Below are positions 1 through 64,000 of a stretch of 64,000 bases of DNA, piece after piece. The DNA lies in contig NZ_FNOZ01000002.1 in assembly GCF_900107175.1 (NCBI RefSeq), positions 1 through 64,000 of the forward strand, given 5' to 3'. Within the stretch, counting starts at the first letter, position 1. Every line of letters begins with the position of its first letter. The notes under the pieces were generated by a model. That model was not told where the DNA came from. It did no database searches and saw only the letters and a list, made by a program, of their open reading frames with translations. The DNA is from Modestobacter sp. DSM 44400. GTDB taxonomy: Bacteria > Actinomycetota > Actinomycetes > Mycobacteriales > Geodermatophilaceae. The translations under genes and the position numbers were made by a program.

Positions 1-286
1 CTACCCGTCGTCGCCTTGGTGGGCCGTGACCCCACCAACAAGCTGATAGGCCGCGGGCCCATCCCCAGCCGATGAATCTTTCCACCACCAGACCATGCGG
101 TCAGCGGTCACATCCGGTATTAGCACCAATTTCTTGGAGTTATCCCAGAGCTGAGGGCAGGTTGCCCACGTATTACTCACCCGTTCGCCGCTAGGGCACC
201 ACCCCGAAGAGTGGGCCTCGCTCGACTTGCATGTGTTAAGCACGCCGCCAGCGTTCGTCCTGAGCCAGGATCAAACTCTCCGTAGA
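1..286 (-). rRNA. rrs: 16S ribosomal RNA, 5' part only
   Basis: The reverse complement carries the universal AGAGTTTGATC...GGCTCAG start region of small-subunit rRNA, then GACGAACGCTGGCGG and the GTGAGTAATACGTGGG stretch. Placing AGAGTTTGATC at rRNA position 8 puts the mature 5' end near 286. Only about 286 nt lie inside the window; the rest runs off the left edge. It is read leftward, directly downstream of tyrS, so the rRNA operon sits at the end of the arg-tyrS gene set. The sequence type is actinobacterial; I did not assign a genus. Confidence 0.97.
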
Positions 287-515
287 TGATTTGATCGCAG
301 CTGAGACCGAGAGTTGACACTCTCGTTCAATCAACCAAAGGAACCCACCGAATCCAAAGACCCGGATAGGGATTTGTTACTTGGCACTGACTTTCGGCAC
401 GCTGTTGAGTTCTCAAGGAGCGGACGCGCACGGAACCGGACCCCCAGGGTCGTCGTCCGCAGCTTGTGTTGTCCTACTCGGCGCCCGGGCCCGGCCTCGC
501 GGTCGTTCCCGGCGC
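287..515 (-). promoter_or_regulatory. rRNA leader with conserved antitermination/processing block
   Basis: This is the transcribed spacer between the predicted promoter and 16S. Positions 396-418 read, on the minus strand, CCTTGAGAACTCAACAGCG plus flanks. That is the block found in many actinobacterial rRNA leaders and linked to boxA-type antitermination and processing. Positions 309-324 form a short inverted repeat, GAGAGT/ACTCTC, possibly part of a processing stem. No coding capacity is apparent. Confidence 0.6.
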
Positions 516-522
516 AGAGAGA

Positions 523-551
523 AAGTTACGTGGCTCGACGGGAGGTGTCAA
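523..551 (-). promoter_or_regulatory. rRNA operon promoter
   Basis: On the minus strand there is TTGACA (546-551), a 17-bp spacer and TAACTT (523-528). This is a near-consensus -35/-10 pair at ideal spacing and fits strong actinobacterial rRNA promoters. It lies about 75 bp beyond the tyrS stop, so rRNA has its own start even though tyrS is on the same strand. The predicted transcript start is near 515, giving a leader of about 230 nt before mature 16S. Additional promoters may exist. Confidence 0.75.
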
Positions 552-627
552 ACCCGGGGGGTCGTGACGCGCGCCACCCGGTGGAACGCGGCGGACACAC
601 GGAGATCACCTTCCGTGAGAGCTGAGG

Positions 628-1920
628 TCAGCCCGCTGTCGGGCCCAACCGGTGAACCCCCGCGACTGTTCGGCGACCACGGCGCAGGACCAGCCAGCCC
701 CCCGGGAGCCAGTCCGACTCCGCCGGCACCGCCTCCGCGTCGGTCACCCGCTCGTTGTTGAGGTAGGCCCCGCCCTCCTTCACCGTGCGGCGGGCCTCGG
801 ACAAGCTGGAGACCAGACCGGACAGCTGCAGCAGTTGCGCCACCGAGGGGGTCGGGCCGGTCAGCTCCTGCGCACCGGCCTCCCGCAGCGCGGCATCCAG
901 GGTGCCGGCGCCGAGGTCGGCCAGCTCGGCCCGCCCGAACAGCGCCCGCCCGGCCGCCTCCGCCTGAGCCAGCTCCTCCGGCCCGTGCACCAGGAGGGTG
1001 AGCTCCTCGGCCAGCGCCCGCTGGGCGGCCCGCGACGCCGGCCTCTCCTCCGACTCGGCGATCAGCGCCGCCACCTCCTCGGCCGGGCGTTCGGAGAACA
1101 AGGGCAGCCAGGTCCGCGCGTCGATGTCGTCGAGGTTGAGCCAGTACTGGAAAAAGGCGTAGGAGCTGGTCAGCTCCGGGTCCAGCCACACCGACACGCC
1201 CTCGGTCTTACCGATCTTCTTGCCGTCGGCAGTGGTGATCAGCGGTGTCGCCAGGGCGTGCACCGACGTCCCGTTGGTGCGGCGGACCAGGTCGACGCCG
1301 GCGGTGATGTTGCCCCACTGGTCGGATCCGCCGCTCTGCAACGTGCAGCTGTGCCGGGTGAACAGCTCACGGTAGTCGTTGGCCTGCAAGATCTGGTAGC
1401 TGAACTCGGTGTAGCTGATGCCGGCGTCGCTGTTGAGGCGCACGGACACCGCTTCCTTCGCCAGCATCCGGTTGACCCGGAAGTGCTTGCCGAGGTCCCG
1501 CAGGAAGTCGATGGCTGACAGGGGCTGGGTCCAGTCCAGGTTGTCGACGTAGATGGGTGCGGGCAGTCCCCGCTCGGCCGCGGGCAGATCGAGGAAGGGC
1601 GCCACCCGCCGACGGATCCGGTCCACCCAGCCGGCGACGGTGTCCCGGTCGTTGAGCTGCCGCTCCGCGGACTCCCGCGGGTCGCCGATCAGCCCCGTCG
1701 CCCCGCCCACCAGCACGATTGGCTGATGCCCGGCCCGCTGCAGCTCCCGCAGCACCATGAACTGGATCAGATGCCCGACGTGCAGGCTCGGCGCGGTCGG
1801 GTCGAAGCCGCAGTAGTAGGTGACCGGCCCCTCGGCGAGGTGTGCGCGCAGCGCCTCCTCGTCGGTGCTGAGGGCGATCAGCCCACGGCGGTGCAGCTCG
1901 TCGATCACGTCGGGGGTCAC
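628..1920 (-). CDS. tyrS: tyrosyl-tRNA synthetase
   Basis: A class I aminoacyl-tRNA synthetase that charges tRNA-Tyr in the cytoplasm; 430 residues, normal for bacterial TyrRS. The HIGH-like motif is HVGH near residue 48 (after GFDPTAPSL), and the KMSKS-like loop is KIGKT near residue 234. The C-terminal ~70 residues look like an S4-type RNA-binding domain. The GTG start overlaps the mpg stop as GTGA. It is the last gene of the arg-mpg-tyrS unit and is followed by the rRNA promoter. No T-box-like leader is visible, as expected for an internal operon gene. Confidence 0.96.
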   Translation of the reverse strand: MTPDVIDELHRRGLIALSTDEEALRAHLAEGPVTYYCGFDPTAPSLHVGHLIQFMVLRELQRAGHQPIVLVGGATGLIGDPRESAERQLNDRDTVAGWVDRIRRRVAPFLDLPAAERGLPAPIYVDNLDWTQPLSAIDFLRDLGKHFRVNRMLAKEAVSVRLNSDAGISYTEFSYQILQANDYRELFTRHSCTLQSGGSDQWGNITAGVDLVRRTNGTSVHALATPLITTADGKKIGKTEGVSVWLDPELTSSYAFFQYWLNLDDIDARTWLPLFSERPAEEVAALIAESEERPASRAAQRALAEELTLLVHGPEELAQAEAAGRALFGRAELADLGAGTLDAALREAGAQELTGPTPSVAQLLQLSGLVSSLSEARRTVKEGGAYLNNERVTDAEAVPAESDWLPGGWLVLRRGRRTVAGVHRLGPTAG

Positions 1921-2587
1921 GGCGGACCATCCTGCCTGGCACTCCCCCGCCGGGGCTTCCCACCCGCCCGGAACACGCTCACCGAGGGCGCATCGGTCGC
2001 CCAGAACCGCCAGGGCAGTTCGGCGGCGACGCTGATCCCCACGCGTGGTCCGACCGACACGGCGGTCGGTGGGCTGCCAGCGTGCAGCCGCACCGGCGAG
2101 GCTGGGTCGAGCAGGTCCGTGCCCCGGTCGTCCGGCCCGATGGCGAGCGCCTGGGTCAACCGGGCCGGGCCCCGGGCCAGGTCGCGCGCGGTCCGGGCCG
2201 CCGGCCGGCGGGCCCGTGCCAGCTCCTCCCCCACCGCCACCTCACCGGCGCGCATCAGGGCCGCCGACCCCCGCCCCGCGGGACCGACCACGATGTTGGC
2301 GCACCAGTGCACGCCGTAGCTGAAGTAGACGTAGAGCCGCCCGGGCGGGCCGAACATGATCTCCGCCCGCGGGGTCGGCCCTCGGTGGGCGTGCGACGCG
2401 GGGTCCTCCCCCGCACCCGAGTAGGCCTCCACCTCGGTCAGCCGCAGCGCCACCCGCCCCTCCGGGCGGTCGGTGACCACCCAGCAGCCGAGCAGCGAGG
2501 GGGCCACGACGTCGACCGGCCCGAGCAGGTCCTTCTCGGTGAGGAGCGGACCCGGCTCGGACCTGTCGGACGGCGGGACGTCGGCCA

Positions 2588-2588
<1 letters not shown>
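1917..2588 (-). CDS. mpg: 3-methyladenine DNA glycosylase (AAG/MPG family)
   Basis: A base-excision-repair glycosylase that removes alkylated purines; 223 residues, typical of bacterial AAG. The family signature is clear: LTEVEAYSG, ASHAHRG, then YVYFSYGVHWCANIV, and the RVGIS segment near the C terminus. The ATG overlaps the argH stop by one base (TGATG), and its own stop overlaps tyrS as GTGA. An in-frame extension upstream into argH is possible on paper, but the coupled ATG is the natural start. Confidence 0.93.
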
Positions 2589-7904
<5,316 letters not shown>

Positions 7905-7908
<4 letters not shown>

Positions 7909-8923
7909 GGCGCTGTCCCCTCCTCCTGGATCGGTCCTGCGTGTGGTGGTGCGGCCGGGACGACCATCGTCCCGGTGCCCTCGGTGGTGAACATCTCCAG
8001 CAGCAGGGCGTGCGGCAGCCGGCCGTCGACGACGGTCGCGCGCGCCACCCCGCCCTCCACCGCCCGCAGGCAGGCGGCCATCTTCGGGATCATCCCGGCG
8101 TCCAGGGTCGGGAGGATCTCGGCCAGCTCGGCGGCGTCGATCTGCTCGACCAGCGAGTCGCGGTCGGGCCAGTCGGCGTAGAGCCCCTCGACGTCGGTGA
8201 GCACGACGAGCTTCACCGCACCCAGCGCCACCGCCAGCGCGGCGGCGGCGGTGTCGGCGTTGACGTTGTGCACCCGGCCGGCGGCGTCCGGGGCGACCGT
8301 GGCGACCACCGGGATGTGGCCGGCCTCGATCAGCGCGGTCACCGGGGTGGGGTCGACCGCGACCACGTCCCCGACCAGGCCGACGTCCACCGGCTCGCCG
8401 TCCACGATCGCGTGTGTGCGCGCCGCGGTGAACAGTCCGCCGTCCTCACCGGACAGGCCCACCGCCAGCGGACCGTGGGAGTTGATCAGCCCGACGACCT
8501 CCGGGCCGATCTGTCCGGTGAGCACCATCCGGACGACCTCGATGGACTCCTCGGTGGTGACCCGCAGGCCGCCGCGAAACTCACTCGCGATGCCCAGCCG
8601 GTCCAGCATGCTGCTGATCTGTGGCCCGCCGCCGTGCACCACGACCGGGTGGATGCCGCAGGTGCGGAGGAAGACCATGTCCTCGGCGAAGGCGCGGCGG
8701 CACTCCTCGTCGACCATGGCGTGGCCGCCGTACTTGACCACCACCACGTGGCCGTGGAACTCCTTGAGCCACGGCAGTGCCCCGGTGAGGACGGCGACCT
8801 TCGCGGCGTCGCCGGCCGGGTCGTCGGTGCGCATGACCCGCGTGGTGCCGACCTTGCGCTTCGGCAGGGCCGGCGGGGTCTCGTCGGGGGCGACGTCGGG
8901 CGGGGTGGGGTCCTGTGCGGTGC

Positions 8924-8927
<4 letters not shown>
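7905..8927 (-). CDS. argB: acetylglutamate kinase
   Basis: Phosphorylates N-acetylglutamate; the likely arginine feedback point of the pathway. The amino-acid-kinase fold is marked by [10 protein letters not shown] near residue 63 and [11 protein letters not shown] near 92, with the nucleotide-binding LTDVEGLY near 244. At 340 residues it carries an N-terminal extension of about 40-50 residues, rich in Pro and charged residues, before the kinase core. The start is fixed by the ATGA overlap with argJ. Such extensions occur in arginine-sensitive kinases, but this one is not diagnostic. Confidence 0.95.
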
Positions 8928-11149
<2,222 letters not shown>

Positions 11150-11249
11150 ACCGACCCGGTCCTGCCCGTCGTAGGCGCGGGCCGCAAGGCCGGGGGCGTC
11201 CGATGGATGATCGTCCCGTCGGACACCGCGCGACGAGCAAGAGGCGACG

Positions 11250-12362
11250 ATGGCACTGCTGCGACGACGCGACCTCGGATCGAGGTCGAACCAGGCCACG
11301 TTCGACACGCTGCACACCGTCAGCCTGATCGCGCCGGCCCTGCGCGAAGGACTGACCGGAGCCGGCGCGCACCGGGCCGTGAAGCAGTTGCGCACGCTGC
11401 TGGGCGTCACCGCTGTCGCGTTGACCACCGATGTGACGGTGATCGGGCTGGACGGCGGGAACCACCGGCACGGGGCAACCGCACTGGAGCACGCCGCCGA
11501 GGTGTTGCGGACCGGGAAGACGACCGTCCACCGGTCCCGGCAGTTGTCCTGCGGCTCGGCCGACTGCGACGTCCGGGCCGTGGTCGCAAGCCCGCTGGTC
11601 GAGGGCGGTTCGGTGGTCGGGGCGCTGGTTGCCTACGGCCCGTCGTCCGGAGCCCTGTTGGTCCGGGCCGTCGACGAGGTCTCCCGGTGGGTGTCGACCC
11701 AGCTGGAGCTGGCCGCGGCCGACCGCCAGCACAGCCGCGCCGTGGAAGCGGAGCTGCGGGCGCTGCGGGCGCAGATCAGCCCGCACTTCATCTACAACGC
11801 GCTGACCGCCGTCGCTTCCTTCACCCGCACCGACCCCGACCGCGCGCGCGAGCTGTTGCTGGAGTTCGCCGACTTCACGCGCTATGCGCTGCGCAGCGGT
11901 GGCCAGCTGGCCACGGTGGGCGAGGAGATACGCAACACCGAGCGGTACCTGGTGCTGGAGCAGGCCCGTTTCGGCGAGCGGCTCGCGGTCCTGCTGCGGG
12001 TCGCGCCCGAGGTGCTGCCGGTCACCGTTCCGTTCCTGGTGATCCAGCCGCTGGTCGAGAACGCCGTGCGGCACGGCCTGGAAGGGGCGTCCGGGCGGGT
12101 CACCGTGACGATCACCGCTGCCGACGACGGCACCGATGCCCGCCTCACCGTCGAGGACGATGGCGCGGGCGCCTCGGCGGCCGCGATCCGCGACAGCCTC
12201 GAACGCGCCGGCCGGGCCGGCCCGGACACCCGCGGCATGGGGCTGGGCAACGTCGACGCCCGGCTGCGGTCGGTGTTCGGCGACCCCTACGGACTCGTCG
12301 TGGAGACGGCGCCGGGCGCCGGTACCAAGGTGACCGTCCGCATCCCGAAGTCGCTCGCGTGA
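11250..12362 (+). CDS. LytS-type sensor histidine kinase, cytoplasmic
   Basis: 370 residues with no convincing membrane segment. An N-terminal GAF-like sensor half (about 20-150) holds a CGSADC cysteine pair near residue 93. It is followed by the LytS-type kinase motif QISPHFIYNAL, with the phospho-accepting histidine near residue 176, and an ATPase domain (N box QPLVENAVRHGLEG, G box GMGLGNV). Its partner regulator is adjacent. A kinase next to acetate-uptake genes suggests it controls them, as CrbS/CrbR does in Vibrio, although this pair is of another family. RBS AAGAGGCG precedes the ATG. Confidence 0.88.
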   Translation: MALLRRRDLGSRSNQATFDTLHTVSLIAPALREGLTGAGAHRAVKQLRTLLGVTAVALTTDVTVIGLDGGNHRHGATALEHAAEVLRTGKTTVHRSRQLSCGSADCDVRAVVASPLVEGGSVVGALVAYGPSSGALLVRAVDEVSRWVSTQLELAAADRQHSRAVEAELRALRAQISPHFIYNALTAVASFTRTDPDRARELLLEFADFTRYALRSGGQLATVGEEIRNTERYLVLEQARFGERLAVLLRVAPEVLPVTVPFLVIQPLVENAVRHGLEGASGRVTVTITAADDGTDARLTVEDDGAGASAAAIRDSLERAGRAGPDTRGMGLGNVDARLRSVFGDPYGLVVETAPGAGTKVTVRIPKSLA

Positions 12363-12401
12363 CCCTGTGCGGGGCCAGTACGTCCCTGTAACGTGCGCCA
12401 C

Positions 12402-13136
12402 ATGTCCGTCCTGGCGGAGGCTGCCTGCAGCCTGCGGGTCCTCGTCGTGGACGACGAGGCGCCGGCCCGGTCGGAGCTGGCCTATCTGCTCAGCTGCGAC
12501 ACCCGGATCTCCTCGGTCCGCTGCGCGGCCAGCGCCGCGGAGGCCCTCGAGATCTCCGCCGCCGAGCCCGTGGATGCCGTCTTCTGTGACATCAAGATGC
12601 CGGGCATGGACGGCATCGCGCTCGCCCGCATCCTGGGCAGCTTCGCCCACCGCCCGCAGATCGTCTTCGTCACCGCCTATGACGAGCATGCGGTGGACGC
12701 CTTCGAGTTGCGCGCCGTCGACTACGTGATGAAACCGGTGCGCGCCGGCCGGGTGGCCGAGGCGGTCCGCCGGCTCTACCCCTCGCCCGACCGTGCTGAC
12801 GACCCCGACGAGACCGTCCCGGTGGAGCTGGCCGGCGTCACCCGGTTCGTGCGCCGGTCCCAGGTCCGCTTCGTCGAAGCGCAGGGCGACTACGCGCGCC
12901 TGCACACCGCTGCCGAGAGCCACCTGGTGCGGATGTCCCTGGCCACCCTGGAGCAGCGGTGGCCCGACTTCGTCCGGATCCACCGCAGCACGCTGGTCTC
13001 CCTCGCCCATGTGCGGGAGCTGCGGATGGACGACGGGCGCTGCACGGTCGGTCTGGACGGCGTGGAGCTCGCCGTGAGTCGCCGGCACACGCGGGAGCTG
13101 CGGGAACGGCTGATGCACCGGAGCAGTCCGGCATGA
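12402..13136 (+). CDS. LytTR-family response regulator
   Basis: The receiver domain (LVVDDEAPARSE at the N terminus; phospho-acceptor Asp in FCDIKMPGMDG near residue 65; lysine in MKPVRAG) is followed by a LytTR DNA-binding domain (RFVEAQGDYARLHT, FVRIHRSTLV). About 244 residues. ATG 12402 is preferred over an in-frame GTG at 12393 because TAACGT sits 7 nt before it, as in a leaderless promoter, and no RBS is visible for either. Its stop overlaps the next gene (ATGA). Likely regulator of the downstream acetate genes. Confidence 0.88.
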   Translation: MSVLAEAACSLRVLVVDDEAPARSELAYLLSCDTRISSVRCAASAAEALEISAAEPVDAVFCDIKMPGMDGIALARILGSFAHRPQIVFVTAYDEHAVDAFELRAVDYVMKPVRAGRVAEAVRRLYPSPDRADDPDETVPVELAGVTRFVRRSQVRFVEAQGDYARLHTAAESHLVRMSLATLEQRWPDFVRIHRSTLVSLAHVRELRMDDGRCTVGLDGVELAVSRRHTRELRERLMHRSSPA

Positions 13137-13498
13137 CGGCGCGGGTCCGGATCACCCATCCCCGAACCACCGCCGCGCGCTCGGTGCCGGTCCGTCCGCC
13201 GGCCCGGGAGATCGACGAGCTGACCGCGCTGGGTGAGCTCTACCTGGCGTCCCTGATGCGCAGCCAACGGCGGGCGGCGTTCGCCGGCTGCGCCGGAACC
13301 ATCGGCCTGTTGCTCGCCGTAGCCGTGGCCACCGCGGAGTTCAGCTCCTGGGGGCACGTCACGGTGCTCGGCATCGCGCTGCCCTGGATCCTGGTCGGGA
13401 TCGCGGTCTACCCCGTCCTCGGTGGCATCGGGTTCCTCGCCGTCCGGCTGGCCGAACGCAACGAGCGGGCGTTCGCCGCGCTGATGCACCAGCGCTGA
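13133..13498 (+). CDS. DUF485 small membrane protein (YjcH-like)
   Basis: 121 residues: a hydrophilic N-terminal third, then two membrane helices (about residues 48-67 and 80-102) and a charged tail. DUF485 proteins are normally encoded just before ActP/MctC-type monocarboxylate symporters, and here the symporter starts 4 bases after the stop. The start ATG overlaps the regulator stop. Its exact function in the family is not settled; it is presumably a symporter subunit. Confidence 0.85.
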   Translation: MTARVRITHPRTTAARSVPVRPPAREIDELTALGELYLASLMRSQRRAAFAGCAGTIGLLLAVAVATAEFSSWGHVTVLGIALPWILVGIAVYPVLGGIGFLAVRLAERNERAFAALMHQR

Positions 13499-13502
13499 GG
13501 CG

Positions 13503-15023
13503 ATGGCACACCAGGCCTGGTCGGTCGTCGGCGTCCTGCTCGTCACCGTGGTGACCCTCGCGGTCGGCAGCCTCGGCATGCGCCGGTCGCACACCCTCGG
13601 GGATTTCTACGTCGCCTCGCGGTCGGTCACCCCACGGTGGAATGCCGCCGCGGTCAGCGGGGAGTACCTGTCCGCGGCATCCTTCCTCGGCATCGCCGGC
13701 CTGCTGCTCACCTACGGCTTCGACATGCTCTGGTACCCGGTCGGCTACACCGCGGGTTACCTGATCCTGCTGGCTCTCGTGGCGGCGCCGCTGCGCCGCT
13801 CGGGGGCATACACCGTGCCCGACTTCGCGCAGATCCGGCTGGGCTCGGTCGCTGTGCGCCGGACCGCCAGCGTGCTGGTGGTGCTGATCGGCTGGTTGTA
13901 CCTGGTACCGCAGCTGCAGGGCGCGGCGCTCACGCTGTCAGCGCAGACCGGGGCGCCGGGGTGGGCCGGGGGCCTGCTCGTCTGCATCGTGGTGCTCATC
14001 AACGTGGCGATAGGCGGCATGCGGTCCATCACCTTCGCCCAGGCGGTCCAGTACTGGATGAAGCTCACCGCCCTCCTGGTGCCGGCCGTCGTGCTCGGCG
14101 CGGTATGGCACGCGCGGCACGATCGGTTGCCCGAGGCTGCCGACGGCTGGCTACAGCCGCTGGGGTCGGGACTGGAGCACCCGCTCTATGCGACGCTGTC
14201 GTTGATCGTGGCGATCTGCCTGGGCACGATGGGACTGCCCCATGTGCTCGTCCGCTTCTACACGAACCCGGACGGACGGGAAGCCCGCCGCACGGCGCTG
14301 ATCGTCATCGGCCTGTTGTCGGTCTTCTACCAGCTGCCCACCGTGTTCGGCGTCCTCGGTCGCCGGTACCTGCCCGAACTGGCCGGTGGCCGCTTGGCGG
14401 ATGCGACGGTTCTGCTGTTGCCCGAACGGATGCTTCCCGGCCTGCCCGGTCAGCTGCTCGGGGGTCTGGTCACCGCCGGAGCGTTCGCCGCCTTCCTGTC
14501 GACCGCTTCCGGGCTGACGGTGTCCGTGGCGGGCGTCCTGGCTCAGGACGCAGGAGCGCGTCACAGCCGGACCTCGCGGATCAACCGGTTCCGCGGAAGC
14601 GCACTGGTCTCCATCGCCCTGCCGTACGCCCTCAGCCTCACCGGAGCGCGACTCGGGCTGGCCGCGGTCGTCGGGCTCGCCTTCGCCCTGGCGGCCTCCA
14701 CCTTCTGCCCGCTGCTGGTGCTGGGCATCTGGTGGCGGGGTCTCACCGATGTCGGAGCGCTGGTCGGACTCCTCACCGGCGGCCTGATCGCGGGCTCCGC
14801 AGTGCTCATCACGCTGGTCGGGCCCGGCCGCCACGGGTGGCCGGGAGTGCTGCTGTCCCAGCCGGCTGCGTGGGTCGTGCCCCTCGTGTTCGCCGTGATG
14901 ATCGGCGGCTCGCTGCTCACCCGCTCCCGCATCCCGCCCGACGTGAGCCGGGTGCTCATCCGGTTGCACGCACCGGAGTCGATGGCCGCCGACCTGCCCT
15001 CGCTCGACCGATCGGCGCGCTGA
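13503..15023 (+). CDS. sodium:solute symporter family cation/acetate permease
   Basis: 506 residues with about 13 hydrophobic segments. It begins MRRSHTLGDFYVASRSVTPRWNA, and SGEYLSAASFLGIAG is the conserved region of the acetate (ActP/MctC) branch of the SSS family. RBS GAGGCG precedes the ATG. It sits between a DUF485 protein and SatP plus Acs, which points to uptake of acetate or other short monocarboxylates. A pyruvate or propionate substrate cannot be excluded from sequence. Confidence 0.88.
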   Translation: MAHQAWSVVGVLLVTVVTLAVGSLGMRRSHTLGDFYVASRSVTPRWNAAAVSGEYLSAASFLGIAGLLLTYGFDMLWYPVGYTAGYLILLALVAAPLRRSGAYTVPDFAQIRLGSVAVRRTASVLVVLIGWLYLVPQLQGAALTLSAQTGAPGWAGGLLVCIVVLINVAIGGMRSITFAQAVQYWMKLTALLVPAVVLGAVWHARHDRLPEAADGWLQPLGSGLEHPLYATLSLIVAICLGTMGLPHVLVRFYTNPDGREARRTALIVIGLLSVFYQLPTVFGVLGRRYLPELAGGRLADATVLLLPERMLPGLPGQLLGGLVTAGAFAAFLSTASGLTVSVAGVLAQDAGARHSRTSRINRFRGSALVSIALPYALSLTGARLGLAAVVGLAFALAASTFCPLLVLGIWWRGLTDVGALVGLLTGGLIAGSAVLITLVGPGRHGWPGVLLSQPAAWVVPLVFAVMIGGSLLTRSRIPPDVSRVLIRLHAPESMAADLPSLDRSAR

Positions 15024-15180
15024 GCCTGCCGCTGGGCGCAACGACCCGCCCGCTCACCCGCGCGGATGGTGCGGTGGCCGATCGCTGCTTCCGCGACGCC
15101 ACCGGCGCTGCCAGCGTGAACGCACATAACGGCCCCGAGCCGCTGAATGCGCGGCGGGCCGCAGCGAAGGGAGCACGAAC

Positions 15181-15834
15181 ATGGCACGAACGACCGACAC
15201 GGCAGACACACCGGGAAGGGCAGCGGCACCGCAGCGGGACGAGGCCGTCAGCACGCCGGCCAGCGTATCCGCCGGTTTCGCCGATCCCGGACCGCTGGGC
15301 CTGGCAGGCTTCGCGGCGACGACGTTCTTCCTGTCCACCGTCAACGCCGGGCTGCTGCCCGGCACGGTCGAGGCCGTCGTCCTCGGGCTGGCCTTCTTCT
15401 ACGGCGGCCTGGCGCAGTTGCTCGCCGGCATGTGGGAGTTCGTCAAGGGCAACACGTTCGGCGCGTTGGCCTTCACCTCGTATGGTGCGTTCTGGCTGTC
15501 CTTCTGGTACCTGGTCACCCACCTGCCGGCGGACGCGCCGGCCACCGACGTCAGCCACGCCGTCGCCACGTACCTGCTGGTCTGGACCATCTTCACCGCG
15601 TACATGCTGGTCGCGTCGTTCCGGACCTCCGGGATCCTCGTGGCCGTGTTCGCGGTCCTGACCCTGACATTCCTCTTCCTCACCATCGCCGACTACAGCG
15701 GGATGGCGTGGCTGACCAGGGTGGGTGGCTGGCTGGGCCTGGTGACCGCGGTGCTGGCCTGGTACGCCTCGTTCGCCGGCGTCCTGAACTCCACGGCCAA
15801 GCGCGTCGTCCTGCCGACGTTCCCGCGCTCATGA
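15181..15834 (+). CDS. satP: GPR1/FUN34/SatP-family acetate channel
   Basis: 217 residues with six predicted membrane helices. The signature region is [17 protein letters not shown] (family form NPAPLGL) near residue 37, followed by [15 protein letters not shown]. SatP proteins move acetate and succinate. RBS AAGGGAG is 8 nt before the ATG. The 157-bp gap from the symporter may hold a promoter. The stop overlaps acs by ATGA, so transporter and activating enzyme are co-translated. Confidence 0.9.
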
Positions 15835-17801
15835 GCGAGACCCTGTCGAACCTGTCGCGGGAGGATCGGCGGTTTCCCCCGGCGGCGGAGTTCGTCGCGC
15901 AGGCCAACGTGAGCGAGTCCGCCTACACCGAGGCGTCAGCCGACCGGCTCGCCTTCTGGGAGACCCAGGCCCGCCGGCTGACCTGGGACCAGCCGTGGGA
16001 ACAGGTTCTGGACTGGTCGAACGCACCGTTCGCCCGCTGGTTCGTCGGCGGCCGGCTGAACGTCGCCTACAACTGCGTGGACCGGCACGTCGAGGACGGC
16101 CACGGTGACCAGGTCGCCTACCACTGGGAAGGGGAACCGGGCGACACCCGCACGATCACCTACGCCCAGCTGAAGGACGCCGTGTGCCGCGCGGCCAACG
16201 CCCTGCAGGAACTCGGTGTGCGCACCGGCGACCGGGTCGCGATCTACCTGCCGATGATCCCCGAGACGGTCATCGCGATGCTCGCCTGCGCCCGGCTCGG
16301 CGCGCCGCACACGGTGGTGTTCGGCGGCTTCTCCTCCACCGCCCTGTCCGACCGGATCATCGACTGCGATGCGCGGGTGGTCATCACCGCCGACGGCGGC
16401 TACCGCCGCGGCGCGCCCGCCGCGCTCAAGCCGGCCGTGGACGAGGCACTGGAGAAGTGCCGGGACGTCCGCGCCGTCCTGGTGGTGCGGCGCACCGGAC
16501 AGGACGTCGCGTGGACCGAGGGCCGCGACCGGTGGTGGCACGACCTGGTCGACGGGCAGTCGGTCGACCATGAGCCCGAGGCCTTCGACGCCGAGCATCC
16601 GCTCTACGTCATGTACACCTCGGGCACGACCGGGCGACCGAAGGGCATTCTGCACACCAGCGGCGGCTACCTGACCCAGGTCGCCTACACCCACTCGGCG
16701 GTGTTCGACCTCAAGCCCGACGACGACGTCTACTGGTGCGGTGCGGACATCGGCTGGGTGACCGGGCACAGTTACATCGTCTACGGGCCGCTGGCCAACC
16801 GGGCCACCTCCTTCCTCTACGAGGGGACCCCGAACACCCCGGACGAGGGCCGCTGGTGGCGGATGATCGAGCAGTACAAGATCTCGATCCTCTACACCGC
16901 GCCGACCACGATCCGGACGTTCATGAAGTGGGGCGAGGAGATCCCGGCGCGCTCGGACCTGTCCTCGCTGCGCCTGCTGGGCTCGGTCGGTGAGCCGATC
17001 AACCCCGAGGCCTGGATCTGGTACCGGCGGGTGATCGGCGGGGACCGCACCCCGGTGGTGGACACGTGGTGGCAGACCGAGACGGGCGCGATCATGATCA
17101 GCCCGCTGCCGGGGGTGACGGCCACCAAGCCGGGCTCGGCCACCCGGGCACTACCGGGGATCGGCGCGGACGTCGTGGACAACGACGGCACCCCGGTGCC
17201 CAACGGGGGCGGGGGTCTCCTCGTGCTCACCGAGCCGTGGCCGGCGATGCTGCGCGGCATCTGGGGTGATCCCGAGCGGTACCAGGAGACGTACTGGTCA
17301 CGGTTCGCCGACCAGGGCTTCTACTTCGCCGGCGACGGGGCCAAGAAGGACGAGGACGGCGACCTGTGGCTGCTGGGCCGGGTGGACGACGTGATGAACG
17401 TGTCCGGTCACCGCATCTCCACCACGGAGGTCGAGTCGGCGCTGGTGTCCCATCCGAGGGTGGCCGAGGCCGCCGTGGTCGGGGCCAACGACCCCACCAC
17501 GGGGCAGGGCATCGTCGCCTTCGTGATCCTGCGCGGTGGCGGCCCGACCGAGGAGGCCGAAGGGCAGGAGCTGGTGGGCGTCCTGCGCGAGCACGTGTCC
17601 CGGGAGATCGGTCCCATCGCCAAGCCCCGGCAGGTCATGATTGTCGCGGAGCTGCCCAAGACCCGCAGCGGCAAGATCATGCGTCGGCTGCTCCGCGACG
17701 TGGCCGAGCACCGTGACCTGGGCGACGTCACCACGCTCACCGACTCGACGGTGATGGACCTGATCACCGAGAAGCTGCCGGCCGCGCCCGCAGAGGACTG
17801 A
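15831..17801 (+). CDS. acs: acetyl-CoA synthetase
   Basis: AMP-forming ligase turning acetate, ATP and CoA into acetyl-CoA; 656 residues, typical. The adenylate-forming loop [11 protein letters not shown] is near residue 260, WWQTETG near 412, and the acetylation-site motif [11 protein letters not shown], with its regulatory lysine, near 610. The ATG overlaps the satP stop; a longer in-frame reading into satP is not credible. The block therefore reads sense, take up, activate. Confidence 0.96.
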
Positions 17802-17841
17802 CGCTGCCCCGTCGGCGCTGCACAGGGTCCCGACCCGCCCC

Positions 17842-17875
17842 GACCGCGGGCACCGGACAACCGGTGCCCGCGGTC
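17842..17875 (+). terminator. strong hairpin terminator after acs
   Basis: GACCGCGGGCACCGG, a 4-nt ACAA loop, then the perfect complement CCGGTGCCCGCGGTC form a 15-bp stem 41 bp after the acs stop. There is no T tract, as is common in high-GC actinobacteria. The following ~215 bp up to the convergent SDR contain short CCTGGGA...CCACGG near-repeats but no gene I can support. Confidence 0.75.
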
Positions 17876-18091
17876 GCGGCGTGCGTGACGGCGTTCTCCC
17901 GCGTGCCGATGCCCTCGGCCCGGGCCGATGCCGGGCCCCGCAACCTGGGATTCCACGGGCCTGGGATGCCCCGGCCTGGGACTCCACGGCCCCGTCAGCC
18001 GGGCCGGCTCCCGCTGCCGTCGATCGGGCCCTCGCGCAGCAGAGACTGCCCCTGGGCCGGTTGCCCACCACCGGCTGCACGGCCGGCCGCG

Positions 18092-18989
18092 TCAGTTGAT
18101 CGGGTCGTCCTCCCCGTAGGGGCGCAGCCGCAGCTGCCGGCCCGCACCGGTCGGCGCCGTCGCCCGCAGGATGGCCAGATCGTCGGCCCCGGCGCGGAAG
18201 AACCGCCCCGACCAGGCGTCGAGCTCACCGGCGGCGATGGCGACGGCCAGGTCGACGACGTCCTCGGGCCGGGTCCACTCGGTCCGGCCCTCGTGCATCG
18301 GCATGGCCCGGGTCATCTCTGTGTCGACCACGCCGGGTGCCAGGTCGAACGCCCGCACGCCGTGCGCGGCGCCGGCCAGCGCGATGCCCTCGGTGATCCG
18401 CATCTGCGCGCTCTTCCCGGCGGAGTAGGCGCTGTAGACGTCACTCCCCCGCGTCCCGAGGCCGCTGGCCAGGCCGACCACCCGGCCGCCACCGCACGCC
18501 ACCATCGCCGGGACGACGGCGCGCGCCAGCAGGAACGGCCCGCGCACCTGGCTCTCCACCACCTGCCACCACTGGTCGGGGTCGGCCTCCCACAGCGGGA
18601 CCTCGGCCCCGTCGATCGAGCCGGCGTTGTTGACCAGCAGGTCGACCGGCCCCAGCTCGGCGGCGACCCGTGCCACGGCGGCGTCCACGGCCGCCCGGTC
18701 GGTGACGTCGGCGGCGACGGCCAGCGTGCGCGCGCCGGTCGCCGCGGCGATCTCGGCCATCGCCGTGCGCAGCCGGTCGGGGGTGCGGGCGATGCCGGCC
18801 ACCGCGGCACCGCGGGCAGCCAGCCCCTCGGCGACGTACCGGCCGATGCCGGCCGAGGCCCCGGTGATCAGCGCGACGGTGCCCGCAAGTCGTGTGGCCC
18901 CGTCCAGGGCACCGCCCTGAGCGGGCGAAGGGTGGGGAGGACGGGGTCCTTCTACCTTCTCCGCAGGGTGGGGAGGACGGCGTCCTTCT

Positions 18990-18997
<8 letters not shown>
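18092..18997 (-). CDS. short-chain dehydrogenase/reductase, start uncertain
   Basis: SDR with the TGASAGIG cofactor loop, NNAG, and catalytic Ser...YxxxK as YSAYSAGK; it ends DDPIN. The enzyme part starts at 18900. The only standard in-frame start is GTG at 18997, overlapping the end of pheT. This would give an N-terminal tail of about 35 residues encoded by the two repeat copies at 18903-18990. A CTG at 18907 is an alternative. The repeat insertion seems to have displaced or disrupted the original start. Substrate unknown; 301 residues from the GTG. Confidence 0.75.
18903..18990 (-). repeat. stop-codon-linked GC-rich repeat, copy A (doubled)
   Basis: Read leftward from the pheT stop, this is GAAGGACNCCGTCCTCCC plus CACCCT, present twice in tandem with one mismatch. 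The second copy continues into CGCTCAGGGCGG. The same GAAGGACCCC...CGCTC(A)GGGCGG design recurs at 23525, 24487 and 40197. It can fold into GC-rich hairpins and may serve as terminator for pheST, while also supplying the 5' coding part of the next SDR. Confidence 0.7.
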
Positions 18998-24386
<5,389 letters not shown>

Positions 24387-24486
24387 GGCGTCCTCCTCTC
24401 GGACGTGCAGAGACGACGACGCCGTCGCCGGCGGGTCGAGGTGACCCACCGTGCGACGGCGTCGACGGGTGGTGCGGGACTCGGCC

Positions 24487-24666
24487 CTCCTGCGGGGGGC
24501 AGGGTCAGGCCCCTTTCAGGGTCCCGCCCTGAGCGTGCGAAGGGCGGGGGGAAGGGGTCAGGCCCTCCCGCAGGGGCCCGCCGCGAGCCTGCGAGTGGCG
24601 GGAGGTCAGGCCCCTTTCAGGGTCCCGCCCTGAGCGTGCGAAGGGCGGGGGGAAGGGGGTCCTTCA
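24487..24666 (-). repeat. stop-codon-linked GC-rich repeat, triple copy C
   Basis: Fills the gap between rplT and the methyltransferase gene. A 55-bp block is repeated without mismatch at 24503-24557 and 24604-24658 (offset 101 bp), with a related variant between them (GCCACTCGCAGGCTCGCGGC type). Each unit has an inner stem CCCGCCCT/AGGGCGGG around a ~10-nt loop. The array begins directly at the rplT stop as TGATGAAGGACCCCC, like copy B. Candidate terminator array for infC-rpmI-rplT. Confidence 0.85.
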
Positions 24667-25056
24667 TCAGGCGGCTGCGGCGCCGGTCGCCTCGGGGTGC
24701 GCGACGAGGGCAGCCCGGGCGGACTCCACCAGGGTGGCGAAGGCGGCCGGCTCGTTGACGGCCAACTCGGCCAGGACCTTGCGGTCCAGCTCGATGCCGG
24801 CCAGCTTGAGGCCCTGCATGAACCGGTTGTAGGTCATGTCGTTGGCGCGGGCCGCGGCGTTGATGCGGGTGATCCACAGCTTGCGGAAGTCACCCTTGCG
24901 GACCTTGCGGTCGCGGTAGTTGTAGGTCGCGGAGTGGAGGAGCTGCTCCTTGGCCTTGCGGTACAGCCGCGACCGCTGGCCGCGGTAACCGCTGGCGGCC
25001 TCGAGGGTCGTACGACGCTTCTTCTGGGCGTTGACCGCCCGCTTCACGCGTGCCAC
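24667..25056 (-). CDS. rplT: 50S ribosomal protein L20
   Basis: 129 residues, basic, starting [14 protein letters not shown] and containing [15 protein letters not shown] and [10 protein letters not shown], the family landmarks. It binds 23S rRNA early in 50S assembly. GTG start with AGGAGC 6 nt upstream. Third gene of infC-rpmI-rplT; in other bacteria L20 represses this operon through its leader. The C-terminal ~10 residues are a small Ala-rich extension. Confidence 0.97.
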
Positions 25057-25093
25057 GTGGAAGCTCCTGTCTGCTCGTTACGGGTGGGCGGTC

Positions 25094-25288
25094 TCAGAGA
25101 CCGAGGAGCTTCTTCATCCGGCTGGTGTCGGCCGGGGACAGCACCTCGGTGCCGGAGATCCGGCGCTTCCGGCTCGAGGACTTGTGCTCGAACTTGTGCT
25201 GGTTGTTCGTGTGCTCACGCACCAGCTTCCCGGTGCCCGTGACGCGGATGCGCTTGGCGGCGCCCTTGTGGGTCTTGTTCTTCGGCAT
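25094..25288 (-). CDS. rpmI: 50S ribosomal protein L35
   Basis: 64 residues, MPKNKTHKGAAKRIRVTGTGK, the standard L35 N terminus, with the conserved KRRI near the middle. The ATG at 25288 is the family start; a longer frame to 25351 is not needed. It sits between infC and rplT, 37 bp before rplT. No oddities. Confidence 0.97.
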   Translation of the reverse strand: MPKNKTHKGAAKRIRVTGTGKLVREHTNNQHKFEHKSSSRKRRISGTEVLSPADTSRMKKLLGL

Positions 25289-25388
25289 GTCGTCGGTCCT
25301 CGTCGTCTGTCGTGGGTACAGGCGGGGGCCCGAACGGGTCCTCGCCCGCACCGGTGCGTCTCGGCAGTGCGGTGGTGCGGTGCGCGGC

Positions 25389-26030
25389 TCAGGCCTGCGG
25401 GGCCTGCTCCTGCGCGGGGGCCGGGGCCCGCTCGGCCGGCGCCTGCTGCTCGGCCGGCGCCTGCTCGGACGCTGCGTGCTTCTCGGCCTTCGCGGTGCGT
25501 CGGACGGCGTCGGTGGCCACCTGGTTCCGGTGCGGTGCGATCACCATGACCATGTTGCGGCCGTCCTGCTTGGGGTTGGACTCGATCATCCCCAGCTCGG
25601 ACACGTCGCCCGCCAGACGCTGCAGCAGCTTGTAGCCCATCTCCGGGCGGGACTGCTCGCGACCGCGGAACATCACGGTGATCTTGACCTTGTCGCCGCC
25701 CTTCAGGAAGCGCTCGACGTGGCCCTTCTTGGTTTCGTAGTCGTGCGGGTCGATCTTGAGGCGCAGCCGCATCTCCTTGATGACGGTGAGCGCCTGGTTG
25801 CGCCGGGCCTCACGGGCCTTCTGCGCGGCTTCGTACTTGAACTTCCCGTAGTCCATGAGCTTGACGACGGGCGGCCGGGCCATAGGGGCGACCTCGACGA
25901 GGTCGAGCTCGGAGTCCTGGGCCAGGCGCAGCGCCTCGCCGATCGGCACGATGCCGACCTGCTCACCCTCCGGGCCGACCAGGCGGACCTCGGGGACGCG
26001 GATACGGTCGTTGATGCGGGGCTCGGTGAT
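25389..26030 (-). CDS. infC: translation initiation factor IF-3, probable AUC start
   Basis: IF-3 keeps 30S subunits free and checks start codons. N domain ([17 protein letters not shown]), linker, and C domain ([31 protein letters not shown]), then an Ala/Pro/Gln tail of about 45 residues. The best start is ATC at 26030: AGGAGAGG lies 2-3 bases before it and the protein then begins ITEPRIND, matching the family. IF-3 genes elsewhere use rare AUU/AUC starts for self-control. An ATG at 26090 would translate through the RBS and part of the attenuator, so it is less likely. 213 residues. Confidence 0.9.
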
Positions 26031-26317
26031 GGCCTCTCCTCTGCTTCCTGCGGTGAGGAGCCTGCCCGCCCACCCCCGGACCGACGACAAAGGCCCCGTG
26101 AGCAGCTGCTCACGGGGCCCACTCGCCGGAGTACCGCGCGAGCCCGGTGGGCGCGTGCGGGGCCACCTGGCCGGAACAAGTCCGGCCCGGTGTTCCGGGG
26201 ACCTGGACGCCTGCGCGGCACCAGGTGGGAGCGGGCTCCTCTTGGTCGGCGACCCGGGGCGGGGTCACCGTTCGATCGTGCGCCTCGATGTAGCGGGGGG
26301 AGGCGCACCCATGCTAG
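26031..26317 (-). promoter_or_regulatory. structured infC leader, candidate autoregulatory element
   Basis: About 285 nt without a gene. From a possible -10 TAGCAT (26312-26317), the RNA would first form GTGCGCCTC/GAGGCGCAC (26278-26286 with 26300-26308). Then comes a nested fold, with outer CCACCTGG/CCAGGTGG (26163-26170 with 26221-26228) enclosing CCGGAACA/TGTTCCGG (26171-26178 with 26191-26198). Last is the terminator-like hairpin at 26089-26119, before the infC RBS. This arrangement resembles ribosomal-protein leaders with an antitermination or attenuation switch. The -35 is weak, so the transcript start is uncertain. Confidence 0.6.
26089..26119 (-). terminator. attenuator-like hairpin before infC
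   Basis: GGCCCCGTGAGC, loop AGCT, GCTCACGGGGCC (26092-26119) is a perfect palindrome with a 12-bp stem, followed on the minus strand by TTTG. It lies 59 bp before the infC start codon and on the sense strand, so it would stop infC-rpmI-rplT transcription unless prevented. Could alternatively end the rightward direction, but no gene arrives from that side. Confidence 0.65.
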
Positions 26318-26381
26318 CGCGCCGGGGGGCTCCGATCATTCCCGGGTCGGTGCGAATCATTCCTGGGTCGGCGCGAGCTGG

Positions 26382-26873
26382 TCACTCGTAGAGCAGCTGC
26401 GTCCGGGTCGAGGGGTCCTCGGCGGGCACGGCGGCGGCGTGCAGCGCCCGTAGGCCCTGCACCGCGTCGAGCGCGCGCTGCTTGTCCGCGGCCTGCACGG
26501 CGAGCACGGCCACCTCCTCGCCGTTGGTCAGCAGCAGCGACGCCCATGGCGAGTGCCGGTCGAACCGCACGGCCCGCACGAACGTCCAGGGCAGCCGGTA
26601 GGAGCCGACGATGTTGCGGACGCCGACACCCTCGGCGTCAGCGTCGACCCGCGGCCGGGACACCCAGAGCACCCCTGCCCCGAGCGCGAGCCCGAGACCG
26701 ACCATGGCGACCTGGTCGGCGGTGTGGAACGCGACGACGCCGGTGGTGGAGGACTTGAGCAGCACCGCGACGACGGTCATCACGACGATGATCGCGGTGG
26801 CCGCGCACGCGCAGATCAGCCGCAGCCGACGCGGGACGGCCGACACCGGACGGGGAGCGGGTTGGTCGGGCAC
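26382..26873 (-). CDS. PH-domain membrane protein
   Basis: 163 residues: a short N-terminal tail, two membrane helices (about 20-42 and 52-72), then a bacterial PH-like domain with VGSYRLPWTFVRAVRFDR and WASLLLTNGEEVAVLAVQAAD, a common actinobacterial pattern. GTG 26873 chosen; no clear RBS. Function unknown. It is divergent from the MBL-fold gene with only 40 bp between starts. Confidence 0.75.
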   Translation of the reverse strand: MPDQPAPRPVSAVPRRLRLICACAATAIIVVMTVVAVLLKSSTTGVVAFHTADQVAMVGLGLALGAGVLWVSRPRVDADAEGVGVRNIVGSYRLPWTFVRAVRFDRHSPWASLLLTNGEEVAVLAVQAADKQRALDAVQGLRALHAAAVPAEDPSTRTQLLYE

Positions 26874-26913
26874 CCCTCCATCCTGCACCGCCTGGCTGGC
26901 AGAGTGCCCGGAC

Positions 26914-27960
26914 GTGGCGATCACCGGGACGGCGCAGCACCAGGCGTGGCGGCACAAGACCCTGCCGCCGGTCGAACAGCTGCGCCCGGATCTGTGGTCG
27001 ATCCCGGTGCCGATCCCACACAACCCGCTGCGGTACGTCTCGGTCCACGCCTTCGCCGTCCCCGGCGGCATCTCGCTGCTCGACACCGGCTGGGAGAGCG
27101 AAGAGGGCTGGGCCGCGCTCACCGGCGGGCTCGCCGCCATCGGCGCCGACGTCACCGACGTCCGGGGCGTGCTCATCACCCACCTGCACTTCGACCACCT
27201 GGGGCTGGCCGCCCGCGTCCGGAAGGCCAGCGGCGCGTGGGTCGCCATGCACCCGGCCGACGCCGAGCTGGTCGTGAGCTGGAACGCCCGGGACGGCGCC
27301 GCGGCGGTCGCGGCGGAGATCGAGTTCCTGGTCGGACTGGGCGCCCACCGGGCCGACGCGGTCGCCGACGTCGGTCCGCCGGAGGCGATGGAGCGGTTCA
27401 CCCGGATGGCCGCACCCGATCGACTGCTGGCCGACGGGGACCTCGCCGACCTACCCGGGTGGGCGCTGCGCGCGGTGCACACCCCAGGGCACACCCCCGG
27501 TCACCTGTGTTTCACCGAGGAGCGCACCGGGCTGTTCTTCTCCGGAGACCACGTGCTGCCGCGGATCAGCCCCCACATCTCCACCCGCGCCGAGGGGGAC
27601 GACGACCCGCTGCGGGCGTTCCTGTCCTCGCTGGCCGCGGTGCGGGGGCGGCCGGCGACCGAGGTGCTGCCGGCCCACGAGTGGCGGTTCACCGGGCTGG
27701 CCGAGCGGGTCGACGAGCTCACCGACCACCACGAACAGCGGCTGGCCGAGCTGCTCGCCGCCATCCACGCGCACCCGCACAGCACACCGTGGGACCTCGC
27801 CGCACACCTGACCTGGTCGCGACCGTGGTCGTCCTACGAGCGGCGGATGCGGATCTTCGCCGTCACCGAGACCGATGCACACCTGCGACTGCTGGCCAGC
27901 CGAGGACTCGTCGTTCCGAGCGGGACGACCGTGCCGACCTGGACCGCCGCCGTTCGCTGA
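26914..27960 (+). CDS. metallo-beta-lactamase-fold hydrolase
   Basis: 348 residues. The metal site is clear: THLHFDHLG (HxHxDH) near residue 90, a second ligand in TPGHTPGHLCF, and FSGDHVLP with the bridging aspartate; PAHEWRF supplies the last histidine. The C-terminal ~100 residues are a helical DUF-type extension (SSYERRMRIFAVTETDAHL). Likely a thioesterase or lactonase-like hydrolase. GTG 26914 start; upstream open frame belongs to the divergent gene's strand. Confidence 0.88.
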   Translation: MAITGTAQHQAWRHKTLPPVEQLRPDLWSIPVPIPHNPLRYVSVHAFAVPGGISLLDTGWESEEGWAALTGGLAAIGADVTDVRGVLITHLHFDHLGLAARVRKASGAWVAMHPADAELVVSWNARDGAAAVAAEIEFLVGLGAHRADAVADVGPPEAMERFTRMAAPDRLLADGDLADLPGWALRAVHTPGHTPGHLCFTEERTGLFFSGDHVLPRISPHISTRAEGDDDPLRAFLSSLAAVRGRPATEVLPAHEWRFTGLAERVDELTDHHEQRLAELLAAIHAHPHSTPWDLAAHLTWSRPWSSYERRMRIFAVTETDAHLRLLASRGLVVPSGTTVPTWTAAVR

Positions 27961-28049
27961 CCCGTCCGCGTTTCCCGACCGGCGGGGTGATGATCAGTAC
28001 GTGCCGAGCGCCCGCCCCGGGGCCGGCCGTCGTCCTACGGTGGGATCCT

Positions 28050-29268
28050 GTGGCCATCACTGCACTCCCCTGCCCGTTGCTGCCTGCGGTCGACCGGCTC
28101 TTCCCCACCGCCGGGCCGCCGCCGACCGCGGCAGCGGCGCCCCCGGTGCGCTGGGCGCCGCTGACCGTCGCGGCCCTGCTGGGTGCCGCCCCGGTCGGCT
28201 GGACGTGGAGCCAGTACGGCGGGCAGCGCGGGGTCTTCGCGCTGCTGGGCATCGCGCTGGGTGCGGCCCTGTTCCACTCCCGGTTCGGCTTCACCTCCGC
28301 CTGGCGGCAGCTGGTCGCCGTCGGCAACGGCAGCGGGCTGCGCGCGCACGCGGCGCTGCTCGACGCCACCGCCACCCTCTTCGCGCTGATCATCGGCACC
28401 GGCACCGGCCTGTTCGGCACCACACCGGCGCCGTCGGCCGGCACGCTCGGAATCGGTCTGGTCACCGGCGCGGCGTTGTTCGGCATCGGCTCGGGACAGA
28501 CCAGCATCGTGCTCACGCTGGGTGGGTTCATCACCGGCACGGTGCTCTACGCGTGGGCCTACCCGCTGATCGACGACCTGCCTGCGCTGCCGGCGTTCGT
28601 CCTGGCCGACCATGTCGGGTGGGCCGGCTCGCAGCTGGTCACGATCGTCGTCCTCGGCGCGATCGTCGCGGTGTCCGCGGTGTCGCCGGGTGCCCCCGCC
28701 GAGCGCCGCACCGGATTCGGCCCGCGGATTGGCGCGGGTGCTGCGCAGCTCGTGGCCGATGTGGGTCGGGGCCCTCGTGCTGGCGGTCCTCGGCGCCGGC
28801 GTGCTGCTCACCTCCGGCGGCGCATGGGGCATCACCAGCGCCTTCACCTTCTGGGGCTCCAAGCTCCTCCAACTGCTCGGCCTGCACCCGGAGACCTGGG
28901 AGTACTGGCAGCAGCCGGTCCAGGCCACGTCACTGGCCGGCCCGGTGCTGGCGGACAGGACCTCGCTGACCGACCTCGGCATCATCCTCGGCGCCGCGCT
29001 GGCCGCGGCTGCGGGTGGCGCCTGGACCTTCCACCGGCGGATCCCGCTGAACACCGCCGTCGCCGCGGTGCTCGGCGGCGTGTTCATGGGCATCGGCGCT
29101 CGCCTGGCCAGCGGGTGCAACATCGGCGCCTACCTCGCCGGCATCGACTCCTGGAGCGCCTCGGGCTGGGTGTGGGGAGCGGCCGCGCTGGCCGGCCCCT
29201 GGCCGGGGCTGCGGGCGTGCCGGATGTTCGGACTCAGCGTCCCGGCCCCTCGCGACAGCGCGTGCTGA
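28050..29268 (+). pseudogene. YeeE/YedE-type sulfur transporter, frameshifted
   Basis: Two halves of one polytopic protein in different frames. The first (to about 28700) has ALFHSRFGFTSAWRQLV and LFGIGSGQTSIVLTLGG. The second has GGAWGITSAFTFWGSK, then GGVFMGIGARLASGCNIGAYL, the family's cysteine motif, and ends FGL.... Continuity breaks between about 28695 and 28745, needing a net shift of +1. Both halves look conserved, so this is either a recent mutation or a base-count error. Start GTG 28050, or ATG 27990. Role if intact: thiosulfate or sulfide-related transport. Confidence 0.75.
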
Positions 29269-29326
29269 CGACGGCGGGGCGGAGTCCGCGCGTTCGGCCG
29301 AGGGAACTCTCCCCGATCATGACGGG

Positions 29327-30460
29327 ATGACGACGCTCGACAGCCCGGACGGCGCGACCCCGGCTGCGGAGCTGCTGCCGCTGGCCGGCTACACCGTCGG
29401 TGTGACCGCCGCCCGCAAGGCGGAGGAACTCGGGGGCCTGCTGGTCCGCCGCGGGGCGCGGGTGCTCTACGCCCCGGCCATCCGCATCGTGCCGCTGGCC
29501 GACGACGCCGACCTGGTGTCGGCGACCCGCGAGGTGCTGGCGGCGCCGGTCGACCTGGTGGTCGCCACGACCGCGGTCGGCTTCCGTGGCTGGCTGGAGG
29601 CGGCCGCGGCCTGGGACCTGCCCCTGCGCGACCACCTGGCCGGTGGCCGGGTACTCGCCCGCGGGCCGAAGACGCGCGGTGCGATCCGCGGTGCTGGCCT
29701 GGTGGACGCATGGTCACCGGCCTCGGAGAGCTCCGCGGAGGTTCTCGAGCACCTGTTGTCGGGCGCCGAGGGGCCGCTGACCGGACGCCGGATCGCCGTT
29801 CAGCTGCACGGGGACCCACTGCCGGCGCTGGTGTCCGGGCTGCGGGACGCCGGTGCGGACGTCGTCCAGGTGCCGGTCTACCGGTGGATCCCTCCGGAGG
29901 ACACCGCACCGCTGCGCCGGCTGGTCACCGGGATCGCCGCACGTGACGTGGACGCCGTCACGTTCACCAGCGCGCCGGCCGCGGCGAGCCTGCTGCAGAT
30001 GGCCGCCGAGGAGGGCGTTTGGGCCGGGGTGCTGGCCGCCTTCGCCGACGGCGTGCTGCCGGTCTGCGTGGGGTCCACGACGGCTGCCCCGCTGGAGGCC
30101 GCCGGACTCGCGACGGTGCAGCCGGAGCGGGCCCGGCTGGGCGCGCTGGCCCGCGAGGTCGTCGCCCGGCTGCCCGCACGCGACCCGGTGCTGACCTCCG
30201 GTCCCCACACCGTGCAGGTGCGCGGCCACGCCGCGGTGCTCGACGGGCGGTTGGTGGAGCTGCCCCCGGGCCCGATGGGCGTGCTGCGGGCGCTCGGGCG
30301 CCGTCCGGGCGTGGTGGTGTCCGCCATGGAACTGCTCGGCGAACTGCCCGGCGGCGGGGACCCGCACGCCGTGGAGACGGCGGTGACCCGGCTGCGGGCG
30401 GCGCTGGGGGCGTCGGTGGTGGAGACCGTGGCGAACCGGGGTCACCGGCTGGCGGTCTGA
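29327..30460 (+). CDS. HemD-like / OmpR-type winged-helix fusion regulator (NnaR-like)
   Basis: 377 residues. Residues about 20-265 resemble uroporphyrinogen-III synthase (VGVTAARKAEELGGLL, FTSAPAAASLL). The last ~95 residues are an OmpR-type winged helix (GPMGVLRALGRRPGVVVS, HAVETAVTRLRAALG, VANRGHRLAV). Such fusions in actinobacteria are the NnaR regulators of nitrate/nitrite assimilation working with GlnR; a heme-synthesis role is unlikely. No nitrate genes lie nearby. Its 3' end overlaps the convergent DinB gene by 19 bp. Confidence 0.85.
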   Translation: MTTLDSPDGATPAAELLPLAGYTVGVTAARKAEELGGLLVRRGARVLYAPAIRIVPLADDADLVSATREVLAAPVDLVVATTAVGFRGWLEAAAAWDLPLRDHLAGGRVLARGPKTRGAIRGAGLVDAWSPASESSAEVLEHLLSGAEGPLTGRRIAVQLHGDPLPALVSGLRDAGADVVQVPVYRWIPPEDTAPLRRLVTGIAARDVDAVTFTSAPAAASLLQMAAEEGVWAGVLAAFADGVLPVCVGSTTAAPLEAAGLATVQPERARLGALAREVVARLPARDPVLTSGPHTVQVRGHAAVLDGRLVELPPGPMGVLRALGRRPGVVVSAMELLGELPGGGDPHAVETAVTRLRAALGASVVETVANRGHRLAV

Positions 30461-30984
30461 CCCCTCCAGCCGTACAGGTCGCGGAGCAGAGCGATCTCGG
30501 CGGCGTGGTGGACCAGTTCGTCGAGGGCGTGCACGAACAGGTCGGCCCAGCGGGACTCGGCGTACGGCCCCCACGACGGACCGAGCAGGCTCCACATGCC
30601 CTCCTCGCCGAGGTCGGTCATCGCCGCGCGGAACGCGGTGACAGCGGTGCCGAGGTCGCGCAGCGCCGGCTCCGCGGTGCCGTGCCACTGGGTGCCGGCC
30701 ACCGCCACCGGGCGCCCGGCCGGGGACCGGTCCAGGTAGCCGGCCAGGCAGTCCGAGCCGAGGTGCCACGTCCGCCAGGCGATGGTGGTAACCGGCGCCG
30801 GGTCAGGGTCGGGCCGGGTCCGGTCGACCTCCCACATGTCCCCCACCCGCCGCGCCGTCCACGCGCCGGACACCGGCTCCCACCGGTACTCCTCGTCCCC
30901 GAGTCCGGCCAGCCGACGGTCGAGCCGCTCCCAGGCGTCGTCGTAACCCCGGAGCAGGACGGGCAGCACGGCGTGTGCGGTCAT
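30442..30984 (-). CDS. DinB-superfamily protein
   Basis: 180 residues with the four-helix DinB pattern: LRGYDDAWERLDRRLAGL, EPVSGAWTARR, TWHLGSDCLAGYL and ELVHHAAEIALLRDLY, which supplies metal-binding histidines at spaced positions. Probably a thiol-dependent transferase or a divalent-metal protein of unknown substrate. ATG 30984 follows TACCTT by 7 nt, suggesting a leaderless start; ATG 31014 is the alternative. Confidence 0.78.
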   Translation of the reverse strand: MTAHAVLPVLLRGYDDAWERLDRRLAGLGDEEYRWEPVSGAWTARRVGDMWEVDRTRPDPDPAPVTTIAWRTWHLGSDCLAGYLDRSPAGRPVAVAGTQWHGTAEPALRDLGTAVTAFRAAMTDLGEEGMWSLLGPSWGPYAESRWADLFVHALDELVHHAAEIALLRDLYGWRGQTASR

Positions 30985-31205
30985 GCCCGGGAAGGTAGGG
31001 CAGCGCACCGACATCTAGCCGCCGGCCATCCGGGTGCCCGGGCGCAGGTGGGCCACACAGGTCACCACGACGCACACGGCCTGGGGAAGTACTCGGCAAA
31101 TCCTTCCCTGCAGCACCTCCGTTGTGCTCGCTCCGGGTGCCCCGCTGTGGTGAGGGACGCCGCCTGTCGGGTGCACCGACGGCGCGCAACGGCCATGATC
31201 GCCGC

Positions 31206-32003
31206 GTGCAGGACTACCTCGATGGCGAAGCGGCAGCTGGGCGGCACCTGGTGGAAACCGGGGAACTGGTCGCCGGCTCCATGAGCCGTGCCGTTGCCGG
31301 CCTTCTCTTCGACCCCAGCTCCGCCGTCGTCCAGCTCGACGACCGGCTCTCCGGCGTCCTGCGGGAGGCCGCGATCACGGCCGCCGACCTGCCGTTGACC
31401 TGGGAGCGGGCCCGGGCCGGCGCCGTGCTGGCCTTCGCGGCCGAACTGGCCGTCACCCGGTCCCACCAAGGCCGCGGGGTGCGCACCGACGGCTTCTTCA
31501 GTGTGCGGTCGATGGCCCGGTCGGCGGCCGAGCGGCTGGTGGAGTCCGCCGTCCGGGCGGCCCGGGACACCACCGAGGACCGCCAAGTGCGGCACCTGGG
31601 GTACCTGGTCGCCGAGGTGGTCGTCTCCCCCGACATCGACTCCGCGCTGGCCGTGCGCGGCCTGCAGCTCGCCGAGTCCTGCAGCTGGCGGCAGCTGGCC
31701 CTGCTGTCCGCCGTCGGCCGCCGCGAGCGCGCACCGCTGCCGCTGGCCCCGCTGGACGACGAGCCCCGCAGCTGGCGGGCATGGGGCGCGCGGCAGGACC
31801 TCGCCGACCTCCAGCGCGCCGGCCTGCTCGACCCGTCGCCGGCCGCTCCCCGATCCGGTAGTGCCGCGCTCCCCCGGCTGCGCCCCGCCGACCTGCGGCT
31901 CACCCGCCGAGGCGTGCTTGTGCACCGGCTGCTCGCGCTGGACTTCGTCCGGGAGGACGACGTGCTCAGCGCCCTCGCCGACCTGGACCTCGCCGCTTCC
32001 TGA
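31206..32003 (+). CDS. hypothetical protein, helical
   Basis: 265 residues, not recognised. Mostly helical and soluble by composition, with ARAGAVLAFAAELAVTRSHQG, a stretch rich in Arg/Ala, and HLGYLVAEVVVSPDIDSALAV resembling loosely DUF4393-type proteins. The C-terminal part has RLTRRGVLVHRLLALD, like a winged-helix tail. GTG 31206 taken as start; no strong RBS. Coding is supported by GC-rich third positions and lack of alternatives. The 190 bp before it hold no supported feature. Confidence 0.55.
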   Translation: MQDYLDGEAAAGRHLVETGELVAGSMSRAVAGLLFDPSSAVVQLDDRLSGVLREAAITAADLPLTWERARAGAVLAFAAELAVTRSHQGRGVRTDGFFSVRSMARSAAERLVESAVRAARDTTEDRQVRHLGYLVAEVVVSPDIDSALAVRGLQLAESCSWRQLALLSAVGRRERAPLPLAPLDDEPRSWRAWGARQDLADLQRAGLLDPSPAAPRSGSAALPRLRPADLRLTRRGVLVHRLLALDFVREDDVLSALADLDLAAS

Positions 32004-32050
32004 GCCGTGCCGGACGCCTGTCGTTGCCGCGCCCCCACCCAGAGCGAGAG

Positions 32051-32390
32051 ATGACCGCGCCGGCACGGGCGCCGGTGGCGGCCGGCGTCCTGCGCGCTGG
32101 TCGGCTGCGGGGCCGGCCCGGTGACCGGCTGCCCGGCCATCGGGTACGTGGATGTCCTGGTCGTGGAGTTGGCCCCCGAGTGGCCAGTCGACCAGGCCCG
32201 CACCGTGACCATCGCCTGCGAGGGCCAGTGCAGCGATCCGTCGGCCGGGGGACAAGGCGCCGGCGAGCGCATCGAACCGGTGACCGCGAGCGAGGCCGTC
32301 TTCTACTGGGGCGCGCAAGCTGACTCCGTCGGCAGGACCGAGGAGTGCGGCGGCCCGCAGCGGGCCACGGTCACCGTCCCGGCGCCCTGA
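32051..32390 (+). pseudogene. small lipoprotein-like gene with an internal frameshift
   Basis: ATG 32051 (MTAPARAPVAAGVL) begins what looks like a signal peptide, but the lipobox-like LVGCGAG and the mature part (GYVDVLVVELAPEWPVD...ECGGPQRATVTVPAP) are in the next frame, to 32390. Joining them by a +1 shift near 32090-32097 gives a ~110-residue secreted lipoprotein. As sequenced, only a leaderless 89-residue reading from GTG 32121 is open. Mutation or base-count error; role unknown. Confidence 0.5.
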
Positions 32391-32422
32391 CTGCACCGCC
32401 GCGATGACCACCCGGCGCCGGT

Positions 32423-32968
32423 TCACTCGCCCGTCTGACCGTCTATCGACTCGCGGATCAAGTCTGCCTGCCCGTTGTGCCGGGCGTACTCCTCGGTCAT
32501 GTGGGAGAGCACCCAGCGGAGCGAGACGCGTCCCAGCCAGGCTGGGTGCGTGTCGTCGAGCGCAGCGGCGCCGCCATCCCTGAGCCGCCCGCCGACGACG
32601 GTCCGTGCGCGCTGCACACGCTCGCTCCACAGCGCACGCAGCTCGTCGCCGCTGTCGTCGGCCGCGCTGCGCCACTCCCAGCCGGGGTCTGCCGCACGGT
32701 CGACGCCCGCCCACGGCTCCGCGGTCGGCTCGCCGCCCACGGCCTCCGTGAACCACTCGTCCTCGACCTGGGCCAGGTGCTTCAACAGCCCGCCGAGCGG
32801 GATCGGGGAGGGCGACAGCGCGACCCGCAGCTGGTCGTCGGTCAGACCCGCGCACTTCCACGCCAACGTCGCCCGCTGGTACTCGAGGAACCCCAGCAAC
32901 GTCGCGACCTCACCGCCGGCCAGCGGCGGGAGCGGCCGGCCGTGCTCGTCCGTGCTGCCCTCGGCCAT
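32423..32968 (-). CDS. DinB/DUF664-family protein
   Basis: 181 residues. FLEYQRATLAWKCAGLTDDQL, GLLKHLAQVEDEWF and WVLSHMTEEYARHNGQADLIRE give the DinB-fold histidine set (H in LKHL, H in LSHM, H in RHNG). DUF664 members are often annotated as mycothiol-dependent in actinobacteria. ATG 32968; no obvious operon partner. A second DinB-type gene lies 1.5 kb away but is only distantly similar. Confidence 0.8.
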   Translation of the reverse strand: MAEGSTDEHGRPLPPLAGGEVATLLGFLEYQRATLAWKCAGLTDDQLRVALSPSPIPLGGLLKHLAQVEDEWFTEAVGGEPTAEPWAGVDRAADPGWEWRSAADDSGDELRALWSERVQRARTVVGGRLRDGGAAALDDTHPAWLGRVSLRWVLSHMTEEYARHNGQADLIRESIDGQTGE

Positions 32969-33157
32969 GGTCGGAACGTAGCTCGTCGCTCTCCGGCACC
33001 TGGTCCGGGCTCACCCGCGGTCGGGACGACACAGCACGGCCGGACCAAGCATCCTCGAGCAACGCTTCCAGAACCGGCGGTCGACGGCGGCGAACTCCAC
33101 CCGGACCCCGGGGAGCCTCGACCCCCTCGTCCATCCGTACGGGCGCGGCCGCCGAGT

Positions 33158-34294
33158 TCAGGCCTCGGCCGGCGCCGCGGCGCCACGCATCCGGCGGCCG
33201 ACGGCGGTGTACCGCCACACCAGTGCCGAGACCAGCCACGCCGCCAGGAACAGCCCGACGATCACGAAGCCGACCGCGCTCAGGTCCAGCGACCCCAGCC
33301 AGGCGACCGGCCCGGAGGTGAGCCCCATCCGCTCGGTGATCAGCGCCAGCACCTCCAGGCCACCGATCGCGAGCGCGACGACGACCGACAGCGCAGTGAC
33401 CGTGAGGTTGTAGAACATCTTCCGGCTCGGTGAGGCGAACGCCCAGCCGTACGCGTACCCCATGGCCGCGCCGTCGGCGGCGTCGAGCAGGCACATGCCG
33501 GCCGCGAAGAGCACCGGCAGCACCATGATCGCGTACCAGGGCAGCGAGAAGGCGACCGCGCCGCCGGCGAGCACCAGCAGCCCGACCTCGGTGGCGGTGT
33601 CGAAGCCCAGGCCGAACAGCAGGCCGACCGGGTACATGTGCCAGGGCTTGCTCACCCGGCGGGTGACCCGGCCCAGGATCCGGTTGAGCACGCCGCGCTT
33701 GGCCAGCTGCTCCTCCAGCGCCTGCTCGTCGAGCTGGCCGGTCCGGGAGCGCCGGTAGACCTTGAGGATCCCGACGAACACGACGAGGTTGAGGCTGCCC
33801 ACCAGCAGCAGGAACGTGGCCGACACCGACAGGCCCACGGTGCCGGTCAGCTGCTGGAGCGTGGAATCCTCGTTCCCGACCTGGCCGGCCAGCGCCCGAA
33901 GTCCGAAGGCCAGCAGCACGCAGAGGCCGAAGACGACCGAGGAGTGGCCGAGGGAGAACCAGAAGCCCACCGACAGCGGACGGCGCCGGCTGCCCTGCAG
34001 CGCGCGGGTGGTGTTGTCGATGGCTGCGATGTGGTCGGCGTCGAAGGCGTGCCGCATGCCGAGGGTGTAGGCGGTCAGCCCCAGCCCGACACCGAAGACC
34101 GTCGTCCCGCCGAGCTGGTAATGCTCCGGGACGACGAGGAGCAGCAGGGTGCCCCAGCCGAGCACGTGGAGCAGGAGGATGAACCCGCCCATGCCGGCCA
34201 AGCTGCGCCACTCGGCCCGGGTGGGACGGCCGCCGGGCGGGAGCTCGGACGTCAGATCGGTGTCCGCGATGGTCACGACGTCCGGCGCGCTCAT
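33158..34294 (-). CDS. NicT-type nickel/cobalt permease
   Basis: 378 residues, eight membrane helices. It carries the signature MRHAFDADHIAAIDN near residue 81 and LLFGLGFDTATEVGLL near 240, which define NiCoT transporters. ATG 34294 is chosen because GAGGGTGA sits just upstream; a GTG at 34318 would start inside the operator-like palindrome. It takes up Ni2+ and/or Co2+; the preference cannot be read from sequence. Confidence 0.93.
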   Translation of the reverse strand: MSAPDVVTIADTDLTSELPPGGRPTRAEWRSLAGMGGFILLLHVLGWGTLLLLVVPEHYQLGGTTVFGVGLGLTAYTLGMRHAFDADHIAAIDNTTRALQGSRRRPLSVGFWFSLGHSSVVFGLCVLLAFGLRALAGQVGNEDSTLQQLTGTVGLSVSATFLLLVGSLNLVVFVGILKVYRRSRTGQLDEQALEEQLAKRGVLNRILGRVTRRVSKPWHMYPVGLLFGLGFDTATEVGLLVLAGGAVAFSLPWYAIMVLPVLFAAGMCLLDAADGAAMGYAYGWAFASPSRKMFYNLTVTALSVVVALAIGGLEVLALITERMGLTSGPVAWLGSLDLSAVGFVIVGLFLAAWLVSALVWRYTAVGRRMRGAAAPAEA

Positions 34295-34309
34295 GGCGTC
34301 ACCCTCGGC

Positions 34310-34332
34310 TTGTTGCACATCGCTCGCAACAA
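34310..34332 (-). promoter_or_regulatory. palindromic operator before nicT
   Basis: TTGTTGC and GCAACAA, exact inverted repeats, are separated by 9 nt and centred 27 bp upstream of the nicT ATG. The symmetric TTGC/GCAA arms recall binding sites of Fur-family nickel sensor Nur, though the spacing is not the textbook one. A metal-responsive repressor is a reasonable guess; no regulator gene is adjacent. Confidence 0.55.
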
Positions 34333-34372
34333 AACCACATGCGGCGCCCCCAGCGCGAGGTGGCGCGCCCGG

Positions 34373-34810
34373 TCAGTCCCAGGTTCGCCGCTGCTTCTTC
34401 AGCTGCCCGCGCTGTTTCTTGGCCTCGATCCGCCGCTCTTTCGAGCCGCGGGTGGGCTTGGTCTTCCGGCGCGGCGGGGCCGGGGGCGCCAACGCCGCGC
34501 GCAGGACGGCCGCGAGCCGAGCGCGGGCGGCCTCCCGGTTGCGCAGCTGGGCGCGGTGCTCGCTGGCCGCGATGGTGAGCACCCCGTCGACCAGCCGGTC
34601 GCCGAGCCGCTGCACCAGCCGGGTGCGCTGCGGCTCGCTCAGGCCCGGCAGCTCCAGTAGCGGAACCGACAGTTCGACCCGGGAGTCGGCGGTGTTCACG
34701 CCCTGCCCGCCGGGCCCCGAGGAGCGCGAGAACCGCCACGACAGCGCCCCGGCCGGGACGACGAGGTCGCCGACGACCGGCAGGTCACCGAACGCGTCGT
34801 CCCCGGGCAT
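34373..34810 (-). CDS. arfB: ribosome-rescue peptidyl-tRNA hydrolase ArfB
   Basis: 145 residues. The release-factor catalytic loop SSGPGGQGVNT is at residues 30-40, with GGQ hydrolysing peptidyl-tRNA. A basic, unstructured tail (KTKPTRGSKERRIEAKKQR) enters the empty mRNA channel of stalled ribosomes, the hallmark of ArfB/YaeJ. No codon-recognition domain is present, as expected. Starts ATG 34810. Confidence 0.93.
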   Translation of the reverse strand: MPGDDAFGDLPVVGDLVVPAGALSWRFSRSSGPGGQGVNTADSRVELSVPLLELPGLSEPQRTRLVQRLGDRLVDGVLTIAASEHRAQLRNREAARARLAAVLRAALAPPAPPRRKTKPTRGSKERRIEAKKQRGQLKKQRRTWD

Positions 34811-35095
34811 GCCGGACAGTCTCCCCGACCGGCGCGGTGCGGACGACCCACTTCCGCCGCAGCTGCTGGCACCCGGCCGCCATGACCGATGCCGACCCGG
34901 CCCGGCTGGCAGGTCGTCGACGTGCCGACCGCCCTGTTGGTCCTCGCGGCAGCTCGGACGCCGTGATCGCCGACCTCCTCGGCGCCCTGTATTCGACCGG
35001 CATCCGCGGGGTGCTGCCTCTCCTGCTGGCAGTGCGGATCACCCGCCCGCCCGGCTCCCGGATGCCGGCGCCCGCCGGCGTCTGACGCCGCTCGC
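34811..35095 (+). other. intergenic stretch, no supported gene
   Basis: An 82-codon rightward frame (34837-35085) covers this gap, but it has no RBS, an Arg-rich start and no recognised similarity. I cannot support it as a gene. It may contain the promoter for arfB. Confidence 0.4.
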
Positions 35096-35380
35096 TCAGC
35101 CGGCCGCGGGCACCGGGTCGGCCCCGTTGGATCCGCCGGGGCGGCAGCGCAGCAGCCGGCGCGCGGCGAGCCAGCTCCCCCGCCGGGCGCCGTGGCCCTC
35201 CAGCGCCTGGACGGCGTACTCCGAGCAGGTGGGCGTGAAGTGGCAGACCGGACGCCGGTGTGGGCTGACCTCCCGCTGGTAGACCCGCACGGCGGCGACC
35301 AGCCGGTCGGCGAGCGTGCCCCGCGAGCCGACCGCCCGGACGCGCCGGGCCGTCGACGGAGCAACCAGCATCATGTCCAT
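35096..35380 (-). CDS. yidD: membrane protein insertion efficiency factor YidD
   Basis: 94 residues. The YidD core is clear: YQREVSPHRRPVCHFTPTCSEYAVQAL, split here by its conserved cysteines, then GHGARRGSWLAARRLLRCRPGG. YidD assists YidC-dependent insertion at the membrane, through an N-terminal amphipathic helix. The usual rnpA-yidD-yidC cluster is absent. It is in the same frame as the small Gly-rich gene upstream, with one TGA between. Confidence 0.88.
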   Translation of the reverse strand: MDMMLVAPSTARRVRAVGSRGTLADRLVAAVRVYQREVSPHRRPVCHFTPTCSEYAVQALEGHGARRGSWLAARRLLRCRPGGSNGADPVPAAG

Positions 35381-35407
35381 GCCGCAGCCCAGCGACTCGG
35401 CCAGGCA

Positions 35408-35575
35408 TCACCCGGTGTTGAGCAGCAGCAGGTCGCGGAGGCAGCCGCCGCCCCCGCCGCCCCGCTGATAGCGCGGGCCGCCGTACTGCGGTCCGTAGCC
35501 GTATCCGCGGCGGGGCCCGCCCCAGCCACGTCGCCGGCGCGGACCGCCGCCGCCCCATCCCCAGACGAAGACCAT
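35408..35575 (-). CDS. small Gly/Arg/Tyr/Trp-rich protein before yidD
   Basis: 55 residues from ATG 35575, preceded by GAGGGAGA. Low-complexity RRRRGWGGPRRGYGYGPQYGG is followed by a more ordered GCLRDLLLLNTG end. After its TGA stop the same frame continues CLAESLGCGMDMML into yidD. The end looks cut off: with TGC instead of TGA it would read NTGCCLAES. Function unknown; could be a leader peptide, or the front part of a fused protein. Confidence 0.5.
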   Translation of the reverse strand: MVFVWGWGGGGPRRRRGWGGPRRGYGYGPQYGGPRYQRGGGGGGCLRDLLLLNTG

Positions 35576-35683
35576 GGTCGCGTTCTCCCTCATGTCGTCC
35601 GCGGTGCGCGCGCGCCGCGGTGCTCGTGTCGATCGTGCTGTGTGACCGGCCGTTCCGCTGGGCGACCGGGGAGACTGACCCGG

Positions 35684-36601
35684 GTGAGCCGTCTCTCCCT
35701 CGGCGCCGCGCTGGCCGCCGGTCCCGTCGTCCTGGACGGCGGGCTGTCCACCGAGCTGGAGTTCCGTGGGCACGACGTGACCTCGGCGCTCTGGTCGGCC
35801 CGGCTGCTGCGCGACGACCCGCAGGCCATCGCCGGCGCCCACGCCGCCTTTGCGGCGGCTGGCGCCCAGGTGGCGACGACGGCCAGCTACCAGGCCACGC
35901 TGCCCGGCTTCGCCGCCGCGGGCATCGACGCGGCGGCGGCGTCGACGCTGATCCGCCGGTCGGTGCAGCTGGCCCGGGAGGGGATGGCCACAGCCGGCCG
36001 GGACGGCTGGGTGGCCGGTTCGGTGGGCCCGTACGGCGCTTACCTGGCCGACGGGTCGGAATACCACGGCGACTACGTCGTCGGTACGTCGGTCGCCGAG
36101 CTGCGGGCCTTCCACCGGCCGCGACTGGAGCTGCTGGCCGAGGCCGGAGTCGACGTGCTGGCCTGCGAGACAGTGCCCGCCGCCGCGGAGGTCAAGGCGC
36201 TGCTGGCGGAGGTCGACCGGCTCGGCATTCCCGCGTGGCTCTCGCTCACCGCGGCGACCGGCCCTGACGGGGTACCGCGCAGCCGCCGGGGCGAACTCCT
36301 GTCCGACGTGCTGGCCGCCACCCGCGACGTCCCGGCCCTGATCGCCGTGGGGGTCAACTGCACCGACCCGGCGGGCGTCGTCCCGGCGATCGGGGTCGCG
36401 GCGGCGGCCAGCGGCAAGCCCGTCATCGTCTATCCCAACAGCGGCGAGCTGTGGGACGCCGCCGCCCGGCAGTGGACCGGCGCCGCCGGCGTCGGCGACG
36501 TGACCAGCTGGGTGGCCGCGGGCGCCCGGCTGGTCGGCGGCTGCTGCCGGGTACGGCCGGCCGACGTCCGCGACATCGCCGACGCGGTCGCCGGCGGCTG
36601 A
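35684..36601 (+). CDS. mmuM: homocysteine S-methyltransferase
   Basis: 305 residues. Zn-binding cysteines are seen in VGVNCTDP near residue 227 and in GGCCRV near 288. GGLSTELEFRGHD at the N terminus and GSVGPYGAYLADGSEYHG are typical of MmuM/HMT enzymes, which make methionine from S-methylmethionine or SAM. GTG 35684 lies 7 nt after GAGACT, possibly leaderless. No permease gene is adjacent. Confidence 0.9.
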   Translation: MSRLSLGAALAAGPVVLDGGLSTELEFRGHDVTSALWSARLLRDDPQAIAGAHAAFAAAGAQVATTASYQATLPGFAAAGIDAAAASTLIRRSVQLAREGMATAGRDGWVAGSVGPYGAYLADGSEYHGDYVVGTSVAELRAFHRPRLELLAEAGVDVLACETVPAAAEVKALLAEVDRLGIPAWLSLTAATGPDGVPRSRRGELLSDVLAATRDVPALIAVGVNCTDPAGVVPAIGVAAAASGKPVIVYPNSGELWDAAARQWTGAAGVGDVTSWVAAGARLVGGCCRVRPADVRDIADAVAGG

Positions 36602-36615
36602 CCCGGCTCAGCCGG

Positions 36616-37473
36616 TCACAGGATCGGGTTGCCGCCGGTGACCGCGACCCGGGCGCCGGACACATAACTGGCCTCGTCGCTGGCCAGCAGCACGTAGACC
36701 GGGGCGAGCTCGGCCGGCTGCGCGGCCCGGCCCATCGGCACCTGCTCGCCGAAGCCCTCGACCTTCTCCTCCGGCATCGTCGAGGGGATCAACGGCGTCC
36801 ACACCGGGCCGGGGGCCACGCTGTTGGCCCGGATGCCCTTCTCGGCCAGCAACTGGGCCAAGCTGGCGGTGAAGTTGGCGATCCCGGCCTTGGTCATCGC
36901 ATACGGAGCCAGCGTATGGCTGGGCATGTCGGAGTTCACCGACGAGGAGTTGATGATCGCCGCACCCGGCTGCATGTGCGGGATCGCGTCCCTGCACAGC
37001 ACGAACATCGCGGTCAGGTTCGTGGCCACCGTGTGGTCCCACTCCTCGTCGCTGATCTCGTCGAGGGACCCGTGGGTCATCTGGAACGCGGCGTTGTTGA
37101 CCAGCACGTCGACCCGGCCGAACTCCTCGACGCACCTCGGGATGATCGTCTTGGCGTGCGCCCGGTCGGACAGGTCTCCGGCGACCAGCACGCAGGTCCG
37201 GCCCGCCTGCTCGACGTAGCGGGCAGTGTCCTGAGCGTCCTCGTGCTCGTCGAGGTAGGCGATGAGCACGTCGGCTCCCTCCCGCGCGAAGGCGATGGCC
37301 ACCGCCCGGCCGATACCGCTGTCCCCGCCGGTGATGACGGCCTTCTTCCCGGTCAGCCGCCCGGAGCCGCGGTAGCTCTCCTCGCCGTGGTCGGGCTCGG
37401 GATCCATCGCGCCGAGAGTGCCGGGCGGGGTCTGCTGCTGAGTGGGCTGCGATTCGGGACGGGGCTCTGACAT
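36616..37473 (-). CDS. SDR oxidoreductase, general-stress type
   Basis: 285 residues. The N-terminal ~45 residues are a polar tail (TQQQTPPGTLGAMDPEPDHGEESY) typical of the YhdF/GSP39-like branch, then TGGDSGIGRA, NNAAFQ and the active site Ser...YAMTKAG. The C terminus is VAVTGGNPIL. Probable NADP-dependent dehydrogenase of unknown substrate. It converges with mmuM at 14 bp spacing. Confidence 0.88.
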   Translation of the reverse strand: MSEPRPESQPTQQQTPPGTLGAMDPEPDHGEESYRGSGRLTGKKAVITGGDSGIGRAVAIAFAREGADVLIAYLDEHEDAQDTARYVEQAGRTCVLVAGDLSDRAHAKTIIPRCVEEFGRVDVLVNNAAFQMTHGSLDEISDEEWDHTVATNLTAMFVLCRDAIPHMQPGAAIINSSSVNSDMPSHTLAPYAMTKAGIANFTASLAQLLAEKGIRANSVAPGPVWTPLIPSTMPEEKVEGFGEQVPMGRAAQPAELAPVYVLLASDEASYVSGARVAVTGGNPIL

Positions 37474-37589
37474 CGGGGCCTCCTGCGATCGGTGCGCTGG
37501 CGCGCCGCCGTCCCGCTACCCCTGCACGGGCGGGTCAACCGACGTCCTGGGCGGGAAGGTCTGCGGCATCGGGCACGCTGTCCCCCACG

Positions 37590-40196
37590 ATGACGCTCTC
37601 CCCCGCCGGCACCGACTCGACCCCGGCCGACTCCCCCGCCACCGCGCTGCCCTCCCCGCCCTCAGGGGCGCTGATCGCCGACCCCGACGACCTGAGCGAG
37701 CTGCTGGCCCTGGGCGACGACCCGGACGCGGTGTTCGCCCGCTTCGCCCAGTGGGCCGAGGACGCCGGCACCGTGCTGTACCCGGCGCAGGAGGAGGCGC
37801 TGATCGAGCTGGTCAGCGGCGCCAACGTCGTCCTCGCGACCCCGACCGGATCGGGCAAGTCGCTGGTCGCGACGGGCGCGCAGTTCGCGGCACTGGCGGC
37901 CGACCGGGTGAGCTTCTACACGGCTCCTATCAAGGCGCTGGTGAGCGAAAAGTTCTTCGCCCTCTGCGGGGTCTTCGGCGCGGCCAACGTCGGGATGCTC
38001 ACCGGTGACGCCAGCGTCAACGCCGACGCCCCGATCATCGCCTGCACTGCCGAGGTGCTGGCCAACATCGCCCTGCGCGAAGGCCCGGATGCCGACATCG
38101 GCCTGGTCGTGATGGACGAGTTCCACTTCTACGGCGACCCCGACCGCGGCTGGGCGTGGCAGGTGCCGCTGATCGAGCTGCCGAAGGCCCAGTTCCTGCT
38201 GATGTCGGCGACGCTCGGGGACATGACCTCGCTGCGGGAGGACCTCACCCGGCGCACCGGGCGGCCGACCGCGCTGGTGGCCAACGCCGAGCGCCCGGTG
38301 CCGCTGCACCACTACTACGCCACGACGCCGATGCACGAGACGATCGCCGAGCTGCTGGACACCCGGCAGGCACCGGTCTACGTCGTCCACTTCACCCAGG
38401 CCTCGGCGCTGGAGCGGGCGCAGGCGCTGATGAGCGTAAACGTGTCGACCAAGGAGGAGAAGGCCGCGATCGCGGACATGATCGCCGGCTTCCGGTTCTC
38501 CTCCGCCTTCGGGACGACGCTGTCCCGCCTGGTCCGGCACGGCATCGGCGTCCACCACGCCGGAATGCTGCCCAAGTACCGGCGACTGGTCGAGCAACTG
38601 GCCCAGGCCGGGCTGCTGAAGATCATCTGCGGCACCGACACCCTCGGGGTCGGCATCAACGTGCCGATCCGCACCGTGGTGTTCTCCGCGTTGAGCAAGT
38701 ACGACGGCACCCGGACCCGGCTGCTCAACGCCCGGGAGTTCCACCAGATCGCCGGTCGCGCGGGGCGGGCCGGCTACGACACCGCGGGCACCGTCGTCGT
38801 TCAGGCGCCGGAGCACGAGGTGGAGAACCTCAAGCAGTTCGCCAAGGTCGCCGACGACCCGAAGAAGCGCCGCAAGCTGGTGCGCCGCAAGGCCCCCGAG
38901 GGCATGGTGCCGTGGAGCGAGTCGACCCAGCAGCGGCTCATCAACGCTGAGCCCGAGCCGCTGACCAGCCACTTCCGGGTGTCGACCGGCATGCTGCTCA
39001 ACGTCGTCGCCCGGCCCGGCGACCCGTTCGCGGCGATGCGACACCTGCTCACCGAGAACCACGAGCCGCGCGCCCGGCAGCGCAAGCACGTCCGGGAGGC
39101 GATCGGCATCGCCCGGGGGCTGCTGGGCGCCGGGGTCATCGAGCGGCTGGACACCCCCGGTCCGGACGGCCGGCGGTACCGGCTGACCGTCGACCTGCCC
39201 CCGGACTTCGCGCTCAACCAGCCGCTGTCGACCTTCGCGCTGGCTGCGATCGGGCTGCTCGACCCCGAGTCCGACACGTACGTCCTGGACGTCGTCTCGG
39301 TGATCGAGGCGACGCTGGACGACCCGCGGCAGATCCTGGCCGCGCAGCTGAACAAGGCCAAGGGCGAGGCCGTCGCGCAGATGAAGGCCGAGGGCATCGA
39401 GTACGACGAGCGGATGGAGCTGCTCGAGGAGATCAGCTATCCCAAGCCGCTGGCCGAGCTCCTGGAGTTCGCCTTCGAGACCTACCGTGCCGGCAACCCG
39501 TGGGTCGCGGACGCCCAGCTGTCCCCCAAGTCCGTGGTGCGGGACATGTGGGAGCGGGCGATGACCTTCCGGGAGCTGGTCAACAACTACAGCCTGACCC
39601 GCTCCGAAGGCGCGGTGCTGCGGTACCTGTCCGACGCGTTCAAGGCGCTGCGGTCCGGGGTGCCGGCCGACGCACGCACCGAGGAGGTCACCGACCTGGT
39701 CGAGTGGCTCGGCGAGCTGGTGCGCCAGGTCGACTCGTCGCTGCTCGACGAGTGGGAGCAGCTGACCAGCCCCGACCAACCGCTGGACGCGCCGGTGTCC
39801 GTCCCGGCCCGGCCCCGGCCGCTGACCGGCAACGAGCGGGCGTTCACCGCGATGGTCCGCAACGCGCTGTTCCGCCGGGTCGAACTGATCGCCCGCCGCC
39901 GCTGGTATGACCTGGGTGAGCTGGACTACGCCGCCGGCTGGGACGCCGAGCGGTGGGGCGAGGTGGTGCAGGGCTACTTCGCCGACCACGACGAGCTGAA
40001 CACCGGCGCCGACGCCCGCGGACCGGCGCTGCTCATCGTCGACAAGTCGACACCGGGGGTCTGGCGGGTCCGGCAGGTCCTGGACGACCCGGCCGGCGAC
40101 CACGACTGGGGCTTCGACGTCGAGGTCGACCTGGAGGCCTCCGACGAGGAGGGCGCGGTAGTGCTGCGCCTGGTGGACGCGGGCCGCCGCGATTGA
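37590..40196 (+). CDS. Ski2-like DExH RNA helicase with DUF3516
   Basis: 868 residues. Walker A is ATPTGSGKSLVA near residue 85; the DExH box is written DEFH in VVMDEFHFYGD; motif III MSATLGDM; motif VI HQIAGRAGRAGYDT. The C-terminal ~350 residues match the actinobacterial DUF3516 arrangement. Likely acts in RNA turnover or ribosome-related remodelling. ATG 37590 follows a polar stretch with no strong RBS. The stop sits in a GC-rich repeat (copy D). Confidence 0.9.
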   Translation: MTLSPAGTDSTPADSPATALPSPPSGALIADPDDLSELLALGDDPDAVFARFAQWAEDAGTVLYPAQEEALIELVSGANVVLATPTGSGKSLVATGAQFAALAADRVSFYTAPIKALVSEKFFALCGVFGAANVGMLTGDASVNADAPIIACTAEVLANIALREGPDADIGLVVMDEFHFYGDPDRGWAWQVPLIELPKAQFLLMSATLGDMTSLREDLTRRTGRPTALVANAERPVPLHHYYATTPMHETIAELLDTRQAPVYVVHFTQASALERAQALMSVNVSTKEEKAAIADMIAGFRFSSAFGTTLSRLVRHGIGVHHAGMLPKYRRLVEQLAQAGLLKIICGTDTLGVGINVPIRTVVFSALSKYDGTRTRLLNAREFHQIAGRAGRAGYDTAGTVVVQAPEHEVENLKQFAKVADDPKKRRKLVRRKAPEGMVPWSESTQQRLINAEPEPLTSHFRVSTGMLLNVVARPGDPFAAMRHLLTENHEPRARQRKHVREAIGIARGLLGAGVIERLDTPGPDGRRYRLTVDLPPDFALNQPLSTFALAAIGLLDPESDTYVLDVVSVIEATLDDPRQILAAQLNKAKGEAVAQMKAEGIEYDERMELLEEISYPKPLAELLEFAFETYRAGNPWVADAQLSPKSVVRDMWERAMTFRELVNNYSLTRSEGAVLRYLSDAFKALRSGVPADARTEEVTDLVEWLGELVRQVDSSLLDEWEQLTSPDQPLDAPVSVPARPRPLTGNERAFTAMVRNALFRRVELIARRRWYDLGELDYAAGWDAERWGEVVQGYFADHDELNTGADARGPALLIVDKSTPGVWRVRQVLDDPAGDHDWGFDVEVDLEASDEEGAVVLRLVDAGRRD

Positions 40197-40311
40197 AGAA
40201 GGGCCACCCCCCGCCCCCACCACTCCCAGGCTCGCGGTGGGCCCCCGGCGATGGCCTGACCCTCCTCTCCCTCGCAAGCTCGGCTCGGGGCCCTGGAGGG
40301 GGCCGGTCCGG
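40197..40311 (+). repeat. stop-codon-linked GC-rich repeat, copy D
   Basis: Begins at the helicase stop as TGAAGAAGGGCCACC, then CACCACTCCCAGGCTCGCGG TGGGCCC (one element), a TGACC joint, and a second degenerate unit ending CCCTGGAGGGGGCC. The middle follows the same plan as copies B and C: left arm, CTC(G/C)CAGGCTCGC loop, right arm. Likely terminator for the helicase gene. Confidence 0.7.
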
Positions 40312-40329
40312 CACGGCCGGGCCGGGCGT

Positions 40330-40743
40330 GTGGGCGCACTTCTCGCGGGGGCGGCACGCCGACCCGGCGGCGACCGCGACGCAGCTGGGCATCGCCGCCG
40401 ACGCCGACGCGTGGCAGCGGACCGGCTGGGTTACTGGACGGCGCGACTGCGGGCGCGGACCTGCCGGCCGAGCAGGTGCCGCCCGGCCTGCGGCCGAGGG
40501 CGATGGTGGGGGGCGGCGGCTGCGCGGTCCGCACCGGCGCGCGCCGTCGACCCCGCCCGTCCGGTGATCGCCCACCTGCTCGAGCACATCACCGAGTCCC
40601 GCGGACGGGCCGAGCGGTCCGGGCTGAGGCTCGTCTGGCGCGGGCCGGACGCCGGCAGCCCCGACCCGGCCGACGTCCGGCTGGTCTACGCCGACCGGCC
40701 GGTCGACGACGAGCTGCTGGCCCGGGTGGTCGCCCTCCCCTGA
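40330..40743 (+). pseudogene. degenerate hypothetical gene
   Basis: Coding-like segments lie in three frames: VWAHFSRGRHADPAATATQLGI in one, then GYWTARLRA, then LPAEQVPPGLRPRAM, and finally LLEHITESRGRAERSGLRLVWRG...LLARVVALP to a stop at 40743. Together they look like one ~135-residue protein broken by at least two shifts. No family recognised. Its end overlaps the 3' end of the leftward SRPBCC gene by 58 bp. Confidence 0.4.
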
Positions 40744-41294
40744 GCGCGCCGGGCCGACCAGCGGAACGTCGGCCCGGGCGGCGCAGGCATCGCGGCCCAC
40801 TCGGCCGGGCCGGCGGCCCGGCGGCGCCTGAGCTCGAGGGCCAGGCTCTCCTCTCCCCGGTTCATCGCCCAACGGTGGTTGGCCTCGAAGGCACCGCGCA
40901 GCAGCCAACCGAGCCGCTTCAGCAACGGCTTGGTCGCGGTGACCTGCCAGTCGTAGGTGATGACAAGCTCGGGGCCGTCGGGCTGGAACGTCCAGCGGCC
41001 GGTGCCCGCCAGGTCGCCGCTCGCCGCCAGGGCGAAGCCGGCATCGGTCATCGTCTCGGTGATGCGCAGCGTCCAGCGCAGCGTGTACGGCAGCCAACCC
41101 GTGGTGAACACCTCGACCGTGCGCCCCACGCCGTCCGCGTCGCCATCCGCCCGCGGAACGACGTCGAGGTACACCGACGGCCACCACCGGGGCAGCGAGG
41201 CGCTGTCACTGAGCACCGCCTTCACCTCGGCCACGGTGCCCGGCACCCGCCAGACGGTGACGAAGCGGTACGACGACGTGGCTCGGCGGGGCAC
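40686..41294 (-). CDS. SRPBCC-family (START-like) protein
   Basis: 202 residues. YRFVTVWRVPGTVAEVKAVLSD begins the fold, with WWPSVYLDV and a long C-terminal helix containing GAFEANHRWAMNRGEESL. The family binds hydrophobic ligands and includes polyketide cyclase-like proteins. GTG 41294 is the nearest in-frame start before the domain. The last ~30 residues (Ser/Arg-rich) may be non-conserved. Confidence 0.78.
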   Translation of the reverse strand: MPRRATSSYRFVTVWRVPGTVAEVKAVLSDSASLPRWWPSVYLDVVPRADGDADGVGRTVEVFTTGWLPYTLRWTLRITETMTDAGFALAASGDLAGTGRWTFQPDGPELVITYDWQVTATKPLLKRLGWLLRGAFEANHRWAMNRGEESLALELRRRRAAGPAEWAAMPAPPGPTFRWSARRAQGRATTRASSSSSTGRSA

Positions 41295-41507
41295 GGGCCG
41301 AACTGTCCCGACATCTGACCCAACTGTCCACGCCAGCGCGTGGCTGCGGGCGCGTGTCGAGGTTGTCCTTGGGCATCCCCGTCCACTCCCCCACGGCCCC
41401 CGTCGATGCACTCGCGGCGGGTCGGGCTCGGTGTGGTCGTCAGCGGCTTGCCCGGACATGGTGCAGATCACACCACCGGGCTGTGACACCCTCGCGGCGA
41501 TGCGGCC

Positions 41508-42299
41508 ATGACCGGGTGGGAGATGCTGGCGGTCGCCCTGGCCGGCCTTGCCGCCGGGTCGATCAACGCCGTCGTCGGCTCCGGCACCCTGGTGACCTTT
41601 CCGGTGCTGCTGGCGGTCGGCCTGCCGCCGGTGACCGCGACCATCACCAACTCCCTCGGCCTGGTCCCCGGCAACCTCACCGGCGCCGTCGGCTACCGGC
41701 GGGAACTTCGCGGTCAGCGGCGCCTGCTGGTGCGCCTCTTCCCCGCCTCCGTGCTCGGTGCCCTGACCGGCGCCTTCCTGCTGCTGCACCTGCCGGCCGC
41801 CGCCTTCGAGACGATCGTGCCCGTGCTGGTCGGGCTGGCCGTCGTGCTGGTCGCCGTCCAACCCCTGCTGCAACGAGCCCTCGCCCGGCGCCGCGCCCGC
41901 GACGGGGTCGCCGAGGCCGAGGAGCTGCACGTCGGCAGCCTGCGGCTGGCCGGGCTGGTCGCCGGGGCCTACGCCACCGGCACCTACGGCGGGTACTTCG
42001 CCGCCAGCCAGGGCGTGTTGCAGATGGGGATCTTCGGGCTACTGCTGCGCGAGTCCCTGCAGCGGCTCAACGCGATCAAGAACGTCCTGACCCTCGGGGT
42101 GAACGCGGTCGCCGCGCTGACCTACGTGGTCGTGGCCACCGACCGGGTCGACTGGGCCGCCGCCGGGCTGGTCGCCGGCGGCTCGTTGGTCGGCGGCTTC
42201 GTCGGCTCCACCTTTGGACGCCGGCTGCCGGCCCCCGTCCTCCGGACGGCGATCGTGCTGCTGGGCCTGATCGCGATCGCCGTCCTGCTCACCCGTTGA
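41508..42299 (+). CDS. TSUP-family permease (TauE/SafE), first of a pair
   Basis: 263 residues, about eight membrane helices in two repeats. GLAAGSINAVVGSGTLVTFPVLLAVGLPP, split at GSG, is the conserved first repeat, with the second at TYGGYFAASQGVLQMGIFG. TSUP proteins export or import sulfite, sulfoacetate or related organosulfur anions. ATG 41508. It is followed 10 bp later by a related permease, which suggests a two-component transporter. Confidence 0.9.
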   Translation: MTGWEMLAVALAGLAAGSINAVVGSGTLVTFPVLLAVGLPPVTATITNSLGLVPGNLTGAVGYRRELRGQRRLLVRLFPASVLGALTGAFLLLHLPAAAFETIVPVLVGLAVVLVAVQPLLQRALARRRARDGVAEAEELHVGSLRLAGLVAGAYATGTYGGYFAASQGVLQMGIFGLLLRESLQRLNAIKNVLTLGVNAVAALTYVVVATDRVDWAAAGLVAGGSLVGGFVGSTFGRRLPAPVLRTAIVLLGLIAIAVLLTR

Positions 42300-42309
42300 G
42301 CACCGCCCC

Positions 42310-43071
42310 ATGAGCGCACTGGAGTTCGGCCTGCTCGTGCTGGCCGGCGCCGGAGCCGGGCTGATGGGCACCATCGCCGGCCTCGCCTCGCTGATCAGCT
42401 ACCCCGCCCTCCTTGCCACCGGCATACCCCCGCTGACCGCCAACGTGACCAACACCGTCGCGCTGTCCTTCAGCAGCGTGGCCGCGGTGAGCGCATCGCG
42501 GCCGGAGCTCACCGGGCAGCGGAGCCGGCTCGGACGGTTGTGCGTCGCCGGCCTCCTCGGCGGAGTCACCGGCGCGGTCCTGCTGCTGCTCACGCCGTCC
42601 TCGGCGTTCGAGAAGCTGGTCCCGTTCCTGATCGCCGGCGCGTCGCTGGCCATGCTCGTGCAGCGCCCGCCCCGCGAGCTGGCGGCGGAGGGTGCGGCGC
42701 ACCCACGTCGCGACGCCACCGGCCTGGTCGTGGCCACCTTTGCCGTCTCCATCTACGCCGGCTACTTCGGCGCGGCCGCCGGCGTGCTGCTGCTGGCGGT
42801 GTTCCTGCTGGTGACCGGTGAGGGCGTGCCGCGCAGCAATGCGCTGAAGAACGTCGTGCTCGGGGTGGCCAACTCGGTCGCCGCGATCGGGTACGCCTTC
42901 TTCGCCGATGTCGACTGGCTGGCCGCCCTGCCACTGGCGGTCGGCTTCTTCGCCGGGGGCCTGCTCGGACCCGCGGTCGTGCGCCGGGTGCCGCAGACCG
43001 CACTGCGCCGGGTCGTCGCCGTCGCCGAGCTCGGCCTGGCCGTCCACCTGGGCCTCGACGCATTCGGCTGA
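42310..43071 (+). CDS. TSUP-family permease (TauE/SafE), second of a pair
   Basis: 253 residues with the same layout as the preceding gene: GAGAGLMGTIAGLASLISYPAL at the N terminus and YAGYFGAAAGVLLLAVF in the second half. It is clearly similar but not a recent duplicate. Its start 10 bp after the previous stop suggests translational coupling and hetero-oligomer formation. A strong hairpin directly follows the stop. Confidence 0.9.
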   Translation: MSALEFGLLVLAGAGAGLMGTIAGLASLISYPALLATGIPPLTANVTNTVALSFSSVAAVSASRPELTGQRSRLGRLCVAGLLGGVTGAVLLLLTPSSAFEKLVPFLIAGASLAMLVQRPPRELAAEGAAHPRRDATGLVVATFAVSIYAGYFGAAAGVLLLAVFLLVTGEGVPRSNALKNVVLGVANSVAAIGYAFFADVDWLAALPLAVGFFAGGLLGPAVVRRVPQTALRRVVAVAELGLAVHLGLDAFG

Positions 43072-43072
43072 G

Positions 43073-43114
43073 CCGGGGGGACCCGGGGCCATCCGCGGCC
43101 CCGGGTCCCCCCGG
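43073..43114. terminator. bidirectional hairpin terminator
   Basis: An 18-bp perfect stem, arms 43073-43090 and 43097-43114 around a 6-nt loop (ATCCGC). It occupies nearly the whole 48-bp gap between the convergent TSUP and membrane-protein genes and overlaps neither coding region, so it should end both transcripts. Confidence 0.85.
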
Positions 43115-43119
43115 CCGGC

Positions 43120-43764
43120 TCAGCCGCGGTTCGTCACGTACGCGCTGAGCAGCAGGCAGAATGCGCTGGCCGTGATCAGGAGCCGGGCGGGCGTGAGCCC
43201 GTTGAGCAGACCGGCGATCACCCCGGCACTGGCCGACCGCGCCTCCACGGCCTGCGTCCCCTTGCGCAGCAGGCGCACCTCGTCGGCCAGCAGCACACCG
43301 CCAGCACCCAGCAGGGCCAGCCCCAGGACGACGAAGACCAGCGACAGCCGTTCGGCGAAGCCGGTGACCGCGGGGGCCAGGAACAGCACCACGACCACAC
43401 CGAGCAGGAGACCCACCCCCGCGCCGGCCACCGGAGCCCACGGCCCCATCCGGATCATCGGGGCGCGGCGCGGCAGCCGCGGACGGGGGCGAACGGTCAC
43501 CGGCACCGTGGGCAGCGTTCCGGGCTGGTGGTCAGGCCCGGCGGGCAGGTCGCTCGCACCCTCATCGGCCGGCGGTGGCACCGGGTGATCGGGTGGCGGA
43601 GTTCCCGGAGGGCCGGCGTCGCCGGGGGCGGGAGCCGGCCCGGGAGCCGTCATCCGCGCCTCTGCTCGGGGGTCCGGCACCGCCGTCGCACCCGTCCCGG
43701 CGGCGGCAGGGTCGGCACCGGAATCCTTCCAGCCGGTGGTCAGCACGTCTCGTTCGTCGCTCAT
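43120..43764 (-). CDS. membrane protein with Pro-rich N terminus
   Basis: 214 residues: a ~95-residue Pro/Ala/Gly-rich, probably disordered head, then three membrane helices (about 108-128, 138-158 and 193-211) separated by LADEVRLLRKGTQAVEARS. Not recognised beyond this architecture, which is common in actinobacteria. ATG start. The gap up to the next gene (166 bp) shows nothing notable. Confidence 0.65.
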   Translation of the reverse strand: MSDERDVLTTGWKDSGADPAAAGTGATAVPDPRAEARMTAPGPAPAPGDAGPPGTPPPDHPVPPPADEGASDLPAGPDHQPGTLPTVPVTVRPRPRLPRRAPMIRMGPWAPVAGAGVGLLLGVVVVLFLAPAVTGFAERLSLVFVVLGLALLGAGGVLLADEVRLLRKGTQAVEARSASAGVIAGLLNGLTPARLLITASAFCLLLSAYVTNRG

Positions 43765-43930
43765 CTGGCAATCACCTCACGCCCGACGCTAGGTCGGTCG
43801 TACGACACTGCGCGGGAGGTGCCCCGGCGGTTCCCGCGGGGGATGGTCGGCGTCGGAGTGTTTCCGGCGGGCGGTCGCTGACCGTGAGGGCGCACCTGCA
43901 ACGGGTCAACGAATGCACGATGGGCGCCGC

Positions 43931-44617
43931 TCAGCCCATCGGAGCCGGTGCCTCCTGCTGGTGACGCCTGACCTGTTCGCCCTGGGCACGGTTGCGACGG
44001 AGGAAGAAGACCAACACCGGGGTGCTGGTCACGGCGGCGTAGACGCACCAGATCGAGGCGAACGAAACCTGCAGCACGATCAGGGTGGCGGTCAGCCCCA
44101 CGGCGTTGGCGATGCCGAAGGCCACGATCGCCGGGTACCCGGCCAGCAGCGCCGCGCCCACGGTGGCCAGGACATAGCCGACCGCCGCGACGCCGAGCGG
44201 CGGTGCGTGGGTGTCGTAGGAGAGCGAGTGCTCGGCGATGCCGTAGTCGATCGGCCCGGCGGCGCTGGCCCAGAACAGATAGATCGAGGTGATCGCGCCG
44301 ATGACGACGAAGGGCACCATGTGCACCCGCCGCCGGCCGGGTGGCTCGATGAGCAGCAGGGACAGCGGCACCAGGATCGGTAACAGCCCGTAGGCGTACA
44401 GCACGTAGAGGAAAGCGGCCACGTCCCCGACACCGGTGCTCACGTGCCCCTCCAGGCTGAGCCAGACGAAGCCCTCGGTGAACTGATGCAGGGCGAACAG
44501 CAGCGGCAGGGCGGCGAACGGCACGTCGCGAACGGTGCGCACCTGGGTCAGGGCGCCCACCCCGATGCCGCCGACCACTCCAGCTGCCACGAAGTCGGCG
44601 GTTGCGGAGAAGCACAT
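43931..44617 (-). CDS. DUF6629-like membrane protein
   Basis: 228 residues with about seven membrane helices. It starts MCFSATADFVAAGVVGGIG and contains ALHQFTEGFVWLSLEG, both characteristic of a widespread MCFSA family of unknown role. The conserved Cys, His and Trp near the N-terminal helices suggest a ligand or cofactor site. ATG 44617; no operon partner. Confidence 0.8.
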   Translation of the reverse strand: MCFSATADFVAAGVVGGIGVGALTQVRTVRDVPFAALPLLFALHQFTEGFVWLSLEGHVSTGVGDVAAFLYVLYAYGLLPILVPLSLLLIEPPGRRRVHMVPFVVIGAITSIYLFWASAAGPIDYGIAEHSLSYDTHAPPLGVAAVGYVLATVGAALLAGYPAIVAFGIANAVGLTATLIVLQVSFASIWCVYAAVTSTPVLVFFLRRNRAQGEQVRRHQQEAPAPMG

Positions 44618-44679
44618 GCGGCGACGCTGTCAGACCCACGTCGAGGCAGCAGCGGCAGCAACACGCGTCCGTCGGCGGA

Positions 44680-46359
44680 TCAGACCAGCCGGCGGCTGTC
44701 CTCGGCCACGACCCGCAGCCACCGGTACCCGTAGCCCTCCAGGGTCAGCTCGACCGACCCGTCCTCGGTCAGCGGCGTGCTGCACGCCACGAGCAGGTCC
44801 TCCAGCCGGTGCGTGCTGCCGCAGCCGGCCAGGGTGAGCGGCACGGTGCACGGCTCGGCGCCCAGGTTGTGCAGCGCCACGAGGGCACCGTCGTCCCAGC
44901 TGCTGAGGTGGGCGAACACCTGCGGATGCGGCTGGTCGAGCACCTCGAAGTTCCCCCAGCCCAGTTCCGGGGATTCCCGGTAGCGACGGATCAGCAGCCG
45001 CATGAACGCCAGCATCGAGTCCGGGTCCCGGCGTTGGTCGGCGACGTTGACGTGCTCCGGGGAGAAACCGCCCTCCACCACCGGGCCGGGCAACCTTCCC
45101 GCCGCCGCGGTGGAGAACCCGCCGTTCTTCCCCGACGTCCACTGCATCGGCGTCCGGACGGCGAGCCGGCCCTCGGCCGCCAGGCTCTCGCCCATCCCGA
45201 TCTCCTCGCCGTAGAACAGCACCGGCGTGCCCGGCAGGGAGAACATCAGGCTGTAGACCATCCGGATCCGCCGGGGGTCGCCGGCCAGCATGGGCGGCAG
45301 CCGCCGGATCAGGCCCCGGCCGTAGACCTGCATCCGCGCCTCGGGGCCGAAGGCGGCGAACACCTCGGCGCGCTCGTCCTCGCTCAGCTTGTCCAGGGTG
45401 AGCTCGTCGTGGTTGCGCACGAAGGTGCCCCACTGGTTGTCCGGGGAGATCCTCGGGCGGGCGGTCAGCGCGTCGGCCAGTGGCGCCGCGTCGCAGCGGG
45501 CCAGCGACAGGTACATCGCCTGCATCGCGATGAAGTCGAACTGCATGGTCAGCTCGCCGCCGTCCGGGCCGCCGAAGAACTCCGCCTGCTGCTCGTGCGG
45601 CAGGTTCACCTCGCCGAGCAGCACGGCGGCCTCGGCTCGCCGGCCGAGGAGCGCCCGCAGCGCCCGCAGGTACTGGTGCGGGTCGGGGAAAGCCGCGGCC
45701 TCCTGCTCGTCGACGCCGGCGGTCTCCAGCAGGAACGGAACGGCGTCCACCCGGAATCCGGACAGCCCCAGCTGAAGCCAGAACCCCATCACCTTCGCGA
45801 TCTCGTCCCGGACCAGCGGGTTGGCGACGTTGAGATCGGGCTGCTGCCGGTAGAACTTGTGCAGGTACCACTCCCCGGTCTTCTCCTCCAGCTGCCAGAT
45901 GCTGTCCTCCTGGTCGGGGAAGACGACCTGGGCGGAGGTGTCCGGCGGCGGGTCGGCGCGCCAGACGTAGAAGTCGCGGTACGGCGAGTCCTTCGACGAC
46001 CGGGCCGAGCGGAACCACGGGTGCTTCTCGGAGGTGTGGTTGACCACCAGGTCGGCGATCACCCGCATGCCCCGGTCGTTGGCGGTGCGGATCACCTCCA
46101 CCAGGTCACCGTGGGTGCCCAGCCGCGGGTCGACGCCGTAGAAGTCGGTGATGTCGTACCCGTCGTCCCGTTCGGCGGTCGGGTAGAAGGGCATCAGCCA
46201 CAGGCAGGTAACGCCCAGGTCGGCGAGGTGGTCCAGCCGCTGGGCCAGGCCCGCGAAGTCGCCGCAGCCGTCGCCGTCCCAGTCCATGAACGTCTCGACG
46301 TCCAGGCAGTAGACGACGGCGTTCTTCCACCACAGGTCGGCGGTGTCGGTGATGCGCAC
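44680..46359 (-). CDS. GH13 trehalose synthase-like enzyme
   Basis: 559 residues from GTG 46359 (GAGGAG upstream). It has the GH13 barrel motifs DLVVNHTS, FRVDAVPFLLE (nucleophile Asp), LLGEVNLP (acid/base Glu) and RNHDELTLDKLS, the last closest to TreS-type maltose alpha-glucosyltransferases. A beta-sandwich domain closes the C terminus. No maltokinase domain or treS-pep2 partner is present, so the true substrate is open. Confidence 0.85.
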   Translation of the reverse strand: MRITDTADLWWKNAVVYCLDVETFMDWDGDGCGDFAGLAQRLDHLADLGVTCLWLMPFYPTAERDDGYDITDFYGVDPRLGTHGDLVEVIRTANDRGMRVIADLVVNHTSEKHPWFRSARSSKDSPYRDFYVWRADPPPDTSAQVVFPDQEDSIWQLEEKTGEWYLHKFYRQQPDLNVANPLVRDEIAKVMGFWLQLGLSGFRVDAVPFLLETAGVDEQEAAAFPDPHQYLRALRALLGRRAEAAVLLGEVNLPHEQQAEFFGGPDGGELTMQFDFIAMQAMYLSLARCDAAPLADALTARPRISPDNQWGTFVRNHDELTLDKLSEDERAEVFAAFGPEARMQVYGRGLIRRLPPMLAGDPRRIRMVYSLMFSLPGTPVLFYGEEIGMGESLAAEGRLAVRTPMQWTSGKNGGFSTAAAGRLPGPVVEGGFSPEHVNVADQRRDPDSMLAFMRLLIRRYRESPELGWGNFEVLDQPHPQVFAHLSSWDDGALVALHNLGAEPCTVPLTLAGCGSTHRLEDLLVACSTPLTEDGSVELTLEGYGYRWLRVVAEDSRRLV

Positions 46360-46416
46360 GGTCAGCTCCTCAGGGCAGGTGGCGGGCTGGACGGACCACC
46401 CCGTCATCGGACATGC

Positions 46417-47094
46417 CTACCGGTCGGCGGACGTCCCCGCTGACCCGGTGAGCTGGGCCACGATCCGGGCCGGGTCGGTGACGACGTCCAGGTGCCGGCC
46501 GGCGCCGTTGCCGGTCACCGACCAGCCGCGGGCCCGGGCCTGCGCGGCGGACCGGTCGTAGCCCGGCGAGAGGTGGACGTACCGGACGTCGCCGTCCGGC
46601 CAGTCGGCGGGCCCCGGGACAGCGACCGTGTAGAAGTCGGCCGGTAGCTCCGGCGCCTCGGCCGCGACCGTGGCCCGCAGCTGTGGGTCGGGCAGCTGGG
46701 CAGCGAGCTCGTCGTCCTCCCACCACGTGGGCCAGGCGGCGATCCGGCCGTCGCGGACGAGGCCGGCCACCTGCTCCTGTAGCTCCGGCGACGTCGTGGT
46801 CGCGCCCGTGGCGGCCGGCACGATCGCGTCCAGCCAGACCACCCGGCGGGCGCCGACCGCGGCGGCGACGGCGGGCAGCACGACCCCCGCCCCGGAGAAC
46901 CCGAGGACGACGTCGGCGGCGCCGGTGACCGCGGCCGCGGCAGTGAACCGGTGGTACCAGCCGGGCGCCGTGGTCACCGCGCCGCGGAGGTCCGGGACGG
47001 CGACGTCCGCGCCCTGGGCCCGGAGTTCGCCGGCCAGCGGGCCCAGCACCGCCGGCCCCAGCAGGGGTGGGTGGACCAGCAGCCAGGTGCGCAC
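46417..47094 (-). CDS. alpha/beta-hydrolase-like protein
   Basis: 225 residues from GTG 47094. TWLLVHPPLLGPAVLGPLA and VVLGFSGAGVVLPAVAAAVGA fit the alpha/beta-hydrolase fold, with GFSGAG in place of the usual G-x-S-x-G elbow. A catalytic Asp (LDAIVP) and a late His (GAGRHLDVVTDPARI) can be proposed. Close to no named enzyme. Lies upstream of the TreS-like gene on the same strand, 57 bp apart. Confidence 0.6.
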   Translation of the reverse strand: MRTWLLVHPPLLGPAVLGPLAGELRAQGADVAVPDLRGAVTTAPGWYHRFTAAAAVTGAADVVLGFSGAGVVLPAVAAAVGARRVVWLDAIVPAATGATTTSPELQEQVAGLVRDGRIAAWPTWWEDDELAAQLPDPQLRATVAAEAPELPADFYTVAVPGPADWPDGDVRYVHLSPGYDRSAAQARARGWSVTGNGAGRHLDVVTDPARIVAQLTGSAGTSADR

Positions 47095-47208
47095 GACGGG
47101 CAGTCTGCCGGGCCGGCTGCCCCGTGGAGTGTGCGACTGGGGCGCGTTCTGGGCCTGGGATGCGCCCCGACCGCACATCACCGCCGGGCCGGTCGCCCAC
47201 CGGCGGGG

Positions 47209-49305
47209 TCAGGCCGGCTGGAGCTCGGCCACGACCGCCGCCGGAGCCGGCTCGTGACCCAGCGGCGTCCGGGTGAACCGGCCGGTGCCGTGGGCGACCG
47301 CCCGCAGCGCGCCGGGATAGTCCAGCAGCTCCCGCTCGGGCACCTCGGCGCGCACGGTCGCCCGGTCCTCGTCGGGTGCGGTGTCGCTGCCGGTGACCCG
47401 GCCCCGCCGCGCGGCGAGGTCGCTGAGCACCGCCCCGACGTGCTCGGCCGGCACGGTGACCTCGACCCGGCACCACGGCTCCAGCACTCGGCTGCCGGCC
47501 GCGGTGGCCAGCTCCCGGAGGGCCAGCGCGCCGGCGGCCTGGAACGCGGCGTCGGAGGAGTCCACGGAGTGCGCCTTGCCATCGACCAGGGTCACCTCGA
47601 CGTCCACCAGCGGGCGGTCGCCGCTCACCCCGCGGGCGGCCTGCGCCCGCACGCCCTTCTCCACGCTGCCGTGGAACTGCCCCGGCACGGAGCCGCCGAC
47701 CACCCGCTGGTCGAACACGATGCCCGACCCCGGCGCCCCTGGCCGGCCCTCCAGGACGACGACGGCGTACTGCCCGTGGCCGCCGGACTGCTTGACGTGC
47801 CGGCCGGTCACGGTGGCCGGGCCGGCCAGGGTCTCGACCAGCGACACCCGCACCGGCGGCGTCTGGACGGCGACGCCGAACCGGACGCGCAGCCGGTCCA
47901 GCAGCACCGCGGCGTGCGCGTCCCCGACGCACCACAGCAGCGCCTGCCCGGTGTCGACTCGGCGCTCCAGCCGGACCGTCGGGTCCTCGGCAACCAGCCG
48001 GGCCAGCGCGGTGGCCAGCCGGTCCTCCTCGGCCCGGGAGGCCGCCTCCACGGCGACCGGCAGCTGCGGCTCGGGCAGGTCCCAGGGCGCGACCAGCAGC
48101 GGGCGGTCCGGGCTGGACAGGGTGTCACCGGTCTCGGCCGACCCGAGCCGGGCGACCGCGCAGACGTCGCCGGCCGGGCACTCCGCCACCGGTCGGAGCA
48201 CCGGGCCGAGCGGGCAGGACAGCGCGCCCACCCGTTCGTCGGCGTCGTGGTCGGGGTGGCCCCGCTCGGCATGGCCGTGCCCGGAGACGTGCAAGGCCAT
48301 GTCCGGCCGCAGCGTGCCGGAGAAGACCCGGACCAGCGAGATCCGCCCCAGGTAGGGGTCGGTCGTCGTCTTCACCACCTCGGCGACCAGCGGGCCGGCC
48401 GGATCGCAGCCCACCGCGGCGACCGGGCGGCCGCCGAGGTCGGTGACCACCGGGCAGGGCCGCTCCAGCGGCGACGGGAAGGCCGTCACCACCAGATCGA
48501 GGACCTCGCGCACCCCCAGGCCGGACAGCGGAGCGCTGAACAGCACCGGGTGCAGCGCACCGCGGGCCACCGCCGTCTCCAGGTCGGCGACCAGCTCGCT
48601 GCCCGAGACCGGCTCGCCCGCGAGGTAGCGCTCCAGCAGCGTCTCGTCCTCGCTCTCGGCGATCACCGCCTCGATGAGCTCGGCCCGCAGCTGGTCGGCG
48701 TCCGGAAGGCCCGGGTGCGGCTCGAGCAGCGACGCCACCGCCCGGGGTGCGCCGTCCGGCCCGGGCTCGACGACGTGCAGCTGGTGCACCCCACCCAGGT
48801 GCTCCCGGCAGGCACGGACCGCACCGGCGAGGTCCGCGCGCGGCCGGTCGGCCTGGGTGATGACCACCGCCCGCGGCATGCCCACCGCGGCGCACTCGTC
48901 CCACAGCTGCACGGTGGCGGCGTCGATGCCGGCCACCGCGGAGACCACGAACAGCGCGGCGTCCGCGGCCCGCAGCGCCGCCCGCACCTCACCGACGAAA
49001 TCCGGCCCGCCGGGGGTGTCCAGCAGCGTCAGCCGGTGACCAGCGTGCTCGACGGTGGCCGCGGCCAGCGACACGGAGTGCTGCTCGCGGACCTCGACCT
49101 CCTCGGTGTCCAAGCAGGTCGTGCCGTCCTCGACCCGGCCGGCCCGCGACAGCGCACCGGAGGCGGCGAGCAGCGCCTCCGCCAGCGTGGTCTTGCCGGC
49201 CGCCGTCCGCCCGACCAGCGCGACGTTGCGCACCCGGTCGGCCGGGCGGGGCACCGGTGCGCCCGCCTGGTCCCGACTGGAGTCCCTGCCGTTTCGTGTG
49301 GCCAC
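47209..49305 (-). CDS. EF-G-like translational GTPase (EF-G2 type)
   Basis: 698 residues. P loop GRTAAGKTTL near residue 30, LDTPGGPDF (G3), but G4 reads ITQADRP rather than NKxD. Domains II-V follow the EF-G order, with GGHGQYAVV and GSVPGQF in domain IV/V. GTG 49305 has GGAGG just upstream. Such second EF-G-like proteins are common in actinobacteria, and their role is unclear; the altered G4 suggests changed nucleotide use. Confidence 0.88.
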   Translation of the reverse strand: MATRNGRDSSRDQAGAPVPRPADRVRNVALVGRTAAGKTTLAEALLAASGALSRAGRVEDGTTCLDTEEVEVREQHSVSLAAATVEHAGHRLTLLDTPGGPDFVGEVRAALRAADAALFVVSAVAGIDAATVQLWDECAAVGMPRAVVITQADRPRADLAGAVRACREHLGGVHQLHVVEPGPDGAPRAVASLLEPHPGLPDADQLRAELIEAVIAESEDETLLERYLAGEPVSGSELVADLETAVARGALHPVLFSAPLSGLGVREVLDLVVTAFPSPLERPCPVVTDLGGRPVAAVGCDPAGPLVAEVVKTTTDPYLGRISLVRVFSGTLRPDMALHVSGHGHAERGHPDHDADERVGALSCPLGPVLRPVAECPAGDVCAVARLGSAETGDTLSSPDRPLLVAPWDLPEPQLPVAVEAASRAEEDRLATALARLVAEDPTVRLERRVDTGQALLWCVGDAHAAVLLDRLRVRFGVAVQTPPVRVSLVETLAGPATVTGRHVKQSGGHGQYAVVVLEGRPGAPGSGIVFDQRVVGGSVPGQFHGSVEKGVRAQAARGVSGDRPLVDVEVTLVDGKAHSVDSSDAAFQAAGALALRELATAAGSRVLEPWCRVEVTVPAEHVGAVLSDLAARRGRVTGSDTAPDEDRATVRAEVPERELLDYPGALRAVAHGTGRFTRTPLGHEPAPAAVVAELQPA

Positions 49306-49390
49306 CGGACCTCCGCGGAAGACGTCGTCGTCCAGGACTCCAGCGTGGCCCTCGTCGTCCCGTCGGACAACCCCCCGCCAGACTGGCGCC

Positions 49391-50470
49391 GTGGACGACG
49401 ACCTCACGGCCCTCCGGGACTCGTGCACGCGCTTCCTGACCGGGCACGGGCCCCAGCGGGCCGCCGACCTGCTCGCCGACATCCCGCCGGGGACGGCGGT
49501 GGACCGGTACGGCGAGGGTGGCGTGGTCACCGAGCTGGAGGCCGAGGTCGCCGGGATGCTCGGGCAGCCCGCCGCCGTGTACCTGCCGAGCGGGACGATG
49601 GCCCAGCAGTCGGTGCTGCGGGTGCACGCCGATCGCACCGGCCGACGCACCGTGCTGTTCCACCCCGAGTGCCATCTCGACCAGCACGAGGGCCGGGCGC
49701 TGGAGCGGCTGCAGCGCCTCGTCGGCCGCCCGGTCGGCGACCGTTCCCGGCTGCTCACCCTCGCCGACCTGGCCACGGTGGCCGAGCCGGCCGCCGCGCT
49801 GGTGCTGGAGCTGCCGCAGCGCGACCTCGGCGGCCAGCTGCCAGCGTGGGACGACCTGGTCGCGCAGGCCTCGTGGGCCCGCGAGCGCGGCAGCGCGGCG
49901 CACCTCGACGGCGCCCGGCTGTGGGAGGCCTCGGCCGGGTACGACCGCTCCCCCGCCGAGATCGCCGCCCTGTTCGACACCACCTACGTGAGCTTCTACA
50001 AGGGGCTGGGCGCGCTGGCGGGCTGCTGCGTGGCCGGTCCGGCCGACGTGGTGGCCGAGGTGCGGGAATGGCGGGGGCGGATGGGCGGGACCCTGTTCGG
50101 GCTGTGGCCGGGTGCGGCGTCCGCGCTCACCAACCTGCGCCGCCGCCTTCCGCGGATGCCCGAGTATCTCGAGCACGCCCGGGCGGTCGCCGCCGCCGTC
50201 CGGGACCTGCCGGGCGTGAGCGTCGTTCCTGACCCACCGCAGACGCCGATGCTGCACCTGCTGCTCCGGACGACGCCGGAGGCCTTCGCCGCCGCGGCCC
50301 GCTCGCTGGCCGCCGACCAGGAGTTGTGGACCTGGCCGAAGGCGATGACCACGGTCGACCCGGGCGTGCAGCGGGTGGAGCTCCCGGTGGGCGACGCCAC
50401 CCTGGCGCTGACCCCGGCGGAGGTCCGCGCCGCAGTTTCGGCGCTCAGCGGGTCGGCACCGGCGCGCTGA
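49391..50470 (+). CDS. threonine aldolase-like PLP enzyme
   Basis: 359 residues, fold type I. HLDGARLWEASAGYD is the PLP-ring Asp region and SFYKGLGALAG carries the Schiff-base lysine near residue 203; a GEGG near residue 43 replaces the usual YGxD segment. It probably cleaves beta-hydroxy amino acids. GTG 49391 lies 6 nt after AGACT, suggesting a leaderless mRNA; divergent from the EF-G-like gene. Confidence 0.85.
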   Translation: MDDDLTALRDSCTRFLTGHGPQRAADLLADIPPGTAVDRYGEGGVVTELEAEVAGMLGQPAAVYLPSGTMAQQSVLRVHADRTGRRTVLFHPECHLDQHEGRALERLQRLVGRPVGDRSRLLTLADLATVAEPAAALVLELPQRDLGGQLPAWDDLVAQASWARERGSAAHLDGARLWEASAGYDRSPAEIAALFDTTYVSFYKGLGALAGCCVAGPADVVAEVREWRGRMGGTLFGLWPGAASALTNLRRRLPRMPEYLEHARAVAAAVRDLPGVSVVPDPPQTPMLHLLLRTTPEAFAAAARSLAADQELWTWPKAMTTVDPGVQRVELPVGDATLALTPAEVRAAVSALSGSAPAR

Positions 50471-51242
50471 GCGCACGGCGCTGCTCGGCGCGCAGCCGCC
50501 GGCCGGTGCGCCGGTACCACTCGGCCATCACCGCGACCGCGAGCACCAGCTCGATCGCGTCGCCGCCGTAGTACAGGAGCTCTGCGCCGGCGCGGACCTC
50601 GTCGGCGGCGCCGAGGCCGGCCGGTGGGTGCGCGTACAGCAGCTTGGCCAGCACGCCGTGCCCCGCCGACAGCAGCACCAGGACGGCCGCCCGCGCCGGG
50701 GTGGACAGCCGCCGGGGCATCGGGTCAGCCCCGATCAGCAGCCAGCTGACCAGGCAGCCGGTGAGCACCATGTGCTCGTGCACCAGCACGTGCGCCAGTG
50801 GCGAGGCGTGCAGCAGCCCGGACAGCGGCGTCAGGTAGAGCGCCGCGAGCGACCCGAGCTCCAGCGGGACGACGACCGCCGGCGCGGTGAGCACCCGCAG
50901 CGGCGCGCTGTGCAGCACCCGCAGCAGGCCGCGGCGCGGACGGCGGGGCAGCGTCCGCAGGGCCAGGGTGACCGGCGCCGAGCACGCCAGCAGCAGGGGC
51001 GCCAGCATGACCAGGGCCAGGTGCTGGGCGACATGCCACGGGAACTCCCCGGTCCCCGCGACCAGCGGCGGCGACAGCGCCGCCGCGGCGACGGTCAGCC
51101 CGCCGGCGGCGGCGAGCAGCCGGGTACGCGGCCACGCCGTCCGCCGCCGGCGGAGCACTCCCCAGCCGGCCAGGTACAGCGCTGCGGCCGTGGCGGGCAG
51201 GAGCAGCGCCAGCCAGGCGCCCGCCCCTGGCGGGTGGGTCAC
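50445..51242 (-). CDS. CtaG-type cytochrome c oxidase assembly protein
   Basis: 265 residues with about seven membrane helices. HVAQHLALVMLAPLLLA and HVLVHEHMVLTGCLVSW carry the conserved histidines of the caa3 CtaG family; GGDAIELVLAVAVM follows. In this family the protein supports Cu(A) or Cu(B) insertion or membrane copper handling. The GTG overlaps the preceding stop (GTGA). Its 3' end overlaps the convergent aldolase by 26 bp. Confidence 0.87.
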   Translation of the reverse strand: MTHPPGAGAWLALLLPATAAALYLAGWGVLRRRRTAWPRTRLLAAAGGLTVAAAALSPPLVAGTGEFPWHVAQHLALVMLAPLLLACSAPVTLALRTLPRRPRRGLLRVLHSAPLRVLTAPAVVVPLELGSLAALYLTPLSGLLHASPLAHVLVHEHMVLTGCLVSWLLIGADPMPRRLSTPARAAVLVLLSAGHGVLAKLLYAHPPAGLGAADEVRAGAELLYYGGDAIELVLAVAVMAEWYRRTGRRLRAEQRRALSAPVPTR

Positions 51243-51709
51243 CAGGGCGGTGCGGCGATCTGGCGCGCCGGCCGGCGCGACAGCGCGAGGCCGGCGAGCA
51301 GCAGGACTACCCCGGCGACGTCCCAGGCCAGGTCGTAGGGCAGCAGGTCGACCCCGTACCGGACCTGGTGCAACCCGAAGAGCTTGTGCTGGACCAGCCC
51401 GTCGTAGAGCTGGAAGCCGCCGGCGCCGATCAGCCCGCCGGCCCACACGCGCACCGGCACGGTCGCCCGCCGCCGGTGCAGATCGGCGAGCAGGAACAGT
51501 CCGACCACGACCGCCGTCCAGCTGAACGCGTGGAAGAGGCCGTCGGAGACGAGGCCGGCGGCGCTGGTCCCGCGGTCGTAGAAGTGGTGCCAGTGCAGCA
51601 GCTGGTGGAAGACCGTCTCGTCGACGAAGCCCGCCGCCCCGATGCCGATGAGCACCCCCGTGAGCACCGAGCGGCCGGTGCGGGCCGGACGCTCTCCTGG
51701 TTCGGCCAC
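51239..51709 (-). CDS. DUF2243 membrane protein
   Basis: 156 residues, four membrane helices. GAAGFVDETVFHQLLHWHHFYDRGT is the signature His-rich region (given here in one run of short length near residue 30), followed by HAFSWTAVVVG and GGFQLYDGLVQHKL. DUF2243 genes commonly accompany CtaG, as here with a GTGA overlap, so both probably act in one copper or oxidase process. GTG 51709. Confidence 0.85.
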   Translation of the reverse strand: MAEPGERPARTGRSVLTGVLIGIGAAGFVDETVFHQLLHWHHFYDRGTSAAGLVSDGLFHAFSWTAVVVGLFLLADLHRRRATVPVRVWAGGLIGAGGFQLYDGLVQHKLFGLHQVRYGVDLLPYDLAWDVAGVVLLLAGLALSRRPARQIAAPPW

Positions 51710-51757
51710 CGGGTCATCCTGGCAGTCCGCCGCCGCCCCGGCAGGGAGACTGGCCCC

Positions 51758-54244
51758 GTGCTGCCACCCGCCGGGACGCCCGGGACCGATCTGCCGGTCC
51801 GCGCGGTGCTGGCCGCGCTGGACACCGCCCTCGGCAGGTCCGGCACCGCCGTCCTGGTCGCCCCACCGGGCACCGGCAAGACGACGCTGGTGCCGCTGGC
51901 GCTGGCCGACCGGCTGCCCGGCCGGGTGGTCGTGGCCGAGCCGCGGCGGGTCGCCGCCCGGGCCGCGGCCCGCCGGATGGCGGCCCTCCTTGGCGAACCG
52001 GTCGGGCGCTCGGTGGGCTACAGCGTCCGCGGCGACAGCCGCCGCAGCGCCGACACCCGGGTCGAGGTGGTCACCACCGGGCTGCTGGTTCGCCGGCTGC
52101 AGGCCGACCCGGAGCTGCCCGGGGTATCCGCCGTCGTGTTGGACGAGTGCCACGAGCGGCAGCTGGACACCGACCTGGCGCTGGCGTTCGCCGTTGACGT
52201 CCGGACGGCGCTGCGCCCGGAGCTCGAGCTGCTGGCCATGTCGGCCACCGCGCAGGCCGGCCGGCTGGCGGTGCTGATGGGAGCCGACGACGGGGCCGCC
52301 CCCGTGGTCGAGGCGACCGGGTCGCTGCACGCCGTCGAGCCGGTCTGGTGCCCACCGGAGCCGCCGGTCGCGCCGCCGCACGGGCTGCGGGTCGACCCGC
52401 GGCTGCTCGACGCCGTCGCCGCGACGACGCGGCGGGCGCTGACCGAGACGACCGGCGACGTGCTGGTCTTCCTGCCCGGCGCCGCGGAGATCGCCGGCGT
52501 CGCCGGCCGGCTGGCCGGGGTGGACGCCGACGTCCGGCCGCTGCACGGCCGGCTGCCCGCCGCCGACCAGGACGCCGCTCTCTCCCCCGGCCCCCGGCGC
52601 CGGGTGGTGCTGTCCACCGACGTGGCCGAGACCAGCCTGACCGTGCCGGGCGTGCGGACCGTGGTCGACGCCGGGCTGGCCCGGGTGCCGCGTTTCGACG
52701 TGGCCCGCGGGCTGGGCGCACTGGTCACCGTCCGGGTGTCCCGCGCCTCCGCCGTCCAGCGCGCCGGGCGGGCCGGCCGGGAGGGACCGGGCCGGGTGTA
52801 CCGGCTGTGGTCGGCCGCCGAGCACGACCGGTTGGCCGCCGCCGCCGAGCCGGAGATCGCGGTCGCCGACCTGACCGGGCTGGCCCTGGAGCTGGCCTGC
52901 TGGGGAGCGCCGGACGGCGCGGGCCTGGCGTTGCCCGACACCCCACCGGAGGCCGCGTTCACCGTCGCCCGGCACACGCTGCGCGAGCTCGGCGCGGTGG
53001 GCGACGCCGGCCGGGTCACCGCCCGCGGCCGCGCGCTGACCGCCGTCGGCGCGCACCCCCGGCTGGCCCGTGCGCTGCTGGACGGCGCACCGCTGGTCGG
53101 CCGGCGGCGGGCGGCGGAGGTGGTGGCGCTGCTGTCGGCCGACGTCCCGTCCCGCTCCGACGACCTGGTCGCCGACTGGCGGGCGCTGCGCAGGTCCCGA
53201 GACGGCGCGGCCGCTCGCTGGCGCGACGAGGTAACCCGGCTGACCCGGTCCACGCCGTCCGCGGCGGACACCGACCTGCCCGACGACGTAGCCGCCGGGC
53301 TCGTCGTCGGACTGGCGCACCCCGAGTGGCTGGCCCGTCGGCGCGCGGAGACCGAGCGCACCTACCTGCTGGCCGCCGGCACCGGCGCCGAGCTCGCGCC
53401 GGGCACGGCCCTGTCCGGTGCGCCGTGGCTGGCGGTCGCCGCCGCCGACCGGGCGCCGGGCCGGCGGGACGCCCGGGTGCGCTCGGCGGTGGCCGTCGAC
53501 GAGGCGACCGCGCTGGAGGCCGGCGCGGCCGCACACACCGACGGACCGGAGGTCGCCTGGCGCGATGGCGACGTACGCGCGGCCCGGGTCGAGCGGCTGG
53601 GCGCGATCGTGCTCACCGAGCGGCCGCTGCCCTCGCCGGACCCGGCCGCAGTCGCCGCTGCCGTCGCCGAGGGGCTGCGCCGCGAGGGGCTGTCGCTGCT
53701 GCGCTGGACGCCGGCCGCGGTCGCACTTCGGGAGCGGCTCGCGGCCGCGCACTCCGGGCTGGGCGCGCCGTGGCCGGCGGTGGACGATGAGGCGCTGCTG
53801 TCCGGGCTGGCCGAGAGCCCGGCGCTGTCGGCCGCCCGGAGCCGCGCGGACCTGGCCCGGATCGACGTCGTCGGGGCGCTGCGGGCGCTCATTCCCTGGC
53901 AGCTGGCCGGGCGGCTGGACGAGCTGGTCCCCGAGCGGGTCGAGGTGCCCACCGGCACGCGGGTCCGGGTGGACTACGCCGACCCCGCGGTGCCGACCGC
54001 GTCGGTGCGGGTGCAGGAGGTGTTCGGCTGGGCCGACGCCCCGGTGGTCGCCGGCCGGCCGCTGCGGCTGCAGCTGCTGTCCCCCGCCTCGCGGGTCGTG
54101 GCCACCACCGCAGACCTGGCCGGGTTCTGGGTCACCGGCTACCCCGCCGTCCGCAGTGAGCTTCGCGGCCGCTACCCCCGGCACCCGTGGCCGGAGGACC
54201 CGACCACCGCGCCGGCCACCCGGCGGGTCAAGCCGCGCGGCTGA
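51758..54244 (+). CDS. hrpB: ATP-dependent helicase HrpB
   Basis: 828 residues, a DEAH/RHA-family helicase. Walker A APPGTGKTT near residue 35, DECHER (DExH) near 127, MSATAQ near 162, STDVAETSLTVPGV and QRAGRAGREGPG near 332, then HA2/OB-like domains and the HrpB C-terminal domain. GTG 51758 gives LPPAGTPGTDLPVRAVLAAL, the family start, and follows GAGACT by 6 nt, so a leaderless start is plausible. Its cellular role is not well defined. Confidence 0.92.
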   Translation: MLPPAGTPGTDLPVRAVLAALDTALGRSGTAVLVAPPGTGKTTLVPLALADRLPGRVVVAEPRRVAARAAARRMAALLGEPVGRSVGYSVRGDSRRSADTRVEVVTTGLLVRRLQADPELPGVSAVVLDECHERQLDTDLALAFAVDVRTALRPELELLAMSATAQAGRLAVLMGADDGAAPVVEATGSLHAVEPVWCPPEPPVAPPHGLRVDPRLLDAVAATTRRALTETTGDVLVFLPGAAEIAGVAGRLAGVDADVRPLHGRLPAADQDAALSPGPRRRVVLSTDVAETSLTVPGVRTVVDAGLARVPRFDVARGLGALVTVRVSRASAVQRAGRAGREGPGRVYRLWSAAEHDRLAAAAEPEIAVADLTGLALELACWGAPDGAGLALPDTPPEAAFTVARHTLRELGAVGDAGRVTARGRALTAVGAHPRLARALLDGAPLVGRRRAAEVVALLSADVPSRSDDLVADWRALRRSRDGAAARWRDEVTRLTRSTPSAADTDLPDDVAAGLVVGLAHPEWLARRRAETERTYLLAAGTGAELAPGTALSGAPWLAVAAADRAPGRRDARVRSAVAVDEATALEAGAAAHTDGPEVAWRDGDVRAARVERLGAIVLTERPLPSPDPAAVAAAVAEGLRREGLSLLRWTPAAVALRERLAAAHSGLGAPWPAVDDEALLSGLAESPALSAARSRADLARIDVVGALRALIPWQLAGRLDELVPERVEVPTGTRVRVDYADPAVPTASVRVQEVFGWADAPVVAGRPLRLQLLSPASRVVATTADLAGFWVTGYPAVRSELRGRYPRHPWPEDPTTAPATRRVKPRG

Positions 54245-54385
54245 CCAGGGCATCGGGATCCGGCCAGCTTGAGGCCAGCCCGCCGGCGGCGTTTGTGGGT
54301 CGACCATCGAAAGTCCTCATCCTGGCGACGGTCTTAGCCGCAGGCGGTCGAAGCTGGCCTCTTCCGGTAGGAGAGTGGCTGGCTC

Positions 54386-54751
54386 TCAGTAGAGGTAGAC
54401 GTCGACGGCGAAGGCGATCAGCCCGGCGACCAGGGCGAGTAGGGCGGTTCGCCGGCCAGTGGCGGCCAGGGGCCCCAGGCCGAGGGCCAGCGCGGTCAGT
54501 GCGATGGTGAAAACGCCCGAGCCGGTGTCCTGCCAGCTCGCCGGTAGGACGGCCAGGGGCGCGTCGGTGAAGAACTCGTGGGCGTGGGTGGCGCGCAGGA
54601 TCGCGTTCCACGCCGTGGGGGCGAGCAACGTGGTCAGACCGACGGTGAGCGTGACCAGCACCCGGCGGGTGGGGCTGAGCAGCGCAGCGGCGACTGCGGC
54701 GAGGACACCGGAGAGAATGGCGCCGTAGATGATGGTGGACCAGGCGAGCAC
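54386..54751 (-). CDS. small membrane protein, unknown
   Basis: 121 residues with four membrane helices (about 5-25, 31-50, 75-95 and 100-119) and a polar loop HAHEFFTDAPLAVLPASWQD. Not recognised. It lies downstream of the decayed chrA and marks the start of the accessory region, about 140 bp after hrpB. Intact, unlike its neighbours upstream. Confidence 0.55.
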   Translation of the reverse strand: MLAWSTIIYGAILSGVLAAVAAALLSPTRRVLVTLTVGLTTLLAPTAWNAILRATHAHEFFTDAPLAVLPASWQDTGSGVFTIALTALALGLGPLAATGRRTALLALVAGLIAFAVDVYLY

Positions 54752-54769
54752 GAGGACTCCAGGAGATCA

Positions 54770-55966
54770 GAGGAGGGCCGGTCCAGTAGGCCCGTTGCCA
54801 GCCCCAGGAGTGCGCAAACGCCGAGGGTGGGCAACACCGACCACTTGAGCCGGAGGAGCAGAAGCCCGGCGACCGCCGCGACGATTCCCGCGACCGGGCG
54901 CAGGCTGGCCAGGTCGGGCAGCTGCAGGTGCACTGGCCCCCAGGCCAGCAGAACTGCGGGCGAAGAGGGTGTGCAGTGCGAAGTAGACGGCGAGATTGGC
55001 GATCACGCCGACGACGGCGGCGGTGATGCCGCTCAACGCCGCGGACAGCGCGGCGTTGCCGCGCAGGCGTTCGACGTAGGGAGCGCCGAGGAAGATGAAC
55101 ACGAAGCAGGGCACGAAGTGACCCAGGTGGTCAGCAATGCAGCGACCACCGCCGCCACTCACGGGTTCAAGGTCCCGGGATCGCGTTAGGCCCCGACGGA
55201 CGCGACGAACTGCACCACCATGATCAGCGGGCCCGGAGTCGTCTCGGCCAGCGCCAGGCCGCGGACCATCTCCCCCGGGCGCCAGCCATCCGAAGACCTG
55301 CACCGCCTGGTGCGCGACGTAGGGCAGCACGGCGTAAGCGCCGCCGAAGGTGACCAGGGCCGCGCCGGAGCAGAACAGGCCCTGCCCGGTGAAGATGCTG
55401 CCGGTCCCGGTCAACGCCGCCACGACCAGCACCGGGAGACCCCAGGCGAGCAGGCCCACGGTGAGGACCCTCAACGCATGCGTGCGGCTGGGACGCTCGG
55501 TGTGCAGCGCACCGTCGGGGATCAGTGGCGCCGGCCCGTCCTCGGCGCTGCCGTGGCCGCCGGCGGTGCGCATCGTGTGTGGCGCCCACCGGCGCAGCGC
55601 CCAGCCGGCCACCGCCGCCGCCGCGATGACGGCGGGAAAAAGCGGACCGAACACCGACAGGGCGAGGAAGGCCGCCACCGCCAACGCCATGAGCGCGGGA
55701 TGGCCGAGCGCACGCCCCCCGACGCGCACCACTGCCTGCGCCACGATCGCCAACACCGCCGGCGCCACTCCGGCGAACAATGCGCTGACCAGCGTGGAAT
55801 CCCCGGCGCCGGCGTAGATCGCGGAAAGGCCCAGCAACGCGACCACGCCGGGCAGGACGAACAGCGTGCCGGCGACCAGGCCGCCGCGCAGGCCGTTGAG
55901 CAGCCAGCCGACGTAGATCGCCAGTTGCTGCGCCTCAGGCCCGGGCAGCAGGGTGCGCGCCCGGTT
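54770..55966 (-). pseudogene. chrA-like chromate transporter, decayed and 5'-truncated
   Basis: ChrA segments occur in order but in different frames: LLPGPEAQQLAIYVGWLLNG, GQGLFCSGAALVTFGGAYAVL, then GWLAPG, where one extra G in a GGGGG run breaks the frame before EMVRGLALAETTPGPL. A TAA follows VASVGA and a TGA a few codons on; then FVPCFVFIFLGAPYVERLRG, and after another shift LRPVAGIVAAVAGLLLLRLKW. The first ~100 residues of ChrA are missing and replaced by a chrB fragment. Non-functional as sequenced. Confidence 0.85.
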
Positions 55967-56263
55967 GACTCCGGCAGCGCTCCTGCGGCGTCGGCTTCGG
56001 CGCGCACCGCCCGGTATTCCTCAGCCCGGGCCGCGGCCATCCCGACCGCCAGCTCACGCTCCTGGGTCGCCGACGCTGGCTGGGCCAGCCACACCCCGGC
56101 GGTGCCCGCCGCCTCACGCGCCTCGGCGGGATCCACTCCAGCTGTTCGCGCGTACGGGCATCGGCCGGCAGCGCCACCAACCCGTCTGTCAGCTGTGCCA
56201 CACCCAACCGCCGCAGCTTGCGCGACACCGCGCTCCGCGGCGTCGACGGCTCCGCAGCGCCGT
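55967..56263 (-). pseudogene. chrB-like fragment fused to chrA remnant
   Basis: EPSTPRSAVSRKLRRLGVAQ and LTDGLVALPADARTREQLEW resemble the N-terminal part of ChrB chromate-resistance proteins. After a frame change near 56135 it continues EAREAAGTAGVWLAQPA and ERELAVGMAAARAEEYRAVRAE. It then runs into the chrA remnant without chrB's C-terminal domain. About 95 residues remain in two frames. It looks like a deletion joint between chrB and chrA. Confidence 0.6.
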
Positions 56264-56567
56264 CGGGGCGGCTGACGTTCATCCGCACGGCCCAGCGCCT
56301 CGGAGTGACTCCGGACGAGGCGAAGGAGATCCTCCGCTTCCGTGAGCGGGGGAGGCGCCATGTACCTATGTCCGCGGGGTGCTCGACGCGCAGCTCACCA
56401 CGATCGACCGGCGCATCGCCGAGCTGGAGAAGTTACGGGGCCAACTGGTGGAGCTCGCCGCCGAAGCCGACCACCTACCGCCGGCGGCCGCGGGCGTCAC
56501 CTGCCAGCTCATCGAGCACGTTAGGCAGCACGTGGAAGCGTCGGCGCCGCCACAGTCGCAAGCCTGA
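56264..56567 (+). pseudogene. merR-family fragment lacking its DNA-binding domain
   Basis: Begins GRLTFIRTAQRLGVTPDEAKEI, equivalent to the second helical part of Hg/Cu-type MerR proteins, with no helix-turn-helix before it. After FRERG the frame is lost: one G is missing from a G run at about 56348-56352, where RERGEAPC would be expected. It then resumes APCTYVRGVLDAQLTTIDRR to QSQA. It abuts the chrB fragment head to head, so both were cut at the same joint (about 56264). Confidence 0.7.
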
Positions 56568-56601
56568 CCAGCTGAGGCCGCCCGCGCCCGGGTGGACCGG
56601 G

Positions 56602-56805
56602 TCAGGCGGAGGTGCCGGTCATCTGGCGGCAGGCCTCGGCGGCCTTGCGGCAGGCCTCCGCGCACTCGGTCTTGCCGGTCCGCTCACATTCCTGCGCGCA
56701 CCGCTGACAGGCGTCGGCGCAAATCCGGCAGAGCTCGGCGGAGCACTGGCCGCCGCGGGCGAGCAGCGGGATGCATGCCTGGCATAGGTCGCCTCGGTCG
56801 AGGGC
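56602..56805 (-). pseudogene. Csp-like copper-storage four-helix protein, 5'-truncated
   Basis: The C-terminal ~67 residues of a Cys-rich four-helix-bundle protein: LCQACIPLLARG, ELCRICADACQRCAQECE, ECAEACRKAAEACRQM, with the CxxxC spacing of Csp proteins. The first helices and a start codon are missing; upstream open frame to 56922 is unrelated Arg-rich sequence. It might still be expressed if a fused start exists, but it looks like a truncated copy. Confidence 0.65.
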
Positions 56806-56852
56806 GCTGCTGTGTGCCCGGCGGCTGCCGCCCGCCCCGGCTCGGCGGGGGT

Positions 56853-57116
56853 TCAGCCGATCCGGCCCAGCGCCACCGAGGCGGCGGCGTCGACGACCAG
56901 CAGTAGCAGCGCAGCGACCCATGGCGGTAGCCGCAGCAGGCGGGTCAGCGGGCCCACGAAAGGATCGGTCAGCGGCATGGCGAAGGGCGACAGACGCCGG
57001 TCCTCACCGGCGCCGGGCAGCACCGGCAGCAGCACCCGCCACACCAGCCAGAACCCGTAGAACCCGAGCACCAGCTGGCCGACTTCGATCAGTACTTCCG
57101 CCCCGAAGCCAGCCAC
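56853..57116 (-). CDS. YggT-family membrane protein
   Basis: 87 residues: two membrane helices with the connecting TDPFVGPLTRLLRLPPWVAAL, the YggT motif in its single-repeat form. Start ATG 57116. In other bacteria YggT proteins relate to the divisome or osmotic stress; in this metal cluster the role is unknown. It is intact. Downstream lies the Csp fragment. Confidence 0.65.
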   Translation of the reverse strand: MAGFGAEVLIEVGQLVLGFYGFWLVWRVLLPVLPGAGEDRRLSPFAMPLTDPFVGPLTRLLRLPPWVAALLLLVVDAAASVALGRIG

Positions 57117-57236
57117 GTCAGCGGGCGTGAGGGGTCGGCGGCCAGGTGCCGGTGCTGTCCTCGGTGCCGGGGGTCCCGGCGGTCGTCGTCCGGGCGGGTC
57201 CTGGCGGTCGGGGGGGTTTCCGGGCTGGGGGTGTCC

Positions 57237-57716
57237 TCACGAGCCGCTCTGGCAGTTGGCGTTGCAGTCCGCGGTGCAGTTGCCCTCCTGCTGGCACTGG
57301 GCGCCGGCCGCCGGCCACAGCTGGCCATCCAGCGGGCGGAACCGCTCGGTGAGCAGCGCCCGGGTGCGCGCGTAGGTGCTCTCGTCCTCCTCGTCGTCAC
57401 CGTGGCCGTCACCGGGGTCGGTCGGTTGGTGGTGGATGAACCGGCCGAAGGTGGCGGCGCAGAAGTCGGCGTAGTCGCGGGTGAACAGAATGAAAGTGTG
57501 CCAGGCGGTGTCGACCGCGCGCGAGGGCGCGACCGGCTGATCGCTGTCGGCGGCGACGGTGAGGAACTTGGCCATCTCGGTGATCCGGTCGCCGGCCTCG
57601 GCGGCGCCGAGCCGTTGATCGGCGGCGAGCTTGGCAACCACCTGCGGGTAGCGATCGGTGACGGAGTGCACGTCAGCGGCCGCCGGAGTGGCTCGATCGA
57701 GGGTCGGGGTGCTCAT
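57237..57716 (-). CDS. glycine-rich-domain-like protein with Cys-rich tail
   Basis: 159 residues from ATG 57716, preceded by AAGGAG. Residues 1-110 match the helical domain with VDTAWHTFILFTRDYADFCAATFG and FIHHQ, as in proteins annotated glycine-rich domain-containing. The last 20 residues hold five cysteines (AQCQQEGNCTADCNANCQ), like a metal-binding or secreted knot-type tail. It lies in the MerR-linked gene set; a metal-binding role is inferred. Function unproven. Confidence 0.7.
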   Translation of the reverse strand: MSTPTLDRATPAAADVHSVTDRYPQVVAKLAADQRLGAAEAGDRITEMAKFLTVAADSDQPVAPSRAVDTAWHTFILFTRDYADFCAATFGRFIHHQPTDPGDGHGDDEEDESTYARTRALLTERFRPLDGQLWPAAGAQCQQEGNCTADCNANCQSGS

Positions 57717-57867
57717 GGGGGTGCTCCTTGCCTTGGGCGAACGGTGTTGTCCTGGGCGCCATCGGCGTGTCCCGCGGATTGTGGGGCCGGTGGCCGTGCC
57801 CTGCACTCCCGCAGCCGCTGCCCGGGGGCGGGATAGGAGGCGCAGGGACGGGGCGAGAGGCGCGGCC

Positions 57868-57894
57868 GCCGCGGTCGCCGCGGTCGCCGCGGTC
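57868..57894. repeat. 9-bp tandem repeat, three copies
   Basis: GCCGCGGTC repeated three times in the 296-bp gap between the DsbA-like and Cys-tail genes. The rest of that gap has no supported gene; a frame reading through it toward the Cys-tail gene is Arg/Ala-rich and lacks similarity. Confidence 0.7.
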
Positions 57895-58012
57895 ACGGAT
57901 CTCGGGCCGGTGCGGGGCCAGCACTTGCACCGGGTCGCGGGCGCTGCACCTGTTCCCGCGCGGGCGTCGGGGGCGATGTCGGTCGCGGGCGATGACGGCA
58001 GCCGCTGCGATA

Positions 58013-58579
58013 TCAGTGCGCCTGCGGCGGGGTGACCCGCTGCCACTCGCGCAGCACCGGCGCCCCGACGGCGAGATGGCGCAGGGTTTCCCACAGCGAC
58101 CAGGCACGGTCGCCGGCCGGGACGTCGTCGAGTTTGACGAACGCCACCTCTCCCGGGCCGAAGGCCAGTGTCGGGGTGCCGAACACCCCCAGTCGTTTGG
58201 CCCGGGCGTGGTCAGCGGCCAGCGCGGCGAACGCCGAGTCATGCTCGAAGCTGCCCAGCCCGGCCTCGCGGCCCAAGCCGAGGATGTCCCCGGTGCTCAG
58301 CCGGCTGGGCTCCTCGTGCCAGGCGGTGAACATCCGCCGCCGATAGCCGGCCACGTCCCCGCCGTCGGCGCGGACCGCCTCGTGCACCGCCAGCGCGATC
58401 AGCGACACGTTGTCGGCCAGATCCGGCCGCTGGAACATCGGCGGGCCGTCATCGTGGCGGCGTTGTTCCAGCAGCGAGAACGGCCGCCATACGACCTCAA
58501 CACCGTCCAACCTGTCCAGCCAGCGCCGGGCCCGGTTGGAGAACCCGCAGGTGTAGTCGAAGAACACCTCGACACTCAT
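58013..58579 (-). CDS. DsbA-family thiol oxidoreductase with CxxS active site
   Basis: 188 residues, FrnE/DsbA-like fold. The active site is CGFS in FDYTCGFSNRARRW at residues 11-14, so the second cysteine is replaced by serine. GVFGTPTLAFG supplies the cis-proline loop. ATG 58579 has AAGGAGG 8 nt upstream. CxxS enzymes usually cannot make disulfides but may bind thiols or metals or act as isomerases or glutathione/mycothiol transferases. Third gene on the MerR-controlled side. Confidence 0.85.
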   Translation of the reverse strand: MSVEVFFDYTCGFSNRARRWLDRLDGVEVVWRPFSLLEQRRHDDGPPMFQRPDLADNVSLIALAVHEAVRADGGDVAGYRRRMFTAWHEEPSRLSTGDILGLGREAGLGSFEHDSAFAALAADHARAKRLGVFGTPTLAFGPGEVAFVKLDDVPAGDRAWSLWETLRHLAVGAPVLREWQRVTPPQAH

Positions 58580-58685
58580 GGAGAGCCTCCTTGCTCGGAG
58601 CTGGATCGGTTAGCCGCTGCCATGCCTGCGGGTGTTCTCGGGCAGCCCGGCGGGCTTGTCCGAGGCGTTCGGCTACCGAGCGGGG

Positions 58686-59191
58686 TCATCGTGGGCGGGC
58701 TGCTCGGTCGCAGGGCCTGGCATCGGCACGTCCCGGCGGTGAGCACGCCGGGCCGCAGCCGTCCGCGGTGGCCGGCCGCGCCGAAACCCGGCCTGCCGGC
58801 GCGGTGGCGGGCGCCACGGCGCGGGGCGGGCAGCAGCCACAACCGCCAGACGCTGCCGAACCTCGATCGTCGATGTACCCATCCATCCCCTCTGCCGGGG
58901 GTGCTGAGGTGAAGCGCTGCGCCTGCTGTAGCGGAACCGGCGCTCGTTCGGCGCGGCGCCGGACCCGGCGGCGGCGGGTGAGGATGGCTGCACCGATCGC
59001 GGCGGTGAGGGCCAACGCAGCCACCGCGCCGCCCAGCCACCACGCCACCCCGGCGCCCACGGCCGCCCCGGCGCCGAGCGCCGCGGCCGGTAGGCCCATG
59101 CAGCACGCCACCGCCGTTAGCCCACCCAGCCCGGTCACCACCGCTGCGACCGCACGTGAGGAACGGGCCGTCCCGACCGCTTGTCGGCCAC
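58686..59191 (-). pseudogene. MerT-like Cys-containing membrane protein, possible frameshift
   Basis: A GTG at 59191 with a strong GAGGAGG right after the previous stop starts VADKRSGRPVPH, but hits a TGA. The membrane protein (AVVTGLGGLTAVACCMGLPAAAL..., then a second helix and RRRR) is in another frame from GTG 59141 on. CC in helix 1 recalls MerT; further Cys clusters GGCGCCP and GCGPACSP follow. Either a 1-nt indel separates RBS from gene, or translation starts at 59141 without an RBS (151 residues). Confidence 0.5.
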
Positions 59192-59207
59192 GGTGCTCTG
59201 GCCCTCC

Positions 59208-59783
59208 TCACTGCGCCACCGGGGCAGCCGCTGCAGCTGGTATCGGGGTGCCGGCGGGCTCCGGCGGCAGTTCGGTGGTGGAACGCCGGAAGACCAGCCA
59301 CAGACCGGCCCACAGGAACGCCCCGTAGAGCAGGTGCACCGCCAGAACCTCCACCGCCGCCCCGGCCCCCAGGCCGAGGGCGAACGGACCCCACCCGACG
59401 TAGGGCAGCACGCTCAGGCCGGCCAGCACCCACAGCGCCAGCGCCGTGCCGAACGCGGTGCCGAACGCCGTGAGGACGCGGAGCCGCACGGCGTCGCGCC
59501 GGCGGCCCAGCGCTGCCACCGCGACCAGCGTCGCGGTCGAGACATACCCGACGTGCAGCAGCAACCCCACCGGCAGCAGCAACTTCATCCCCAGGGTGGC
59601 CTTGCCGAACAGGTGCGCGGCGAACGCCACCGCCAGCGGCATCGGCAGCCGGCTGACCTGCTCCACCGTGGCCACCACCAGCAGCGCCGACAGCGACAGG
59701 GAGATCCCCGCCCCCATCACCGCCGCCGCGACCAGGTCCCGCACGGCCGGTCCGCGCCAGCGTGCGGTCGGTCGATCGACCAT
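59208..59783 (-). CDS. polytopic membrane protein next to the mer operator
   Basis: 191 residues with five hydrophobic segments and a Pro/Ala-rich tail; not recognised. FAAHLFGKATLGMKLLLPVGLLLHVGY and VHLLYGAFLWAGLWL hold buried His residues that could bind a metal, but no Cys pair is present. ATG 59783, GGAGGG upstream. It is the first gene downstream of the MerR-type operator, 54 bp from its -10, so it is probably metal-induced. Confidence 0.7.
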   Translation of the reverse strand: MVDRPTARWRGPAVRDLVAAAVMGAGISLSLSALLVVATVEQVSRLPMPLAVAFAAHLFGKATLGMKLLLPVGLLLHVGYVSTATLVAVAALGRRRDAVRLRVLTAFGTAFGTALALWVLAGLSVLPYVGWGPFALGLGAGAAVEVLAVHLLYGAFLWAGLWLVFRRSTTELPPEPAGTPIPAAAAAPVAQ

Positions 59784-59836
59784 GACGCCCTCCCGTCCAC
59801 GTGTCTCCCCGACGCCCGTCGCGGCGTCCGGGACCA

Positions 59837-59867
59837 GCGTTCACCCCGTACCCGGGTACGGAGTCAA
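59837..59867 (-). promoter_or_regulatory. MerR-type operator/promoter with 19-bp spacer
   Basis: On the minus strand: TTGACT (59862-59867), then directly the perfect 16-bp dyad CCGTACCCGGGTACGG (59846-59861), then GGT and GAACGC (59837-59842) as -10. The -35 to -10 spacer is 19 bp, the over-long spacing that MerR activators correct. TTGACTCCGTAC...GTACGG is the arrangement of classical mercury mer operators. The driven direction is leftward into 59783-56600; merR is on the other side. Confidence 0.88.
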
Positions 59868-59947
59868 GTCCGGGCCTCGGCGGCGACCGCCCCGGCGCTC
59901 GCCCGGCGGCGACGGCGACGGCGACGGCTGGCCGGTCCGTGGCGCGG

Positions 59948-60361
59948 GTGCGCAGTGGGCAGCTGGCCGAGGCCGGCGGGGTGCATGTAGAGACCCTGCG
60001 GTACTACGAGCGCCGCGGGCTGCTGGAGTCCCCGCCGCGGCGCGGATCGGGATACCGCGAGTACCCCGCGGAGGCGGTGCAGCGGCTCCGGCTGATCAAG
60101 CAGGCGCAGGCGCTGGGGTTCACCCTCGATGAGATCGCGGAGTTGCTGGCGCTCAATCCGCACGCCGCGGTGGCCTGCGGCGACATGGAAGACCGCGTCC
60201 GGTCCAAGATGGCCGAACTCGACGAGAAGCTCGACGCCCTCGCCGAGCTCCGCGGCTCACTGGAACGGGTGCTGTGTGAATGCTGCGACGGCCGGCAGGC
60301 TCAGGAGGCCTGTCCGGCCCTGAGCCCCCAGCACGATCCAGCCCCAGCGCGGCGCCGCTGA
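59948..60361 (+). CDS. merR: MerR, Hg(II)-type transcriptional activator
   Basis: 137 residues from GTG 59948: RSGQLAEAGGVHVETLRYYERRGLL is the wing-HTH start. Cysteines match the Hg-binding set of MerR: one in VACGDMED, one in the CECC group and one in EACPAL nine residues after the last of these. The long dimerisation helix (SKMAELDEKLDALAELRGSLE) links them. The longer open frame to 59801 would span the operator, so GTG 59948 is preferred. Autoregulated, most likely. Confidence 0.88.
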   Translation: MRSGQLAEAGGVHVETLRYYERRGLLESPPRRGSGYREYPAEAVQRLRLIKQAQALGFTLDEIAELLALNPHAAVACGDMEDRVRSKMAELDEKLDALAELRGSLERVLCECCDGRQAQEACPALSPQHDPAPARRR

Positions 60362-60489
60362 CCGCGTCCGCGAGTCCGATGCGGGCCTGGAGCCTCGCCC
60401 TGGCCGCGAGCCGTCGGTGACCGGCCCGGATGCTGGGCCCTCCGGCCGGGCGGCGGCCGCACGAGCGCAGCGACTGGAGCGGCCGCTCA

Positions 60490-60895
60490 GCCGCCGACTT
60501 GTTCCGCTCGTGGTGTCTGTCGCGGTGCTCGCGGGTCGCCTTCCCGAGCCCCGGCCGGTACGTGACCGGAGCACAGGGGATCCCGGTCGCGCTCGCCGTT
60601 CTGGTGGCCGCCACCGGGCTCTCGCTCACCACCGGGCAGGTGCGGCAGGCCCGCACCGCAACCGGCCGGCTCCTGGTCGTGCTGGCCAACCACGTCGGTG
60701 GCGCTGCCGGCGCTGGCATGGGCGGGCGGTCATCTCACCGACCGCGGTCCGCTGCGACAAGGTGTCCTGGTCGCCTGCGTGATCCTGGTCGCGCTCGGCG
60801 CGGCGCCACCGTCAGCTCCATTGGGCTGTTGACCCAGTCGGTGCCCCTCATCGCCCTGGTGCTTCTCACCTTCCTGGCCGCGCGCGCCGGTCAAC
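60490..60895 (+). pseudogene. remnants of a bile-acid:Na+ symporter (BASS/ACR3-like) gene
   Basis: Segments of a BASS-type permease appear in three frames: RRLVPLVVSVAVLAG, then GAQGIPVALAVLVAATGLSLTT, then SVALPALAWAGGHLTDRGPLRQGVL up to a stop, then PLIALVLLTFLAARAG. No continuous reading exists. In a metal-resistance region an arsenite-type exporter would fit, but the family branch cannot be fixed from fragments. Confidence 0.55.
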
Positions 60896-60964
60896 GGCCG
60901 GCTGCTCACCATCGGGATTGCCCCCACTCCGTCGGCTGGCCCTCACCTGCCGATTGCGCGACTT

Positions 60965-61004
<40 letters not shown>

Positions 61005-61357
61005 ACCACCGTGTTCGGTCCTGCCGCGGCCGCGCCACTGGGCATCTACGGCGTCCTGGTGCCGCACGACGCTCACGCCCATCCGCACATCCGCGGGCTG
61101 ACATGTCGCAGCACCTGCCTGAGGTTCGCACGCGGGTGGTGGCAGGGCGGCCGGCCGACGCGGCGGCCCGTTTTCGGTTCCCGGGCTCGACGGCGACGTA
61201 ACGGCACAGGTGGCGCAGCCGACACGCCGCAGAACCCCGTCAGTCTTGGCGTCGGGACGTCCCGTGCCGAACTGTCGGTCGTGGAGGCAGGCGAAGGTGG
61301 TGTGGGAGTGCCAAGCCCATTTGGCGCCACATCACTGGGCCCTCAAGTGGGGCCACT
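61005..61357. other. non-coding stretch, nothing supported
   Basis: About 350 bp between the BASS remnant and the SDR fragment. Base composition is somewhat less GC-biased (for example TTTGGCGCCACATCACTGGG) and the open frames through it are Arg-rich with no recognisable motif. I see no promoter, repeat or RNA gene here. Confidence 0.4.
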
Positions 61358-61489
61358 TCAGGCTGGCACACCCAGCCTGCTGTCCCCGCTCCTCGTTCCT
61401 GCCGCCTGGGCGGTGGCGCGGCCGATTCTGCTGGTAGCGCCGGTGATCAGCGCGGTCTTGCCCGTCAGGTCACTGCTGGGACCGCTCAT
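61358..61489 (-). pseudogene. SDR gene fragment, 5' end only
   Basis: ATG 61489 begins MSGPSSDLTGKTALITG, then ATSRIGRATAQA, the start of a short-chain dehydrogenase including its cofactor loop. Similarity stops after about 29 residues and the frame ends after 43. It lies directly downstream of an intact SDR gene but is not a copy of it (different loop, GATSRIG versus GGGRGIG). Confidence 0.7.
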
Positions 61490-61617
61490 GGAACCGGGAG
61501 CTCCTCTGCTCCACCAGGTGACGGCGGACCGATCGTGGTGGGAACGGAATGGACTCGCAGCGAGGCCAGGGGCTCGAGGTGCCGGGCGGAGGCCGGCTGG
61601 GCGGGACGGCGGTCGGG

Positions 61618-62406
61618 TCAGGACGACGTGTTCACCAGTTCCGCGGCCAGGTCGGACCCGACCGCCACGATCTCTCCGGTGACCTCTCCGGCCGCCAGCG
61701 CGGTGATGAGGTTCGCGGGCTGCGTGGGGTGGTTGAGCCGGCCTTCGGCGTGGAACCGCTGGAACATGCCGTGCACCCGGTCGCCGATGACCTCGGCGGG
61801 TTGGTCGCGCATGTAGTCCTGCATCGCGGTGTCGACCGGGCCGGGGTCGACTGCGGTAACGGTGACCCCGGTGCCGGCCAACTCGGCGGCGAGGTTGACC
61901 GTCAGCTGGTTGAGCCCGGCCTTGCTGGCCGAGTAGGCCGCCGCGCGGGGCATCCCTGGAGGGTTCGCTGCGCCGGTGGTCACATTGACGATCCGACCCC
62001 ACCCGGCCTCCAGCATCCCCGGCAGGACATGCCGGATGCAGCGCAGCGGGCCCACCAGGTTGACCGCCACTGCCTGCGCGAACTGCTCGGGGTCGATGGT
62101 GGCCGTCGGCCCGACCGGCCAGCTCACCCCGGCGTTGTTGACCAGGACCTCGATGTTCCCGAGTTGCCCGGTCAGCCGGTGCAGCGCGTCGGCCAGCGCG
62201 GCGGCGTCAGCGACGTCACCGGACGCCCCGGCGGCACGGTGCCCGGCCGCGCGCAGCTCATCGACCGTCCGCTCCACTTCGTCAACCGACCGGGCCAGCA
62301 CGGCGACCGTTGCACCCGCCTCGGCCAGGGCCAGCGCGGTCGCCCGCCCGATCCCCCGGCCACCACCGGTGACCAGCGCGATGCGGGACTGCAAGGGCAG
62401 GGCCAT
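61618..62406 (-). CDS. short-chain dehydrogenase/reductase
   Basis: 262 residues, intact. VTGGGRGIGRATA cofactor loop at residue 12, NNAGVSWP near 90, active site S...YSASKAG near 160 and VDPGPVDTAM after it. ATG 62406 with GAGGAGA upstream. Fits 3-oxoacyl reductase-like enzymes; substrate unknown. A palindrome lies 25 bp upstream of the start. Confidence 0.9.
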   Translation of the reverse strand: MALPLQSRIALVTGGGRGIGRATALALAEAGATVAVLARSVDEVERTVDELRAAGHRAAGASGDVADAAALADALHRLTGQLGNIEVLVNNAGVSWPVGPTATIDPEQFAQAVAVNLVGPLRCIRHVLPGMLEAGWGRIVNVTTGAANPPGMPRAAAYSASKAGLNQLTVNLAAELAGTGVTVTAVDPGPVDTAMQDYMRDQPAEVIGDRVHGMFQRFHAEGRLNHPTQPANLITALAAGEVTGEIVAVGSDLAAELVNTSS

Positions 62407-62431
62407 GGGGTTGTCTCCTCGTCCTGAAGCC

Positions 62432-62451
62432 AGGTCCTAACGTCAGGACCT
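62432..62451 (-). promoter_or_regulatory. palindrome upstream of the SDR gene
   Basis: AGGTCCT and AGGACCT arms around a 6-nt centre (20 bp in all), 25 bp before the SDR start codon. The length and position fit a TetR/MarR-type operator. No regulator gene is adjacent, so the binding protein is unknown. Confidence 0.45.
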
Positions 62452-62586
62452 CGGGCCGGTGGTCAGTCCTCCTGTAGCCAGGACCGACCCCTTCTACTCG
62501 CCGGCCGGACGGCTCGGTGGCCGATGCGGACGGCCGCGACCGTGCAGCCGGTTCGTCGGGCTGCTTGCGACGGGTGGTGGTGAGTC

Positions 62587-62797
62587 CACTGGGGCGAGGG
62601 TGGCCTCGGCGTCGTCACGGAAGCGGACCCCGATCCCCGGGTCCTCGCCCGGCCGCACGGATGTCGGGTGGCCGGTCGAACAGGTTGTCCCACCAGCCGG
62701 GCATGCACTCCACCATGTGGGCGCTCGGGCAGGCGGCCAGTAGGTGGACGCCGGTTTCGATGAACAGATGGTTGGAGATGGGCAGTCCTGGCACAAC
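62587..62797 (-). pseudogene. enolase-superfamily (mandelate racemase-like) C-terminal fragment
   Basis: VVPGLPISNHLFIETGVHLL and MVECMPGWWDNLFDRPPDI match the end of the mandelate racemase/muconate cycloisomerase barrel. It then changes frame to GEDPGIGVRFRDDA. About 70 residues remain; the rest of the enzyme is absent. Together with the neighbouring SDR fragment it shows that catabolic genes were also broken here. Confidence 0.65.
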
Positions 62798-62799
62798 AG

Positions 62800-63046
62800 T
62801 CTGGCGATCGGGGCGTGTACCTGTCCGTCGTGGACCGCGCAGGCTTCCGGGAGCGGGCCGGTCGGGCCTACGCGGAGGCGATGCCCGACCCGGCGAGCAG
62901 GCTACCCACGGTGCTGTTCCCACGCTTGATACCGGTGGGCGTACCCGCTCTTACGGGTCGGTCGAGGTGACCGCGATCCCCGCCTATGCGCGCCATCAAG
63001 GCGGTAGGGCCAACGCCCCGCCGTCACCGGGCCGCCGACACCACCC
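62800..63046. other. intergenic debris
   Basis: A short rightward reading (SVVDRAGFRERAGRAYAEAM) stands out near 62830 but has no start, no RBS and ends in under 60 codons. I could not assign it to a family. No other feature is supported. Confidence 0.3.
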
Positions 63047-63529
63047 TCACCGGTCGCTCGGCGAGAGGAAGCGGTCGAAGATCGCCCCCGTGGCGGCGAT
63101 GACCACGACCTTGTCCAGGACGTCGATGGTGGCCTCCTTGCGCGACCACGTCCACGGCTTGCCGAGCCCGAGTGCGGTGATCATCACCAGGTCCTGGGTG
63201 TAGATGGCGCCGAACGTCGTGGCCGTGCCCCGCAGACCGCGCAGGCCCTGGTGGGCAGCCGCGCCGTAGGCGGCACCCCACATGGCCCCCAGAGCGGTGT
63301 GGGCCGCGTAGTTCAGCCGCTTCATTCCCGCGTCACTGCCCGGCTTGACGGGCAGCAGCTTCTGGACCAGCTGAGCCGGGCCGTAGCTGTCCTCACGCCC
63401 GGAGATGGGCATCTCGACCAGCTTCTGGAACGTGGTCATCACCACGCTGCCGGCCACACCGGCCAGCGCACCTCGACCGAGGTCGGCCACGAGAGAGGGG
63501 CGTCTGGTTGAAGAGGAAACGAGTCGCAT
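63047..63529 (-). CDS. DUF1440/YagU-like membrane protein
   Basis: 160 residues. GRGALAGVAGSVVMTTFQKLVE at the N terminus and AAHTALGAMWGAAYGAAAHQGLRG resemble YagU-type inner-membrane proteins; helices at about 18-35, 75-92, 105-125 and 138-152. ATG 63529. Function unknown. It is divergent from cmtR and could share its operator region. Confidence 0.6.
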   Translation of the reverse strand: MRLVSSSTRRPSLVADLGRGALAGVAGSVVMTTFQKLVEMPISGREDSYGPAQLVQKLLPVKPGSDAGMKRLNYAAHTALGAMWGAAYGAAAHQGLRGLRGTATTFGAIYTQDLVMITALGLGKPWTWSRKEATIDVLDKVVVIAATGAIFDRFLSPSDR

Positions 63530-63572
63530 GGCCCGGAGCTACCCGAGTACGGTCAGCCCGTTGGTTCATCAG

Positions 63573-63600
63573 TTGCTGAATACAGTTATCGCTGTAGTAT
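63573..63600 (+). promoter_or_regulatory. cmtR promoter with embedded operator
   Basis: TTGCTG (63573-63578), 16-bp spacer and TAGTAT (63595-63600), with TACAG/CTGTA inverted repeats (63581-63585 and 63592-63596) in the spacer. A bound ArsR/SmtB repressor would block RNA polymerase directly. The transcript would start at about 63607-63608, which is the GTG start codon. Confidence 0.7.
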
Positions 63601-63607
63601 GACTGTC

Positions 63608-63928
63608 GTGGACATCTTGACCCATGGCCAGGTGCTCGCTCGCTTCGGCCACGCGCTGTCGGATCCGACCAGAGCCCGACTGCTTCTCGCGTTGCGCGAG
63701 GCTCCCGGCTACCCGGCCGAACTCGCCGACCTGTTGGGCGTCTCGCGTCAGAACCTGTCCAACCACTTGGCCTGTCTGCGCGGCTGTGGCCTGGTGGTGT
63801 CGGTGCCTCAGGGCCGACGGGCCCGCTACGAGATCGCCGACTCAGCCCTCTCCCACGCGCTGGGGGATCTGCTCGGCGTCGTGCTCACCGTCGACCCCGC
63901 CGCCCAGTGCATGGACGACTGCCGATGA
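63608..63928 (+). CDS. CmtR-like ArsR/SmtB metal sensor
   Basis: 106 residues from GTG 63608. Helix-turn-helix region LADLLGVSRQNLSNHLACLRGCGLVV has the CxxxC pair of CmtR (Cys57/Cys61), and the C-terminal QCMDDC offers the third thiolate. CmtR senses Cd(II)/Pb(II). ATG 63599 overlaps the -10 box, so it is unlikely to be used; GTG 63608 fits a leaderless mRNA. It is followed by a His-rich transporter start. Confidence 0.85.
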   Translation: MDILTHGQVLARFGHALSDPTRARLLLALREAPGYPAELADLLGVSRQNLSNHLACLRGCGLVVSVPQGRRARYEIADSALSHALGDLLGVVLTVDPAAQCMDDCR

Positions 63929-63953
63929 CCCGGCGACGACACCGGACGCTGGC

Positions 63954-64000
63954 GTGAGCGGCGGCCACGACCACAGCCACGACGAGGGCACCGGTAACCG
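63954..64000 (+). CDS. probable CDF-type metal exporter, N terminus only
   Basis: Only 15 codons are inside the window: VSGGHDHSHDEGTGN. A His/Asp-rich start of this kind is typical of CzcD-like cation diffusion facilitators. GTG 63954 lies 26 bp after the cmtR stop. An ATG at 63925 overlaps cmtR but its frame ends at a TGA within 11 codons. The call depends on sequence beyond the edge. Confidence 0.5.
   Translation, partial: MSGGHDHSHDEGTGN

Follow-up and report, generated by a model that had tools for sequence, protein, structure and literature searches.

A locus in Modestobacter sp. DSM 44400 appears to encode a metal-induced, mer-like unit for transport and thiol handling that has no reductase of its own, and we put the probability of this reading, with Hg(II) or a similar soft metal as the inducer and cargo, at about one in two. 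The locus lies in the window, the whole stretch of 64,000 nt of contig NZ_FNOZ01000002.1 that we analysed within a genome of 5.0 Mb. It comprises a mer-type operator, a merR gene with a complete cysteine triad and a row of leftward genes (Table 1). The cluster is present in two copies in the genome, its genes are under purifying selection between the copies, and its core recurs at loci in other genomes.

Table 1. Features of the locus, by position in the window; C68 is the contig that holds the second copy.
Feature	Position	Strand	Evidence and remarks
Frameshifted merR	56218-56567		Relic of another module
Csp fragment	56614-56788		Relic of another module
YggT-like membrane protein P0005	56853-57116	-	PF02325 21.3 bits, below cut-off; 64% identical to C68 copy
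GRDP-like protein P0004	57237-57716	-	C-x5-C-x3-C-x3-C tail; 63% identical to C68 copy, tail conserved
DsbA-domain protein P0003	58013-58579	-	CGFS active site; PF01323 45.9 bits (cut-off 25.6); 74% identical to C68 copy
MerF/MerT-like CC membrane protein P0002	58686-59141	-	Cys-rich tail; 53% identical to C68 copy; start uncertain
DUF6789-like membrane protein P0001, 191 aa	59208-59783	-	First gene of leftward operon; 63% identical to C68 copy
Putative weak -10, AACGCT	59836-59841	-	20-bp spacing; from sequence, by inference
Mer-type operator	59846-59867	-	-35 TTGACT 59862-59867; 16-bp perfect dyad CCGTACCCGGGTACGG 59846-59861
merR, Hg(II)-type	~59939-60361	+	Cys triad VACGDM / CECC / EACPAL; PF13411/PF09278, TIGR02051
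Broken BASS/SBF symporter remnant	60471-61061	+	After merR; tblastn pieces in three frames, middle missing

The operator, TTGACT-CCGTACCCGGGTACGG, found no match in 100 shuffles with up to three mismatches allowed, and it occurs only twice in the genome, in the window and, with a nearly identical dyad, on contig C68. Its dyad arms are those of the merR-merT operator of plasmid pRA2. An earlier note on this DNA had described a textbook mer operator with a 19-bp spacer; the -35 hexamer and the dyad are upheld by the shuffles and by their rarity across the genome, but the spacer is better fitted by 20 bp. A 19-bp spacing leads to GAACGC, which is not a good -10 element, and a 20-bp spacing to AACGCT; at the same 20-bp spacing, the promoters of relatives have CACAAT (pBD2), TACCGT (Actinopolyspora) and TAGAAT (pRA2).

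Divergent from the operator is the regulator, for which the best-scoring NCBIfam MerR model is that of Hg(II) MerR, TIGR02051, at 121.9 bits; this is under the cut-off of 150.85, and a Rhodococcus MerR that adjoins merB also falls under it (137.1 bits). Aligned to the solved Hg MerRs 5crl and 4ua1, the window MerR has all three Hg(II)-ligand cysteines (C82, C117 and C126 in Tn501 MerR); its metal loop is one residue longer if the second cysteine of CECC is taken as the ligand. The MerR tree gives the protein no firm placement, its long branch lying between two groups; its closest plasmid relative adjoins merB. The best-scoring model (though under cut-off) and the complete triad agree with the earlier call of an Hg(II)-type merR beside the operator. 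The regulator could nonetheless only resemble a mercury sensor, with the locus sensing and expelling a different soft metal or metalloid (Cd, Zn, Pb, As/Sb) or a thiol conjugate. The Zn and Cu MerR models score 93-103 bits on the protein, some relatives of the BASS transporter give weak scores with ACR3 arsenite exporters, the MerR's relatives in Rhodococcus adjoin ars genes, and the DNA just downstream of the window carries an ArsR-CDF pair. We consider this explanation unlikely, as the Hg(II) model scores best, the triad is complete, the dyad is mer-type, and the histidine of the ZntR metal loop is not conserved.

The leftward genes have the order and places that the earlier note gave them, and their identities hold to differing degrees. 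P0001 was described as an unknown five-helix membrane protein; its place and membrane nature stand, but its AF2 model (pLDDT 75; helices at 14-40, 50-59, 66-95, 102-125 and 140-170) predicts, with moderate confidence, four long helices and a short one. The protein itself does not match PF20587; its homologues (E 1e-9 to 2e-11 against P0001) score 29.7 and 32.5 against a cut-off of 27.1, and on these scores we read P0001 as a divergent relative of DUF6789. It contains no cysteine. A fold search with its model was uninformative, as Foldseek gave nothing at E ≤ 0.001 and the VIA-align Z scores reached at most 5.3, and plasmid searches with P0001 and with P0003 gave no matches.

The second protein, P0002, is a CC membrane protein where a MerT-like one had been proposed, but it matches none of the MerT, MerF and MerC models in Pfam and NCBIfam, its relatives match MerT and MerC only weakly, and its start is unclear. 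The sole normal in-frame start upstream of the cysteine pair is a GTG at 59141 lacking an RBS; a GTG with an RBS at 59191 is out of frame with P0002, and the C68 copy has the same offset. A frame break is possible between 59191 and 59141, and no classical slippery heptamer was seen by eye in either copy. The CC and CGC motifs are kept in Actinopolyspora homologues, and dN/dS between the window and C68 copies is 0.34. The absence of a model match and of a clear start in this protein counts against our reading, as do the weak -10 element, the lack of cysteine in P0001, the scores of the Zn and Cu MerR models and the long branch of the window MerR in the tree.

The remaining three genes are as named from the sequence, with one reservation. 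P0003 is a CxxS DsbA-like protein, with CGFS and not CxxC in both copies and a PF01323 score above cut-off; among 375 genomes of the class, its DsbA relatives include only one outside its own genome, in an unrelated setting. P0004 is present with its cysteine tail, which is kept in the C68 copy. The wider GRDP-like family with such tails has no metal context elsewhere, its neighbours being kinase-like and Nudix genes, and these non-metal settings weaken the tail as a sign of metal storage. The reservation is for the YggT gene, which is in its place but whose PF02325 match is below cut-off.

The second copy, on C68, is collinear with the window cluster (YggT, GRDP-like, DsbA-like, CC protein, DUF6789-like, operator, merR, BASS) and shares 68-82% DNA identity with it. 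Every gene compared has a dN/dS of 0.34-0.55 between the two copies, showing purifying selection on the cluster. The damage is complementary: in the window the BASS gene is broken and merR intact; on C68 merR is broken and the BASS gene intact, at 12213-13136 (PF01758, 41.7 bits; cut-off 24.3). Since one copy each of BASS and merR is broken, the system may be in decay, which counts against our reading. A degenerating genomic island that now lacks any function would also account for the broken Csp gene and second merR, the frame problem of the CC gene and the failure to find the cluster in any of 114 other genomes of the family Geodermatophilaceae; however, merR, the operator and four leftward reading frames remain intact in the window and each gene compared has a dN/dS below 1, and we regard this explanation as very improbable. 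With no other family member found to hold the cluster, the earlier note's test, a merA just outside the operon in close relatives, does not apply in the form given there. The Csp fragment, which the earlier note had placed after the module, matches only model positions 90-143 of 151, and the operon holds no full four-helix Csp protein. The fragment has a 72% DNA match to an intact Csp gene beside its own merR on contig C62; being missing from the C68 copy, it is rejected as part of the metal module and read as a relic of this Csp-merR pair. The broken BASS gene and the second copy, like the merA gene described below, do not figure in the earlier note.

Neither merA nor merB was found in the window operon, and the C68 copy likewise has no merA. 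For a MerA-like FAD protein at 1214-2614 of C68, the best score is that of a dihydrolipoyl dehydrogenase, and the CC pair is missing from its end. Contig C113 holds a genuine merA (494 bits; cut-off 454) with CVNVGC, a C-terminal CC pair and its own merR. A MerR locus without merA, as had been claimed, thus holds for both copies, but the genome does carry the reductase. The module could therefore feed it: in a split mer system, the module would import Hg(II) and the MerA of C113 would reduce it, in keeping with the import of Hg(II) for MerA by MerT/MerF-type proteins (PMC3466566). We find such a split rather unlikely. The C113 merA has a different MerR and no CCGTAC dyad, so that merA under the same operator is rejected and the gene is not co-regulated by the window operator; moreover, known mer import involves neither BASS nor DsbA, and the DUF6789/BASS core turns up at loci where the stretches read showed no merA.

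A transport and thiol-handling unit without its own reductase draws further support from this recurrence. In Actinopolyspora, Haloechinothrix and Rubrobacteria-like genomes, distant P0001 relatives adjoin merR; they adjoin BASS transporters in Actinopolyspora and also in haloarchaea, where the core comes with another kind of regulator. Of 16 loci that contain a DUF6789-like gene, nine have MerR adjacent, eight BASS and six a MerF-like gene, with same-genus loci not independent. In Actinopolyspora, a MerR-type promoter lies directly before the DUF6789-like gene, and in A. mortivallis both inner dyad arms have changed together. On Nocardioides plasmid pNOCA01 the row is BASS, GCCSFF protein, MerR, CC protein, redoxin and CcdA. 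Together with the operator, the triad and the conserved second copy, the recurrence of MerR, DUF6789-like, MerF/T-like and BASS genes makes a metal-responsive MerR unit without merA a well-supported prediction. The proposal of a metal-induced thiol module that sequesters, exports or buffers the metal instead of reducing it is thereby upheld for the MerR-governed unit itself (operator, triad, second copy, recurrence), but its sequestration half loses its best evidence, since Cys-tailed GRDP-like proteins occur in non-metal settings and Csp lies outside the module.

For the metal, the direction of transport and the activity of each protein, we infer the following scheme. MerR would sit on the dyad, where Hg(II), a similar soft metal or an organomercurial would fill its three cysteines; the metal-loaded protein would untwist the over-long spacer and activate the leftward operon. 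Through its cysteine pairs, the CC protein would pass the metal across the membrane or along within it, as MerT and MerF do. Export, or the transmembrane step, would fall to the DUF6789-like protein and BASS transporter, which recur together elsewhere, and metal-thiol or oxidised thiols would be handled by the DsbA-like protein. Given the complementary lesions and near-identical operators, the window MerR may control both copies. More broadly, we tentatively suggest that DUF6789-like and BASS proteins could form a reductase-independent system that transports Hg(II) or soft metals (possibly as metal-thiol) and is spread across Actinobacteria, Rubrobacteria-like bacteria and haloarchaea, with MerR (bacteria) or HxlR-like (archaea) sensors and DsbA-like or glutaredoxin thiol-redox partners.

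The usual marker of mercury resistance is merA. Should merA-free MerR units detoxify or traffic mercury via other membrane proteins, they would escape surveys that rely on this gene, and the uncharacterised DUF6789-like membrane family would gain its first testable function. With complementary lesions in its two copies and an exact operator, the locus lends itself well to a test of the regulatory claim. The recurrence of the core suggests a route for a toxic soft metal that is probably still uncharacterised, and our literature search, incomplete in coverage, found no paper describing this cluster.

The canonical mer operon, of the Tn501 type, consists of merR, merT, merP and merA. The locus shares with it a MerR with three ligand cysteines, a divergent operator and an over-long spacer; unlike it, the locus lacks merA, merP and a true merT, in whose place stand different membrane proteins and a thiol oxidoreductase. 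The absence of merA beside merR and merT is not new by itself, because pRA2 of Pseudomonas alcaligenes carries an annotated merR-merT-merP without merA, in a merR-merT-merP-GDCCVxC cassette that adjoins a Tn3-family transposase. Both have a divergent Hg(II) merR, the same dyad arms and a membrane CC transporter, but pRA2 has true MerT and MerP and no DUF6789-like, BASS, DsbA, GRDP or YggT gene. The pNOCA01 cluster resembles the window in its MerR, MerF/T-like CC protein, BASS and thiol redox genes, and the Actinopolyspora clusters in their MerR, MerF/T-like CC protein, BASS and DUF6789-like gene, with no merA nearby in either case; in contrast to the window, their MerRs lack the first ligand cysteine, their gene order differs, and they carry a GCCSFF protein, often YnfA, and no GRDP-like or YggT gene. 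The closest plasmid MerRs are those of the Rhodococcus RL1 (merB) and pBD2 (ars) loci; these regulators share 46-49% identity, the three ligand cysteines and a very similar operator with the window MerR. There the operator precedes merR itself, and the neighbouring gene is merB or encodes an unrelated small protein.

The window belongs to contig C92 in a 5.0-Mb, 182-contig actinobacterial genome, and the earlier note's overall observation there is real, with corrections: a mer-type operator, merR and leftward genes are in place, with a second copy of the cluster on contig C68. At three or fewer mismatches, 0 shuffled sequences matched the 22-base operator core, which, besides the opposite strand of its own dyad, recurs in the genome only on C68. 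On plasmid pRA2, the operator that separates the annotated Hg(II) merR from merT has dyad arms identical to those of the window. The operator claim stood, and its 19-bp spacer was corrected: that spacing gives GAACGC as the -10, while 20 bp gives AACGCT and also fits the relatives, yielding CACAAT (Rhodococcus pBD2), TACCGT (Actinopolyspora) and TAGAAT (pRA2). At either spacing, the predicted -10 of the window is weak.

The Hg(II) MerR model gave the window MerR 121.9 bits, under its curated cut-off and above ZntR (103) and CueR (93). When the protein was aligned to the MerR structures solved for Tn501 and Bacillus, cysteines fell at all three Hg(II) ligand positions. The closest plasmid MerRs are from Rhodococcus, one of them adjoining merB. 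In the 29 nearest loci read within the order, the MerR is mostly missing the first ligand cysteine and adjoins a GCCSFF-type protein, often with YnfA; the full-triad MerRs (loci L101, L109 and L114) have no such neighbour, in place of which L101 and, weakly, L114 show a merB-like match. Because the window MerR sits on a long branch between these two groups in the tree, we infer its metal from the ligand cysteines and the operator instead.

The C68 cluster has the same gene order, orientation and operator type, with 68-82% DNA identity and dN/dS of 0.34-0.55 in every gene compared. In both copies, a BASS symporter gene lies 3' of merR, and a membrane gene resembling YagU/DUF1440 by eye occurs near each. 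The C68 BASS gene is intact, with a PF01758 score above cut-off; the C68 merR carries an internal loss and a frameshift, and comparison of the two sequences by eye suggests a ~14-base deletion following the GDM codons. With the window BASS gene and the C68 merR broken, the copies together retain a single working MerR and a single working BASS, which could serve both operators.

The first leftward gene encodes a 191-aa membrane protein that has no cysteine; genes follow for a CC membrane protein whose tail is Cys-rich, a DsbA-domain protein with CGFS where CxxC is expected, a GRDP-like protein whose tail holds four cysteines and, last, a YggT-like protein. For the first protein, previously described as an unknown five-helix protein, the model has four long helices plus a short one (pLDDT 75); by sequence, the protein appears to be a divergent relative of DUF6789, whose Pfam cut-off is passed by its distant homologues. 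Ten homologues all keep its His77 and His150, and a fold search with the model returned no match. The CC gene has no proper start in either copy; the likely start (RBS-GTG, or GTG overlapping the preceding stop) lies one frame off the Cys-pair frame, with an identical -1 offset in both; in Actinopolyspora, the homologues read through intact from an ATG. As an assembly error would need to have happened twice, the candidate explanations are an old shared lesion, an unusual start or a frameshift.

The Csp fragment noted after the leftward genes was rejected as a module member: it and the frameshifted merR that it faces are not in the C68 cluster, and on contig C62 an intact Csp gene, next to another merR, matches it at 72% DNA identity. 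Both are relics of a separate Csp-merR module. A further DsbA-like gene of this rare subfamily, the third, with a CPYS motif, also lies on C62; its island includes Csp, two merR genes, an MFS transporter and, judged by sequence, a heavy-metal P-type ATPase.

Features of the cluster, its second copy and related loci
Feature	Location	Strand	Remark
mer-type operator/promoter	window 59836-59867	- (leftward)	TTGACTCCGTACCCGGGTACGGGGTGAACGCT
Operator core, second copy	C68 11646-11667		
merR	window, GTG at 59939 or 59948, end 60361	+	best with the Hg(II) MerR model, under cut-off
Broken BASS gene	window 60471-61061		pieces in three frames, middle missing
CC gene	window 58686-59191; L012 (C68 cluster) 10585-11034	-	start one frame off
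YagU/DUF1440-like gene	window 63047-63529; L012 8527-8991	-	
Frameshifted merR	window 56218-56567	+	faces truncated Csp gene
Csp fragment (truncated gene)	window 56614-56788	-	relic facing frameshifted merR
Intact Csp-merR	L015 (C62) 2655-3687		relative of window relics
Third DsbA-like gene	L015 5111-5689		CPYS
ArsR-type regulator	C92 63599-63928		
Cation diffusion facilitator	C92 64904-65638		just beyond window
Similar facilitator	L030 (A. mortivallis) 4031-4993		
merA, merR, second reductase	L045 (C113) 7252-10551		
GCCSFF/RCCPF/QCCAF small proteins	L091 1238-1591; L029 7405-7872; L048 8598-8945; L047 2326-2559		recurrent motif

Of 115 genomes of the family, none but its own yielded the window's version of the DUF6789-like protein; distant relatives occur in Actinopolyspora, Haloechinothrix, Rubrobacteraceae, a Gemmatimonadetes MAG and haloarchaea. 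Across 16 DUF6789-like loci, MerR is adjacent in nine, BASS in eight, a GCCSFF-like protein in seven and a MerF/T-like CC protein in six, counts that include both own copies and, with several loci coming from one genus, are not independent. Haloarchaeal loci with BASS carry an HxlR-like regulator in place of MerR. In Actinopolyspora, a MerR-type promoter immediately precedes the DUF6789-like gene; in that of A. mortivallis, both inner dyad arms differ together. In bacteria and haloarchaea alike, a family of small proteins with a GCCSFF, RCCPF or QCCAF motif recurs next to MerR and DUF6789-like genes; the members scanned gave no Pfam family above cut-off. Past the window cluster come an ArsR-type regulator and a cation diffusion facilitator, and a similar facilitator gene lies near the DUF6789-like gene of A. 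mortivallis.

Neither copy contains merA or merB, and the notion of a metal unit lacking merA holds; the proposal that it handles metal instead of reducing it is not proven. Contig C113 carries a true merA (494 bits, cut-off 454) with CVNVGC and a C-terminal CC pair, by which the organism can probably reduce mercury. This merA adjoins its own, different merR, where the CCGTAC dyad is not found; a second FAD-dependent reductase (GGECAYWAC, without the C-terminal CC pair) follows directly. The module and the C113 MerA could act together.

A merR-merT-merP set without merA is already annotated on pRA2, so the missing merA is by itself not new. Nocardioides pNOCA01 carries a row of BASS, GCCSFF protein, MerR, CC protein, redoxin and CcdA. 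The mer genes listed in a review are merT, P, C, E, F, G, H, B, D and TRASH genes (PMC3466566); DsbA receives no mention in a later survey (PMC8261052). A thiol oxidoreductase within a MerR regulon is plausible, because dsbA of P. pseudoalcaligenes is induced by mercury and has a predicted MerR site upstream (PMC10433974). As far as the papers and databases examined show, the composition is new: DUF6789-like, BASS and DsbA-like genes under a mer-type switch.
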